Assembly: GCA_030950085.1 (NCBI GenBank)
Contig: JAUZRW010000066.1
Coordinates: 1-52,770, forward strand
Direction of reading: 5' to 3'
From: Anaerolineae bacterium
Lineage (GTDB): Bacteria; Chloroflexota; Anaerolineae; Aggregatilineales; Phototrophicaceae
DNA: 52,770 nt
The notes below the pieces were generated by a model that was not told the origin of the DNA, ran no database searches, and worked only from the letters and a program-made list of their open reading frames with translations. The position numbers and the translations under genes are program-made. Of the stretch, positions 1 through 52,770 are shown in pieces. Positions within the stretch are counted from its first letter, which is position 1. Every line of letters begins with the position of its first letter.

Positions 1-136
1 GTACTCGTCTCGGTGCTGAAACTTTCTGTGATATTCGCAGTTATATCTCAACTGCCCGTAAACAGGGGCAAAATGTCATCCAAGTTATTTATGAGGCTCT
101 GCTTGGACGACCCTTTATACCTACCTGAGCAGTTAC
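1..136 (+). mobile_element. Right end of an IS66-like insertion sequence
   Basis: The window opens inside an insertion sequence. Its coding part ends at a TGA at 126-128, and the element appears to end with the bases CAGTTAC at about 130-136, which read outward-in as GTAACTG. This resembles the GTAAGCG-type ends of IS66 family elements. The next eight bases, AAATTGCC (137-144), belong to the interrupted neighbouring gene and would be the target duplication, since IS66 elements usually duplicate 8 bp. The other end lies outside the window, so the inverted repeat and the duplication cannot be confirmed here. Confidence 0.6.
3..128 (+). CDS. C-terminal fragment of an IS66-like transposase (5' end outside window)
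   Basis: This is an open frame from the window edge to a TGA, encoding 41 residues that begin TRLGAETFCDIRSYIS and end LLGRPFIPT. The pattern of a short RSYxSTxRKQG segment followed by a G-P-x-x-P tail just before the stop resembles the C-termini of IS66-type transposases in Chloroflexota and related bacteria, as I recall them. No catalytic residue is visible in so short a piece. The gene points into the glycosyltransferase gene on the opposite strand, and the two reading frames overlap because the interrupted gene runs on into the element. The family assignment rests only on this tail. Confidence 0.6.
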   Translation, partial: TRLGAETFCDIRSYISTARKQGQNVIQVIYEALLGRPFIPT

Positions 137-1327
137 AAATTGCCCTAGTAATAAGCCAAAACGGATGACAAAGAAGCCGATATTCGCTGTGGTGATAATC
201 ACATTGGCATTATCTTGTGCATAGCGCCGACGCACCTTATCAAGCAATGCCTCTGGCTGGGCAAGATGCTCAATAATATCTAGCAGCAGTATTGTTTCAA
301 CCTGGCCTGTCTCATCGTCAAAATCATAATTTTCAATATCTGCTTCAATGGTTTGTGCAGAGAATTGAACCGTTTTGGGATGGATAAACTTATCAATTGA
401 AACCAAGCGGACTTCTTTTTCCGATAGTAACTCTGCCATGAATCCGGGCCCACAACCGATATCGAGAACCGATGATTTCTCCTTCACATGGTCTATTGCA
501 AATTGATGTGAACTCGGAAAACCCAATTTTGGCGTATATTGAGACCCATCAGCCACATAATCAAACTTGGGGTCATAAAAGATGCCAAGCGGGACTAAAC
601 GTGAACGAAATGATGTCATCAAGATGAGGAAGCCATAACGCAAGCCATTGACCCGTGAAATCTCATTCCCATAATAAGTTGGGATAGGAATTTCTTTGAT
701 TCGCTGCTCTGTATCTAGCATTTGAATGATAATATCGGTGTCAAAATCGAAATAATTGGAGTTGAATTGAAACGGAATAGCAGCCAGCGACTCAACACGA
801 TACGCCCGATAGCCACTATGAAATTCCGCTAGGTTCGTTTTGAGGATACGATTTTGAAAAAATGTGAGAATCTGATTGCCAAGCCATTTATAAAGCGGCA
901 TCCCACCTTTGAGCGCATCCGCTTTCTTTATCATCCGCGAACCAAAAACAACATCCGCCTCATCATCAAGAATGGGCAGAACCATCTTGGGGATATATTC
1001 TGGCGCATATTGCCCATCACCATGCAATAAGACAACCACATCAAAGCCATGTTTTAGCGCATAGTGATAACCCAATTTCTGATTACCACCATAGCCCTGA
1101 TTCTGAGGATTTCTCAACACAGTAATAGCACGATTAGGATGCGTTCGTTGATAATCAACCGCCCGATAATAAGTTTCATCAGGTGACTCGTCGTCGATAA
1201 TGAGAACTTCTAAATCGTATCTATCATTTTCCCAAGCCTCATCAGGAATGCGATTGAGAACCTCTGCAATGAAATTTTCGGCATTGTAACTGACGACAAA
1301 AATCAACACTTTTTTCTTGTTAGTCAT
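89..1327 (-). CDS. Bifunctional family 2 glycosyltransferase / SAM methyltransferase, truncated by IS
   Basis: Residues about 5-230 form a GT2 (DPM1-like) glycosyltransferase. They include VSYNAENFI near the start, the acidic IIDDESPD nucleotide-sugar motif, HGDGQYAPE and the GSRM segment. Residues about 270-400 form a class I SAM-dependent methyltransferase with the glycine-rich motif VLDIGCGPG and the LLLDIIEHL motif. Such fusions act in surface polysaccharide or glycolipid synthesis. The native coding sequence stops at LLLGQF (about position 137). The last dozen residues (VTAQVGIKGRPSRAS) are translated from the inserted IS66-like element, so the end of the methyltransferase domain is lost. 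The glycosyltransferase half is intact and could still work. The start ATG at 1327 is followed directly by the GT2 N-terminus. Confidence 0.8.
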   Translation of the reverse strand: MTNKKKVLIFVVSYNAENFIAEVLNRIPDEAWENDRYDLEVLIIDDESPDETYYRAVDYQRTHPNRAITVLRNPQNQGYGGNQKLGYHYALKHGFDVVVLLHGDGQYAPEYIPKMVLPILDDEADVVFGSRMIKKADALKGGMPLYKWLGNQILTFFQNRILKTNLAEFHSGYRAYRVESLAAIPFQFNSNYFDFDTDIIIQMLDTEQRIKEIPIPTYYGNEISRVNGLRYGFLILMTSFRSRLVPLGIFYDPKFDYVADGSQYTPKLGFPSSHQFAIDHVKEKSSVLDIGCGPGFMAELLSEKEVRLVSIDKFIHPKTVQFSAQTIEADIENYDFDDETGQVETILLLDIIEHLAQPEALLDKVRRRYAQDNANVIITTANIGFFVIRFGLLLGQFVTAQVGIKGRPSRAS

Positions 1328-1403
1328 CGAATTGTCCCAATCGCACCCTTACATATCAAGCGGTTGAATTTCAAACAACCCCATTATAGTGCAAAAGGAC
1401 TTC

Positions 1404-2507
1404 CTATACCGTAAACGCTCCATTTTTGTAGAATAGTTCACCATCGACATGAATTTCACTATCCTCGCGCATGTCGCAAATCATATCCCAATGCACGCCA
1501 CTATCATTCTTGCTACCGGTTTCAGGATAGCCTTTGCCGATTGCCATGTGCATTGTGCCGCCAATTTTTTCATCGAACAAAATACTGCCTGTGAATTTGT
1601 TGATACCAAAATTCGTGCCTATCGCAAATTCACCGAGATAGCGTGAACGCGAGTCAGTATCCAATTGTGCATAGAGCAATTCTTCATTTTCTTCGGCACT
1701 CGCCTCAACGACTTTGCCATCTACAAATTTGAGTTCAATGCCTTTCACAGCACGTCCACTGACAATACTCGGATAGCTAAAACGCACCCAACCATTGACA
1801 CTTTCTTCGACGGGACCGGTGAAGATTTCGCCGCTTGGCATATTACGCTTGCCATCACTGTTGATGAAAGTGCGCCCTTCAATACTGAGCGTTAAATCAA
1901 CGTGGAGTCCTTTGCAAGTGACTTCTTTTTTGCCCACTAGCCAATCGACTTTTTTCTGCTGCTCGATACTCAATTTACGCCATTCTGCTGCGGGGTCATC
2001 TTTATCACAGAAGCACGCGCCATAGACAAAATCTTCATATTCTTCGAGACTCATACTCGCCTCTTGTGCCAACCCATCTGTTGGGAAACGCGCCCCAACC
2101 CACTTGAATTCGCCTCTTGCAGAGCGGTCTAGCCGTAAGTTGGTTTGCTCACGCGAGACTCGCGCCACTTCTCGTACTCGTGTACCAGAAATATTGCTCA
2201 TAGCACGGGTATTGCTTGAGCCTGTGATGCGAATATAGGCATCGGCTTTTTCGTAATATAATTGCCGCGATGGGTCAATCCAATTCACTTGCTCTTCGTT
2301 CGCCAAACGATAAAATTGACGAGTCATATAGTCATCACTGTGCATCACTGTGGGATGACCGCCTGCTTCTAGCACAGCCGTATAAATATCACGCAGAATC
2401 GGCAGCGATTCAATATTGCCCAAAATACCCACCCATTCTCCGGCTTGCACTTCGGTTGAATAATTCACCAGTAAATCGGCTAATTTCTGACGGCGGACTT
2501 CACTCAT
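1404..2507 (-). CDS. M29 family aminopeptidase
   Basis: The product is a metallo-aminopeptidase of the M29 (thermophilic AmpS/PepS/AP-T) family that removes N-terminal residues from peptides in the cytoplasm with two bound metal ions. Family hallmarks are the N-terminal LADLLVNYSTEVQAGEWVGI region, the FINSDGKRNMPSGEIFTGPVE stretch with the first metal-binding Glu, the second Glu in a EENEELL-type segment, and the C-terminal HMAIGKGY and HWDMICDM segments carrying the metal-binding His, Tyr and Asp. I place the start at the ATG at 2507 (MSEVRRQK), because a GGAG lies eight bases upstream. The in-frame ATG at 2525 lacks such a site. The protein is then 366 residues, normal for the family. It has no close partner gene. 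Confidence 0.88.
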   Translation of the reverse strand: MSEVRRQKLADLLVNYSTEVQAGEWVGILGNIESLPILRDIYTAVLEAGGHPTVMHSDDYMTRQFYRLANEEQVNWIDPSRQLYYEKADAYIRITGSSNTRAMSNISGTRVREVARVSREQTNLRLDRSARGEFKWVGARFPTDGLAQEASMSLEEYEDFVYGACFCDKDDPAAEWRKLSIEQQKKVDWLVGKKEVTCKGLHVDLTLSIEGRTFINSDGKRNMPSGEIFTGPVEESVNGWVRFSYPSIVSGRAVKGIELKFVDGKVVEASAEENEELLYAQLDTDSRSRYLGEFAIGTNFGINKFTGSILFDEKIGGTMHMAIGKGYPETGSKNDSGVHWDMICDMREDSEIHVDGELFYKNGAFTV

Positions 2508-2602
2508 GCGACATGCTCCATTCAAAAATTTTCAAACATCAGGTTAGCATACCGTAAAATAGAAAGTGCCACTATGGACAATGGTATTGTTGGCATTAAA
2601 GC

Positions 2603-2634
2603 AAAAACCCCTCTCAGTGTTAAAAGGGGTTTTT
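2603..2634 (-). terminator. Bidirectional intrinsic terminator after osmC
   Basis: AAAAACCCCT and AGGGGTTTTT form a 10-bp perfect stem around a 12-base loop, giving a U-run on both strands. It lies just beyond the osmC stop codon, between two genes of the same orientation, and would end osmC transcription before the M29 peptidase gene. Confidence 0.85.
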
Positions 2635-2650
2635 AGGGTGTTGAGATAAA

Positions 2651-3082
2651 TTAACTCAGCAATTTTGCATTCAGATTCATCGTCGGAACGCTGGCGAGTG
2701 CCTTAGAAATGGGGCAACCTGTTTTTGCCTTTTCTGCATAATCAAGGAATTTGGATTCGTCAATACCATCAACATTGCCTTCGACAGTGAGTGTGATTTC
2801 TGTGATAGTGGGTCCACCTTCGCCGGGCGTAAGCGTGACATCAGCACGGGCATTGATGGCATTCACCGTGAAGTCATCGCCACTCAGCAGCGCCGACAAA
2901 AACATCGCATAGCAGCCGGCATGAGCCGCACCAAGCAATTCTTCAGGATTGGTTTTGGGTCCCGTTTCAAAGCGGCTGACGTAATCGTAGCCTGTATCTA
3001 GCACACCACTTTCTACCTTGACAGTGCCTGTTCCTTCTTTCAACGCGCCTTTCCATTCGGCATCCGCATAACGTTTTGGCAT
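2651..3082 (-). CDS. osmC: OsmC family peroxiredoxin
   Basis: This is a 143-residue OsmC/Ohr-family thiol peroxidase that detoxifies organic hydroperoxides in the cytoplasm. Both redox cysteines are visible: one in LLGAAHAGCYAMFLSALL at about residue 57 and the second in KTGCPISKAL at about residue 122. The catalytic Arg that contacts the peroxide is expected near the N-terminus, and the YVSRFETGP segment carries a candidate. The FETGPKTNPEELLGAAHAGC arrangement is closer to the OsmC than to the Ohr subfamily. It is monocistronic, with a terminator 17 bases after the stop. The start is supported by AAGGAG about six bases upstream. Confidence 0.92.
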   Translation of the reverse strand: MPKRYADAEWKGALKEGTGTVKVESGVLDTGYDYVSRFETGPKTNPEELLGAAHAGCYAMFLSALLSGDDFTVNAINARADVTLTPGEGGPTITEITLTVEGNVDGIDESKFLDYAEKAKTGCPISKALASVPTMNLNAKLLS

Positions 3083-3275
3083 AGCAATCTCCTTGATTTC
3101 TCAAATGAATACCAGAAAAATACAACATCGCTATGATACTATAAACGCGCCCGAAAGTACAAAATCATTCCGGTGGGTTTAATATTTTTTGTGATAACTT
3201 TCACCTTTCCCCATTGCCATTCGCCTACTATCATGGACAGCACGATACGAATGAGAGCATAAACTAGCAAAAATC

Positions 3276-4289
3276 ATGTTGAAACTATTGGAACGATTCC
3301 GCAATTTTCTTGGTGAAGGGCGTTTTTGGATGCTGGTTGGTTTATTAGTCACAACCGGTATTGCCAGTTTTGCCCTTGTAATTGTTGATTCTGAACGAAC
3401 CGTCAATACACAGACGATTCTCGCACTAGGCGCAATTGTGGGTGCGGCTGTCATCATTGCTTCACGCTTATCGGCGGCGCAACGGATACATTGGGCAGCG
3501 ATTCTTGCCCCAGCAGTCGGTATCATTGTATTGAGCATATTATTCTACCCACAATATCTACTGGCATCATTCGGCGCGGCTTTTGGTTGGATTATCGCAG
3601 GCAGCATGATATTCGGACGCAGAAATGCCCCGATTCAATACCGCAATGCGATTAAAGCGATGCGAAAAGGCGACTACAAAACGGCTGTCTCTGCAATGGA
3701 TGAACTCATTAAAGAAGAATCTGATAATCCCAATCATTATCGCTTACGAGGACGAATTTTACGCTTATGGGGTAAAAACGGACGGGCGCGGCATGATTAC
3801 GAGGCGATGATTAAACATAGTACGCATGATGGCATCAAAGCGGAGGCATACAACGAATTATCAGAATTAGAGCTACAGGCTAAAAATTATGATAAAGCGC
3901 TGCAAGCTGCCCAAAAAGCATCCGACTTACTGCCCGATGATTGGGTAGCGGCTTATAATCTCGGTATGATTCAAGACCGACTCGGACATTCTCAAGACGT
4001 GATTGAGAATTTACAGCGTGCGCTGGATACAAAAATCAAAGATGCACGCCATCGCTTACTCATTTATTTGTGGATGCTACGCGCCTATTCTCGTTTAGGC
4101 GAGACAGATAAGGCACAATCCGCACTCGATAGTCTTAAGCAAGAAAAAGATAGTCTCGCTGAGTGGCAGCAACTATTAGAGGCTGAAGATGCAGGCGCAT
4201 TACGGACAGTACTCAGTGATGACGTAGCACTTGCAGAACAACTCATCAAGGGTGACGTAGACGTGCTGCAAATTGCGAAAGTACGATAG
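3276..4289 (+). CDS. Membrane-anchored TPR protein
   Basis: The first 115 residues hold about four hydrophobic segments (roughly 17-37, 46-63, 72-90 and 93-114), so the N-terminus is a membrane anchor. From about residue 120 on there are tetratricopeptide-like helices: QYRNAIKAMRKGDYKTAVSA, HYRLRGRILRLWGKNGRA, AYNELSELELQAKNYDKAL and AYNLGMIQDRLGHSQDV, placing a protein-interaction solenoid in the cytoplasm. No enzyme domain is visible. The next gene starts eight bases after its stop and has the same membrane-plus-TPR plan, so the two are probably co-transcribed and may act together. The specific function is unknown. Confidence 0.75.
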   Translation: MLKLLERFRNFLGEGRFWMLVGLLVTTGIASFALVIVDSERTVNTQTILALGAIVGAAVIIASRLSAAQRIHWAAILAPAVGIIVLSILFYPQYLLASFGAAFGWIIAGSMIFGRRNAPIQYRNAIKAMRKGDYKTAVSAMDELIKEESDNPNHYRLRGRILRLWGKNGRARHDYEAMIKHSTHDGIKAEAYNELSELELQAKNYDKALQAAQKASDLLPDDWVAAYNLGMIQDRLGHSQDVIENLQRALDTKIKDARHRLLIYLWMLRAYSRLGETDKAQSALDSLKQEKDSLAEWQQLLEAEDAGALRTVLSDDVALAEQLIKGDVDVLQIAKVR

Positions 4290-4297
4290 GGTAGTTT

Positions 4298-5092
4298 ATG
4301 GGAATCATCATTGGGCTTGCTTCACAGATTCGCATATGGGAAACATCCGCCAAAATTGCATTGGCTGTTGATTTGTTGCTATTGGCAATTGCCTTAACGG
4401 TACTATCCACAAACGAAGCATTACGAACGCCTGCTATGATAGGCTCTGCTGGGTTATTGGTGGCATTACAGGTGATTGTGCTATGGGGCAATCGCAGTAT
4501 GGTGACACCCTTTACTCGCGCACAACGTCACTTCATGGCAGGGGAGTTTGCACAAGTGCGTGATATTTTGCGTACTGATATGGACGAACGTACTGCAAAT
4601 GATAAAACGCTCTCGATTGATGCACTTGTTTTGTTAGGCAATGCGTATCGTCATTTAGCACAATTGCGCGAGAGCGAATCAATTTTGCGAGTCGCTGTCG
4701 CCCGTCGTCCAGAATATCACTTTGCACAATATGGTCTTGCGAAAACACGGCAAGCAGTCGGTGATTACCATGCCACTATCCAATACTTAACAGAAGCTCT
4801 CAAATATGGTGCGCCGTCTGTGATTCGCTTTGACTTAGCCTTTACGCAATATCTACGCGGTGATGATAATGCGAGCCGCGCTGTCTTGAACTCAATACCT
4901 GACATTGAGGATGTGCATCGTGTGCTGATGACAGCTTATATGCGTTCCGAATTAGAAAATGCACCGCCACCAACGGCTAGTCTCATTGAAGCAGGGATGC
5001 CTTTTTGGGAAGCAGAAATCGAACGCTTTGGGCATCTGCCTTATGGTCGTGACCTGCGCGAGATTGTCCAGCAATTGCAACAACTCTCGTGA
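4298..5092 (+). CDS. Membrane protein with TPR-like repeats
   Basis: This is a 264-residue protein with two hydrophobic N-terminal helices (about residues 20-40 and 45-65) followed by helical repeats. The repeats include NAYRHLAQLRESESILRVAV and YGLAKTRQAVGDYHATIQYL, spaced as in TPR proteins. The plan repeats that of the gene upstream, from which it is separated by only eight bases, with AGGG as a possible ribosome site in the gap. The pair looks like an operon, possibly derived by duplication followed by strong divergence. No catalytic motif is visible and no specific function can be assigned. Confidence 0.72.
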   Translation: MGIIIGLASQIRIWETSAKIALAVDLLLLAIALTVLSTNEALRTPAMIGSAGLLVALQVIVLWGNRSMVTPFTRAQRHFMAGEFAQVRDILRTDMDERTANDKTLSIDALVLLGNAYRHLAQLRESESILRVAVARRPEYHFAQYGLAKTRQAVGDYHATIQYLTEALKYGAPSVIRFDLAFTQYLRGDDNASRAVLNSIPDIEDVHRVLMTAYMRSELENAPPPTASLIEAGMPFWEAEIERFGHLPYGRDLREIVQQLQQLS

Positions 5093-5131
5093 AATATATC
5101 CACTATGACCTATCCTGAACTATTTTTCACC

Positions 5132-5160
5132 TTCACTAAAAAGCAACTTTGCGGCATAAT
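5132..5160 (+). promoter_or_regulatory. Putative ileS promoter
   Basis: TTCACT (5132-5137) and CATAAT (5155-5160) are separated by 17 bases, a fair sigma-70-type match. Transcription would begin near 5167, just upstream of the leader reading frame at 5196, giving an ileS leader of about 145 bases. Confidence 0.5.
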
Positions 5161-5195
5161 AAGCGTCTAACTTCAAAGATTTAGGAGGTGTAACA

Positions 5196-5249
5196 GTGGC
5201 GTTAATCGTGCCACAAGCCATTATAGCCGAGATACGGATATGTCCATAA
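5196..5249 (+). CDS. Putative isoleucine-rich leader peptide of ileS
   Basis: A very strong Shine-Dalgarno, AGGAGGTG (5183-5190), sits five bases before a GTG that opens a 17-residue frame, MALIVPQAIIAEIRICP, ending in TAA. Five of 17 codons are Ile (ATC, ATT and three ATA), a marked excess directly upstream of the isoleucyl-tRNA synthetase gene. The ATT-ATA pair lies in the 5' arm (5217-5228) of a 12-bp hairpin with one mismatch, whose 3' arm is 5257-5268. A ribosome stalled at these codons would melt the hairpin. There is no U-run after the hairpin, so control by intrinsic termination is not supported; an effect on translation or Rho access is possible. The frame differs from that of ileS, so it is not an N-terminal extension. 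The role is inference. Confidence 0.5.
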   Translation: MALIVPQAIIAEIRICP

Positions 5250-5311
5250 GCATATAGGCTGTAATGACCGCTAATTCTTTCAAACCGTATCAGACGAATA
5301 CTGGAGAAATC

Positions 5312-8300
5312 ATGTTCAAACCTGTTGAAAAAAATGTCAGCGTCTTGAAAATTGAGCAAGAACAACTCGATTTTTGGCGCTTAAATCGCGTCTTCCAACG
5401 CACCTTAGAAGGTCGTGAAGATGCACCACGCTATGTTTTCTATGAGGGACCGCCCACTGCGAACGGTAAACCCGGTAGTCATCATGTCTTGGCGCGTGCC
5501 TTCAAAGATATGTTCCCACGCTATAAGGTGATGAATGGCTATTACGTCGAACGGCGTGGTGGCTGGGACACTCACGGATTGCCTGTTGAAATTGCTGTCG
5601 AAAAAGAACTGGGTTTCACGGACAAGAAAGACATTGAAGCCTACGGTGTAGCGAAATTCAATGAACTGTGCCGTAAACGTGTTTTTAGCAACATCGCAGA
5701 TTGGGAAAAATTAACTGAACGCATTGCCTACTGGGTCGATTTAGACAATGCTTATATCACCTTCACCAATGATTATATCGAGAGTGTCTGGTGGATTCTT
5801 AAGCAATTCTGGGATAAGGACTTGCTCTATCGCGGTTTTAAGACAATTGCTTATAGCCCAACTTCCGGCACACCCCTCAGTAGCCATGAAGTATCGCTAG
5901 GCTATAAAGACATCACAGACCCTAGCGTTTTTGTGCGTTTTCCGCTTAAAGATGAGCAGGGTGTCTATGTTCTTGCTTGGACGACAACGCCATGGACATT
6001 ACCGGGCAATGCAGCACTAGCTCTGAAAGAAAATGCGGATTACGTGCAAGTCGAAGTCCCAACAGCAGATGGTGAAGGCACAGAGCAACTGATTCTCGCT
6101 GAGGCATTGGTCGATAAGGTGCTTGGTTCACTGGAAGAAGGCGAAGAGCGCAAAATCGTCAAACGCTATCAGGGCAAAGATTTACTTGGCAAACGTTACA
6201 ACCCACTTTATACCTTTGTGCCGACAGATAAAGATTATGCTTATATCATCGCCGGCGATTTTGTCAGCTTGTCAGATGGTACGGGCATCGTTCACATTGC
6301 GCCAGCATTTGGTGAAGATGATAATCGCATGGGGGTGGTACATGATTTACCATTTTTCCTCACAGTCACTGATAATGGGCGCATGATTGAGGCTGTTGAT
6401 AAATTCAAGGGCTTGTGGTTCAAAGATGCCGACAAAGAAATCATCAAAGACCTGAAACAACGGGGTCTGATGTACAAAGTTGAGCAATATACCCATAGTT
6501 ACCCCCACAATTGGCGTGATGGTCAGCCATTAATGTATGTGGCGCGTGAAACATGGTTCATCCGCACAACTGACTACAAAGACACGATGGTTGAAAATAA
6601 CCAAAAAGTGAATTGGGTGCCGCATCATATTAAAGATGGTCGCTTCGGGAATTGGCTAGATGACCTCAAAGAATGGGCATTAGGACGTGAACGATATTGG
6701 GGGACACCACTTCCGGTTTGGGTCGATGACCAAACAGGCGAAATGCGTTGTTTTGGCAGTGTCGCAGAATTGGCAGAAGCCGCTAAACAAGATTTGACAG
6801 AACTCGATTTACACCGTCCCTATGTCGATGATATCACCTTCCCGAATCCCAACGGCAAAGGCGGTACGATGCGCCGTGTGCCGGAAGTGATTGATGTTTG
6901 GTTCGATAGCGGTGCAATGCAACTGGCACAATGGGGTTATCCGCATAAAAATGTCGAGAAATTTGAAGAACAATTTCCGGCGGATTACATCTGCGAAGCG
7001 GTTGACCAGACTCGCGGCTGGTTCTATAGCTTGCACGCCATCGCCTCGATGCTTTTTGAAAGCGTATCATATAAAAATGTGATTTGCCTCGGACATATTC
7101 TGGATGGCAAAGGTCAGAAGATGTCCAAGAGCAAGGGGAATATCGTTGACCCATGGTCGGTCTTAGATGCACATGGCGCAGATGCTTTTCGTTGGTATTT
7201 GTATACATCAGGACAACCCGGCGAACCGCGTCGCTTCTCAGCAGATTTGGTAGGCGAGGTCATCAAGAAATTCTGGCTGACAGTCTGGAATAGCTATAAG
7301 TTCTTTGTCGAATTAGCGAATATCGACGGCTGGACACCCGATGTCGGTGCGCCTGATGTAAAAGACCGTCCGGTACTAGACCGTTGGATTTTGTCAGAAT
7401 TGCATAGCCTCGTGCAAACCGTCACCGAAGGCTATGAAACCTATGACGTGACGAATGCAACGCGCCCGATTGAAGAATTTGTCGATGGACTGAGTAATTG
7501 GTATGTCCGACGCTCAAAAGACCGCTTCTACGGTGATGAACTGACCGATGACAAAAAAGCGGCTTATGCCACGCTCTATGAGTGCTTGACGACACTTGCC
7601 TATCTCTTGGCACCTGCCATGCCATTCTTGAGTGAAAAACTCTACCGCGCCCTCGTTACAGAAGTGGATTCTAATGCCTTGGATAGTGTGCATCTAGCTG
7701 TATGGCCCCAAGCGGATACAGGTAAAATTGACACAGAACTAGCGCGTGAAATGGCACTTGTGCGCCAATTAGTCAGCATGGGACACGCCGCACGTAATAG
7801 TGCCGAATTGAGTGTGCGCCAACCCTTACAGAGTGTCGGCTTTGGCGTGAGTAATGCCGAAGAACGGGCATCTGTAACTAAATACGATGCGGTCATCAAA
7901 AATGAACTAAACGTCAAAAATATCGAAATTTTGCAAGAGGCAGCTGGAGTGACAAGCTACACTCTCAAGCCGGATTTCTCCAAGTTAGGGCGGAAATTGC
8001 GCGGCGATGTGAAGAAAGTAGCGAATGCCCTGCAAAATGCGAATGACACTGATGCCGCAAATTGGGGACGTGCCTTGCTCAAAGATGAGACGATTACGCT
8101 CACCGTTGATGGCAAAGTATACGACCTTGCGCCGGATGAAGTCGAGGTGCGCCAAGAATCAGCCGCAGAAGGCTATGTCATCTATGAAGATAGGGGCTAC
8201 GTTGCTGCACTGAACACCAATTTGACCGATGACCTTATGAAAGAACGTCTCGCAAACGAGGTACAGCGTCGGATTCAGGTGGCACGCAAAGATGCCGATT

Positions 8301-8515
8301 TCAACATCGAAGACCGTATCGAAATTTTGTATCAGGCGAGCGATAACTTACAAGCGGCTATCGAGCAATTCAGCGAACGGATTCAGCGTGAAACCCTCGC
8401 CAACAGTATGACGCAGGGCGATAGTAGCAATGGCTTCTTCACGAAGGATTTCAGTAGCGATTTGCCCAAAGACCTGAAAGACGAAAAACTCGTTATCAGT
8501 GTCAAGCAAGTCTAA
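5312..8515 (+). CDS. ileS: Isoleucyl-tRNA synthetase, type 2, with GXHH active-site motif
   Basis: The enzyme charges tRNA-Ile with isoleucine. The start is taken at ATG 5312 (MFKPVEKN) because GGAG lies six bases upstream; an in-frame ATG at 5264 has no such site. That gives 1067 residues, the long form typical of IleRS2. The editing domain is present (WTTTPWTLPGNAALAL), and the KMSKS loop is QKMSKSKGN with K603 as its first Lys. The class I HIGH signature reads GKPGSHHVLAR (G55-S56-H57-H58). The first and third positions of HxGH are thus exchanged to GxHH, a variant reported in some IleRS2 enzymes and linked to extreme mupirocin resistance. The C-terminal anticodon-binding part is complete. 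A leader frame rich in Ile codons precedes the gene. Confidence 0.96.
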   Translation: MFKPVEKNVSVLKIEQEQLDFWRLNRVFQRTLEGREDAPRYVFYEGPPTANGKPGSHHVLARAFKDMFPRYKVMNGYYVERRGGWDTHGLPVEIAVEKELGFTDKKDIEAYGVAKFNELCRKRVFSNIADWEKLTERIAYWVDLDNAYITFTNDYIESVWWILKQFWDKDLLYRGFKTIAYSPTSGTPLSSHEVSLGYKDITDPSVFVRFPLKDEQGVYVLAWTTTPWTLPGNAALALKENADYVQVEVPTADGEGTEQLILAEALVDKVLGSLEEGEERKIVKRYQGKDLLGKRYNPLYTFVPTDKDYAYIIAGDFVSLSDGTGIVHIAPAFGEDDNRMGVVHDLPFFLTVTDNGRMIEAVDKFKGLWFKDADKEIIKDLKQRGLMYKVEQYTHSYPHNWRDGQPLMYVARETWFIRTTDYKDTMVENNQKVNWVPHHIKDGRFGNWLDDLKEWALGRERYWGTPLPVWVDDQTGEMRCFGSVAELAEAAKQDLTELDLHRPYVDDITFPNPNGKGGTMRRVPEVIDVWFDSGAMQLAQWGYPHKNVEKFEEQFPADYICEAVDQTRGWFYSLHAIASMLFESVSYKNVICLGHILDGKGQKMSKSKGNIVDPWSVLDAHGADAFRWYLYTSGQPGEPRRFSADLVGEVIKKFWLTVWNSYKFFVELANIDGWTPDVGAPDVKDRPVLDRWILSELHSLVQTVTEGYETYDVTNATRPIEEFVDGLSNWYVRRSKDRFYGDELTDDKKAAYATLYECLTTLAYLLAPAMPFLSEKLYRALVTEVDSNALDSVHLAVWPQADTGKIDTELAREMALVRQLVSMGHAARNSAELSVRQPLQSVGFGVSNAEERASVTKYDAVIKNELNVKNIEILQEAAGVTSYTLKPDFSKLGRKLRGDVKKVANALQNANDTDAANWGRALLKDETITLTVDGKVYDLAPDEVEVRQESAAEGYVIYEDRGYVAALNTNLTDDLMKERLANEVQRRIQVARKDADFNIEDRIEILYQASDNLQAAIEQFSERIQRETLANSMTQGDSSNGFFTKDFSSDLPKDLKDEKLVISVKQV

Positions 8516-9045
8516 GCATCACCAAAAACCTAATTGTAACGCGAATATCGTTTAAGGGTTTCATCGAAAGTGAGGGTCATAAAAGGTTATAACCCGTTGT
8601 AGGGGCGCAAGGCATTTTCCATGCTTATCCATGATTCGCGTTAATTGTAATGACCATGCGTCATCTCGTAACCAAACAGAATGGGAGAGTGCAAACTCTT
8701 CCTTTTTGATTCGTAACAATTCGCCTATCCATGAACTCAGGACAATTTGAACCACAAGAACACCAAGATTCAAATTCAAAAATTGCTCTGCACCTCTGAT
8801 TCTCTGCACCTCTGCGTTACGCTTTTTCTTGAAAGGTGAATAAATACTTTGATTCTCTTTCTTTGTACGTTATGACCAGTCAAGCGATATCTTTGCTGTG
8901 CATCGTCAGGTCAAAAATCATTGTTTTTGTGTGTTTTTGCTGTATAGTGAAACGTGTAACCCATGAACAATCCAAATCTATTGTGAAAAATAACCTAGAG
9001 ATATAGTGCGATACCTTACAATCGCTATGTACTTAGGGAAAACAT
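8516..9045 (+). other. Intergenic region, 530 bp, with repeat remnants
   Basis: No convincing gene was seen. It holds a degenerate copy of repeat family A (8598-8616) whose 3' arm is lost. It also holds a segment AACCACAAGAACACCAAGA (8750-8768) and two direct copies of CTCTGCACCTCTG (8786-8798 and 8803-8815), resembling degenerate repeats common in cyanobacterial and Chloroflexota genomes. Two TATAGTG sequences, at about 8942 and 9003, are possible -10 elements for the regulator gene downstream. Confidence 0.6.
8598..8616 (+). repeat. Family A repeat, half copy
   Basis: TGTAGGGGCGCAAGGCATT matches the 5' half of the family A palindrome found complete at 42343-42366. The 3' arm (GCGCCC) is replaced by TTCC, so the hairpin can no longer form. 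Confidence 0.75.
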
Positions 9046-10695
9046 ATGGCTGAGAAGAATAATACAGCGACAATACGAGCTTTGCTACGATTTGCACTGC
9101 CACCAGAAACAACTCTGGTAGCAGGTGACTCGGATACGCTAATTACTTGGGCGGCGACTGTTCGCGCACAACCGCCAGCTTTCCCAGATATTTATGGTGG
9201 CGAATTAGCCTTAGTATCAATGGGTGTTCTGCGAGGCTATGATGCGCGGATTACCCTTGCCGAAGTGGTCGAGAGTTTAGCAGAGGCAGGTGTCGCGAGT
9301 GTGGCAGTGGATGATGACGTATCACAAGCAGCGATTTCTGTCGCAGAGGCGCAAGGCATCGCGCTCTTGATGCTGCCCAAAAATAGCGGATTAGCAGGGG
9401 TTGAACGGGCAGTTAATAAGCTGATTCTTAATCAATCCGCCCAATTGACCGAGCGTGCGATGGAAATCCAACGTCAATTGACTCGTTTAGCTGCCGAAAA
9501 TCGTGATTTGAATAGTTTGCTTCAAGTGATTGCTCGTGCAACTGCCAAAGCGATACTTGTCCATGATGACGCAGGCGTTTTGATGGCACAAGTTTACCCC
9601 ACTGTGGGGCGACGTGGCTTGAGTGGGCGTTCACTGATTCAAAACTTGCCCTATAGCGCGTTCCAGAAATGGCTTGATAACGAAGCGCCCCATAATCAGG
9701 GCGTGATTGTCACAAGTCCGATTGGCTATACGACAGTCCTCAAAGTGGAAAAGCGCGTTGCGGGTTATCTATCACTCGTGATTAAAGATGAGGAAATGGA
9801 TGATTTTGACCGTCTGGTATTGACCTATGGTGCGGATGTTTGTGCAATTGAATTGGCGAAAACCCGTGCCATTAGTGCCGCCGTTGAACAAGCACGGGGC
9901 GATTGGATACAAATGTGGCTCAGTGGTACGCTTGCTGATGACGATTTACTGATGACTCGTGCCAATCAAGGCGGTTTTGATGCGCGTTCAAGCTATATTG
10001 TCGCTGTTTTTAGGGCAATGACAGAAAGTGGTCAGAATTTACCTCTGGAATCGCTGATTTCGCTTGTGCGTGATGATATGACACGCCGCCAAATCGAAGG
10101 CGCTGTCGGGCAATATGTGGATGTCATCGTGGCATTATATCCACTTGAAAATCCGAATCACATGGCGCGGCTTCGGGCAATGGTTGATGAACTACGTCAA
10201 CAACTAGCTACACGAACACCTAGCGGACTGGTTTCAGCCGGAATTAGTCGCCCAGCAGAAGGCTTACGAGCCTTGCGTGAGGCATATCGAGAAGCGAAAG
10301 ATGCTGTCGGTATTGCCCATGAACTACGCGATATCGAAAAAACCACTTTTTATGGCGATTTGAAACTGTATCAATTGCTTCTTGCCCTCAAAGAGCGTAA
10401 TTTAGAAGCTATGACTCGTTTTTACGATGAAACACTAGGGGCATTAGTGGAACATGATGAGCGCAAGCAAGGCGATTTAATCCGCACCCTCAATGGCTTT
10501 TTTGAAGCAAATGGCAATCTAGCACAAGCTGCCAAGGATTTAGATGTGCATCGCAACACACTTGTTTATCGTCTGGAACGCATCACGGCGCTCACAAAGT
10601 TGGATTTGAACGATGCCGATAATCGGCTCATCTTATACCTGAGTTTGAAGCTACAAAGGGTGTTAGCCACTGTTTCTAGTCAAATTTCGCATTAA
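9046..10695 (+). CDS. PucR family transcriptional regulator
   Basis: This is a 549-residue regulator. The N-terminal 130 residues (AGDSDTLITWAATVRAQPP, LAEVVESLAEAGVASVAV) match the PucR N-terminal domain found in purine-catabolism regulators. A middle GAF-like region spans about 140-290. The C-terminus has the PucR helix-turn-helix (residues about 480-540, with NGNLAQAAKDLDVHRNTLVYRLERI), which binds DNA. The family often senses metabolites and controls purine, amino acid or sugar-acid use; the effector here cannot be read from the sequence. The ATG at 9046 follows TAGGGAAAACAT. It stands alone, between a 530-bp spacer and an independently promoted small gene, so its targets are not obvious. 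Confidence 0.85.
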   Translation: MAEKNNTATIRALLRFALPPETTLVAGDSDTLITWAATVRAQPPAFPDIYGGELALVSMGVLRGYDARITLAEVVESLAEAGVASVAVDDDVSQAAISVAEAQGIALLMLPKNSGLAGVERAVNKLILNQSAQLTERAMEIQRQLTRLAAENRDLNSLLQVIARATAKAILVHDDAGVLMAQVYPTVGRRGLSGRSLIQNLPYSAFQKWLDNEAPHNQGVIVTSPIGYTTVLKVEKRVAGYLSLVIKDEEMDDFDRLVLTYGADVCAIELAKTRAISAAVEQARGDWIQMWLSGTLADDDLLMTRANQGGFDARSSYIVAVFRAMTESGQNLPLESLISLVRDDMTRRQIEGAVGQYVDVIVALYPLENPNHMARLRAMVDELRQQLATRTPSGLVSAGISRPAEGLRALREAYREAKDAVGIAHELRDIEKTTFYGDLKLYQLLLALKERNLEAMTRFYDETLGALVEHDERKQGDLIRTLNGFFEANGNLAQAAKDLDVHRNTLVYRLERITALTKLDLNDADNRLILYLSLKLQRVLATVSSQISH

Positions 10696-10746
10696 TTTGG
10701 TTAGAAAACCGTAATAAAGCCGAATTTATGTTCAAAAGCCCCAAAA

Positions 10747-10775
10747 TTGACTTGTGCGGAACTCGAACTTATACT
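10747..10775 (+). promoter_or_regulatory. Strong promoter of the 64-residue gene
   Basis: TTGACT (10747-10752) and TATACT (10770-10775) are each one base off consensus and exactly 17 bases apart. Transcription should start near 10782, about 40 bases before the ATG. Confidence 0.75.
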
Positions 10776-10820
10776 AGCCTGTACATATCGACATAATCTA
10801 TTAAGGAAGAAACAAATACA

Positions 10821-11015
10821 ATGGCAATTGAATTTTATGACCTCAAGTTGAAGAAAAAAGTCCAAATTGATGAAAGCAAAGTTCGCAAAGTCACCTTCGA
10901 GACCAAATCCGGAACTCGCTATGGCTTTAAGGCGACCACAGACGATAACCGCAAACTGACCCGCTTCACCAGCAAGGCTGATTGGGATGCACTGGATGTT
11001 CCGATTGGTGAGTAG
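10821..11015 (+). CDS. Small conserved-looking protein of unknown function
   Basis: The 64-residue product (MAIEFYDLKLKKKVQIDESK at its start) is soluble, charged and has alternating polar and hydrophobic residues suggesting a small beta-sheet. There is no signal peptide, membrane segment or cysteine. I do not recognise the family. It has the hallmarks of a well-expressed stand-alone gene: a near-consensus promoter 45 bases upstream, AAGGAAG before the ATG and a clean intrinsic terminator 31 bases after the stop. The basic N-terminal half (LKLKKKVQ, VRKVTFETK) could contact nucleic acid, but this is only a guess from composition. Confidence 0.8.
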   Translation: MAIEFYDLKLKKKVQIDESKVRKVTFETKSGTRYGFKATTDDNRKLTRFTSKADWDALDVPIGE

Positions 11016-11045
11016 TCTCTACCATAACTAATGTAGTAACAGAAA

Positions 11046-11069
11046 GCGCAGGTTCGCCCTGCGTTTTTT
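11046..11069 (+). terminator. Intrinsic terminator
   Basis: CGCAGG (11047-11052) and CCTGCG (11058-11063) pair around a five-base loop and are followed by six T. It closes the small monocistronic gene and separates it from the convergent lysA. Confidence 0.88.
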
Positions 11070-11097
11070 ATTTCCCACTCATATTTAAGCTGATTAT

Positions 11098-12339
11098 TCA
11101 GATTTCTTTGGCGACCAAATCTTCCCATGTTTCGCGGCGACGTGCGACATGCCATGATTCGCCATTAGCCGCAACAACTACTTCGGCAGGTTTAGGACGA
11201 GCATTATAATTGCTACTCATGACTGCTCCATATGCGCCTGCCGTGAGTGCTACGACCAAATCTCCTTCATTCAAAGTGGCTAAAGGAATATCACGCCCAA
11301 GCACATCTGCTGTTTCACAGACGGGACCCACTACTTGCGTGACTTGTGTTTTAGAGTGATTTTCTGCGACAGGGACAATCTCATGCTTTGCCTGATACAG
11401 TGCAGGGCGAATCAACTCTGTCATGCTGGCATCTGTAATGGCAATATGTTGTGCGGCTTGGTTTTTCGTATATAACACTTGTCCCACAAGAATTCCAGCA
11501 TCCGCAATGATACTGCGCCCCGGTTCAAGCAAAACAGTGTAATCCCTTAGCATCGGCATGATATCATGGGCAAACATTTCAAATGACGGTAATTGGGCTT
11601 GGCTATCATATTGGGCTGGCATCCCACCACCGATATTCAGGGTCTTCATGTTAGGGTAGGGCGCTAGTAAATCGAGAGCCTTTTGTATTGCCTGTTGTGT
11701 CGCCAGTGTATCCCCCAATTGACTGCCAATATGAATGTGCAATCCGCGAAAATCCAGATTAATCCACTGCGATTGTTGCTTGAGGACATTAGCAATGACA
11801 GTAGCTGTTAGGCCAAACTTCGCGCCACCATGTCCCGTTGCAATATAGGGGTGTGTATTAGCAGTCACATCAGGATTCAGGCGTAAGGCAATTTTGATAC
11901 CCGACAGACCCATATCCTCAGCATAATAATTGATGAAGTCTAATTCGCGCACATTTTCGACATTGAACCAGCCAACCCCTTTTTCCAGTGCAAACTGAAT
12001 CTCGCTCTCGGATTTGCCCACACCTGCAAAAACGATATTCTGAGGAGCGACACCAGCTTTTAGGGCGCGGAAAATTTCGCCACCACTGACAGCATCGACA
12101 CCGACCCCATCTTCAATTAAAGTACGCAGAATCGTGAGATTAGCATTAGCCTTGGCGCTGTAGTGAATGTGGGTATCTAATGCAGTAAAGGCAGTTTTAA
12201 TGCGCTCCAAGTTGTTCAATGCACGACGCAAACTATAGATGTAAACAGGTGTCCCAACAGACTGCACAATCTCTGTCACGGAGACAGAATCAACATACAG
12301 CTTGTTCTTGTGATAATGGATTGATTCGTTGAGTGTCAT
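11098..12339 (-). CDS. lysA: Diaminopimelate decarboxylase
   Basis: It decarboxylates meso-diaminopimelate to L-lysine, the last step of lysine synthesis, using PLP. The protein is a fold III (alanine racemase-like barrel) decarboxylase of 413 residues, normal for the family. The PLP lysine is in HYSAKANANL (about residue 63). GHGGAKFGL, HIHIGSQL, NIGGGMP and the LEPGRSIIADAG phosphate-binding segment follow, and CETADVLGRD carries the active-site Cys at the dimer interface. Its ATG overlaps the stop of the upstream cyclase gene in an ATGA arrangement, so translation of the two is probably coupled. Confidence 0.93.
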   Translation of the reverse strand: MTLNESIHYHKNKLYVDSVSVTEIVQSVGTPVYIYSLRRALNNLERIKTAFTALDTHIHYSAKANANLTILRTLIEDGVGVDAVSGGEIFRALKAGVAPQNIVFAGVGKSESEIQFALEKGVGWFNVENVRELDFINYYAEDMGLSGIKIALRLNPDVTANTHPYIATGHGGAKFGLTATVIANVLKQQSQWINLDFRGLHIHIGSQLGDTLATQQAIQKALDLLAPYPNMKTLNIGGGMPAQYDSQAQLPSFEMFAHDIMPMLRDYTVLLEPGRSIIADAGILVGQVLYTKNQAAQHIAITDASMTELIRPALYQAKHEIVPVAENHSKTQVTQVVGPVCETADVLGRDIPLATLNEGDLVVALTAGAYGAVMSSNYNARPKPAEVVVAANGESWHVARRRETWEDLVAKEI

Positions 12340-14348
12340 TCGTCCAATTTCTTGAGCAGATAAGTATCGACTTGCCGACTAATTCCCTTGAGGGGAACGG
12401 GGTTCATTTTATCAGCATCAGCAATAGATTCTAATGCTGCATATGTATTTTCGCTGATGACGATTTGTTTGGCGGCAGCCGCACTACAGAGCCTTGCCCC
12501 TAAGTTCATCACACGCCCCATCGCTGTAAAATCTGTGCGAATAGGGGGACCAAATTCTCCGGCTATGACTTCTCCAGAACTAATGCCGACACCCATAGCA
12601 GGGAGTTCTTTACCTTGTTCTGCAAATTGCTTCTGAAGTCGCTCATGAACAGCTTGCATTTCGAGCGCCGCACGCGAGGCTTTGAGAGCGTGGTCGGTCA
12701 TAGGTATCGGGCTACCAAAGAGGGCAATTACTTCGTCACCTACAAATTTATCGAGTGTCCCACCATGTTTGAATATCACATCAGTCATCATACCGAGAAA
12801 AGTATTCAACACGGAGACAAATTCTTCGGGTTCGGTGCGCTCTGTCCATTCGGTGCTACCGCGTAAATCAGCGAACAATACCGTTAAAATGACTCGTTCG
12901 CCTGTCAGAACACTATCATCGGCACGTTTCAGTAGATGGTCTAGCACTTTAGGGTCAACAGAGCGACTTAATACTTTTCGCATCCGACGGCGTTCTAAGC
13001 GTTCAAAGACAGCCGTATCAACTTGGCTCGTTATGGCAGCTAACATACGCCCATCATCTACTGTAAAACCACGCGGACGACTGCTATTCAATGCGCCAAA
13101 GACACCGATAACTTGCTCATTGAGAATTAAGGGCGTTGAGGCGATTGAATGGACACTACTCTCAAGTCCATTATAAGTAACGACTGATTCTGTATCTAAT
13201 GCTTCCCGTGAAACCCGTTTAATGATTTCAATATGCTCTGAATTATTAACAATACCTTCACGAGTTGAAGCGCGGATTTCCAGTGCATCCTCTTGTTGCT
13301 TGTTATAGAGCATGATATATCCTGTTTCGCACGATACAGCCTGACACAATTCTTGCAATACCTGATGCAACATCTCATCAAAGTCGTTTTCTTGGTCGCG
13401 GATATGGTCAATGCGATAAATTGCTTCTAATTCACGGGTACGCAGTTCAAGTTGAAGGCTAGTCCGACTCTTAGCAATGGCTGAATCCATCTGGCTAGTT
13501 AAGGCAACCATGAGGCGCGTCTCAATGACAGAATAAGGCTTTGAACGCCCAATAATGACAGCGCCCAAACGCACGCCTGATACAATAAATGGCGATGCCA
13601 GCAAGTACATATTATCAATACTAGGCGGCGCTTCCAACTTAGTAGTAGTTTGGATATCGTGTGTTGTGCTGATAATAGAAGCCAGTTGCTCTTCGCTGAG
13701 ACCACGTTTATCGACCACATTACGGGGGCGCAATTTGCCCGTTTCCATATCACGGATGATGAACTGACAAACATCAGCACGAAACTGTTTGACCATGAGA
13801 CTCGTAAATGCCACATAGAGCGTGTCTTCATCGGCAGAGTCATCGCGCAAGCGGTCAATCTGGTAGATAGCCTCCAATTCACGATTACGCTCCGCAAGCC
13901 GCCATATTGTTCTGGCTTGTATCACTGCCGAATCAATTTGGCTTTCGGCGATTTCTAACAATTCAATCGCATCAATCGCAAAGGCTTCTTTATCGCGCAC
14001 GAGAATAATTGAACCGGGAACCGTTTTCTCGCGGTCAATCAAGATGCGTAAGCCAAGTGAATATTGCCATGCGCTGGCAGCAAGCGGTTTTGGCTTCGTG
14101 TAATCCAAGGCTTCGCGAGCGAGTTCTTCCGCCATATCTTGTGGAATACCAATACTCGAAATAGCTTCAGTTTCACGAGTTTTAGTATCAACCAACAAAA
14201 TCGCACAACCATCGGCGTTAAAGTGCTGTTTAAGAATGCGTACAATCTGACGAAACATCGCCATTGGGTTGCCGCTATCGTCAATCGAGTCGCGTGCTTC
14301 ATCCAGTGCCAGCAGCAATTGGAGTTGACGATTTTTTATATCACTCAT
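12336..14348 (-). CDS. GAF-domain class III adenylyl cyclase
   Basis: This is a 670-residue soluble signalling protein. Three GAF-like domains occupy about residues 20-150, 175-300 and 320-455, joined by RELEAIYxIDxxRD linker helices that repeat twice. The C-terminal catalytic domain (about 475-665) has both metal-binding Asp residues (LFADLRGST and VGDEVIALFG), the purine-selecting Lys in TLDKFVGDE and Thr in DFTAMG, and the Asn-Arg pair in VMNLGARL, all pointing to ATP as substrate and cAMP as product. The GAF domains would bind a small ligand or sense redox state. It is the first gene of a two-gene unit with lysA, with a 4-bp overlap, and is divergent from the dynamin-like pair. Confidence 0.88.
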   Translation of the reverse strand: MSDIKNRQLQLLLALDEARDSIDDSGNPMAMFRQIVRILKQHFNADGCAILLVDTKTRETEAISSIGIPQDMAEELAREALDYTKPKPLAASAWQYSLGLRILIDREKTVPGSIILVRDKEAFAIDAIELLEIAESQIDSAVIQARTIWRLAERNRELEAIYQIDRLRDDSADEDTLYVAFTSLMVKQFRADVCQFIIRDMETGKLRPRNVVDKRGLSEEQLASIISTTHDIQTTTKLEAPPSIDNMYLLASPFIVSGVRLGAVIIGRSKPYSVIETRLMVALTSQMDSAIAKSRTSLQLELRTRELEAIYRIDHIRDQENDFDEMLHQVLQELCQAVSCETGYIMLYNKQQEDALEIRASTREGIVNNSEHIEIIKRVSREALDTESVVTYNGLESSVHSIASTPLILNEQVIGVFGALNSSRPRGFTVDDGRMLAAITSQVDTAVFERLERRRMRKVLSRSVDPKVLDHLLKRADDSVLTGERVILTVLFADLRGSTEWTERTEPEEFVSVLNTFLGMMTDVIFKHGGTLDKFVGDEVIALFGSPIPMTDHALKASRAALEMQAVHERLQKQFAEQGKELPAMGVGISSGEVIAGEFGPPIRTDFTAMGRVMNLGARLCSAAAAKQIVISENTYAALESIADADKMNPVPLKGISRQVDTYLLKKLDE

Positions 14349-14502
14349 AAGACTCCCATAATAATGGTAGAATAAATACTGATAAAGAAGTAACGACTGT
14401 CTATTGTATCGTTAAAATTTCCGCGTTATCCTGTATATAATTATATCCGATTCGTATTTTTATACAGGTTAGTTAAAGCAAATTTAGCGAATAGGTGGAA
14501 AA

Positions 14503-16365
14503 TTGGCTGAAGTAACTTCAGAACCGAAACTCGTTCAAGATTACGAGGCTATCCGCAAGCAGGAGTATTCTCTCATCACCAACTTGCTGGGTATCTTGCC
14601 ACGTATTGATAATATCGGTGAGGAACGCATTGGTCAGGTTCGTGATGCGATGTTCCATGCCGACCATCCGTATTTGATGGTCTTTGTAGGTCCCTTCAGT
14701 TCGGGGAAATCGAGTATCATCAATGCCCTTTTGGGCGCTGAGGACTTCCTCAAAATTGGACCCATTCCCACAACAGACCGTATCAGTATTTTGCGCTGGG
14801 GAGAAGAACCGCAACATATGGGTACGGCAGGCGGCGCGGATACCGTCTTTTATCCGTCGCCATTGCTGAGAAAAGTGAGCCTTGTTGATACACCGGGGCT
14901 AGAATCCATTTTCAAAGACCATGAAGAAACCACGCGCAAATTTCTCCATCGGGCAGATGTCGTCTTGCTGACGATGTTGGCGACCCAAGCCATGACACAG
15001 AAAAACCTTGATGTGCTTAAAATGTTCAAAGAATATGGCAAAAAAGTCATTTTGGTGATTAGTCAGGCTGATTTAATCTCTGCGGAAGAGCGTGCCACTG
15101 TCCAACAATATGTCATTGACCAGAGCCGCGATAAACTCGGTTATGAGCTGGACGTGTGGATGATGAGCGCCCAACTAGGGCAAGAGGCGCGTGCGGGCGG
15201 TGGCTTTGATGAGGCAAAATGGAAGGCAAGCGGTCTCAATCAGATTGAGGAATACATTGAAAAGCAGTTAAATGACGCTGACCGTTTGCGTCAAAAGCTA
15301 CAAACACCTCTACAAATTGTACAAACAGTACATCAAGGGGCATTGGCGGCTGTACGCCAGAATCAAACGACCTTTGACCGCTATCGCAATATCACAGATA
15401 ATGTTGCCCAACAACTGGATTCTCAAAAGCGTGAGCAAGAGAAGACAGTACGCGAAATTAGCAACGATGTTGAAGCCCACTTCCGAGACACCGGAGACCG
15501 TAGTAAAGAAGCCATCCAAGCGATTTTCCAGTTTTCACGAGCATTAGGGTCACTTGGGCGCGGCTTGTTTGAACTAACCGGTTTATCGCGGATTTTTCGG
15601 CGTGCGGATACCCCCACTTATATGGATGCCACATTCAAACGCTACAAGGTCTTTGAACCTATCAATGAGATTCCAGCCATTGTGGATAAACTTGCCCCAC
15701 GTCTTGAAGGTCAAGATATGCAAGATATTGATGACCTTGTGAAGTATGGCAACAAAGAAGTCAACAATTTGCCAATCGATATGCAGCAAAAAATCATCGG
15801 TACGATTCAAGCACCGGCTTCTTATGACCGTAAATTCTTGCAAGATATTCGGTCTGAATTGACGGAACTTGAAGAAGAAGCGCGTAAAGTCGAAACCGAT
15901 AAATTGGACAATACGCGCCGCAATACCCTGATTTACCTCGCTGTGTGGGAAGTCATCATGGTGATTTTAGGCGTGGCGCTTATCTCACAGTGGAATCTGG
16001 TCGATAGTTTGGCGGAAATTCCGATTGCCCTTATCGGATTGATAGTCATTCTGACATTGGCATTACTAGGATTTGCTGCCATGCCGTTGCGTGGACGAGT
16101 TATTCATACTGAATATGTCAATCGTTTGTTGAAATTGCAAGCACGCTATACGGAAATTCTAACTCAGGCGGCGGATAAGCAAATTGAATACGGAATGCAA
16201 CTGCGTCGAGAAGCTATCGCGCCACTCACTCGTCTTGTGGATGCACAAGCGCGGATTCAAGATGAACAATTGGAGAAGTTACAATCTGCCGAGCAGGAAA
16301 TTAATCAGATAGAGACTAATCTGAATGCTTTGGGAAAACGCAAATTCTTAGGGCTGCAATTATAG
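14503..16365 (+). CDS. Dynamin-like GTPase, first of a tandem pair
   Basis: The GTPase domain is at the N-terminus. The P-loop is GPFSSGKSSIINALLG (about residues 63-78), G2 is in PTTDRIS, G3 is DTPGLES and the G4 position reads SQAD. Long helices follow (about 260-450), with heptad-rich segments. Two adjacent hydrophobic helices near residues 470-530 (YLAVWEVIMVILGVALIS and IALIGLIVILTLALLGF) act as a membrane paddle. A C-terminal coiled coil completes the molecule. Bacterial dynamin-like proteins remodel or protect membranes and are often encoded as tandem pairs forming heteromers, as here. The start codon is TTG (14503), with GGTGG seven bases upstream and no nearby ATG. Confidence 0.85.
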   Translation: MAEVTSEPKLVQDYEAIRKQEYSLITNLLGILPRIDNIGEERIGQVRDAMFHADHPYLMVFVGPFSSGKSSIINALLGAEDFLKIGPIPTTDRISILRWGEEPQHMGTAGGADTVFYPSPLLRKVSLVDTPGLESIFKDHEETTRKFLHRADVVLLTMLATQAMTQKNLDVLKMFKEYGKKVILVISQADLISAEERATVQQYVIDQSRDKLGYELDVWMMSAQLGQEARAGGGFDEAKWKASGLNQIEEYIEKQLNDADRLRQKLQTPLQIVQTVHQGALAAVRQNQTTFDRYRNITDNVAQQLDSQKREQEKTVREISNDVEAHFRDTGDRSKEAIQAIFQFSRALGSLGRGLFELTGLSRIFRRADTPTYMDATFKRYKVFEPINEIPAIVDKLAPRLEGQDMQDIDDLVKYGNKEVNNLPIDMQQKIIGTIQAPASYDRKFLQDIRSELTELEEEARKVETDKLDNTRRNTLIYLAVWEVIMVILGVALISQWNLVDSLAEIPIALIGLIVILTLALLGFAAMPLRGRVIHTEYVNRLLKLQARYTEILTQAADKQIEYGMQLRREAIAPLTRLVDAQARIQDEQLEKLQSAEQEINQIETNLNALGKRKFLGLQL

Positions 16366-16372
16366 CCTCACG

Positions 16373-16404
16373 TTACGCAAGTAGGGGCGTACCCGCGTGT
16401 GCGC
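16373..16404 (+). repeat. Family B repeat, partial copy
   Basis: TTACGCA at 16373-16379 is followed by GTAGGGGCGTACCCGCGTG and TGCGCC, as in the copy at 23501-23566. The conserved 3' tail ending in TGCGTAA is missing. It sits between the two dynamin-like genes without breaking either. Confidence 0.8.
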
Positions 16405-16434
16405 CTTTAGCATATTGAGGAAAGTGAGAACTTT

Positions 16435-18219
16435 GTGACAACACTAACCACAACTTTAGAAGGACCCATTGCAGCATTGCGTGAAAGAACAGTGGAACTC
16501 ATTAGCGATGTTGCCGCAACACTAGCCAATGAAGGGATTGATGCCCCCGATGATGTCAAGCGGCTGCAAGATGTTGCCCAAGATTTACGCAATATGTTTT
16601 TCATTGTAGCAGTGATTGGCGAATTTAACGCTGGAAAATCATCATTTGTTAATGCCCTACTCGGTGAAAAACTGCTACCGATGGGCATCACACCGACAAC
16701 CGAATACATTGAATTGATTCGTTACAATGATGTGCCTGACCGCACCCCGACTGTTCGTGACAATGCCCTGCGCGAATGGGCGCATCCCAATACCGGAGCG
16801 CCGGGCGTGGCAATTGTCGATACACCGGGTACAGGCTCAGTTTTCCATAAGCATGAAACAATCGCCAAAGACTTTCTACATCGTAGCGATTTAGTCGTCT
16901 TTGTCATCAGTGCCAAACACGCCTTTGCAGAAACAGAACGAGTTTATCTGGAATTAGCTAAAAGATATGGCAAGAAAATCATCCTTGTCGTGAATCAGGT
17001 CGATTTGCTGAAACAATCGGAACAATCCGAAGTACGACGCTTCATCGTGAATCAAGTGAAAGAGACACTTGAACTCGAACCTCTGATTTTTATGGTCTCT
17101 GCAAAAGAGGCGCTCGAAGCCCTCAATAGCGAATCGCCGACATCTGATGCTGGTAATGTCGCCACTGTCAGAGCGCATCTACGCGGCGTTTATGCCGAAG
17201 CACCCCCTGCCAAACAAAAACTCATGGCGCAACTGGATACAACGAATCGTATCATCCAAAATCACCATGATGGCGCAGCAGACAAAGCACGCCTTGTCAG
17301 TACCGATATCATCAAAGTTCAAGATGTGAAAAAAGAGCTTGAACAACAATCCCTAGGACTAGAAAGGCGCATGAAAGAAGCCGCTGTCGAAATCGACACA
17401 GTGCTAGAAGGTGTGCGCCGTCGTGGGATGAACTTCGTTGATACGCATCTCACAGTGCGTAAATTAGGGCGTGGACTAGACCGTGTGAAACTGCAAGAGG
17501 AATTTGAAGAGGTTGTTATCGGGCGTTCATTACGAGATATTGGCGATGCTGCCGAAGGCTATATCAATGCCGTTGTTGACCAAAGCCGACTATATTGGCG
17601 CGGTGTCGTTGACCGTCTCAATCGTATTCAAGACTTGATGGAACAAGAGGCAGGCGGTCTCGATAAAGGCATCTATGCCGAGCAGCGTGAGAGTTTGCAA
17701 AATGCCATTCGCATTGCTGAATCTGAGTTGAAATCTTACTCATCAGGCGAAATTGTGACCACCATGAAAAATTCCTTCGATACCAATATGGGCAATTTTC
17801 AAGGATTAGCCTTGATGTCTGTTGGCGGTCTAGCGGTGGCGCTTATTGCCGTCTTAGCACCGGGTCCCTTAATTGGCGCGGCATCGGGCCCCTTTGCTCC
17901 CTTTGTCTTTGCAGTTGGGGGCGCAGTCGCCTTGATTGCGGGTATTCCGGCTATACGTTCAGTTCGGCGCATGACGCGACAAGCGAAAAAAGAATTCAAT
18001 GAGCGTATTGACGAACTGCTGAAAAATTATCACAAGGCACTAGACGACCTCACCAAGAAAGAACGCAATCGCTTGAATCAATATGGCAATCAAGTGCTGA
18101 CTCCGGTCTTCAGCCGTTTGGAAGTTTTATCACAACGCTACGAAAATCAGCAACTTAAGTTAGAAAAATTGCAACGCGAAATCAAAGATTTACGCAGCCG
18201 CATTGATGACCTGAAATAA
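16435..18219 (+). CDS. Dynamin-like GTPase, second of a tandem pair
   Basis: This 594-residue protein has an N-terminal GTPase domain with P-loop GEFNAGKSSFVNALLG (about residues 62-77), G2 in TPTTEYIEL, G3 DTPGTGS and canonical G4 NQVD. The helical stalk contains a segment rich in Gln and Glu (KKELEQQSLGLERRMKEAAVE). A glycine- and alanine-rich membrane region lies near residues 460-510 (LALMSVGGLAVALIAVLA, FVFAVGGAVALIAGIPAI). The C-terminus is a long coiled coil. Start is GTG at 16435; the nearest GAGG is 14 bases away, so initiation may rely partly on the gene upstream. Together with the preceding gene it forms a likely membrane-fusion or membrane-repair pair. Confidence 0.86.
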   Translation: MTTLTTTLEGPIAALRERTVELISDVAATLANEGIDAPDDVKRLQDVAQDLRNMFFIVAVIGEFNAGKSSFVNALLGEKLLPMGITPTTEYIELIRYNDVPDRTPTVRDNALREWAHPNTGAPGVAIVDTPGTGSVFHKHETIAKDFLHRSDLVVFVISAKHAFAETERVYLELAKRYGKKIILVVNQVDLLKQSEQSEVRRFIVNQVKETLELEPLIFMVSAKEALEALNSESPTSDAGNVATVRAHLRGVYAEAPPAKQKLMAQLDTTNRIIQNHHDGAADKARLVSTDIIKVQDVKKELEQQSLGLERRMKEAAVEIDTVLEGVRRRGMNFVDTHLTVRKLGRGLDRVKLQEEFEEVVIGRSLRDIGDAAEGYINAVVDQSRLYWRGVVDRLNRIQDLMEQEAGGLDKGIYAEQRESLQNAIRIAESELKSYSSGEIVTTMKNSFDTNMGNFQGLALMSVGGLAVALIAVLAPGPLIGAASGPFAPFVFAVGGAVALIAGIPAIRSVRRMTRQAKKEFNERIDELLKNYHKALDDLTKKERNRLNQYGNQVLTPVFSRLEVLSQRYENQQLKLEKLQREIKDLRSRIDDLK

Positions 18220-18290
18220 CCTAATTTCGCATCAAACACGATAACAGGGGCGGCTTGATAGTCGTCCTTTTGTATTTTAAGGAGAACTTT

Positions 18291-18746
18291 ATGACACTTG
18301 AACAACAATTCATTTCACTATTGAATCTTATCTTAGCCGCGATTCTGAGTTTTATCATCGGCTTCAATCGTGAACGCTCGGAGAAACCTGCCGGAATGCG
18401 AACCCACATGCTTGCCTCTGTAGGCGCATGTTTATTCACCATGATTGGCTTACTTGCATTCCCGAATGGTGATTCGACTCGTGTGGCTTCAACAGTGGTC
18501 ACGGGCATTGGTTTTTTGGGTGCTGGGACAATTTGGCATGATAAGGCTAGAGATAAAGTCCAGTCACTCACAACCGCCGCGTCTATCTGGGCAACGGCGG
18601 CTGTAGGGGTTGCTGTCGGTGTTGGGGCATGGTTTCTTGCGATTGGTGCTACGATTATAATTTGGTTCATTCTAGCGGTTGTTTTTCGTCTGGAATATGA
18701 CGGCAAAAAAGATGAGCAATCAATATCGAATCAGCAAACCTCATAA
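18291..18746 (+). CDS. MgtC/SapB family membrane protein
   Basis: The product has about 151 residues and four or five membrane helices. It carries the family signature IIGFNRERSEKPAGMRTHMLASVGACLF and the later VVTGIGFLGAGTIWHDKARDKVQSLTTAASIWATAAVGVAVG segment. The family is linked to magnesium homeostasis and acid or intracellular survival in other bacteria. This is the short form, lacking the C-terminal ACT-like domain of Salmonella MgtC. The ATG at 18291 follows AAGGAGA at ideal spacing; an in-frame TTG at 18255 is discounted. Its stop overlaps the end of the convergent deacetylase gene by six bases. Confidence 0.88.
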   Translation: MTLEQQFISLLNLILAAILSFIIGFNRERSEKPAGMRTHMLASVGACLFTMIGLLAFPNGDSTRVASTVVTGIGFLGAGTIWHDKARDKVQSLTTAASIWATAAVGVAVGVGAWFLAIGATIIIWFILAVVFRLEYDGKKDEQSISNQQTS

Positions 18747-19775
18747 TTCGTGGATACTTTGCAAATCGTCAATGAGTTTGCCGTTATCGGGTTCTGTGCC
18801 GGGTGCTTCACCATATGGGTCGCTGATTTCATCGTCACCTAGCAGCACATGAGCCACATTTCGCATTCCATGACCGAGTGCTTGTAAGTCATAGCCGCCT
18901 TCCATCACAAAGACGATTTTCCCGCCGCACAAATCCTTTGCCATCTGCACCAATTCGCGTGTGAGATGCGTATAGCCTTCATGTGTCAGGCGCATCATGG
19001 CGAGTGGGTCAACGTGGTGGGCATCAAATCCGGCGGAAACCAAAATGAGTTCCGGCTGAAAACGGCGTGCAATAGGCAATAGAACTTTTTGATAGACAGT
19101 CGCATAAGTCGCATCACCATAACCGGCGCTTAATGGAATATTGACGGTTCTTCCTTTAGCACGACCTGCACTTATATCATTCAATGCCCCTGTACCGGGA
19201 TAAAATGGATATTGATGGGTGGAGACAAATAGCACTGAATCATCGGCATAAAAAACATCTTGTGTCCCGTTGCCATGATGCACATCAAAATCGACAATCA
19301 TCACACGTTTAAGCCCATGTACAGCTTGTGCATGACGTGCGCCAATAGCGATATTGCTCAAAATACAGAAACCCATAGCCCGTGATGGCGTGGCATGATG
19401 CCCCGGTGGGCGGACTGCGGCGAGTCCATTATCTGCCTGACCTGTACTAACAGCATCAATAGCCGCCGTGACACCGCCTGCTGACAAACGCGCAATTTCG
19501 GCAGAATCAGGCAGAGCGTAAGTATCCGAATCATACATAACCATTTTTTCTTGACCGGAAATCCATTTGAGTGTATCGAGATGTTCTTGTGTATGAACGC
19601 GCAGTATCGCCTCATCCGATACCATAGTCGGGGTAATAACATCCATGCGCTCTGTCAACCCGGCTTCTTTCAGTGTTTTCCAGACAGCGACGATGCGCCC
19701 CGAATGTTCTGGATGATTGTGTCCAGTCATGTCATGGTCTCGATAGCGATTGTGTGTCACATAAGTTGTCGTCAT
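18741..19775 (-). CDS. Histone deacetylase-like amidohydrolase
   Basis: This is a zinc-dependent amidohydrolase of the histone deacetylase / acetoin utilization / acetylpolyamine amidohydrolase superfamily, 344 residues. The active-site His pair is in AAVRPPGHHATP. Zinc ligands are Asp and His in IVDFDVHHGNGTQD, with the third ligand Asp in SAGFDAHHVDPL, and the catalytic Tyr-equivalent region is MEGGYDLQAL. Bacterial members deacetylate polyamines or acetyl-lysine on proteins; the sequence looks closest to class II HDAC-like proteins. The substrate cannot be fixed from sequence. It is monocistronic, with the opposite strand used on both sides. Confidence 0.9.
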   Translation of the reverse strand: MTTTYVTHNRYRDHDMTGHNHPEHSGRIVAVWKTLKEAGLTERMDVITPTMVSDEAILRVHTQEHLDTLKWISGQEKMVMYDSDTYALPDSAEIARLSAGGVTAAIDAVSTGQADNGLAAVRPPGHHATPSRAMGFCILSNIAIGARHAQAVHGLKRVMIVDFDVHHGNGTQDVFYADDSVLFVSTHQYPFYPGTGALNDISAGRAKGRTVNIPLSAGYGDATYATVYQKVLLPIARRFQPELILVSAGFDAHHVDPLAMMRLTHEGYTHLTRELVQMAKDLCGGKIVFVMEGGYDLQALGHGMRNVAHVLLGDDEISDPYGEAPGTEPDNGKLIDDLQSIHEL

Positions 19776-19822
19776 AAAGTGGTCACTTCCGCAATGTAAC
19801 TTTTATCAGCCTGTGATACCCT

Positions 19823-19843
19823 AAAAGCCCCTTTCGGGGTTTT
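19823..19843. terminator. Terminator-like hairpin between divergent genes
   Basis: AAAAGCCCC, a TTTC loop and GGGGTTTT form a stem with a U-run on the plus strand and a weaker one on the minus strand. It lies between the deacetylase gene and the AAA ATPase gene, which point away from each other, so neither annotated gene needs it. It may insulate the two promoters. Confidence 0.6.
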
Positions 19844-19850
19844 CTCGCGC

Positions 19851-19873
19851 CTCACACGAAATAACATTGTGAG
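19851..19873. promoter_or_regulatory. Inverted repeat CTCACA-N11-TGTGAG
   Basis: A 6-bp perfect inverted repeat with an 11-base spacer lies 100 bases upstream of the AAA ATPase start and 76 upstream of the deacetylase start. The TGTGA half-sites recall CRP-type operators, and an adenylyl cyclase is encoded in the window. The CRP link is speculative, because CRP sites have a 6-base spacer. Confidence 0.3.
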
Positions 19874-19947
19874 ACAGGTGTTAGAGCATTATCGCAGATA
19901 GTTTGTTAAACAAGAATAGTGCTGATAACATTTTAATCAAAAGCCGT

Positions 19948-19953
19948 TATAAT
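19948..19953 (+). promoter_or_regulatory. -10 element of the AAA ATPase gene
   Basis: A perfect TATAAT lies 19 bases before the ATG at 19972, with no good -35. Transcription would start near 19960, leaving a leader of about 12 bases with no Shine-Dalgarno, so translation would be nearly leaderless. This rules out the in-frame TTG at 19903 as start. Confidence 0.55.
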
Positions 19954-19971
19954 CTGAGTTGGCAAACAGTC

Positions 19972-21384
19972 ATGAGTTCACGTTGGAATCGACAGTATCG
20001 ACCTTTTACGCGGCGACGGAGCGGTGGACTGAACTTTGGGTTTGGGAAGCCGAGAAAAAAAGACACAGGTGAAGACATGCGATATGAACGCCTCGTACAA
20101 TGGGCGAAGCAAGAATGGACAGCACGTTATGATGATGCGCCCTTTATAACGATTTGGGCATCATCCGAATGTAGTAATAAAATCGCCCAAAAACAGATTA
20201 AATCTGGGCGTAAATTGCGAGGAAAAGCGCGCTATGTCGGCTTAGAAGAGCTAGATACCGATGTTGTAGTACCGATTAGTGACTATGGCTCACGCGGACG
20301 AAAAATGGTGCTGACAGCCACAGCCGGAGCGTTTGTTTTTACATTCGCGGATGAGAAGGATGAAAATGATACCTTTGACGTGATTTATGCCAGTTCCTAC
20401 ATTGATGATGATGTTCAAGAACTGACCGCGGTTGCCCTCGTACCAGAAGGGCGCTTAGAAACATGGGCAAGTTTCGAGGCGATTTGTGCACGTGCTGTCC
20501 GCCCACGTATTCGGCGGCGGCGTGATGTCTATATTATCGGTGGGACGGATGCCTTCTTTGACCCCACAGTGGATTGGGACGATGTTATTCTTGACCCCAA
20601 CCTTAAAAGTACCATCATGGATGATATAGAAGCCTTTTTTAACGAAGGTGTCGATATTTATCGCAAATTGAAATTAACCCCCTTTCGTAAACTGCTGATG
20701 GCAGGTGTTCCCGGAACCGGTAAGACGATGCTCTGTGCTGCCTTAGCCCGTCATGCGCTTAATGAACGGCGGATTGTCGTTTATGTCAGTGGCTCAGACC
20801 GTGATGGGGCAACATTTGAGAAGATGCAACGAGCATTCCAAGCAGTCGCTTCTGCACATTTGCCGACGCTGTTGATTGTTGAAGAAATTGATGCTTATTT
20901 GCGTGGTGATGATAAAGCGCGAATCCTCAATGTGTTAGATGGCATCGAGTCGCCTAATAATAGCAAGGGAACATTGATGATTTCAACAACCAATTATCCC
21001 GAAGCAATTGATGACCGCATTTTTAAGCGTCCCGGACGACTTGACCGTATTTTCGTTGTCCCGACTATCGAAAAAGAAAATTTAGCAGAAGAAATGCTAC
21101 GTCATTATATGGCTGACCAATGGATGGATAACCATGCTAAAATTACGCCTAAATTGATAAAGCAACCGGGCGCTTTTGTCCGCGAAGTTGCTCTTCATGC
21201 ACGGATGATTGCTGCCCACGAACACCAAACTGAGGTGACACTTGCTATGCTGCAAAAATCAGTCGATAGCCTGCTTCGGCAAATGCGCTTAGACGGCGAT
21301 TTTCTCTTGCAGCGTCGTCCGCTTGGCTTGGGGGCAAATGGTTCTCGTCGGCGTTCGGGCTTCGACTTTGAGGATGATTTTTAG
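19972..21384 (+). CDS. AAA family ATPase
   Basis: This is a 470-residue protein. The N-terminal 40 residues are very basic (SSRWNRQYRPFTRRRSGG). Residues about 50-220 form a domain of unknown role. The AAA module follows, with Walker A GVPGTGKT (about residue 246), Walker B LLIVEEIDAYLRGDDK, sensor 1 STTN and arginine-finger region DDRIFKRPGRLDRIF. The layout of an N-terminal substrate domain and one AAA ring module with the RPGRxDR box is that of Cdc48/BCS1-like remodelling ATPases. The C-terminus is again basic then acidic (SRRRSGFDFEDDF). A small basic gene follows nine bases after the stop. Substrate and partner are unknown. Confidence 0.82.
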   Translation: MSSRWNRQYRPFTRRRSGGLNFGFGKPRKKDTGEDMRYERLVQWAKQEWTARYDDAPFITIWASSECSNKIAQKQIKSGRKLRGKARYVGLEELDTDVVVPISDYGSRGRKMVLTATAGAFVFTFADEKDENDTFDVIYASSYIDDDVQELTAVALVPEGRLETWASFEAICARAVRPRIRRRRDVYIIGGTDAFFDPTVDWDDVILDPNLKSTIMDDIEAFFNEGVDIYRKLKLTPFRKLLMAGVPGTGKTMLCAALARHALNERRIVVYVSGSDRDGATFEKMQRAFQAVASAHLPTLLIVEEIDAYLRGDDKARILNVLDGIESPNNSKGTLMISTTNYPEAIDDRIFKRPGRLDRIFVVPTIEKENLAEEMLRHYMADQWMDNHAKITPKLIKQPGAFVREVALHARMIAAHEHQTEVTLAMLQKSVDSLLRQMRLDGDFLLQRRPLGLGANGSRRRSGFDFEDDF

Positions 21385-21393
21385 GAGCATTAA

Positions 21394-21561
21394 ATGGCTA
21401 AAACAAAAGATGGTAAAAAAATCGTTTATGTCAAAGAGCATACTCGCAATCAGGGTCAAACGACAGTTCATAAACACTATCGCTCAACACCCAATTCGCC
21501 ACAACGTAGAAATACAAAGAATGGTCTATTGTCATGGTTAACCCGATTATTCCGAAGATAA
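21394..21561 (+). CDS. Small basic protein coupled to the AAA ATPase
   Basis: A 55-residue frame begins MAKTKDGKKIVYVKEHTRN and ends in SWLTRLFRR. TAGGAG, which contains the ATPase stop codon, lies seven bases upstream, so translation is almost certainly coupled to it. The protein is strongly basic, with many Lys, Arg and His, no cysteine or membrane segment, and a short amphipathic C-terminal helix. I do not recognise it. Its position suggests a partner, adaptor or substrate of the AAA protein. Its last 15 bases overlap the end of the convergent GT39-like gene. Confidence 0.65.
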   Translation: MAKTKDGKKIVYVKEHTRNQGQTTVHKHYRSTPNSPQRRNTKNGLLSWLTRLFRR

Positions 21562-23193
21562 CGGACGTAGCAGCCAATATTCAAACCCATTCATGACAAT
21601 GACATCATCAATCGTATAATGTTGCCCCATCATTTCTAAGGCAGGCGTTGGGTAAAATTGTGCGCGTAAGATAATCAGCCCAAATTCACGATTTTCTATC
21701 ATGCTCAATAAGTCGCTACCATCCCATAAATCGGCTAACCATAAATTACGAAGTTGGGTTGGATTCGTAATCACATCGCGTCCGGCAACGAGGCTAAATC
21801 CTGCTTCTTCACTCATAACGGGGGCATCGGTCTGGCGAATCTGCTCAGTGATGAAATCGCCAGCGACTCTATCATCGGCTGTCACAAAATGCCCGATATT
21901 GGCATAGCCTAAAACATCATATGTCGCACTATCGTAATGTCTATCCAGCACATTTGCTTCAATCCCTAGTACATCAGCAATTGTGCCGAAAATAGCGCCG
22001 TCTGTTGGCATCTTAAACGTGCTGATGCCATAGCTAAGATACAGTATTGGAATCAGCAAAATAGCTATTCTATATAAGGCTTGTAAAGGAGACCCTATGT
22101 GCGCTCTCGCCAATTGAAAGAAACGCTTAATGTAATTATCACGAAATATCCATATACGCTGAATTATCCGACTGAAAAATATGCCACTGAGGATACACAT
22201 CGCTGCAATCGCTGTCGCAAAATAACTATCACCTGCGCCCCATGTGCCACTGCCGGCTGCGCCCAAAATCACAGAACCGATGAACCAGATGCTATAAAGT
22301 GACAATCGCTCAAAATAAATATCATGCAACACTAGCAAAAGCGCCGGAATAATCAGGAAGGCATGTAAGCGTAGCCAGAGCCATGCCAAGCCGAATGTCT
22401 GGAAAGGGTCAAAAGCATTGACATTGGCAACAATCGCTTGTCGCCACCATTCGCCATTTGTTGCAAGGGTCATCCATGCAAAAATGAGACCGCCTGTAAT
22501 AGTGAATCCGAGTGTCCATAAAATCCCTCGCCGTGGATTTCGCAAAATCATCCATGCGATAACTGCAATTGCCGTGATAGCTGCTAACTGTTTGGTATAG
22601 CCTGCTGCGATAATTAGCAATAGACCTATTAGAATCCAGCATTTTTGTCGTTTCGGGTAAGCCTGTACAAGTATCACAATAGCCACTGTCTCGAACATGA
22701 CCATCATGATATGTTGCCGTAGTAGGGGTGCAATATGATAAATCGTATTGGATGACAAAAATGCCAATCCCGATAGCAGCGCAATCCAACGGTGATGCCC
22801 CTCCCGATAGACGGCAAAACCGATTGCTATCGCTGCGATGAGTGCCGATAGAAGACTCAGTAAGCGCCCATACCAGTAAGATTCGCCAAATATCCAGACA
22901 AAAGGCGCGGCAATCACATGATAGAGTGGCGGATAATTGCTCGAATAAAAGGGGTAACTATCGGTATTTTGATAGGGCGAACGAAACTGACTGAACAAAA
23001 TGGTATCCACTAACTCAAAACCTTCGCCTTGGTCATAATCATAGGGGAAGGTCATCAGATTCCACGCATAAGCACACAATACAATCAACGCGAACAGCAG
23101 TACAACTGTCGCAAAAATCATCAGTGCTTTGAACAAAACCCCACCCCTTGTAGAGACGTGATATACCGCGTCCGTATCCGATGAATCAGCCAT
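21547..23193 (-). CDS. GT39-like integral membrane glycosyltransferase
   Basis: This 548-residue protein has about 11 hydrophobic segments across residues 20-390 and a soluble C-terminal region of about 150 residues. The first extracytoplasmic loop has the acidic motif PYDYDQGEGFEL, expected of GT-C fold enzymes that take lipid-linked sugars (ArnT/PMT/GT39 group), followed by PFYSSNYPPLYH. It probably transfers a sugar from a polyprenyl carrier to a protein or lipid outside the membrane. Acceptor and sugar are unknown. Its ATG overlaps the stop of the small membrane gene upstream (TAATG), so the two are coupled. Confidence 0.8.
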   Translation of the reverse strand: MADSSDTDAVYHVSTRGGVLFKALMIFATVVLLFALIVLCAYAWNLMTFPYDYDQGEGFELVDTILFSQFRSPYQNTDSYPFYSSNYPPLYHVIAAPFVWIFGESYWYGRLLSLLSALIAAIAIGFAVYREGHHRWIALLSGLAFLSSNTIYHIAPLLRQHIMMVMFETVAIVILVQAYPKRQKCWILIGLLLIIAAGYTKQLAAITAIAVIAWMILRNPRRGILWTLGFTITGGLIFAWMTLATNGEWWRQAIVANVNAFDPFQTFGLAWLWLRLHAFLIIPALLLVLHDIYFERLSLYSIWFIGSVILGAAGSGTWGAGDSYFATAIAAMCILSGIFFSRIIQRIWIFRDNYIKRFFQLARAHIGSPLQALYRIAILLIPILYLSYGISTFKMPTDGAIFGTIADVLGIEANVLDRHYDSATYDVLGYANIGHFVTADDRVAGDFITEQIRQTDAPVMSEEAGFSLVAGRDVITNPTQLRNLWLADLWDGSDLLSMIENREFGLIILRAQFYPTPALEMMGQHYTIDDVIVMNGFEYWLLRPLSSE

Positions 23194-23456
23194 TATGCCG
23201 GGCTATCTCCAAGCGGAATCAGACTCGCGCCGAATAGGGCAATCACGACCATCAGTATAAGGGCGGCATGTTGCGCGGGACCAATACCGCCCTCACGCCC
23301 ACCGCCAATATAATCCAATGCGAAAATCCCGATGAATCCGATAATCCCCAATAGTAATAATACGATTCCCAATTGGCGTTTGCTGACAGTAAAGCGGCTT
23401 GTCAGGATGTAACGCAGTTCGCTACTTTCTTCGACTTGTTCTGGTTTTTCTTCCAT
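23193..23456 (-). CDS. Small membrane protein with two transmembrane helices
   Basis: The product has 87 residues: a charged cytoplasmic N-terminus (MEEKPEQVEESSELRYILTS), then two hydrophobic helices (QLGIVLLLLGIIGFIGIFALDYI and HAALILMVVIALFGASLIPLG) linked by a glycine-rich loop. I use the ATG at 23456, because the longer open frame upstream runs through a dispersed repeat (23501-23566) and has no protein-like character. The stop overlaps the start of the GT39-like gene. The function is unknown; it may be a small subunit of that enzyme. Confidence 0.7.
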   Translation of the reverse strand: MEEKPEQVEESSELRYILTSRFTVSKRQLGIVLLLLGIIGFIGIFALDYIGGGREGGIGPAQHAALILMVVIALFGASLIPLGDSPA

Positions 23457-23500
23457 ATGTATTTTTCTGTATCTATTCGCGTATGAAGTACAATTAGAAG

Positions 23501-23566
23501 TTACGCATTTGAGATAAGTAGGGGCGTACCCGCGTGTGCGCCCGAAAATAACAGTCAACTGCGTAA
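23501..23566 (+). repeat. Family B repeat, full copy
   Basis: This is a 66-bp element bounded by TTACGCA and TGCGTAA (7-bp inverted repeats). The core GTAGGGGCGTACCCGCGTG, continuing TGCGCCC, folds into a hairpin of about 8 bp. The tail AACAGTCAACTGCGTAAG includes the small palindrome CAGTCAACTG. The copy at 29256-29320 shares 45 of 49 bases from GTAGG to the end. Confidence 0.85.
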
Positions 23567-23738
23567 GCTCTAACAGTTTAGAGTTAAACACAACAGTAGA
23601 ACAGTGGAAAATATCTAACGTCGGAAAATCAACCCATAATGCCTTGTGCAACTCGCACGCGCACACTTTGGCAGAATACCTATTTGTTTCTCGTTAGCGG
23701 CGTGATATGCTCTGGCTATTCATTTTCTACCCAATAAT

Positions 23739-23756
23739 TGGTCATATGGATGACCA
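23739..23756. promoter_or_regulatory. Perfect 7-bp hairpin just upstream of aspS
   Basis: TGGTCAT and ATGACCA pair around a four-base loop (ATGG), ending five bases before the GAGGAG ribosome site of aspS. It could be an operator or an mRNA structure near the start. A TATGCT -10-like sequence at about 23706 would place it in the transcribed leader. Confidence 0.45.
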
Positions 23757-23777
23757 GAACGAGGAGCATTGACGCTT

Positions 23778-25595
23778 ATGATGAAGACGCACACATGCGG
23801 CGAACTGCGAGAAAGTCATATCGGGCAAACGGTGACATTGGCAGGTTGGGTCAATCGTCGCCGTGACCAAGGTGGCTTGATTTTTATTGATTTGCGTGAC
23901 CGGTGGGGACTAACTCAAATTACAGTGAATCAAGCAGAAACCCCCGAAGCCCATGTGAATGCCAATAGCGCACGGAATGAATTTGTCTTACAAGTGGTAG
24001 GGCAAGTTGTCGAACGCCCCGGTGATACTAAAAATGCCGATTTACCGACAGGGCAAATTGAAATTATCGCCCAAGAAATCAATATTTTGAATACATCGAA
24101 GACCCCACCTTTTTACATCAATGATGATGAGCGTATTGTCAAAGAAGGCTTAGATGAATCTCTGCGGATGAAATATCGCTATCTCGATTTACGCCGCCAG
24201 AAGATGCAGCGTAATCTCATGTTACGCCATCGAGTCATCAAATTCATTCGGGATTATCTCGATAAACAAGCATTTATCGAAATCGAAACGCCAATTCTGT
24301 TCAAGACAACGCCCGAAGGCGCACGCGATTTTCTTGTGCCGAGTCGCTTACAACCGGGTAAATTCTATGCACTACCACAATCGCCACAGCAATTAAAGCA
24401 ATTGTTGATGGTAGCAGGTGTCGAAAAATATTTTCAGATTGCACGCTGTTTTCGTGATGAAGATTTGCGTGGGCAACGCCAGCCGGAATTTACGCAACTT
24501 GACCTCGAAATGAGTTTTGTAGAGCGCGAAGATGTGATGGTACTCAATGAGGGGATGATGATTGCCCTTGCTGAGACGATTATGCCGCAAAAGAAAATTT
24601 TGCAAAAACCCTTCCCACGTATCCTCTACAAAGATGCGATGGAACAATATGGTGTTGACCGCCCTGATATTCGTTATGATTTGCGGGCGATTGACATCAG
24701 CGACCTTGCCGGACGTAGTGGCTTCCGTGTATTTACGGATAATGTCGAAGCCGGAAAACCTGTTCGGGCGATTCGGGCAACGGGTCTAGCAAAAGGGCAG
24801 AGCAAGACAGGACTGAAAAATATAGCTAAAGAGATGGAAAATCTTGCGCGTGATGCTGGAGCAAAAGGCTTGGCATGGCTCTCAATCCCAGAAGATGAAG
24901 AAGGTGAAGTCGCAGGTTTCATTGGCAAATATTTCACCGTTGACCAGAAGTTAGAACTTATCGAAACATTGGGTGCAGAAGGTGGCGATATGCTGTTCTT
25001 CATGTCCGATAGTGACGAGGTTGTTCAAGCCGTGACAGCCGCGATTCGCCCTGTTTTAGCCGAAAGATTAGGCTTGCTTGACCCGAATGTGCTAGGGTAT
25101 TGCTGGGTGATTGACTTCCCGATGTTCATTTGGGATGAAGAGGAAAAACGCTGGGATCCATCACAACATATGTTCACGATGCCACTGCCAGAAGATTTAC
25201 ATATGCTAGAAGACAAACCCGGCGAAACTCGTGGTAGTCAATATGATATGGTCTGCAACGGACATGAAGTCGCAGGGGGTAGTATCCGTATTCATGACCG
25301 TGAAATCCAAGAAAAAATCTTCCCATTGATTGGTCAGACAATGGAACATGCCCGTGAGCAATTCGGTCATATGATGGAAGCGTTTGAATATGGTGCGCCG
25401 CCACATGGGGGTATCGCATGGGGGCTTGACCGTGTGGCGGCTATCCTTGCTGGTGAACCGAATATCCGCGAAGTGATTGCCTTCCCGAAAACACAAACTG
25501 GCTCAGACGTGATGGCAGGTGCGCCGTCTCCTGCCGAAGACAAACAGCTTGATGAACTGCATATCGCTGTGCGCGAATTAGAGAAAGAAACATAG
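23778..25595 (+). CDS. aspS: Aspartyl-tRNA synthetase
   Basis: It charges tRNA-Asp, a class II synthetase. Domains are an N-terminal OB-fold anticodon-binding domain (VTLAGWVNRRRDQGGLIFIDLRDRWG), the catalytic core with motif 2 (FRDEDLRGQRQPEFTQLDLEMSF) and motif 3 (HGGIAWGLDRVAAIL), and the bacterial GAD insertion between them (about residues 290-420). Start is ATG 23778 with GAGGAG 11 bases upstream; an in-frame TTG at 23769 is too close to that site. Length is 605 residues, normal for the bacterial type. The residue before GG in RRRDQGG, often used to guess discrimination against tRNA-Asn, is Gln rather than Leu or His, so the specificity class stays open. Confidence 0.96.
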   Translation: MMKTHTCGELRESHIGQTVTLAGWVNRRRDQGGLIFIDLRDRWGLTQITVNQAETPEAHVNANSARNEFVLQVVGQVVERPGDTKNADLPTGQIEIIAQEINILNTSKTPPFYINDDERIVKEGLDESLRMKYRYLDLRRQKMQRNLMLRHRVIKFIRDYLDKQAFIEIETPILFKTTPEGARDFLVPSRLQPGKFYALPQSPQQLKQLLMVAGVEKYFQIARCFRDEDLRGQRQPEFTQLDLEMSFVEREDVMVLNEGMMIALAETIMPQKKILQKPFPRILYKDAMEQYGVDRPDIRYDLRAIDISDLAGRSGFRVFTDNVEAGKPVRAIRATGLAKGQSKTGLKNIAKEMENLARDAGAKGLAWLSIPEDEEGEVAGFIGKYFTVDQKLELIETLGAEGGDMLFFMSDSDEVVQAVTAAIRPVLAERLGLLDPNVLGYCWVIDFPMFIWDEEEKRWDPSQHMFTMPLPEDLHMLEDKPGETRGSQYDMVCNGHEVAGGSIRIHDREIQEKIFPLIGQTMEHAREQFGHMMEAFEYGAPPHGGIAWGLDRVAAILAGEPNIREVIAFPKTQTGSDVMAGAPSPAEDKQLDELHIAVRELEKET

Positions 25596-25647
25596 GTTAT
25601 TGGGTTGTGGCTGATTTAATACTCAATTTCTCAATATAAGAAACCGT

Positions 25648-25677
25648 AAGGGTAGATAACAATTTCTACCCTTTTTT
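25648..25677 (+). terminator. Intrinsic terminator of aspS
   Basis: AAGGGTAGA and TCTACCCTT pair perfectly around an eight-base loop and run into six T, 53 bases after the aspS stop. Confidence 0.92.
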
Positions 25678-25874
25678 GTACGCACTATCCGTAATAATCG
25701 TAATATAGAAAGGCGAAAAAGTCGGCATTACGGTTTGTTTCGGTTAAATTTATGTTAAGAATATGATGTTTAGCCGCAGTTTGTGTTAAGGCATTTTCAC
25801 CGCTTTTCTTGGCGCTCTTGGCGTTTTGGCGGTTCAATCTCTGTATTTGCACTGTTATCCGAAACTCAGGCTAT

Positions 25875-26564
25875 CTATTCCTCATCAGGTGTTAGAACAT
25901 AACCATGAATAGCACCTGCAATCGCGCCACCTGCGAAAAGTCCGACAAAATACGGCAGCACATAACTAAATTCACCTGCGACTAAAGCGGGTCCGAATGT
26001 CCGTGCCGGATTCACCGATGCGCCTGTCATGCCGCCTGTCGCAAAAATACACGCAGCGAGTGTCAAACCGATAGCCATCGCAGCGAGATTGCCAGCTTTG
26101 CCATAGACAGCCGCTTGATAAACAGCACTCACGAGGAAGAAAACGAGTACCGCTTCAATCGCGGCTGCTTGCCAAACATTATTTTCAGTCAAGAAGCCTG
26201 TGGTTTGCCCATAATTGAATTCTGCGCCACCAAGAAATCCAGTAAGAGCTGCACCATCAGCACCACCAACAAGTGTCACAATCAAATAAGCTGCAATAAT
26301 GCCGCCGATGAATTGCACAACGATATAGGCACCGGCTTTCATAGGGGTGATTTTTTGACCAACCAGTAGCCCGAATGTCACGGCAGGATTGAATTGTGCG
26401 CCGGATAGATGCCCATAAGCGAAAATTAAGCCGACCAGTACGAGACCATGCCCCAGTGCAGGGGCTACAATCCCGAACTGTGGTGCAACAATCACTGAAC
26501 CAATGCCAATAAAACACAATGTAAATGTGCCAATCAGTTCGGCAAGCAGTTCTTTTAGATTCAT
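25875..26564 (-). CDS. Aquaporin (MIP family channel)
   Basis: This is a 229-residue channel with six membrane helices and two half-helices, carrying both signature motifs: FNPAVTFG in the first half and VNPARTFGPAL in the second. The AEL(I)GTF start and the SGAQFNPAV segment are typical. It looks like an AqpZ-type water channel rather than a glycerol facilitator, because the second NPA is followed by RTFGPA and not by RD, the usual GlpF pattern. Start is placed at ATG 26564, which has GGAG seven bases upstream. The TTG at 26576 overlaps that site and is rejected. It is monocistronic. Confidence 0.92.
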   Translation of the reverse strand: MNLKELLAELIGTFTLCFIGIGSVIVAPQFGIVAPALGHGLVLVGLIFAYGHLSGAQFNPAVTFGLLVGQKITPMKAGAYIVVQFIGGIIAAYLIVTLVGGADGAALTGFLGGAEFNYGQTTGFLTENNVWQAAAIEAVLVFFLVSAVYQAAVYGKAGNLAAMAIGLTLAACIFATGGMTGASVNPARTFGPALVAGEFSYVLPYFVGLFAGGAIAGAIHGYVLTPDEE

Positions 26565-26694
26565 TTTGCTCTCCAAATGTATGTGAAAAGTGAAATATTG
26601 TGCCGATTATAGCGAAAAAATAGTCGTGAGGGGATGATTGTCATGTTGGACAGATGATGAATTCATGTTCTTCTCATGTGCCAAACATTCAGTC

Positions 26695-26723
26695 TTTACG
26701 TCAATGCGTTTGTTTGTTATAAC
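26695..26723 (+). promoter_or_regulatory. Putative promoter of the intergenic ncRNA
   Basis: TTTACG (26695-26700) and TATAAC (26718-26723) are 17 bases apart. The predicted start is near 26730. Confidence 0.5.
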
Positions 26724-26729
26724 TATTTC

Positions 26730-26948
26730 AACCTGCAATGTACGTGATGATGAGTACCATATTTGAGGCCAACACTCACTCAACGGGAACTCGCGTTAAC
26801 AGTGTTGAGGTGATAAGCTTGCGTAGCCAAGACCAAACCACTTGCAGAGAACCCACCTGCTTAGCAGGTCTCAAAATTCCCCATCACACGGCAGGGCAGG
26901 TCGGACTCATAGAAACAGCGCACCGACTATCAGATGCGCTGTTTTTGA
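26730..26948 (+). ncRNA. Candidate free-standing structured RNA, about 219 nt
   Basis: A 436-bp spacer between two minus-strand genes contains a promoter-like sequence, a structured stretch and a strong terminator, all on the plus strand and without a convincing reading frame. Visible hairpins are CAACACT / AGTGTTG (about 26770 and 26801), an inner AACG / CGTT, ACCTGC-TTA-GCAGGT (26853-26867) and the terminal ACAGCGCA / TGCGCTGT. GGTGAT (26809-26814) can pair with ATCAC at about 26883. Size and isolation recall 6S RNA, but I cannot match it to any family. It lacks the SRP GGAAG loop, RNase P signature and tmRNA ends. Confidence 0.5.
26914..26947 (+). terminator. Intrinsic terminator of the candidate ncRNA
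   Basis: AACAGCGCA (26914-26922) pairs with TGCGCTGTT (26935-26943) and is followed by T residues. It is not needed by any annotated gene on this strand, which supports a transcript ending here. Confidence 0.82.
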
Positions 26949-27012
26949 TTCTCTTGTTCCCAAAAATATGATATTCGGAATGAAGTGGCGTGCCAAATCT
27001 CAGTGAGGCACA

Positions 27013-28269
27013 TTACTGCGAATAATCGGGTCCGAAGATATCCACCATCAGATTGCCCAACCGTGAGCGATTCGGAATCAAGACCTGTGCGCCTGCGCCT
27101 GTGGTATAACTTTGCAAATACTCAAAGCTGATAACACCCATTGTAATTTGGTCACGCGGAACATCTTTAGCATATAACGACAACTGTATAATCTGCTCGA
27201 AGGACAATCCTGTGGAGATATTATCGCCCCATGAGTTCCATAGCAAAGGCGCTTGTGCAATCAGTGAAGGTACCATATCAAAATCGAGAATACGGTCACG
27301 AATCGCGTAGAGTGCTTGCTGCTGACGCTCGGCTCGCCGAATATCACTACTCCCATGACGAGTACGGGCAAAACGTAGGGCATCGTAACCATCTAGGTGA
27401 TGTGTCCCAACAGGTATATAAAGTGGGTCATAGCCGTAATTCATATCAGGGTATTGTGGGTCATTGATAACATAGGTGGTTGTCACATTAATACCACCAA
27501 TTGCATTGACCACATCTATGAATGCCTGAAAATCAACGGCAATATAATCATGAACACGGATGCCGAGATTAAATTGTACGGTTTGCATCATGAGCGTGGG
27601 ACCAAATCCCTGTCGCTGAATCTCGCCCAAAAACATCGCAGTATTGATACGTTGTAATTGTGGATAACCCGGAATCTGAACATAGAGGTCACGGGGGATA
27701 CTCAATATACCAATATCATCACTGTCAGGGTCAATACTGACAAGCATCATCGTATCTGTGCGATACTGTAACCCTGTGTCACCGGGTCGCCTATCCAAGC
27801 CAACCATCACAAACGTAAACCGCGATTCGCCATCCCACGGAATCAAGTCAATGCTGCTACCATCCGCCATCACCAGCGTATCATCCAACAAAGTATTGTC
27901 AAAATCATTATAGGCGACTACCGGAGTAGGGAGTGCGCTGCTCACATCGGCTGTCGGCAGCACTTCGATGTTTTCTTGTGCAGCTTTAATGAGAGTGAAC
28001 GCCCCAAGACTGATGACAATCCCAACTGCAAACAGGGCAATCACCACAATCACCCATGCCCATTCTCCAGCAGAGTTTGTGCGGCTACCTTTACGCCGCC
28101 GCGAACGGTCTCGCATGGCTGACCCACGGGCATCTGATGGTGGCGGTGGCGGTACATTGCGCTTATCAGAATATTCCGATGTGCTATAAATAGGGCGCAC
28201 AGTCGGGCGATCTTTTTGTTGAGATTGTTGTCTATTTTGCGGCTCTTCAATCATGTATTTTGTGACCAT
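27013..28269 (-). CDS. LytR-CpsA-Psr (LCP) family protein
   Basis: This is a 418-residue LCP protein. A long basic and proline-rich cytoplasmic tail (to about residue 65) precedes one membrane helix (WAWVIVVIALFAVGIVISLGAF). The extracellular LCP domain spans about 150-350 with the typical LDRRPGDTGLQYRTDTMMLVSIDP, ILSIPRDLYVQIPGY, INTAMFLG and GYDALRFARTRHGSSDIRRAERQQ segments, including the conserved Arg and Asp residues that bind the polyprenyl pyrophosphate. LCP enzymes attach glycopolymers from lipid carriers to the cell wall or to other glycans. It is monocistronic and divergent from the LipM-like gene across a 51-bp spacer. Confidence 0.92.
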   Translation of the reverse strand: MVTKYMIEEPQNRQQSQQKDRPTVRPIYSTSEYSDKRNVPPPPPSDARGSAMRDRSRRRKGSRTNSAGEWAWVIVVIALFAVGIVISLGAFTLIKAAQENIEVLPTADVSSALPTPVVAYNDFDNTLLDDTLVMADGSSIDLIPWDGESRFTFVMVGLDRRPGDTGLQYRTDTMMLVSIDPDSDDIGILSIPRDLYVQIPGYPQLQRINTAMFLGEIQRQGFGPTLMMQTVQFNLGIRVHDYIAVDFQAFIDVVNAIGGINVTTTYVINDPQYPDMNYGYDPLYIPVGTHHLDGYDALRFARTRHGSSDIRRAERQQQALYAIRDRILDFDMVPSLIAQAPLLWNSWGDNISTGLSFEQIIQLSLYAKDVPRDQITMGVISFEYLQSYTTGAGAQVLIPNRSRLGNLMVDIFGPDYSQ

Positions 28270-28320
28270 TTCTCATTACAATGACCAACGACATACTGTC
28301 AGTATAGGGCGAGTGCAAAT

Positions 28321-29130
28321 ATGCGTCAATGGGATTTACTGGTTAATACCCCTATGATGGGGATGCTAAACATGGCAACGGATGAAGTTTTGCTGAAATC
28401 GGTAGCGAATAAAACTCGTTTGCCGACATTACGATTATACGCTTGGAATCCCCTATGTTTGTCACTAGGCTATGGTCAACGGATTCGTGAAGTGGACTTA
28501 GACCGTATTGCAGAATATGGTTGGGGGCTTGTACGGCGACCAACAGGCGGCAAGGCAATTTTGCATGGCAATGAAATTACCTATAGCGTTGCTCTTCCGC
28601 GTGACCATGACTTAGCACAAGGCGATGTTGTCGAGAGTTATCGCCGTATCAGTGAGGCTCTATTAGCAGGATTACACCATTTGGGCTTATCGCCACAATC
28701 CGAAAAACAAGCAAAAGGCAATCGCGGTCTGGGACCTGTTTGTTTTGAAGTTCCATCACATTATGAAATTACCGCCGATGGCAAAAAACTGCTTGGTAGC
28801 GCACAATTACGGCGTAAGATTGGGATTTTACAGCATGGCACCTTGCCCTTACATGGCGATATTGCCCTCATTTGCGATGCCCTTGTTTATCCAGACGAAG
28901 CATCTCGCATAGCAGCAAAAACCATCGTTCGAGAACGAGCCACCACGCTAGAATCTGTTGTCGGATACCGTATCTCATGGGATGAGGCGGCTTCTGCTAT
29001 CGTGAGTGGTTTTGTAGAAACATTCGATATTGAATTTACAGAAAGTACACTCACAGACGATGAACATCATGCTGTTGATGTGTTAGTCGATGAACAATAC
29101 GCACACTCTGATTGGATGAATAAACGTTAA
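28321..29130 (+). CDS. LipM-like octanoyltransferase
   Basis: This is a 269-residue member of the biotin/lipoate ligase fold. It has the RRPTGGKAILHGNEITYSVALP motif, a Cys in GPVCFEVPSHYEI (about residue 141) and the catalytic Lys in KKLLGSAQLRRK followed by ILQHGTLPL. The Cys embedded in a CFxxPSxYE context is the nucleophile of LipM-type octanoyltransferases, which move octanoyl from ACP to lipoyl domains. Lipoate ligases LplA lack it. It would therefore supply protein-bound lipoate for dehydrogenase complexes. Lipoyl synthase is not in the window. It is transcribed divergently from the LCP gene. Confidence 0.85.
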   Translation: MRQWDLLVNTPMMGMLNMATDEVLLKSVANKTRLPTLRLYAWNPLCLSLGYGQRIREVDLDRIAEYGWGLVRRPTGGKAILHGNEITYSVALPRDHDLAQGDVVESYRRISEALLAGLHHLGLSPQSEKQAKGNRGLGPVCFEVPSHYEITADGKKLLGSAQLRRKIGILQHGTLPLHGDIALICDALVYPDEASRIAAKTIVRERATTLESVVGYRISWDEAASAIVSGFVETFDIEFTESTLTDDEHHAVDVLVDEQYAHSDWMNKR

Positions 29131-29255
29131 ATCTCTTAGAGAAAGAAATTACTGACATCAACATAGAAATAGTAGGGGTTTAGCGTGCTAAATCCATTTT
29201 GCCAAAACATTGAAATATACTCATCATAGGAGTAATAATGGTAGAAATTACACAC

Positions 29256-29320
29256 TTGCGTACAAAAATTGTAGGAGCGTACCCACATGTGCGCCCGAAG
29301 ATAACAGTCAACTGCGTAAG
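29256..29320 (+). repeat. Family B repeat, diverged copy
   Basis: GTAGGAGCGTACCCACATG, continuing TGCGCCC, and the tail AACAGTCAACTGCGTAAG match the 23501 copy at 45 of 49 positions; the 5' terminal repeat is less well kept. It lies about 75 bases upstream of the recombinase-like gene. Confidence 0.82.
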
Positions 29321-29392
29321 TCTTAAATGGAACGTTTGGGCTATTTAAGTTATAATGAAAACAATTCCATTCATAGATAGAGCAAATCAATT

Positions 29393-30337
29393 ATGGCTAA
29401 GAAACAACTGCCTTTATTTCCATCAGAACCTGCCTCATCAGAAGAAATCAGCAAATTTACCCCTTTGACGGTGACATTTGACCATTTCCGCCATTATCTG
29501 ACAAAAGAAGGTAAATCTCAGCATACCATCAAGGCGTTTATAGGGGATATGCAACTCTTGGTTGATTTTACTGAAGATAAAACACCGATTGGCGATTTCA
29601 CGACAAGCAAATTGAATGACTATTTGGATTGGATGGAGAATAAGCGCGGTGTTCCATGCAGCCGAAAAAGCTATGCCCGACGGGTGACAACATTAAAAGT
29701 GTACTTCAAGTGGCTCAAATCACTTAAGGCAATTTCTCACGACCCCTCACTCGCTGTATTACAACGCTCTGGACCCGCACCACTCAGTCATGTCTTGACT
29801 GTACAGCAAATTCGAGATGTGATAGACATCGCGCAACAGCAGAAAAAAGGGGATGAAATCGACTATCGCCCTGAATTGTTGTTTCAACTATTGCTGGAAA
29901 CAGGCATCAAGAAGAGTGAAGCAGGGCGCTTGACCTTTGATGATTTTGAGCGCAGCAACCCCAAAAATGCGACAGTTATCATCCGCCACAAATCCAAGAA
30001 TGTTTACAAAGAGCGGCGGATTGATGTCACACAGCAATTGATGGCTTTGCTAGAGGACTATCGAGAGCAATATCGCCCAAAAGATACCATTTTTACTTGC
30101 ACGACACGCAATTTAGAATATATCCTCACGGCATTAGGCGAAGGTGCAGGTGTCCCATTTAAGTTATCGTTTGAAGTCATGCGTTGGACGATGGGTGTTG
30201 TTCTCTGGCGTGATGGCATCGAAGAAGATAGCATCCGCGAACGCATGGGCTTAAGTCAAACCAGTTGGTACGAAACCAGCAACAAAATCCGCCGACTAGC
30301 ACTCCAGCAAGCGGATGACGAAAAACCGCAAGTGTAA
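29393..30337 (+). CDS. Tyrosine recombinase-like protein lacking the catalytic residues
   Basis: This 314-residue protein has a SAM-like N-terminal core-binding domain (about residues 27-115, with FRHYLTKEGKSQHTIKAFIGD) and a C-terminal domain aligned to phage integrase/XerCD catalytic domains (about 133-303, with LLFQLLLETGIKKSEAGRLTFDDF). The catalytic set is eroded. The first Arg (usually TGLRxSE) is Lys173. The HxxR box reads E261-V-M-R264 followed by Trp instead of His. The GH motif reads G286-L287. The nucleophile position expected near 296 is Ser, though Tyr293 is close. Strand exchange is therefore unlikely. It may be a DNA-binding protein derived from a recombinase. No att site or phage gene is nearby. 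Confidence 0.78.
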   Translation: MAKKQLPLFPSEPASSEEISKFTPLTVTFDHFRHYLTKEGKSQHTIKAFIGDMQLLVDFTEDKTPIGDFTTSKLNDYLDWMENKRGVPCSRKSYARRVTTLKVYFKWLKSLKAISHDPSLAVLQRSGPAPLSHVLTVQQIRDVIDIAQQQKKGDEIDYRPELLFQLLLETGIKKSEAGRLTFDDFERSNPKNATVIIRHKSKNVYKERRIDVTQQLMALLEDYREQYRPKDTIFTCTTRNLEYILTALGEGAGVPFKLSFEVMRWTMGVVLWRDGIEEDSIRERMGLSQTSWYETSNKIRRLALQQADDEKPQV

Positions 30338-30346
30338 CCATACTAT

Positions 30347-30778
30347 CTATACAGTTACAATCTCTGCCAATGACGCAAGCACTTTCAGCAAGTCAGTCGA
30401 AGTCACAATGCCAATGACACACCCATCATGCAGCACAGGTAAGGCGTGGATATGTTTTTCTAGCATGAGATTCGCGGCTTCCTGAATTGTGACCTGTGGC
30501 ATAATCGTAATCGGTGCGGGGGTCATGATGCGTTCAACTGTGATTTGACTTGCAAACTTCGATTGTTGTCTGGCATTAAAGGTTGTAATCGGCGACAACA
30601 AGGCTTCTTTGCAATCACGGTCACTGATAATCCCCACCAATGAGCCATCTGCTTCAACGACAATCAAATGATGGCTGCCCGTTTTTTCCATAACTTGCAA
30701 CACTTTTTCTAGCGAATCACTCTTATAAACACAAACAACTTTCGGAGTCATAATATCAAGTACATTCACCACATGCAC
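30347..30778 (-). CDS. Tandem CBS domain protein
   Basis: The 143-residue product consists of two CBS motifs (a Bateman module) and nothing else: VLDIMTPKVVCVYKSDSLEKVLQVM then VERIMTPAPITIMPQVTIQEAANLML, each followed by the LVGIISDRDC / VIGIVTSTDLL strand. CBS pairs bind adenosine nucleotides such as AMP, ATP or SAM and regulate partner enzymes or channels. The partner is not evident; it converges on the recombinase-like gene with only nine bases between stops. Confidence 0.9.
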   Translation of the reverse strand: MHVVNVLDIMTPKVVCVYKSDSLEKVLQVMEKTGSHHLIVVEADGSLVGIISDRDCKEALLSPITTFNARQQSKFASQITVERIMTPAPITIMPQVTIQEAANLMLEKHIHALPVLHDGCVIGIVTSTDLLKVLASLAEIVTV

Positions 30779-30919
30779 CTTTCACATGCTTTTCGTTTAT
30801 GTCAGCATAAAACAAAATGCACAAATAAAGGTCACATCATTGAGGTGATAGATAGCATAATCTCCGCTCAAGCCCTATCACGGCATGAAGAATTCAGAGT
30901 GACGTACCTCTTAATGGAG

Positions 30920-31141
30920 TTATATTTCCCAATCTTCTTGCTCAGGTTGTAGCGGACGTTCTAGTGGGTCATTTGCTAGGCTACCATAAGTCAAGTTGAT
31001 GAATTGTTCCCAAGGCATTTATTTGTAGGCTTCGGTTTCCAAATCACGCTTGAGTGCTGTACTAATATGCTCTAGCAGACGAGCTTTTTCGGCTACATTG
31101 AGTTGTTGTGCTAAGATGACAATTTGCTCATAGGTTGTCAT
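30920..31141 (-). pseudogene. Small antitoxin-like gene interrupted by an in-frame stop
   Basis: Reading from ATG 31141, the frame gives 40 residues (MTTYEQIVILAQQLNVAEKA at the start, ending ETEAYK), then TAA at 31019-31021, then continues in the same frame with MPWEQFINLTYGSLANDPLE up to a second stop at 30920. The two parts read as one protein of about 73 residues of the type found in Chloroflexota and cyanobacteria next to PIN toxins. A single base change, for example CAA to TAA, would explain the break. A good GGAGG precedes the start. The second ATG right after the stop might allow a separate short product. No toxin gene is adjacent. Confidence 0.6.
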
Positions 31142-31217
31142 GAACTGCCTCCAAGTTTTTGTTGACATTTTAACATTATTCCCATGTATTGGTGAAATAA
31201 GTCAGAAGAAACACGGC

Positions 31218-32465
31218 TCAATACACGCGCAGTAGCAACCCTTTGAGATATTCACCTTCTGGAAATGTCAATGCGATAGGATGGTCATCCGATGCGCTGA
31301 GGTGCTTGATAATTTGTGCTTGTCTGCCGCTATCAGCTAATGCGCCAAAAACGATTTTCTGGAATAAATCACGACTAATCGCGCCCGAACATGAAAATGT
31401 CATCAGATAGCCGCCAGATTTCACCACTTTGAAGGCATTGAGGTTGATATCTTTATAGCCGCGTGCTGCTTTATCCACCTGACGCTTATTATGCGCGAAC
31501 TTCGGTGGGTCAAGTATCACAATATCGTACTGCTCGCCTTTTTCGACACACTCACGCAGATAATCAAACACATCTACTTGAATAAATTCTGCCTGATTAT
31601 CATACTTTTTTTCGTGTAATCCATTAAGTTCATAATTTTTCTGAGCGAGTGCTAAAGCATCGGCTGAAGTATCAACATTTTTAGAGACTATGCCACGCCA
31701 TTCTGCAACAGGTGGGATAAATGCCCCTGTATAGCTGAATAGATTAAGTAATCGACACGTCGCTTTATCTTCACGCAAACCTTCTGGTTCGTAGTGGTTC
31801 ATCACATCGTACACAATGCTGCGATTTGTAGATTGGTCAAGATAAAAACCTGTTTTATGACCGTTTCTGACATCAACATAGTATCGGAATGGCGCTTCAT
31901 AGATGGCAATATGTTCAGGTGGCTCTTCACCCCATAGCAATCCTGCTTCGCTTTTTAGCCCTTCTTTGCCGCGCACATCGACATCACTTCGTTCATAGAC
32001 ACCTTTGATTTTTAGCATGTCTGCGAGTAAGTTCGCAATAAAGTGTTTTTGCTTGTCGATATGTAACGTGAGGGCTTGCAAAACGAGCCAATCGCCGTAG
32101 CGGTCAACAATCAAGCCGGGTAAGAAGTCGTTTTCAGCGTTGACGACTCGATAAGCATGAGGTTCGGTATCATCATTCTCCATGAAGTAAGTTTTGCCGC
32201 GATTGTAAATCGCCCGTTTGAGCATTTTGCGCCACCATGCCTCATCAATCGGCTCATCTTGCCATGTCAGGATACGCACTTGAATCTGTGACTTGTGATT
32301 CCAGTAACCGCGTGCGAGGAAGTCGCCTCTGTGGTTAACAACCGTCACAATATCGCCATCGTCAGCATTTTCAGCTTTGGCGATTGACCCACTAAAAATC
32401 CATGGGTGCTGATTGCGAATCGGTTTTTCGCGCCCCTTGCGAATAGTAATCATGCCTTCGGACAT
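31218..32465 (-). CDS. rlmI: 23S rRNA (cytosine-C5) methyltransferase RlmI-like
   Basis: This is a 415-residue class I SAM methyltransferase with an N-terminal PUA domain (about residues 1-75, MITIRKGREKPIRNQHPWIFSGSI) and a Rossmann methyltransferase domain. The SAM-binding motif I is LLNLFSYTGAF, motif IV is VILDPPKFAHNKRQVDKAARGYKDIN and the catalytic Cys region is LMTFSCSGAISRDLF. This matches the RlmI family that modifies C1962 of 23S rRNA in E. coli. The site in this organism is inferred. The RlmI branch is favoured over the RNA m5C Rsm types by the PUA domain and the DPPKF motif. Confidence 0.9.
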   Translation of the reverse strand: MSEGMITIRKGREKPIRNQHPWIFSGSIAKAENADDGDIVTVVNHRGDFLARGYWNHKSQIQVRILTWQDEPIDEAWWRKMLKRAIYNRGKTYFMENDDTEPHAYRVVNAENDFLPGLIVDRYGDWLVLQALTLHIDKQKHFIANLLADMLKIKGVYERSDVDVRGKEGLKSEAGLLWGEEPPEHIAIYEAPFRYYVDVRNGHKTGFYLDQSTNRSIVYDVMNHYEPEGLREDKATCRLLNLFSYTGAFIPPVAEWRGIVSKNVDTSADALALAQKNYELNGLHEKKYDNQAEFIQVDVFDYLRECVEKGEQYDIVILDPPKFAHNKRQVDKAARGYKDINLNAFKVVKSGGYLMTFSCSGAISRDLFQKIVFGALADSGRQAQIIKHLSASDDHPIALTFPEGEYLKGLLLRVY

Positions 32466-32538
32466 TGTGTATTTTCCTTTCGTGGATTAAGGCAAGCACC
32501 CCAAATCATTTCGATAGTAATTGAAAATAATGAACCAA

Positions 32539-32564
32539 TGTAGGGGCGTAAGGCATTACGCCCA
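32539..32564 (+). repeat. Family A repeat with compensatory changes
   Basis: TGTAGGGGCGTAAGGCATT is followed by ACGCCC. Compared with the 42343 copy, the C in the 5' arm is T and the matching G in the 3' arm is A, so the stem stays intact. It lies just beyond the end of ligA. Confidence 0.85.
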
Positions 32565-32578
32565 ATGTGTGAATTATA

Positions 32579-34900
<2,322 letters not shown>

Positions 34901-34942
34901 TTAGTATATGAACATCTGTTCGTTTTGGCAAGTTGGAGAAAG

Positions 34943-35746
34943 TTATTGTTGTGGAACAACGGCTAGATAATTCGACACTGCCCATCCCGTGCGTGTACTG
35001 TCAAGTGGGTCTTGGATACGCCACCATGTAAAACCATCCCCTTGCAGAGGACCTTCTATGACGATGAATTGTTCAGTTTCATCGGCGCGGAACAACACTG
35101 TAGTCCCATTAACGGCTGCTGAATCGCGCACATTGAGTTTGTCAGTAGCGACACCATCGACAGCAACGCGACTATTAAGGGTAATCGGTGCGGGGGTTGC
35201 CGTTAACTGAACTGCCGCGAGTGTAGGACCTGTCAGTGCAAGGTCTCCGGTTGTGCTGCCACCGGCAATAATTTGTGTCGAAGGGGCAAGTGCTGTCGCT
35301 TGATTTGCTTGCGGAAGATGCGTCGGTACGGCAGTAATAATGCGAATAATCGGTGTCGGTTCAGCAAATATGCCCTCAGAATTGCGGAATAGATAAACCA
35401 CGCCTACCAACCCAAATGACACAACGAGGACACCCACCAACATCAATGCGAGTGACCACCAAGGCAAATAGAGTCCACTATCAGATGCCGATGATTTTTG
35501 GCGACGTGGGCGCGGCGGATATCCAGTTCGGGGCGCTCTTTGTTGAGGTTGACCGCGTATCGGTTGAACGTGTCCGCCTTGTGGGGGCGCTTGCTGCCGA
35601 GTCGGGCGCTGAATCGGCACAGTATCTGAAATCTGCTGTGTATCATCATCCCGACGAACAGGATGCGGACGAGTGCGTTGGGGGTCACTCGCAACAGTAT
35701 CCTCAGTATTATCAGGTTCGATTGTCGGGAGATTGTTATCAGTCAT
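34943..35746 (-). CDS. Membrane-anchored SH3-domain protein
   Basis: This is a 267-residue single-pass protein. About 95 cytoplasmic residues rich in Pro, Arg and Gln (RPTRQQAPPQGGHVQPIRG) precede one membrane helix (WWSLALMLVGVLVVSFGLVGVVYLF). A Thr/Ala-rich linker leads to a C-terminal bacterial SH3 domain (about residues 195-262, DKLNVRDSAAVNGTTVLFRADETEQF ending GWAVSNYLAVVP). Bacterial SH3 domains bind peptidoglycan or cell-surface ligands. The disordered basic N-terminus resembles that of the LCP protein at 27013. The specific function is unknown. Confidence 0.8.
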   Translation of the reverse strand: MTDNNLPTIEPDNTEDTVASDPQRTRPHPVRRDDDTQQISDTVPIQRPTRQQAPPQGGHVQPIRGQPQQRAPRTGYPPRPRRQKSSASDSGLYLPWWSLALMLVGVLVVSFGLVGVVYLFRNSEGIFAEPTPIIRIITAVPTHLPQANQATALAPSTQIIAGGSTTGDLALTGPTLAAVQLTATPAPITLNSRVAVDGVATDKLNVRDSAAVNGTTVLFRADETEQFIVIEGPLQGDGFTWWRIQDPLDSTRTGWAVSNYLAVVPQQ

Positions 35747-35915
35747 CAGAAAGCTGTCTCAGCCGCAGGGTGATTGATTTTTATTTTGGAGATGGAAGCC
35801 GAACGAAAGTATACGTGTTCTAAGACACTATTTCGTTTACCCGACTCCCATCACACTCTATTATATCGAGAAATGAGTTTTGGCATAGGCTTTCTTGCTT
35901 TACGCAGGGCAAGCG

Positions 35916-37667
35916 TCAGCCACGATGATTGACCCATTCGATGAATTTTGCGTAAGACCATGTATTGATAACATGCTTCGCTTCTGTCCAACCGCGTCGT
36001 GCTGTCATGATGCCATACGAACGATAATCCATCATGCGTAGATTATGGGCATCGGTATTGATTGAGAGCAAGACTCCTTTTTGAATGGCTAATCGAACAT
36101 ACTGCGAATCCAAATCCAAACGTTCAGGGTTGCAATTAATTTCAAGGGCAGTATTGTGCTGTTTTGCGGCATCCATCACCGCATCCATATCGACCAGTAC
36201 AGGGTCGCGCTTGCTAATAAGACGCGCTGTGGGATGTCCAATGCAGTGAATATACGGATTCTGAATCGCGTTTAGCAAACGTTGCGTGATTTTCTCTTTT
36301 TCTTGACGTAAACTGATATGTAGCGATGCCACCACAAAATCCAATTGTTTGAGTATATCATCGTCATAATCAAGTGACCCATCAGCTTTAATATCGACTT
36401 CGACACCATGTAGCACCTGCAAATCATCGCCCATGGCATCATTTACTTGGCGGACTTCGGCTTGTTGTGCCAAGATTTCTTCGGGCTTCAATCCGCCTGC
36501 TTGTACCGATGCCTGTGAATGGTCAGTGATGACAATGTACTTCATACCGCGTTCGCGTGCGGCTTCTGCCATTTCCCGAATCGACAGTTTGCCATCACTA
36601 TAGGTCGTGTGCATATGCAAGTCACCCTGAATATCGCTGATGATGATGAGGTTTGGCAATTCGTTTTTCTGCGCGACTTCAATTTCACCAGAATCTTCGC
36701 GCATTTCCGGCGCAATCCACTGTAAACCGATGGTTTCGTAGACTTCTTGCTCAGTTTCACAGAAAATATAGTCTGATTCCGGCTTGAGATTGCCATCCGC
36801 ATCAATCGGGCGTAGTGCCTCTTCATTGAGCGAATAGCCTTTTTGCCGCGCAATTTCTCGAATTTTGATATTGTGCGCCTGACTGCCTGTGAAATATTGC
36901 AACGCCGCACCCCAATTTTTACGGGCGAGGACGCGCACATCCACTTGCAGCCCATTATGCAGTTCAACTGAAGATTTTGTCTCACCATATCCTAAAATAC
37001 GGGCGACCCCTTCCATGTTGACCACAGCATCCATAATCGGTTGAGCATTATCGCTGCTAATCAAAATATCAACATCCCCAATTGTCGCTCTGCCACGCCG
37101 AATACTGCCTGCGATTGCACCTTCTTGTGCTTCGGGAATTTCTAGCAGCATATCAAGAATGGCTTGGGCAGCCGGAAGTGCTTTTCCAATCGGCGTGCGC
37201 TCACTGCGACGGGCAAGTGATTCAATGCCATCTAGCACTTTTTGTTGGCTCTTTTTGCCCATACCTGCCAAAGCAGCGAGTTTTCCCTGCTCGGCTGCTG
37301 CTTTGAGTGCCTCTATACTCGTAATATTGAGTTCATCCCAGAAGAGTTTCGCTTTTTTGGGTCCAACGCCATTGATGCGCTTAATATTCAAGACACCCAA
37401 TGGCACTTCGCTTTTGCGCTCTTCGTAGTAGCCAAGTTGACCCGTTTCAACGAGTTCTGTGATTTTAGCGCCGATTGCCTTGCCCACACCGGGGATATCG
37501 AGCAATGTCCCGTCATCAACATAGGCTTGTAAATCACGCGGCAATTCGAGGATGATTTCCGACACACGACGATACGACAAAAACTTAAAATGCGATTCGC
37601 CCTGAATTTCCAGAATATCGGCGATGTTTTCAAAAATATCTGCGATTTCTTTATTGGTGAGTATCAA
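35916..37667 (-). CDS. polX: Family X DNA polymerase with PHP exonuclease (PolX)
   Basis: This 583-residue protein combines an N-terminal family X polymerase core with a C-terminal PHP phosphoesterase, the arrangement of bacterial PolX in base excision repair. The N-terminal 8-kDa domain has the HhH segment [20 protein letters not shown], a second HhH is [16 protein letters not shown], and the palm carries the metal-binding pair in [11 protein letters not shown]. The PHP domain (from about residue 350) has [46 protein letters not shown] and NTDAHN, all expected metal ligands, so 3'-5' exonuclease activity should be present. No operon partner overlaps it. Confidence 0.94.
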
Positions 37668-38008
37668 CGTGTTTTACTCCGTTTAATTGTGCGAGGTAAT
37701 CTATCACTTGCCCGAATTATTTTTGTCGAATATTTCTAAAACCCAATGTTAATGCCTTCCATGTGTTCAACTACAAAAGACCATATCATTATACAATGAG
37801 ATAACGAACAAATGTACATGAAATTGTGTCGATTTGGATAATTGATGAGGACTACATGGCACTCAATGGCAGAAAATCTCTTTGTGTTCTTAGTGACTTT
37901 GTGCTTAACTTTTTCTTACGGTGATTGGCAAGCATCGAAACCGTATCCAAACGAACTATTCTTTTTCTTGGACTATAATCCAAAAATCACGTATCTGTCG
38001 AGGTATAC
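37668..38008. other. Intergenic region, 341 bp
   Basis: No convincing gene was seen. It contains CTCTTTGTGTTCTTAGTGAC (37878-37897), of the degenerate CTTTGTGTTCTT repeat type also echoed at 8750-8768 in reverse orientation. On the minus strand, a TTG overlapping the stop of the DUF104 gene opens an 18-codon frame (MSIPRQIRDFWIIVQEKE) that might be a remnant of a lost toxin gene, but it is too short to judge. Confidence 0.5.
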
Positions 38009-38278
38009 TCAAAATTCTCCCCTGTCTTCGTCAATATCGTCTTCCACAGGTCTATCAGAAGCAAAAAGTTTCCCTATGCGGTCTAACTCTTCATCACTGA
38101 GTTCAACTTCCTCAAAGATTTCAGGAATTTCAGCCAATAAGTCAGCTTCTGCAAGTCTCTTTACAAAATCATTTTCAGTAGTCGTCAAGAGCGTTAATTT
38201 GACTTGTTGACCTTCTTCAAGTTCTACAGGGTCTATCAACTTGAGGACACCTTTTTCGTAAATTGCTCGGATTTCCAT
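38009..38278 (-). CDS. DUF104 / AF2212-like antitoxin, orphan
   Basis: This is an 89-residue protein opening with MEIRAIYEKGVLKLIDPVEL and EEGQQVKLTL, the signature of DUF104 (AF2212-like) proteins, which usually act as antitoxins to PIN-domain ribonucleases. The acidic C-terminal half (FEEVELSDEELDRI, EDDIDEDRGEF) fits an RNase-neutralising tail. Start is placed at ATG 38278 with AAGGTG upstream; an ATG at 38293 is less likely. A PIN toxin gene would be expected directly downstream, but none is present, so the system seems to have lost its toxin. Confidence 0.8.
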   Translation of the reverse strand: MEIRAIYEKGVLKLIDPVELEEGQQVKLTLLTTTENDFVKRLAEADLLAEIPEIFEEVELSDEELDRIGKLFASDRPVEDDIDEDRGEF

Positions 38279-38340
38279 TTTGAACACCTTCAACTTAGAA
38301 GCTATGTAATATGATTATACCGCAGTTTACACAATGATAA

Positions 38341-38369
38341 TGACTTTTTGAGGCAACCCAGCTTATAAT
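38341..38369 (+). promoter_or_regulatory. lepB promoter
   Basis: A perfect TATAAT (38364-38369) has TGACTT 17 bases upstream (38341-38346). The start of transcription near 38376 rules out the TTG at 38369 as start codon and supports GTG 38402. Confidence 0.65.
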
Positions 38370-38401
38370 TGAGCTATGACTTCCAACAAAGCGAGGTAAG
38401 T

Positions 38402-38938
38402 GTGATTCGAGAATTTTTCAACTCTATTCAATGGTGGCAAATCGTCAAAGAAGGGTTTTTCATTGTTGTCGTCGTCTTAGTCATGAACTTTGTGCTGCCG
38501 CGTTCGATTGTGCGCGGACACAGTATGGAACCCAATCTCTACGAAGGCAATCGTCTCGCCGGAAGTCCGATTCCGTATTGGGTTGGCGAACCACAACGCG
38601 GCGATATTATCATGCTCTATCCTGTCGAAGAAAATGGTCCCAATCTTGTGAAACGCATCATTGGTTTGCCCGGCGAAACCATCGAAATCTATGAGCAGCA
38701 AGTCTATGTCGATGGTCAACTATTGGAAGAAGATTACATTCAAGAACCGTGTCGTCGCTACAGATGCAACGATGCTGTGTGGGTGCTTGGTGACGACGAG
38801 TTATTCGTAATGGGTGATAATCGCAATGTCAGCCGCGACTCGCGTAATTATGGGGCAGTGACGAGCGATAAAATTATGGCAAAAGTTATCTTACGGTGGT
38901 GGCCTCTCACAGAATTATCGACCTTCAATCCCCTGTAA
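38402..38938 (+). CDS. lepB: Signal peptidase I
   Basis: This membrane serine peptidase removes signal peptides from exported proteins. It has one N-terminal membrane helix (FFIVVVVLVMNFVLPRSIV). The catalytic Ser is in RGHSMEPNLYEG, and the Lys is in LVKRIIGLPGETI. The box D segment FVMGDNRNVSRDSRNYG and box E are present. A start at GTG 38402 (GAGG five bases upstream) gives 178 residues, within the usual range. Two cysteines in EPCRRYRCND between the two halves could form a disulphide outside the cell. The trp operon promoter follows 25 bases after its stop. Confidence 0.92.
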   Translation: MIREFFNSIQWWQIVKEGFFIVVVVLVMNFVLPRSIVRGHSMEPNLYEGNRLAGSPIPYWVGEPQRGDIIMLYPVEENGPNLVKRIIGLPGETIEIYEQQVYVDGQLLEEDYIQEPCRRYRCNDAVWVLGDDELFVMGDNRNVSRDSRNYGAVTSDKIMAKVILRWWPLTELSTFNPL

Positions 38939-38963
38939 TGTACAGCAATTTTTCGCAAAATGC

Positions 38964-38992
38964 TTGACACACGCTCAAAACCAAGTTATGGT
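38964..38992 (+). promoter_or_regulatory. trp operon promoter
   Basis: A perfect TTGACA (38964-38969) and TATGGT (38987-38992) are 17 bases apart. Transcription should start near 39000, at the 5' edge of the T-box leader. Confidence 0.85.
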
Positions 38993-38999
38993 TTGGGCG

Positions 39000-39296
39000 T
39001 GAAACAACATACTACACCAAAGGCGATGAACCAAAAGAGTAGTCGTTGTGTTGGCGAACAGAGAGCAAACCCCATAGGCTGGAAGGGTGGCACGTACAAC
39101 AACGATGAATGGCTTGGGGAGCTGCGTAGGCGAACAGTCCAATTATTAGCTTACGACGGGTTGCACTCCGTTATCATAGTGCAGTGTATCGGCAATAGCC
39201 CATATACGAAGAGTGCCTCAGCATAGATTTGACTGAGGAATCAAGGTGGCACCGCGGGAGTCCCTCTCGTCCTTGACTGGATGATGAGGGCTTTTA
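39000..39296 (+). promoter_or_regulatory. tRNA-Trp T-box leader of the trp operon
   Basis: All T-box landmarks appear in order. The Stem I base carries the AAGAGTAG kink-turn motif (39035-39042). CAGAGAGC (39059-39066) and the GGCTGGAA distal loop sequence follow. The specifier loop reads GAATGGC, giving specifier codon TGG at 39110-39112 (Trp). The conserved antiterminator sequence AAGGTGGCACCGCG sits at 39243-39256. The bulge reads UGGC and so pairs with GCCA, as expected for bacterial tRNA-Trp with a G discriminator base. A terminator stem follows. Uncharged tRNA-Trp would stabilise the antiterminator and switch on trpE and the genes behind it. Confidence 0.95.
39262..39295 (+). terminator. 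T-box terminator stem
   Basis: CCCTC-TCGTCC and GGATGA-TGAGGG pair over 11 bp with one bulged base, around a six-base loop, followed by CTTTT. The U-run is short, so termination may be modest, or the stem may be assisted. Confidence 0.75.
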
Positions 39297-39357
39297 GATT
39301 CTACACCCCTCACATCGACACTCATTAGGTGACCGTATTTGTTGAGGGAAATAAATA

Positions 39358-40872
39358 ATGTCTTTTTCATCACCCCGTACACGCACTGATATTCATCCGT
39401 CACGCGATGAGGTGCAAACCTACTTCCAACAAGGCGACCTTGTGCCAATCTACCGCACATTACTCGCTGACCTTGAAACGCCGGTTTCGGTATATCTTAA
39501 ACTTACACAAGATGGACAACCTGCTTTCTTACTAGAAAGTGTTGAAGGTGGCGAGCAAGTTGGGCGTTACTCATTTCTCGGTGTGAATCCGCGTGGTATG
39601 GTATCCGTGAAAAACAACACTGTTACACGCACCTACGATGGCGAAACCGTGACCTATGAATTAGAAGAGGGTCAAGACCCTCTGCATGTGGTCAAAGCAG
39701 AAATTGAGAAATTCACCCTCGTTAATGTGCCGAGTTTGCCGCGTTTTGTTGGCGGAGCAGTGGGCTATCTCAGTTATGATGTCGTGCGTTACTTCGAGAA
39801 ATTACCCACGACAGCAAAAAATGAACTGGATGTTCCCGATGCTGCTTTTATGTTGCCAGATACACTGGTGATTTTTGACCATGCCAAGCATCAACTGATT
39901 GTGCTGGCAAATGCCCACAATACAGGCGACCCCAACGCTGCTTACAACGAGGCAGTACGTCGTATTGACCAGATTGTTGTCGCGCTTGGCAACCCATTGC
40001 CCCCTATCAACTTTGACAGCGAACCTGTCGATGAACCCCTAAAATCCAATGTGGAACACCTTGTCTACGAAGAAAATGTTCGTAAGGCTAAAGAGTATAT
40101 CAAAGATGGCGATGCCTTTCAGATTGTATTGTCGCAACGCTTTAGCCGCAAAACCAGTGCTTCTCCCCTGATGATTTATCGAGCATTACGGGCGCTCAAT
40201 CCATCGCCCTATATGTTCTTGCTGCAATTCAGCGAAGATTTAATCCTTGTGGGGGCATCACCAGAAATGATGGTGCGCTATGAAGATGGAATCGCTAGTA
40301 ACCGTCCGATTGCTGGAACACGTCCACGCGGCATCACAGAAGACGACGACAAAGCACTGGCTGAGGAACTGCTTGCTGACCCCAAAGAACGTGCCGAGCA
40401 TGTGATGTTGGTTGATTTGGGACGCAATGACTTAGGGCGTGTCTGCGATTATGGCACAGTTAAAGTCTCTGAGATGATGATTATTGAACGCTATAGCCAT
40501 GTGATGCACATTGTTAGCCATGTTGAAGGTAAATTGCGCGAAGGTTTAGATGCCTTCGATTTGATACGGGCGACTTTCCCAGCAGGTACGCTCAGTGGTG
40601 CGCCAAAAGTGCGAGCGATGGAAATTATTGAAGAATTGGAAGGTGTGCGCCGTGGTACATACGGTGGGGCTGTTGGTTACTTTAGTTACGATGGTTCGAT
40701 GGATACCTGTATCACTATTCGCGCTTTGCTGATGAAAGGCGATACCGTCTATTTACAAGCAGGTGCAGGGATTGTTGCGGATAGTGATGCCGAAAAAGAA
40801 CATGTTGAATGTTATAACAAGGCGCGGGCTGTTGCAGAAGCTATTCTCTATGCCGAAGGTGGCTTGATGTAA
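39358..40872 (+). CDS. trpE: Anthranilate synthase component I
   Basis: With TrpG it converts chorismate and glutamine to anthranilate, the first step of tryptophan synthesis. The 504-residue protein has the chorismate-binding fold: DAFQIVLSQRFSRK, ALNPSPYMFLLQF, GASPEMMVR, IAGTRPRG, DLGRNDLGRVCDYGTV, HIVSHVEGKL, PAGTLSGAPKVRAMEII and CITIRALL. The LLES feedback motif near residues 58-61 (PAFLLESVEGG) indicates allosteric inhibition by tryptophan. Component I rather than PabB or a salicylate synthase is supported by this motif and by the operon. It is the first gene after the T-box, with GAGGG upstream of the ATG. Confidence 0.96.
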   Translation: MSFSSPRTRTDIHPSRDEVQTYFQQGDLVPIYRTLLADLETPVSVYLKLTQDGQPAFLLESVEGGEQVGRYSFLGVNPRGMVSVKNNTVTRTYDGETVTYELEEGQDPLHVVKAEIEKFTLVNVPSLPRFVGGAVGYLSYDVVRYFEKLPTTAKNELDVPDAAFMLPDTLVIFDHAKHQLIVLANAHNTGDPNAAYNEAVRRIDQIVVALGNPLPPINFDSEPVDEPLKSNVEHLVYEENVRKAKEYIKDGDAFQIVLSQRFSRKTSASPLMIYRALRALNPSPYMFLLQFSEDLILVGASPEMMVRYEDGIASNRPIAGTRPRGITEDDDKALAEELLADPKERAEHVMLVDLGRNDLGRVCDYGTVKVSEMMIIERYSHVMHIVSHVEGKLREGLDAFDLIRATFPAGTLSGAPKVRAMEIIEELEGVRRGTYGGAVGYFSYDGSMDTCITIRALLMKGDTVYLQAGAGIVADSDAEKEHVECYNKARAVAEAILYAEGGLM

Positions 40873-40902
40873 AGCACAATCAATGTACTGTAATATGATT
40901 GG

Positions 40903-40931
40903 CTGTAGGGGCATATGGCAATACGCCCAAA
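40903..40931 (+). repeat. Family A repeat, diverged copy
   Basis: TGTAGGGGCATATGGCAAT is followed by ACGCCC. The hairpin keeps seven of eight stem pairs although its bases differ from other copies. It lies between trpE and the phosphatase-like gene. Confidence 0.75.
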
Positions 40932-40976
40932 AATAACGAATAGCCGAAAGTTAGTTTACAAAGGAGCGAGAGATTT

Positions 40977-41642
40977 ATGGCAGTAAAACGGGTGATGTTT
41001 ATTCGTCCGGGTGAAACCGCATGGAATAAAAATGGACGCTGGCAGGGGCATGTTGCTGTTCCATTGAATGAACACGGGCAAGCACAGGCAAAACGACTGG
41101 CGAAGTTCATTCGTCCGATTGGCTTGACCGCCCTCTATAGCAGTGATTTACGGCGTGCGCGAGATACAGCCGAAATCATTGCCCAATATACCGACCTTAA
41201 GCCAATTTACGACCCTCGCTTACGGGAACGCGGCATGGGGGATTGGCAGGGTATGACATTAGATGAAATTGTGGTCTGGTATCCCGAATCGTATCAACGA
41301 GTTCAGGCTGACCCACAAGGTTTCCAAGTACCGGGCGGCGAATCACGGCGACAAGTGGCTGAACGGGTTCGGATGGCATTTGATGATATTATCGGGCGCG
41401 GTGGTGATACAGTTGGCATCATTACCCACACAACAGCCTTACGCTCATTGTTAGACGAGCTAGTGCCGGACTCGGATGCCTATAATCTGTATTTTAAGAA
41501 TATGTCGGTGACGACCATCATGCGACAAGAAGATGGGTTATGGCGCATTACTCAATTAGATGATGTTACCCATCTGGAAGGGGTATCGTCGGCAGCGTTT
41601 TATGAACTAGAAGAGGGAAAAAAGAATGATTCTAGTGATTGA
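40977..41642 (+). CDS. Histidine phosphatase-fold protein with RPG in place of RHG
   Basis: The 221-residue protein follows phosphoglycerate mutase-like histidine phosphatases along its whole length: [63 protein letters not shown] and [13 protein letters not shown]. The RHG motif that carries the phospho-accepting His reads R10-P11-G12 (codon CCG). The second active-site His (H151 in IITHTTALR) and the other Arg and Glu residues are kept. Without His11 the usual phosphatase mechanism is not possible, so it may bind a phosphate ligand without cleaving it or act as a regulator. It ends inside trpG (17-bp overlap), which ties it to the operon. Confidence 0.85.
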
Positions 41643-42210
41643 TAATTACGATAGCTTTACCTACAACATCGTGCAGGAACTCGGTGAATTGGGTGCAACA
41701 ATAGAAGTCGCACGCAATGACCAGATAAGTATAGATGAAATTCGACAGATGAAACCATCGCATATCGTCGTTTCACCGGGTCCCGGTTTTCCAAAGGATG
41801 CAGGTATCTCACGCGCTGTCATTCGTGAAATCGGGGTGGAAATCCCGTTATTGGGTGTTTGCTTAGGGCATCAGTGCATCGGAGAAGTCTATGGTGGGCG
41901 TGTTGTTCATGCCCCAAAACTGATGCACGGTAAAACAAGTCCTGTATTTCATGAAAATGACCCGTTATTTTCAGATGTACCGAGTCCCTTTACAGCAACG
42001 CGCTATCATAGCTTGGTGGTAGAAGCGGCGACCTTGCCTGATGAACTGTTTGTCATAGCGTCTACCGAAGATGGTGAAATCATGGGCGTGCGCCACCGCG
42101 AATATCCGGTTGTGGGCGTGCAATTCCATCCTGAAAGCATACTGACCGATTTTGGTATGAAGATTCTGCAAAATTTTCTCGAAAAGCAATATCTAAGTGT
42201 AGGGGCGTAA
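41626..42210 (+). CDS. trpG: Anthranilate synthase component II (glutamine amidotransferase)
   Basis: This is a class I glutamine amidotransferase that supplies ammonia to TrpE. The nucleophile Cys is in [17 protein letters not shown], and the His-Glu pair is in [14 protein letters not shown]. The opening [19 protein letters not shown] is standard, and 194 residues is normal length. In many bacteria the same subunit serves aminodeoxychorismate synthase in folate synthesis, which is possible here. It overlaps the phosphatase-like gene. Its last codons and stop (SVGA, then TAA) are formed by the start of a family A repeat, TGTAGGGGCGTAA. Confidence 0.94.
42198..42210 (+). repeat. Family A repeat fragment forming the trpG stop
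   Basis: TGTAGGGGCGTAA is the 5' arm of a family A repeat. The last three bases are the trpG stop codon, so the C-terminal tail of TrpG appears to have been set by this sequence. Confidence 0.6.
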
Positions 42211-42234
42211 TAATGCTATTTGATTAAATAATCA

Positions 42235-42282
42235 GGTAACAGGTAGGGAAACCCAACGGGGTGTCCGAAAAACAATGTTACC
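42235..42282. repeat. Palindromic 48-bp element with GGTAACA / TGTTACC ends
   Basis: A 7-bp perfect inverted repeat encloses two small hairpins, GGGAAACCC and CGGGGTGTCCG, giving a three-way-junction-like fold. It lies between trpG and trpS. It could be a small mobile or structural repeat, or an RNA structure. No second copy was seen in the window. Confidence 0.45.
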
Positions 42283-42317
42283 GAATTGAATAGTTAATCT
42301 GCATGATTACGTTCAAC

Positions 42318-42412
42318 AGTACTCGACCAAAAAAGTTTTTATGTAGGGGCGCAAGGCATTGCGCCCAAAAAACACATAATCTAATTTTCAAAGATTAAAT
42401 TGGTCGAGTACT
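42318..42412. mobile_element. MITE-like element, 95 bp, with 13-bp terminal inverted repeats
   Basis: AGTACTCGACCAA (42318-42330) and TTGGTCGAGTACT (42400-42412) are perfect inverted repeats. Between them lies a complete family A palindrome (42343-42366) within A- and T-rich flanks. The element encodes nothing. The 41 bases at 42326-42366 are identical to the last 41 bases of the window. It lies in the intercistronic gap before trpS, where the hairpins could affect mRNA stability. Confidence 0.75.
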
Positions 42413-42450
42413 ACGTAAGCCCTAAGAATTATATGATATAAGGAGTAAGA

Positions 42451-43482
42451 ATGACCGCACCAACACAAGAAATGAAGCAAACCCAGAAGAAGAAAAAGAT
42501 AGCTCTCAGTGGCATAAAGCCCACAGGGACACCGCATGTCGGCAACTATCTGGGTATGATTAAGCCGGCATTAGAACTCGTTAAAGACTATCAAACCCTG
42601 TATTTTATTGCGGATTATCATGGTTTAACGACCATCCGTGATAAGCGAGAAATGAAGCAACATACCTATGAAGTTGCAGCGACTTTTCTGGCTTTAGGGC
42701 TAAATCCTGATGAAGTTATTTTTTATCGCCAAAGTGACATCCCCGAAGTGTTTGAACTGACATGGGTTCTCTCGTGCTTTACGGGCAAAGGTTGGCTGAA
42801 TCGCGCTCATGCTTATAAGGGGGCGGTGGATGCAAACACCGCAGCCGGACACGACACCGACGATGGTATCAATGCAGGATTGTTTAATTATCCTGTGCTA
42901 ATGGCAGCCGACATTATTTTGTTTAACGCAGATGTTGTTCCAGTCGGGCAAGACCAACGCCAACATTTAGAAATGACACGCGATATTGCCAATGCGTTTA
43001 ACTATGTTTACGGCGATACGCTAGTTCCGCCAGAGGCACTCATTCGTGAGGAGGTAGCAATCATTACGGGCTTAGATGGACGTAAGATGAGTAAAAGTTA
43101 TGGCAACACGATTGAACTCTTTGCCGCATCAAAGCAACTTCGTAAACAAGTGATGCGGATTGTGACGGATAGCCGAACGCCAGAAGAACCCAAGAACCCA
43201 GATGAAAATAATATCTTCAATATCTACAAGCACTTTGCGACACCAGCGATGATTGCCGAAAATCGCAAAAAGTATACTGAAGGTGGCGTTGGCTACGGCG
43301 ATTTGAAACAGGAATTGTTTGAGTTGCTCGATGAAACATTCACCGAACCGCGTGAACGCTATAACGAATTGATGGCGAATCGCAAAGAAATTGACGCTAT
43401 CCTGAATCAAGGGGCAGAAAAAGCCCATCGGATTGCACGCAAGACATTGAGCAAAGTTCGGCGTAGAATTGGGATTGACTAA
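42451..43482 (+). CDS. trpS: Tryptophanyl-tRNA synthetase
   Basis: It charges tRNA-Trp, the very tRNA sensed by the T-box leader of this operon. This is a class Ic synthetase of 343 residues. The HIGH-type signature is SGIKPTGTPHVGNYLG, the tryptophan and ATP pocket includes MAADIILFNADVVPVGQDQRQHLEMTRD, and the KMSKS loop is GRKMSKSYGN. The start ATG follows AAGGAG with five-base spacing. Placement in the biosynthetic operon means that low charging raises both tryptophan supply and the synthetase. The preceding gap of 240 bases is filled with repeats but shows no new promoter that I would trust. Confidence 0.96.
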   Translation: MTAPTQEMKQTQKKKKIALSGIKPTGTPHVGNYLGMIKPALELVKDYQTLYFIADYHGLTTIRDKREMKQHTYEVAATFLALGLNPDEVIFYRQSDIPEVFELTWVLSCFTGKGWLNRAHAYKGAVDANTAAGHDTDDGINAGLFNYPVLMAADIILFNADVVPVGQDQRQHLEMTRDIANAFNYVYGDTLVPPEALIREEVAIITGLDGRKMSKSYGNTIELFAASKQLRKQVMRIVTDSRTPEEPKNPDENNIFNIYKHFATPAMIAENRKKYTEGGVGYGDLKQELFELLDETFTEPRERYNELMANRKEIDAILNQGAEKAHRIARKTLSKVRRRIGID

Positions 43483-43506
43483 GCTAATAATTATACGGAA
43501 CGAAGC

Positions 43507-44430
43507 ATGACTTGGCACTATCACCCAGATGATGAAGTTGTAGACCATGAGCCGGATTATCTATCGGTCAAACACTACTTGTTGTACTGGAAGATAGACC
43601 CAATCATTCGCCCTGAAATCGCACAACATAAAACGACTTCTTATGCTGCGAGTAATTATCTCAAACGGGTTAAGCCCGGCGATGTGTTGTGGATAGTCAC
43701 GGTACATCGATATCGCTTGTATTTGCTAGGGCGCTTGAAAGTGGAGTTTGTGGTCGATGATACATCTATCGCGCAAGAATTGGTAGAACCACAACCAGAA
43801 GAGTGGTATGAAGCGGATTGGTATGCGATTTCCAATAAATATGCCATAGAGCCAATGCGCGAAATTAACATCACGCATATTGCCGATAAGTTGCGCTTCA
43901 ATAGCCGTGTATCTGAAATGTTGGATATTCATGAGGGCAAAATTGATGTCCAACAAGTTCGTACACTGCGACAGTTAGATGTGAATTCAGCGCAAATGAT
44001 GGATGATGTTTGGTACAACGAAGCCTATACGCCGCAGTCTGTTCAAGATTTTCTGGAACTATCAGAAGATGATATGGCGTACAGCGAAGGTAAAACCGTG
44101 GTGCGAACAGTGAAACAGCGTCAACGGAGTCGGCAATTGGTCAAGGATGCGAAAGCACAATTTCGGCAGCAACACGAGGGGCGCTTGTTTTGTGAAGTAT
44201 GCGGTTTTGATTATGAAGTAGCGTATGGTGTGGATTACATTGAGGCACACCATACCGAACCGCTTTCTAGTCTCAATGATGAAACTGAAAATACAACGGA
44301 AGCAGTGGTGTTGCTCTGTGCAAATTGCCATCGTGTGGTACACAGTCGCACGCCACCCTATCCCATAGATGAATTGAAATCAATGCTAAAAAATAAGGAT
44401 GAAAATAATCATGACAATCACAACACCTGA
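43507..44430 (+). CDS. HNH nuclease with a PUA/EVE-like N-terminal domain
   Basis: The C-terminal 85 residues are an HNH endonuclease module: CEVCGFDYEVAYGVDYIEAHHTEPLSS, then VVLLCANCHRVVHSR, with two CxxC zinc pairs, the metal-binding His pair and the Asn-His end (McrA-like). The N-terminal 110 residues (KTTSYAASNYLKRVKPGDVLWIVTV, YRLYLLGRLKVEFVV) look like a PUA/EVE-type beta barrel, the kind that reads modified bases. Such fusions are known as modification-dependent restriction enzymes. The middle section is unassigned. It sits between trpS and trpD, and its end overlaps the trpD start, so it is expressed with the trp genes. The restriction role is inference. Confidence 0.75.
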   Translation: MTWHYHPDDEVVDHEPDYLSVKHYLLYWKIDPIIRPEIAQHKTTSYAASNYLKRVKPGDVLWIVTVHRYRLYLLGRLKVEFVVDDTSIAQELVEPQPEEWYEADWYAISNKYAIEPMREINITHIADKLRFNSRVSEMLDIHEGKIDVQQVRTLRQLDVNSAQMMDDVWYNEAYTPQSVQDFLELSEDDMAYSEGKTVVRTVKQRQRSRQLVKDAKAQFRQQHEGRLFCEVCGFDYEVAYGVDYIEAHHTEPLSSLNDETENTTEAVVLLCANCHRVVHSRTPPYPIDELKSMLKNKDENNHDNHNT

Positions 44431-45463
44431 ACCGATGACCATTCAAAAAGCAATCGGTGTATTAGGTCGCTTCGGACACTTACAAGCTGAAGAAGCCGAG
44501 TCTGTAATGGAACAGATAATGAGTGGTGATACGACAGAATCTCAAATCGGTGCCTATCTGATGGGTTTGCGGATGAAGGGCGAAACTCCCGAAGAAATTA
44601 CAGGTAGTGCGCGAGCGATGCGGAGTAAGGCGACTCATGTTCCGATTAATATAGAAGGTGATTTACTAGATACCTGCGGCACAGGCGGCGATAGCTCTGG
44701 TACATTCAATATCAGTACGACAACAGCCTTTGTCTGTGCAGGTGCAGGAATGCCTGTCGCAAAACATGGCAATCGTGCCGCGACAAGTAAGGCAGGAAGT
44801 GCTGATGTACTCGCTGCATTAGGACTCAATCTGGAATTGACACCGGAACAAGTTGGCAAATGTGTAGAAGATATTGGCATTGGCTTCTTGTTTGCAGTCA
44901 AACTTCACCCAGCAATGAAATATGCGATTGGACCCCGACGACAAATGCGGATTCGTACCATTTTCAATATTCTAGGTCCTTTAACCAATCCAGCCAGAGC
45001 AAGTCGCCAATTGATGGGTGTTTTCGCAGCAGATTTGACTGATTTGTTGGCGCGTGTGCTGAAAAATCTCGGCAGCAAGTCGGCTATGGTGGTCAATGGT
45101 TATGGCGGTCTCGATGAACTCACAGTTACGGGTCCCAATCGCATCAGCCATTTGCGCGAAGATGGCACAATCCAAACTTATGAACTTGACCCCTTCAAAC
45201 TAGGCTTTGAAGGCGCGACGATTCAACAATTACAGGGCGGTGAACCAGAAGAAAATGCCTTGATTTTACGGGGTGTTCTAGAACAAAAAATGAATGGACC
45301 CAAACGAGATATTGTTTTGTTGAATGCAGGTGCGGCATTATGGGCGGCTGGCAAAGTTGATAATATAGAAAAGGGTATCAGTCTGGCTACAGAGTCGATT
45401 GATAGTGGGGCAGCAATCCAAAAACTAGACGCATTAATCGAGATGAGCCAAAGTTTCGCATAA
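44411..45463 (+). CDS. trpD: Anthranilate phosphoribosyltransferase
   Basis: It joins anthranilate to phosphoribosyl pyrophosphate in the second committed step. The nucleoside phosphorylase fold class III is clear: LLDTCGTGGDSSGTFNISTTTAFVCAGAGMPVAKHGNRAATSKAGSADVL carries the glycine-rich PRPP loop and KHGNR motif, followed by FLFAVKLHPAMKYAIGPRRQMRIRTIFNILGPLTNPA. The start is uncertain: ATG 44399, 44411 and 44435 are in frame. I prefer 44411 (about 350 residues), with AAGGA 11 bases upstream. All options overlap or touch the HNH gene end. Its stop overlaps the trpC start (TAATG). Confidence 0.94.
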   Translation: MTITTPEPMTIQKAIGVLGRFGHLQAEEAESVMEQIMSGDTTESQIGAYLMGLRMKGETPEEITGSARAMRSKATHVPINIEGDLLDTCGTGGDSSGTFNISTTTAFVCAGAGMPVAKHGNRAATSKAGSADVLAALGLNLELTPEQVGKCVEDIGIGFLFAVKLHPAMKYAIGPRRQMRIRTIFNILGPLTNPARASRQLMGVFAADLTDLLARVLKNLGSKSAMVVNGYGGLDELTVTGPNRISHLREDGTIQTYELDPFKLGFEGATIQQLQGGEPEENALILRGVLEQKMNGPKRDIVLLNAGAALWAAGKVDNIEKGISLATESIDSGAAIQKLDALIEMSQSFA

Positions 45464-46272
45464 TGACACAACACTTTATCAAGACAGATTCGATTTTAGA
45501 TGAAATTCTCGCCTACAAAGTTGAGATTCTAAAAGCAAAAAAAGCAACTATGTCAGAGACGACAATACGTGACTTAGCGACTCATGTACCGCCGCCCCAT
45601 GACTTTTTGAGTGCTTTGCAGCGTGAGACAGTTGCCTTAATTGCCGAAGTGAAAAAAGCCTCACCGAGTAAGGGCGTTCTCATTGAAAACTTTGACCCTG
45701 TGAAATTGGCAAAAACGTATACCGCTAATGGTGCGGCGTGTATCAGTGTGCTGACGGATGAACAATATTTTCAAGGGCATCTCGCGTATTTGGAAGAAAT
45801 CAATCAGGCAGTCCAAATCCCGACATTGCGAAAAGACTTCATTATTGACCCGTTTCAAGTCTATGAGGCATGTCTAGCTCATGCGAGTGCTGTCTTGCTC
45901 ATTGTTGCAGCACTAGCGGATAATCAGCTAAAAGATTTGCACGACCTCATTACACAGTTTAATATGACTCCGCTAATTGAAGTGCATAATGAGGCTGAAA
46001 TGGAACGGGCGCTAAAAACTGACGCGAAATTGATTGGCATCAATAATCGTGACCTGAAAACCTTTCATACAGATTTAGCCGTCACAGAAGGTTTAGCAAA
46101 ACTTGTCCCAGATGATGTGACCTTGATTGCTGAAAGCGGCATGAAATCCGCAAAAGATGTCGCACGCATGGGAAAAATGGGCGTACATGCTGTGTTGATA
46201 GGCGAGGGGCTTGTGACAGCACCCGATATTGCCGCAGCAGTGAAGGCGTTTAGTAGTCAGAAGCGAGGATAA
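45463..46272 (+). CDS. trpC: Indole-3-glycerol phosphate synthase
   Basis: It closes the indole ring from CdRP. This is a TIM barrel of 269 residues with catalytic Lys in LIAEVKKASPSKG, VLTDEQYFQGHLAYLEEI, LRKDFIIDPFQVYEA with the second Lys, LIEVHNEAEMERAL, GINNRDLKTF and AESGMKSAKDV. It is separate from TrpF, unlike the fused enzyme of E. coli. The ATG overlaps the trpD stop by one base, so translation is coupled. Confidence 0.96.
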   Translation: MTQHFIKTDSILDEILAYKVEILKAKKATMSETTIRDLATHVPPPHDFLSALQRETVALIAEVKKASPSKGVLIENFDPVKLAKTYTANGAACISVLTDEQYFQGHLAYLEEINQAVQIPTLRKDFIIDPFQVYEACLAHASAVLLIVAALADNQLKDLHDLITQFNMTPLIEVHNEAEMERALKTDAKLIGINNRDLKTFHTDLAVTEGLAKLVPDDVTLIAESGMKSAKDVARMGKMGVHAVLIGEGLVTAPDIAAAVKAFSSQKRG

Positions 46273-46273
46273 A

Positions 46274-46930
46274 ATGATGATAGTCAAAATTTGTGGAATA
46301 ACTGACCATGATAACGCTCTGGCAGTTGCCGAAGCAGGGGCAGATATGCTCGGATTTAACTTTTATGCGCCGAGTCCGCGCTCAGTTGATGTCGATAAAG
46401 CGACGGCTATCTGCGATACCTTGCGCGACGAATTAGGGGCTGATTGCCCCGTGCTAGTGGGCTTATTCGTGAATATGACTTTTGGCGATATTTCGATTAT
46501 CACCAACAAAGTCGGACTGGATTTTGCCCAACTCAGTGGCGACGAAACCGATAATATGCTAATTGAATTGCGCGGAATGGGCTTTAAGTCAATTCGCCCG
46601 ATGAATAAAGAGATGGCACTAGACGATGTGCAATATTTTAGACAGCACTTCCCAACAGATGAGCGTGTCCCGTCAATATTGCTGGATGCCTATCACCCCA
46701 AACTTTATGGCGGTACAGGTGAAGAAGCGAGTACCGAAGTTGCCTTAGCCGTTAAAGAACTTGTTCCGCGTTTGATGCTGGCAGGTGGACTGAATCCCAA
46801 AAATGTAGCTGACCGTGTTGCTGCAATTGAACCGTGGGGAGTCGATGTGGCAAGTGGTGTCGAATCGGAAGCGGGAATCAAAGATATTGCGAAGGTGAAG
46901 GCATTTATCAAAGCAGCAAAGGGTTCATAA
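46274..46930 (+). CDS. trpF: Phosphoribosylanthranilate isomerase
   Basis: It isomerises phosphoribosylanthranilate to CdRP, between TrpD and TrpC. This 218-residue barrel has the catalytic Cys in VKICGITDHDNALAVAEAGADMLGFNF and the phosphate-binding loops LMLAGGLNPKNVADRV and WGVDVASGVESEAGIKD, the latter with the catalytic Asp. The start ATG 46274 has GAGG five bases upstream and is one base past the trpC stop. A zinc-ribbon remnant begins at the base after its stop. Confidence 0.94.
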   Translation: MMIVKICGITDHDNALAVAEAGADMLGFNFYAPSPRSVDVDKATAICDTLRDELGADCPVLVGLFVNMTFGDISIITNKVGLDFAQLSGDETDNMLIELRGMGFKSIRPMNKEMALDDVQYFRQHFPTDERVPSILLDAYHPKLYGGTGEEASTEVALAVKELVPRLMLAGGLNPKNVADRVAAIEPWGVDVASGVESEAGIKDIAKVKAFIKAAKGS

Positions 46931-46984
46931 ATGGCGAAATATTGTCCAAATTGCGGTACACCGATGATAAAGACACTGGGCTAA
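46931..46984 (+). pseudogene. 17-codon zinc-ribbon remnant or micro-ORF
   Basis: ATG directly follows the trpF stop and encodes MAKYCPNCGTPMIKTLG. The CPNCGTPM segment is the first knuckle of a zinc-ribbon domain, which normally needs a second CxxC further on; here the frame stops first. It is best read as the surviving start of a lost zinc-ribbon gene that once lay between trpF and trpB. A translated micropeptide that couples trpF to trpB is an alternative. No ribosome site of its own is obvious. Confidence 0.45.
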
Positions 46985-47032
46985 CTTCCTTACCCTCCAA
47001 GACAGGAAGCACACAAAGAGGATTTTCCTATC

Positions 47033-48262
47033 ATGACAGATACGTATATTCAAACAGGCTTAACCGATGTTCCTGATGAACGGGGATATTATGGCGAATT
47101 TGGTGGACGTTTTGTACCAGAGACGATTATTCCGGCGTTAGATGAACTAGAATCGGAATATAAAAAGGCAATTGCTGACCCTAACTTTCATCGGGAATTT
47201 GCCCATTTACAGAAAACGTATACGGGTAGACCGACTCCTGTGAGCTATGCCAAACGCCTCTCGGAACAACTTGGCGGAGCGCAGATTTACTTCAAACGCG
47301 AAGATTTAGCCCATACCGGAGCGCACAAAATCAATAATGCACTCGGACAGGCATTGTTGGCGAAACGTATGGGCAAGCAGCGCATCATCGCAGAAACAGG
47401 CGCAGGTCAGCATGGAGTCGCGTCGGCAACAGCATCCGCTATGTTGGGCTTAGATTGTATTGTCTATATGGGTGAAGTCGATATGGAACGCCAGAAACCC
47501 AATGTTTTCCGTATGAAACTGATGGGGGCAGAAGTGCGCGGAGTCTCCTCTGGCAGTCGTACTCTCAAAGACGCGATTAACGAAGCGATGCGCGATTGGG
47601 TAACGAATGTCCGTGATACATTTTATCTACTGGGTTCGGCACTGGGACCGCATCCCTATCCGATGATGGTACGCGATTTTCAGAGTGTAATTGGCGTTGA
47701 AGCGCGTGTGCAAATTGTCGAAATGGCAGGACGCTTGCCGGATACGATTATCGCCTGTGTGGGTGGTGGCAGCAATGCGATTGGTATTTTTCATGCCTTT
47801 CGTGATGATGACGATGTTGAACTGATTGGTGTTGAAGCGGCTGGATACGGACTCGATTCGGGGAAACATGCGGCGCGTTTCAGCGACCCGAAAGTCTCAC
47901 GATTGGGTGTTCTGCAAGGGACACGCTCTTATGTGATGCAAGATGACGACGGGCAAATCATCGAAACGCATAGTATCAGTGCTGGCTTGGATTATGCCTC
48001 TGTAGGACCCGAACATGCTTACTTACGCTCAATGGAACGTGCATTTTATACTGCCGCTACTGATGCAGAAGCACTCGCCGCCTTTCGTACTCTCAGCGAA
48101 ATGGAAGGGATTATTCCGGCGTTGGAAAGCGCCCATGCCGTCGCTGAAGTGATTAAACGTGCGCCGACAATGCCCAAAGACAAAGTGATTCTCGTCAATC
48201 TGTCGGGACGTGGCGATAAAGACTTGGATACCGTGATTCGAGAATTAGGGGACAGCCTCTGA
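47033..48262 (+). CDS. trpB: Tryptophan synthase beta chain
   Basis: It makes tryptophan from indole and serine with PLP. The 409-residue sequence is the standard TrpB1 type: [23 protein letters not shown] at the start, the PLP lysine in [35 protein letters not shown], the phosphate loop [13 protein letters not shown], and a C-terminal [14 protein letters not shown]. TrpB1 partners with TrpA, encoded one gene further on. AGAGGA lies 10 bases before the ATG. The stop overlaps the start of the hydrolase gene (TGATG). Confidence 0.97.
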
Positions 48263-49206
48263 TGAGTATCCTCATTATTTTTGCTGTACTGTTTATCGTT
48301 TTGCTGACAATTGGTGTGCTATTTGAAATACTCTCAATGCAATGGTCTAAGCGCCGCTATAAAACGCCACGCGGTAAGCTGGTAGATGTTGATGGACATC
48401 AACTCCATATTCATGTGATGGGTGAACGCCAAGCGAATCAATCGGTTGTCGTGCTGGAAGCCGGAGTCGCCAGTAATTCGCTTGATTGGCAAAAAGTCCA
48501 GCCGAAAATCGCTGAATTTGCACAAGTTGTGATTTATGACCGCGCTGGCTATGGTTGGAGCGAAAAAGGGAAAGACCCTCGTTCGCCACAGCAAATTGTG
48601 ACTGAATTGCATACGCTTTTGCAAAATGCCGTCATCGAAGCGCCCTATTTGATGGTCGGGCATTCTTTTGGTGGAATCTATGTGCGTCTCTTTGCAGAAA
48701 CTTATCCAGATGAAGTTGCTGGACTCGTATTAGTCGAGTCGTCTGTGCCGTCTATGATAAAGGCCGTCAATACAGCACCGGAAATTAGCCGCCTCAAACG
48801 AGTTTCGCGCATGAAGCGTATCGGATTAGTCCGTTTGATGTTGGCGCGAATCCTTACACATTCAGCCCATCTTGAAGGCGAGGCAAAGAAAGAATATCTT
48901 GCTATGAACATGCTAGATAGCGATAACGTGATTCGAGAAGCTGTCCCGATGTATGAGGGCATTACATTGTCAGATAGGATAGATTTACCCTTAATCATCA
49001 TTTCTCGCGAACCGTTTGAGGAACTCCCTAGCGAAAAGCGCTGGCAAGATTATCAGCAAGAATTAGTTGAATTATCATCAACTTCGAGACATATCTATAC
49101 AACAAGCGGCAGCCACTATCCCGCATTATCAGAACCGGATGTTGTTGTTAGAGCCGTTCAGGATATGTTGGGGCAGATTAGCTATAAGCATAAGGAATCA
49201 CAATGA
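48262..49206 (+). CDS. Membrane-anchored alpha/beta hydrolase
   Basis: This is a 314-residue protein with an N-terminal hydrophobic helix (residues about 2-25, ILIIFAVLFIVLLTIGVLFEIL) and an alpha/beta-hydrolase domain. The oxyanion region is VVVLEAGVASNSLDW, and the nucleophile elbow is MVGHSFGGIYVRLFAETYPDEVAGLVLVE. The catalytic His is in TSGSHYPALSEPDVVV, and the acid is probably in the IISREPFEELPS region. The substrate is unknown; epoxide hydrolase, haloalkane dehalogenase and esterase families all share this pattern. It overlaps trpB at its start and trpA at its end by four bases, so it is a stable part of the operon rather than a chance neighbour. Confidence 0.85.
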   Translation: MSILIIFAVLFIVLLTIGVLFEILSMQWSKRRYKTPRGKLVDVDGHQLHIHVMGERQANQSVVVLEAGVASNSLDWQKVQPKIAEFAQVVIYDRAGYGWSEKGKDPRSPQQIVTELHTLLQNAVIEAPYLMVGHSFGGIYVRLFAETYPDEVAGLVLVESSVPSMIKAVNTAPEISRLKRVSRMKRIGLVRLMLARILTHSAHLEGEAKKEYLAMNMLDSDNVIREAVPMYEGITLSDRIDLPLIIISREPFEELPSEKRWQDYQQELVELSSTSRHIYTTSGSHYPALSEPDVVVRAVQDMLGQISYKHKESQ

Positions 49207-50006
49207 CAGAACAAACAACTGTACGTGGCTTAGATGCGCTCAATGCGCTGTTTGAAGGCGCGAAAAAAGAGGGGCGCTCGGCATTTTTACCCTATTTCCC
49301 GATTGGCTTCCCGACTTACGACGATTCGATAGCGGCGATAGAAGCAATGGCATCAGTTGGGGTCGATGGCTTTGAAATCGGTGTCCCTTTCAGCGACCCA
49401 CTTGCTGATGGACCCACTATTCAAGAAGCTACTCAGATTGCCCTGAAAAACGGGATAACGGTCAGGAAATGTCTAGCGGCGGTGAGGTCTCTACGCGAAA
49501 AAGGCGTACAGCAACCGATGATGATGATGAGTTATGTTAATCCACTTATCGCCTATGGTGTCAATGAATTTGTGACTGACGCGAAAGCTGCGGGGGCTGA
49601 TGGCTTAATCATCCCAGATTTACCACCAGAAGAAGCCGTGATGTTCGCAGAGGCTTGTCAGCGTGAAAACCTCGCATTGATATTTTTCCTTGCGCCCACA
49701 AGCAACGAAAAACGTATCGAACTTGTCGCGGAAAATGCGACTGGATTTATTTATGTTGTGTCTTTAACAGGCATTACAGGTGCGCGTGACCAATTACCCG
49801 AAGATTTGACGGATTTCATTGGGCGTATTCGTGCGAAAACAGCTATACCACTCGTACTTGGTTTTGGCATCAGTACACCAGCGCATGTCCGACAATTACA
49901 AGGGCTTGTGGATGGTTTTATCGTGGGGAGTGCCTTGGTGCGTGCAGGCAAAGAGAGTGCCGAAAAAGTGCGCCATCTCGCACAAACCCTGCGACAAACG
50001 ATGTAA
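49203..50006 (+). CDS. trpA: Tryptophan synthase alpha chain
   Basis: It cleaves indole-3-glycerol phosphate to indole, which passes to TrpB. The 267-residue barrel has the catalytic Glu in GFEIGVPFSDPLADGPTIQEA (which also holds the catalytic Asp region), DGLIIPDLPPEEA, FLAPTSNEKRI, FIYVVSLTGITGAR and the phosphate loops VLGFGIST and GFIVGSALVR. It is the last trp gene. The start ATG overlaps the stop of the hydrolase gene. No strong terminator follows before the next promoter. Confidence 0.96.
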   Translation: MTEQTTVRGLDALNALFEGAKKEGRSAFLPYFPIGFPTYDDSIAAIEAMASVGVDGFEIGVPFSDPLADGPTIQEATQIALKNGITVRKCLAAVRSLREKGVQQPMMMMSYVNPLIAYGVNEFVTDAKAAGADGLIIPDLPPEEAVMFAEACQRENLALIFFLAPTSNEKRIELVAENATGFIYVVSLTGITGARDQLPEDLTDFIGRIRAKTAIPLVLGFGISTPAHVRQLQGLVDGFIVGSALVRAGKESAEKVRHLAQTLRQTM

Positions 50007-50079
50007 AGGTCAGGATGCTTGTCGTTGTACTTTATGACTAATATCCGATGAAATTTGCTTGAAGTCTCCAAAAATCCCG

Positions 50080-50085
50080 TATAAT
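50080..50085 (+). promoter_or_regulatory. -10 element upstream of the TPR-like gene
   Basis: A perfect TATAAT lies 42 bases before the ATG at 50128. TTGCTT and TTGAAG upstream are possible but badly spaced -35 boxes (19 and 15 bases). Confidence 0.45.
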
Positions 50086-50127
50086 GAGATAAGAAGTGAT
50101 TATTGTATATTTTAGGGGTTTACAATT

Positions 50128-50946
50128 ATGGCAAGCCGACAACTTCAAAGTGCCTATAAGCTAATGGAGCAAGGGCAGAAGAAAGACGCGGCAAAACTGG
50201 TTCGTGAAGTATTGGCACAAGACAAAAATAATGCCAATGCTTGGTGGCTGATGTCAATGTTGCTGGAAGATGAAAATAAGAAGGTGCGGGCAATTGAGCG
50301 TGTTCTCGCTATCAATCCTAATCATAAAGCAGCACGCACTAAGATAGGTCAGTTGCGCCCTGATGGACGACAAACAGGGCAGAATATGATGGCAACACAA
50401 GAGATGATGAATCTCGACTGGTCGAAACTCAAAGATGACCCTCATCCTGATAAGCGCAAGCATAAGGCTGTGGATGACCACAAGGTAGCCACTTATGCGA
50501 TGATGGCGTTGGGTGGATTTTTACTGTTGGTATTGGCGCTGGTTGCTGGCTTATTCATTATGAATTCTCTGTCGCAAGCACCGGATAAAGTGACGATAGC
50601 CTATCTAAATGCTTTTGGCGCATCGGATTTTGACCAAATTACTGCCTTGACTTGCGAACAATATCGCAGTGACGTTGAAGCGACTCGTCAAGCATTTGCT
50701 TCACGGGCAGGTGACGTGAATCCCGATGAGATATCAATGGATTTTTCGGGCATTACAGCGACTGTCGTCAGTGAAAATGATACATCTGCAACAGTACAAT
50801 TGGGTGGTGAAATTACTGCGTCAATGGGTGGAAACGAGATAACAATCAATATTAATGATATGACAGATATCTTCGGGGAAGACCGGAGTGTGACTCTCGT
50901 GCTAGAAAACAATGAATGGCGCGTTTGTGAAGCATCGCCAAATTAG
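50128..50946 (+). CDS. TPR-like membrane protein with an extracytoplasmic domain
   Basis: This is a 272-residue protein in three parts. Residues 1-75 are TPR-like helices (SAYKLMEQGQKKDAAKLVREVLAQD, NANAWWLMSMLLEDENKKVRAIERVLAINPNH). One membrane helix follows near 130-152 (YAMMALGGFLLLVLALVAGLFIM). The C-terminal 115 residues resemble DUF4878 or NTF2-like ligand-binding domains (VTIAYLNAFGASDFDQITALTCEQYR), rich in Asp, Thr and Ile and ending in a VTLVLENNEWRVCEA strand pair. Two cysteines may form a disulphide outside. The function is unknown. It has its own -10 and is probably separate from the trp operon. Confidence 0.72.
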   Translation: MASRQLQSAYKLMEQGQKKDAAKLVREVLAQDKNNANAWWLMSMLLEDENKKVRAIERVLAINPNHKAARTKIGQLRPDGRQTGQNMMATQEMMNLDWSKLKDDPHPDKRKHKAVDDHKVATYAMMALGGFLLLVLALVAGLFIMNSLSQAPDKVTIAYLNAFGASDFDQITALTCEQYRSDVEATRQAFASRAGDVNPDEISMDFSGITATVVSENDTSATVQLGGEITASMGGNEITININDMTDIFGEDRSVTLVLENNEWRVCEASPN

Positions 50947-51045
50947 ATTCTTCTACTACAAGGGTCGCTATGCGGGTGCTTTGTACATTCCCACCAGAAA
51001 TCTTTGTGCGGAATATATGGGATTGAAGGATTCATCAGCAACTTG

Positions 51046-51074
51046 TTGACAGATGTTTGTTGACAGGGTATGCT
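51046..51074 (+). promoter_or_regulatory. aroH-aroF promoter
   Basis: TTGACA (51046-51051) and TATGCT (51069-51074) are 17 bases apart, giving a start near 51081. A second copy of TTGACAG lies 14 bases further on, inside the spacer (51060-51066); the repeated GTTGACAG may be an operator. Confidence 0.8.
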
Positions 51075-51103
51075 TTGCGCGATTAGTTTAGGATACATCA
51101 AAC

Positions 51104-51196
51104 ATGATGCTCAACACGGCAAAAAATCTCTACAACTTTTATTATTTTTATTTTAGCAGCCATAAAGATGGGTGTAGAGGATTACTGCTTGCTTGA
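51104..51196 (+). CDS. Aromatic leader peptide of aroH-aroF
   Basis: This is a 30-residue frame beginning MMLNTAKNL and followed by the run YNFYYFYF (residues 10-17), four Tyr and three Phe in eight codons, then SSHKDGCRGLLLA and stop. TAGGA lies ten bases before the ATG. It sits between a good promoter and an intrinsic terminator, 93 bases before chorismate mutase and DAHP synthase genes, whose pathway makes Phe and Tyr. The composition is that of pheL- and tyr-type leader peptides in classical attenuators. Its product probably has no role of its own. Confidence 0.85.
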   Translation: MMLNTAKNLYNFYYFYFSSHKDGCRGLLLA

Positions 51197-51225
51197 TGGG
51201 TAACATCAACAAAGGTCATAACAAG

Positions 51226-51255
51226 GCGCAGGGTTCTACACCTCGCGCTTTTTTT
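51226..51255 (+). terminator. Attenuator terminator
   Basis: GCGC-A-GGGT (51226-51234) pairs with ACCT-C-GCGC (51240-51248), with one A-C mismatch and one G-U pair. Seven T follow (51249-51255). It precedes aroH by 33 bases. Confidence 0.85.
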
Positions 51256-51288
51256 ATTGCTATAACTAATACATGGAGACAGGTTTAG

Positions 51289-51681
51289 ATGATGATGGTA
51301 CGGGGAGTTCGCGGCGCAATCACAGTCGATGAGAATACAGCCGAAGCGATTTTGGATGCGACAGATGAAGCACTGCGGATGATGATTGAGGCGAATGGCA
51401 TTGTTGAGGAAGAGGTCGCTAGTGTTTTATTCACAACAACACCTGACCTAACTGCCTGTTTTCCGGCGAAAGCGGCACGCAATCTCGGTTGGCGACGGGC
51501 GGCGCTAATGGGTTTTCAAGAAGTTGATGTACCGGAAGGATTAAAAATGTGTGTACGGGTGCTGATTCATTGGAATACAACTAAAAATATTGATGAAATA
51601 CAACATATTTTTCTGCGAGGTGCTATAGCACTGCGCCCCGATATTGCCAAGAAGAATTTAATTAAGGACAAAGAACTATGA
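51289..51681 (+). CDS. aroH: Chorismate mutase, AroH type
   Basis: It rearranges chorismate to prephenate, the branch toward Phe and Tyr. The 130-residue sequence is the trimeric pseudo-barrel AroH type of Bacillus subtilis and not the helical AroQ type: [53 protein letters not shown] with the active-site Arg and Cys region, and [10 protein letters not shown]. The first of three consecutive ATG codons is used here; the second or third is equally possible. Its stop overlaps the start of aroF (ATGA), so the two genes form an operon under the attenuator. Confidence 0.94.
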
Positions 51682-52694
51682 TTGTGGTCATGCAAGCAAG
51701 AGCAAACCAAGAACAAATCACAGGTGTCGTCAAGCGCATTGAAACTGACGGCTACACAGCACACCTTTCTGAAGGTGAGCATCATACGATTATTGGATTA
51801 GTGGGCGAGAGTCCGACTCCGTTGCGAGAGGATAATTACGCTACGATGGACGGTGTTGATAAAGTTGTCCGTATCAGTGAACCGTATAAACTCGCCAGCC
51901 GAACGTTTCACCCACACGATACGCATGTGCCATTAAATGGTTCAGATATGGGTGATAATAAGGTACTGCTCATTGCGGGTCCATGCTCCGTGGAAAGTCG
52001 TGAGCAAATTATCGAAATCGCCTGTGCTGTCAAAGAAGCAGGGGCAACGGCATTACGTGGGGGCGCGTTCAAACCGCGTACCTCACCGTATAGCTTCCAA
52101 GGGCATGGTGAAAATGGTTTGAAGTGGTTAGCCGAAGCGCGTGAAATTACAGGTTTGCCGATTGTGACTGAAATTATGGATCCTAGTCTTGTCCCGATGG
52201 TGACAGAATATGCTGATGTGTTACAGGTTGGCGCACGCAATATGCAAAATTTCACCTTGCTTAATGCTGTGGGTGCAAGCCAACATTCAGTATTATTGAA
52301 GCGTGGCATGTCCGCTACCGTGAAAGATTTGCTGATGGCAGCCGAATATGTGCTGTCGCATGGGAATAATAAAGTGATGTTATGTGAGCGCGGTATTCGC
52401 ACCTTCGAGACAGCTACTCGCAATACAGCAGATATTAATGCCATTCCGGTACTGAAAGCGGCGACACACCTTCCTATTATATTTGACCCCAGCCATGCAA
52501 CGGGTAAATGGGAATTAGTTGAATCGCTTTCACTTGCGGGTATTGCGGCGGGTGCTGATGGGCTTATTATTGAAGTTCATTCTGACCCAGCAAATGCCAT
52601 GTCTGACGGGCGACAGAGTTTGAAGCCCGAAGTTTTCGCCGAATTGGTGCAGAAGGCACGTAAAGTAGCTGAGGCGATTGGTCGCGGCGCATAA
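51678..52694 (+). CDS. aroF: DAHP synthase, type I beta, with N-terminal regulatory domain
   Basis: It condenses PEP and erythrose 4-phosphate to DAHP, the entry to the shikimate pathway. Residues about 1-70 form a ferredoxin-like regulatory domain, as in the Thermotoga enzyme, where it closes the active site when Tyr or Phe binds. The barrel follows with the metal-binding Cys in IAGPCSVES, the [17 protein letters not shown] segment, [38 protein letters not shown] with a metal-binding His, and the [17 protein letters not shown] end. Length 338 fits. Enzyme feedback and the leader attenuator would respond to the same end products. Confidence 0.95.
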
Positions 52695-52729
52695 TGATTA
52701 AAAATTGAGGGAAAGGCTTCTATTACATC

Positions 52730-52770
52730 ACCAAAAAAGTTTTTATGTAGGGGCGCAAGGCATTGCGCCC
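52730..52770 (+). repeat. Family A repeat, copy cut by the window end
   Basis: ACCAAAAAAGTTTTTATG, followed by the family A palindrome, is identical over 41 bases to 42326-42366. The flanking terminal repeat AGTACTCG seen at 42318 is not present here: the bases before are TTACATC. The other half lies outside the window. Confidence 0.85.

Follow-up and report, generated by a model that had tools for sequence, protein, structure and literature searches.

The window, a stretch of 52,770 nucleotides, belongs to an Anaerolineae bacterium; its host lies in Chloroflexota, the phylum that an earlier note, made from the letters of the DNA, had held probable. Close to the end of the window, profile matches identified an AroH-type chorismate mutase followed by a DAHP synthase with an N-terminal ferredoxin-like domain, the pair that the note had named aroH and aroF. 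The region in front of aroH carries a promoter-like site, a short reading frame with a run of Tyr and Phe codons, and a hairpin followed by a run of T (Table 1). Further upstream, a T-box (RF00230, 105.7 bits, 39017–39277) precedes trpE, which is followed by trpG, trpS, trpD, trpC, trpF, trpB, and trpA up to position 50006, with other genes between. This was the sole T-box RF00230 above the cut-off in the window; the aroH leader did not reach that score. A 6S RNA (RF00013, 60 bits) was also found in the window at 26727–26906.

Table 1 Features of the aroH–DAHP synthase locus in the window.
Feature	Position	Strand	Evidence
Promoter-like site of the sigma-70 type, TTGACA, 17 nt, TATGCT	51046–51074	+	Sequence; similar site before the leader in relatives
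AGGA, candidate Shine-Dalgarno site for the leader frame	51090–51093	+	Sequence
Leader peptide frame, 30 amino acids, MMLNTAKNLYNFYYFYFSSHKDGCRGLLLA	51104–51196	+	ORF list; frame openness in relatives
Putative sensing run YNFYYFYF, with four Tyr and three Phe codons	51131–51154	+	Sequence; Phe/Tyr run conserved
Segment 1, pairs with segment 2 (TCTCTACA / TGTAGAGG)	51127–51134	+	Fold; swap test
Small hairpin right after the aromatic codons, window form CCAT-AAAG-ATGG	51160–51171	+	Alignment of 37 loci; window form by eye
Segment 2 (GGTGTAGAGG), pairs with either segment 1 or segment 3	51171–51180	+	Pairing computations
Leader stop codon	51194	+	Leader frame
Intrinsic terminator hairpin AAGGCGCAGG-GTTCTACA-CCTCGCGCTTT, overlaps the T-run 51249–51255	51223–51251	+	−13.0 kcal/mol; covariation
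Segment 3 (TCTACACC), antiterminator partner of segment 2; forms the terminator loop and inner 3′ arm	51235–51242	+	Pairing, swap test, fold
aroH, monofunctional chorismate mutase	51289–51681	+	TIGR01796, 135.9 bits (cut-off 82); PF07736
DAHP synthase with N-terminal ferredoxin-like domain	51678–52694	+	NF006421, TIGR01361; PF00793, PF18152

The earlier note had read this region as a Phe/Tyr leader-peptide attenuator, and the parts that it named were found again: the promoter-like hexamers, the 30-codon frame with YNFYYFYF, and two alternative pairings (51128–51134 with 51173–51179, and 51171–51178 with 51235–51242) are all present in the sequence. The T-run of the proposed terminator is also there, and the hairpin itself was amended to 51223–51251, which makes 51235–51242 its loop and the inner part of its 3′ arm. 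Taken alone, the window is only suggestive of an attenuator. A promoter scan of the window returned 5 sites against 4.8 in shuffled sequences, i.e., the chance level. The terminator was not listed by a simple terminator scan of the window because of a bulged C in its stem, and the fold of the leader was mildly more stable than that of shuffles (z −2.16; 9 of 200 shuffles were equally stable). The case therefore rests on relatives.

Genomes of the family and order of the window carried aroH in 90 of 101 cases, own genome included, and 89 of the 90 places were taken in, the omitted one (G024) lying at a contig end. A leader was counted when at least 4 of 9 codons encoded Phe or Tyr and this nine-codon stretch began 60–125 nt upstream of a terminator-like hairpin with an energy of −10 kcal/mol or below; L031 was dropped before this count. 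With these fixed criteria, a Phe/Tyr frame and a terminator at similar spacing preceded aroH at 79 of the 89 loci, including the window's own, and the distance from the codon run to the terminator had a median of 95 nt (quartiles 89 and 100; 84 leaders). Among the ten misses, L119 had only 53 nt upstream, and L004, L026, L114, and L129 fell below the criteria with weaker leaders visible by eye, while L163 showed no clear leader before aroH. The other four (L006, L113, L133, and L139) were leaderless, and there the trpA match ended 59, 75, 76, and 6 bases upstream of aroH, respectively. In the family and order, trpA was matched near aroH at 39 loci; the four leaderless ones have 6–76 bases between the two genes, and the other 35 have at least 221. 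Where trpA is close by, the leader occupies the trpA–aroH gap at most related loci.

The codon run was compared with chance in 86 upstream regions (L112, L119, and L143 were dropped for their short upstream sequence). Five or more Phe/Tyr codons among nine consecutive codons were present upstream of 70 of the 86 aroH genes, compared with 2.1% of 860 dinucleotide shuffles. The same mark was reached in 3 of 27 aspartokinase upstream regions, which served as a real-sequence control, and Thr/Met codons reached five of nine upstream of aroH in 5 of 86 cases. When the 70 best windows were read in the three frames, Phe/Tyr codons numbered 432, 63, and 63. The Phe/Tyr frame was open with a nearby start in all 84 leaders, compared with 31 and 24 for the shifted frames, a contrast that is partly built in since Phe and Tyr codons cannot be stops. 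In addition, a Shine-Dalgarno-like 4-mer preceded the start in 44 of the 84 leader frames and in 3 for each shifted frame. A promoter score (matches out of 12, plus 0.5 for A2/T6) of at least 10 was obtained ahead of the leader at 41 of 83 loci, of the type TTGACA-17/18-TATGCT, compared with 1.4% of shuffles. By its openness and codon conservation, a short predicted frame rich in codons for the end products thus precedes these genes.

Aligning the upstream regions of related aroH genes had been proposed in the earlier note as the check on its reading, and the comparison supported that reading: the aromatic codons are kept and the terminator covaries, and the alternative pairing is kept on weaker evidence. 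This runs contrary to the first outcome that the note had named as refuting, leaders that keep neither codons nor pairing segments, and the conserved promoter ahead of the leader bears on the second, a transcription start downstream of 51104. The alignment (A1) comprised 37 sequences hand-picked from the 80 loci of the swap test described below because they looked alignable, a choice that could favour the reading. In these 37 aligned leaders, 8 of the 11 terminator pairs had compensatory changes and 91.6% of the cells were paired. RNAalifold predicted the terminator from A1 unaided; from the same 37 leaders, it returned the terminator only and not the alternative pairings. A predicted intrinsic terminator lies between the leader frame and the first structural gene.

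Pairing, fold, and spacing at individual loci were analysed in 80–85 loci; in the sets of 85, one contig occurs twice (as L031 and L157) and some loci are near-identical (L136–L138 and L160/L164). An antiterminator that excludes the terminator is present in the window, and its support across relatives is moderate. In the 37 aligned leaders, 72.2% of the antiterminator cells were paired, compared with at most 57.3% in slid controls; as for covariation, the pairs with double changes were matched by 115 of 500 shuffles, and the cells by 64 of 500. In the swap test, in which L136, L137, L138, L157, and L164 had been dropped beforehand (n = 80), segment 2 had its own segment 3 in the best 5% of partners at 22 of the 80 loci, where 4 were expected. 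For the pairing of segments 1 and 2, the corresponding number was 12 of 80 with 4 expected, a modest excess. This second pairing is present in the window; the register of segment 1 varies among relatives and does not give an alignment in a single register. Both pairings are thereby borne out in part.

To represent a stalled ribosome, the fold was computed with everything up to a point 9 nt beyond the final aromatic codon removed. In this state, the antiterminator was the minimum-energy structure of the window (−26.8 kcal/mol). Over the 85 loci, the best terminator-free fold averaged −32.4 kcal/mol, compared with −25.6 kcal/mol with shuffled spacers, and 23 loci fell below the 5th percentile of shuffles. 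The terminator-free fold lay at a median of 3.1 kcal/mol above the overall minimum, so that in many loci the terminator is still more stable at equilibrium, even in the stalled state, and timing must matter. With the terminator forbidden, pairing of segment 2 with the terminator region is possible at every one of the 85 loci; we did not count this as evidence, since the constraint favours such pairing. The best helix of segment 2 lay more on the 5′ arm of the terminator in 36 of the 85 loci; in the other 49, its share on the 3′ arm was equal or larger. The antiterminator is accordingly not uniform, and the idea that it always attacks the loop and 3′ arm was dropped.

A small hairpin lies right behind the aromatic codons, with the common family form CCAC-ATAG..-GTGG. 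In the 37 aligned loci, 77.0% of its cells were paired, compared with at most 44.9% in slid controls, and one of its column pairs (68–84) was CG in 14, GC in 9, and UA in 2 sequences, which is strong covariation. Double changes were found in two of its four pairs only, a result matched by 379 of 500 shuffles, and the CCAT-AAAG-ATGG form is absent from the unconstrained minimum-energy fold of the window. The hairpin is thus also partly established. Its ATAG-type loop (A1 columns 67–85) is often kept, and, as judged by eye, the frame that it occupies with respect to the leader changes from family to family. Conservation of the loop despite a differing frame would point to selection on the RNA rather than on the peptide.

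The predicted leader is wider in reach than the earlier note could see. A draw from the phylum gave 251 genomes, with aroH in 126; of 127 other aroH places, 69 were read, and a leader with terminator was flagged at 17 of 19 further loci of the same class and at 13 of 50 loci of other classes. The 13 belong to the families f72 (8), f82 (2), f108, f111, and f95 (one each). The remaining seven of the 15 f72 loci have 4 to 7 Phe/Tyr codons out of 9; L247 combines 4 such codons with a terminator, and the other six are without a terminator of −10 kcal/mol or below. At eight unflagged loci of other classes (L262–L264, L270, L276, L277, L294, and L299), trpA is a close upstream neighbour of aroH. Under strict filters, a covariance model built from the leader found matches in 68 of 298 genomes of the window's class. 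The leader was directly before aroH at 15 of the 17 model-matched loci that were read, and at L187 and L188 aroH starts several hundred bases past the match. Eleven DAHP synthase loci had an aroH match: six have the leader (L031, L033, L034, L037, L042, and L044), L035 has a partial aroH and was dropped, and no leader was found at L041, L049, L051, and L070. Prephenate dehydrogenase can also stand behind aroH with the leader still fitting, as found at L005 and L118 by Pfam and at others by eye. In genome G009, a second DAHP synthase has its own Phe/Tyr leader and terminator (L203, 1510–1650). In the own genome of the window, no leader was seen by eye before pheA, ilvB, or hisD; ilvB sits after what reads like ilvE.

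In this genome, the second match of the leader model (E 0.005) lay before an aspartokinase gene, where a Thr/Met-rich frame, VEHLKHYTTTTMMTTMPTQFGNGGFRLP, was found. Two more matches there (E 2.95 and 4.07) were rejected, as they resemble an ordinary terminator and a chance hit. Among the best 30 aspartokinase places, 27 had a scored terminator (L207–L231, L234, and L235), that of L214 being unconvincing; L232, L233, and L236, without a scored terminator, were dropped from the codon count, and L200 (1496–1640) and L207 are the same place. At least five Thr/Met codons out of nine were present in 25 of these 27 loci from the best 30 places, compared with 5.7% of 540 shuffles. All 27 belong to the family of the window, and L236, the sole aspartokinase locus read from another family of the order, showed no leader. 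The aroH and aspartokinase sets share a layout and may also share ancestry. The attenuator of the E. coli thr operon likewise lies before an aspartokinase gene, with Thr/Ile codons in its leader peptide, compared with Thr/Met codons in the set found here.

From these features, we consider the leader of aroH and the DAHP synthase gene very probably (about 90%) a classical ribosome-mediated transcription attenuator coupled to charged tRNA-Phe and tRNA-Tyr. When either charged tRNA is short, the ribosome would stall within the aromatic codons and cover segment 1. Segment 2 would then be free to pair with segment 3, at the terminator's loop and inner 3′ arm, and RNA polymerase would continue into aroH. 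When both aminoacyl-tRNAs are plentiful, the ribosome would arrive at the stop codon and, judged by the general knowledge of ribosome size, cover the end of segment 2, or segments 1 and 2 would pair after its release; with segment 2 hidden or paired, the terminator (51223–51255) would form. Translation of the frame, ribosome stalling, termination, and the relative weight of the two amino acids are what we infer from the sequence. In Thermotoga, the ferredoxin-like domain of DAHP synthase mediates feedback by Tyr and Phe. As the DAHP synthase of the window has such a domain, the same end products may act on both the enzyme and the mRNA.

Three other explanations were weighed against this attenuator. 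The frame might simply be a small protein gene whose transcript ends at an ordinary intrinsic terminator, the aroH operon being transcribed independently and without coupling. The chance-level number of promoter-like sites in the window agrees with such an arrangement, which nevertheless appears very improbable: it does not account for the conserved spacing between codon run and terminator, for segment 2 fitting its own terminator over those of other loci more often than expected, or for codons that match the pathway in two operons, Phe/Tyr at aroH and Thr/Met at aspartokinase. We give similarly little credence to a terminator-bearing leader that binds a metabolite, as a riboswitch, or a protein, and in which the Phe/Tyr run would be incidental. 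The small hairpin with its often conserved ATAG-type loop does exceed what a bare attenuator needs, and would suit this explanation. However, the aromatic run is conserved in one reading frame where much of the rest diverges, no Rfam family reached its cut-off in the leader of the window, and in 20 related loci only tRNA genes (E up to 0.5) did so. A weak match to the trpB motif (RF04312, 51161–51260, 21.3 bits against a cut-off of 59) was rejected; according to the part of the source available, this motif was described from Firmicutes and Fusobacteria (PMC11109978).

The least probable alternative, with hardly any weight left to it, is a leucine-sensing leader in a shifted frame, for which the window offers a frame (51070–51156) ending in LLLFLF. 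Leu codons do reach five of nine at 56 of the 86 loci, presumably because the Phe/Tyr run yields them when read out of frame. This frame was rejected mainly on openness, which is complete for the Phe/Tyr frame and limited to 31 and 24 of 84 leaders in the shifted ones, and on the 44 to 3 ratio of Shine-Dalgarno-like sites; moreover, Leu has no link to the aroH and DAHP synthase genes. Sensing of charged tRNA-Phe and tRNA-Tyr by a ribosome in the Phe/Tyr frame remains the preferred explanation.

The mechanism itself is already known, as is a Phe/Tyr leader before a DAHP synthase gene in Corynebacterium. In C. glutamicum, the leader aroR with Phe-Tyr-Phe, credited to Neshat et al. 2014, lies before the DAHP synthase gene aroF, and as in our model ribosome stalling raises transcription (PMC11802643). 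The earlier note had taken control of chorismate mutase plus DAHP synthase by a mixed Tyr/Phe leader in a probable Chloroflexota genome as not described; no report for Chloroflexota was found in the open-access literature searched, and the C. glutamicum case qualifies the statement for DAHP synthase. Unlike the host of the window, C. glutamicum is a member of the Actinobacteria, its aroR is reported to answer to Phe and not to Tyr, and the part of the source at hand mentions no aroH chorismate mutase (PMC11802643). The pheL leader of E. coli, which controls pheA according to the same partial text (PMC11802643), resembles the window in placing a Phe leader (Phe_leader, RF01859) before a gene with chorismate mutase activity, as far as the accessible description goes. 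The chorismate mutase of the window belongs to another enzyme family, and RF01859 scored 15.6 bits in the window against a cut-off of 55 and was unlisted at the gathering threshold. For the uORFC-13-1 motif of Acholeplasma, an upstream frame containing Phe codon(s), together with a terminator, has been proposed in front of aroF; unlike the window's leader, this motif is limited to Acholeplasma and environmental sequences and has at least one Phe codon, and a Tyr/Phe run is not mentioned in the available extract (PMC8632094). Attenuation of aroF was also hypothesised in E. coli and Shewanella (PMC2659441, PMC8632094), with tRNA-Tyr named as the signal (PMC2659441). These are Gammaproteobacteria, in contrast to the window, and the excerpts of both sources mention no such leader peptide (PMC2659441, PMC8632094).

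In the open-access literature searched, no report of attenuation or leader peptides was found for Chloroflexi, Chloroflexus, or Chloroflexota; the survey by Lopatovskaya et al. 2010 is outside this scope and may list such leaders. As far as the accessible portions go, a genome-wide study of leader genes counted Chloroflexi among the groups with too few genomes to judge (PMC4833913), and in another paper the name appears in a reference title only (PMC9413887). As far as these searches show, the lineage, the aroH target, the spread, and the aspartokinase set are new.

More tentatively, and with the odds somewhat against it, the layout of promoter, codon run, small hairpin, segment 2, and terminator with a switchable loop may be old and exchangeable in Chloroflexota. 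Each pathway would then insert sensing codons of its own: Tyr/Phe where aroH is joined by DAHP synthase or prephenate dehydrogenase, and Thr/Met in front of aspartokinase. The hairpin would add a function outside textbook attenuators, such as polymerase pausing.

The comparative evidence extends attenuation through a class and into part of the phylum. It suggests a Phe/Tyr regulon in these Chloroflexota, made up of aroH and either DAHP synthase or prephenate dehydrogenase, and that the Thr/Met leader before aspartokinase is a joint sensor of two end products. With a T-box before the trp genes and a Phe/Tyr leader before aroH, one aromatic cluster appears to use two RNA devices that respond to tRNA charging, and at most related loci with a nearby trpA the position of the leader, after trpA and ahead of aroH, looks as though it insulated the Phe/Tyr branch from trp control.
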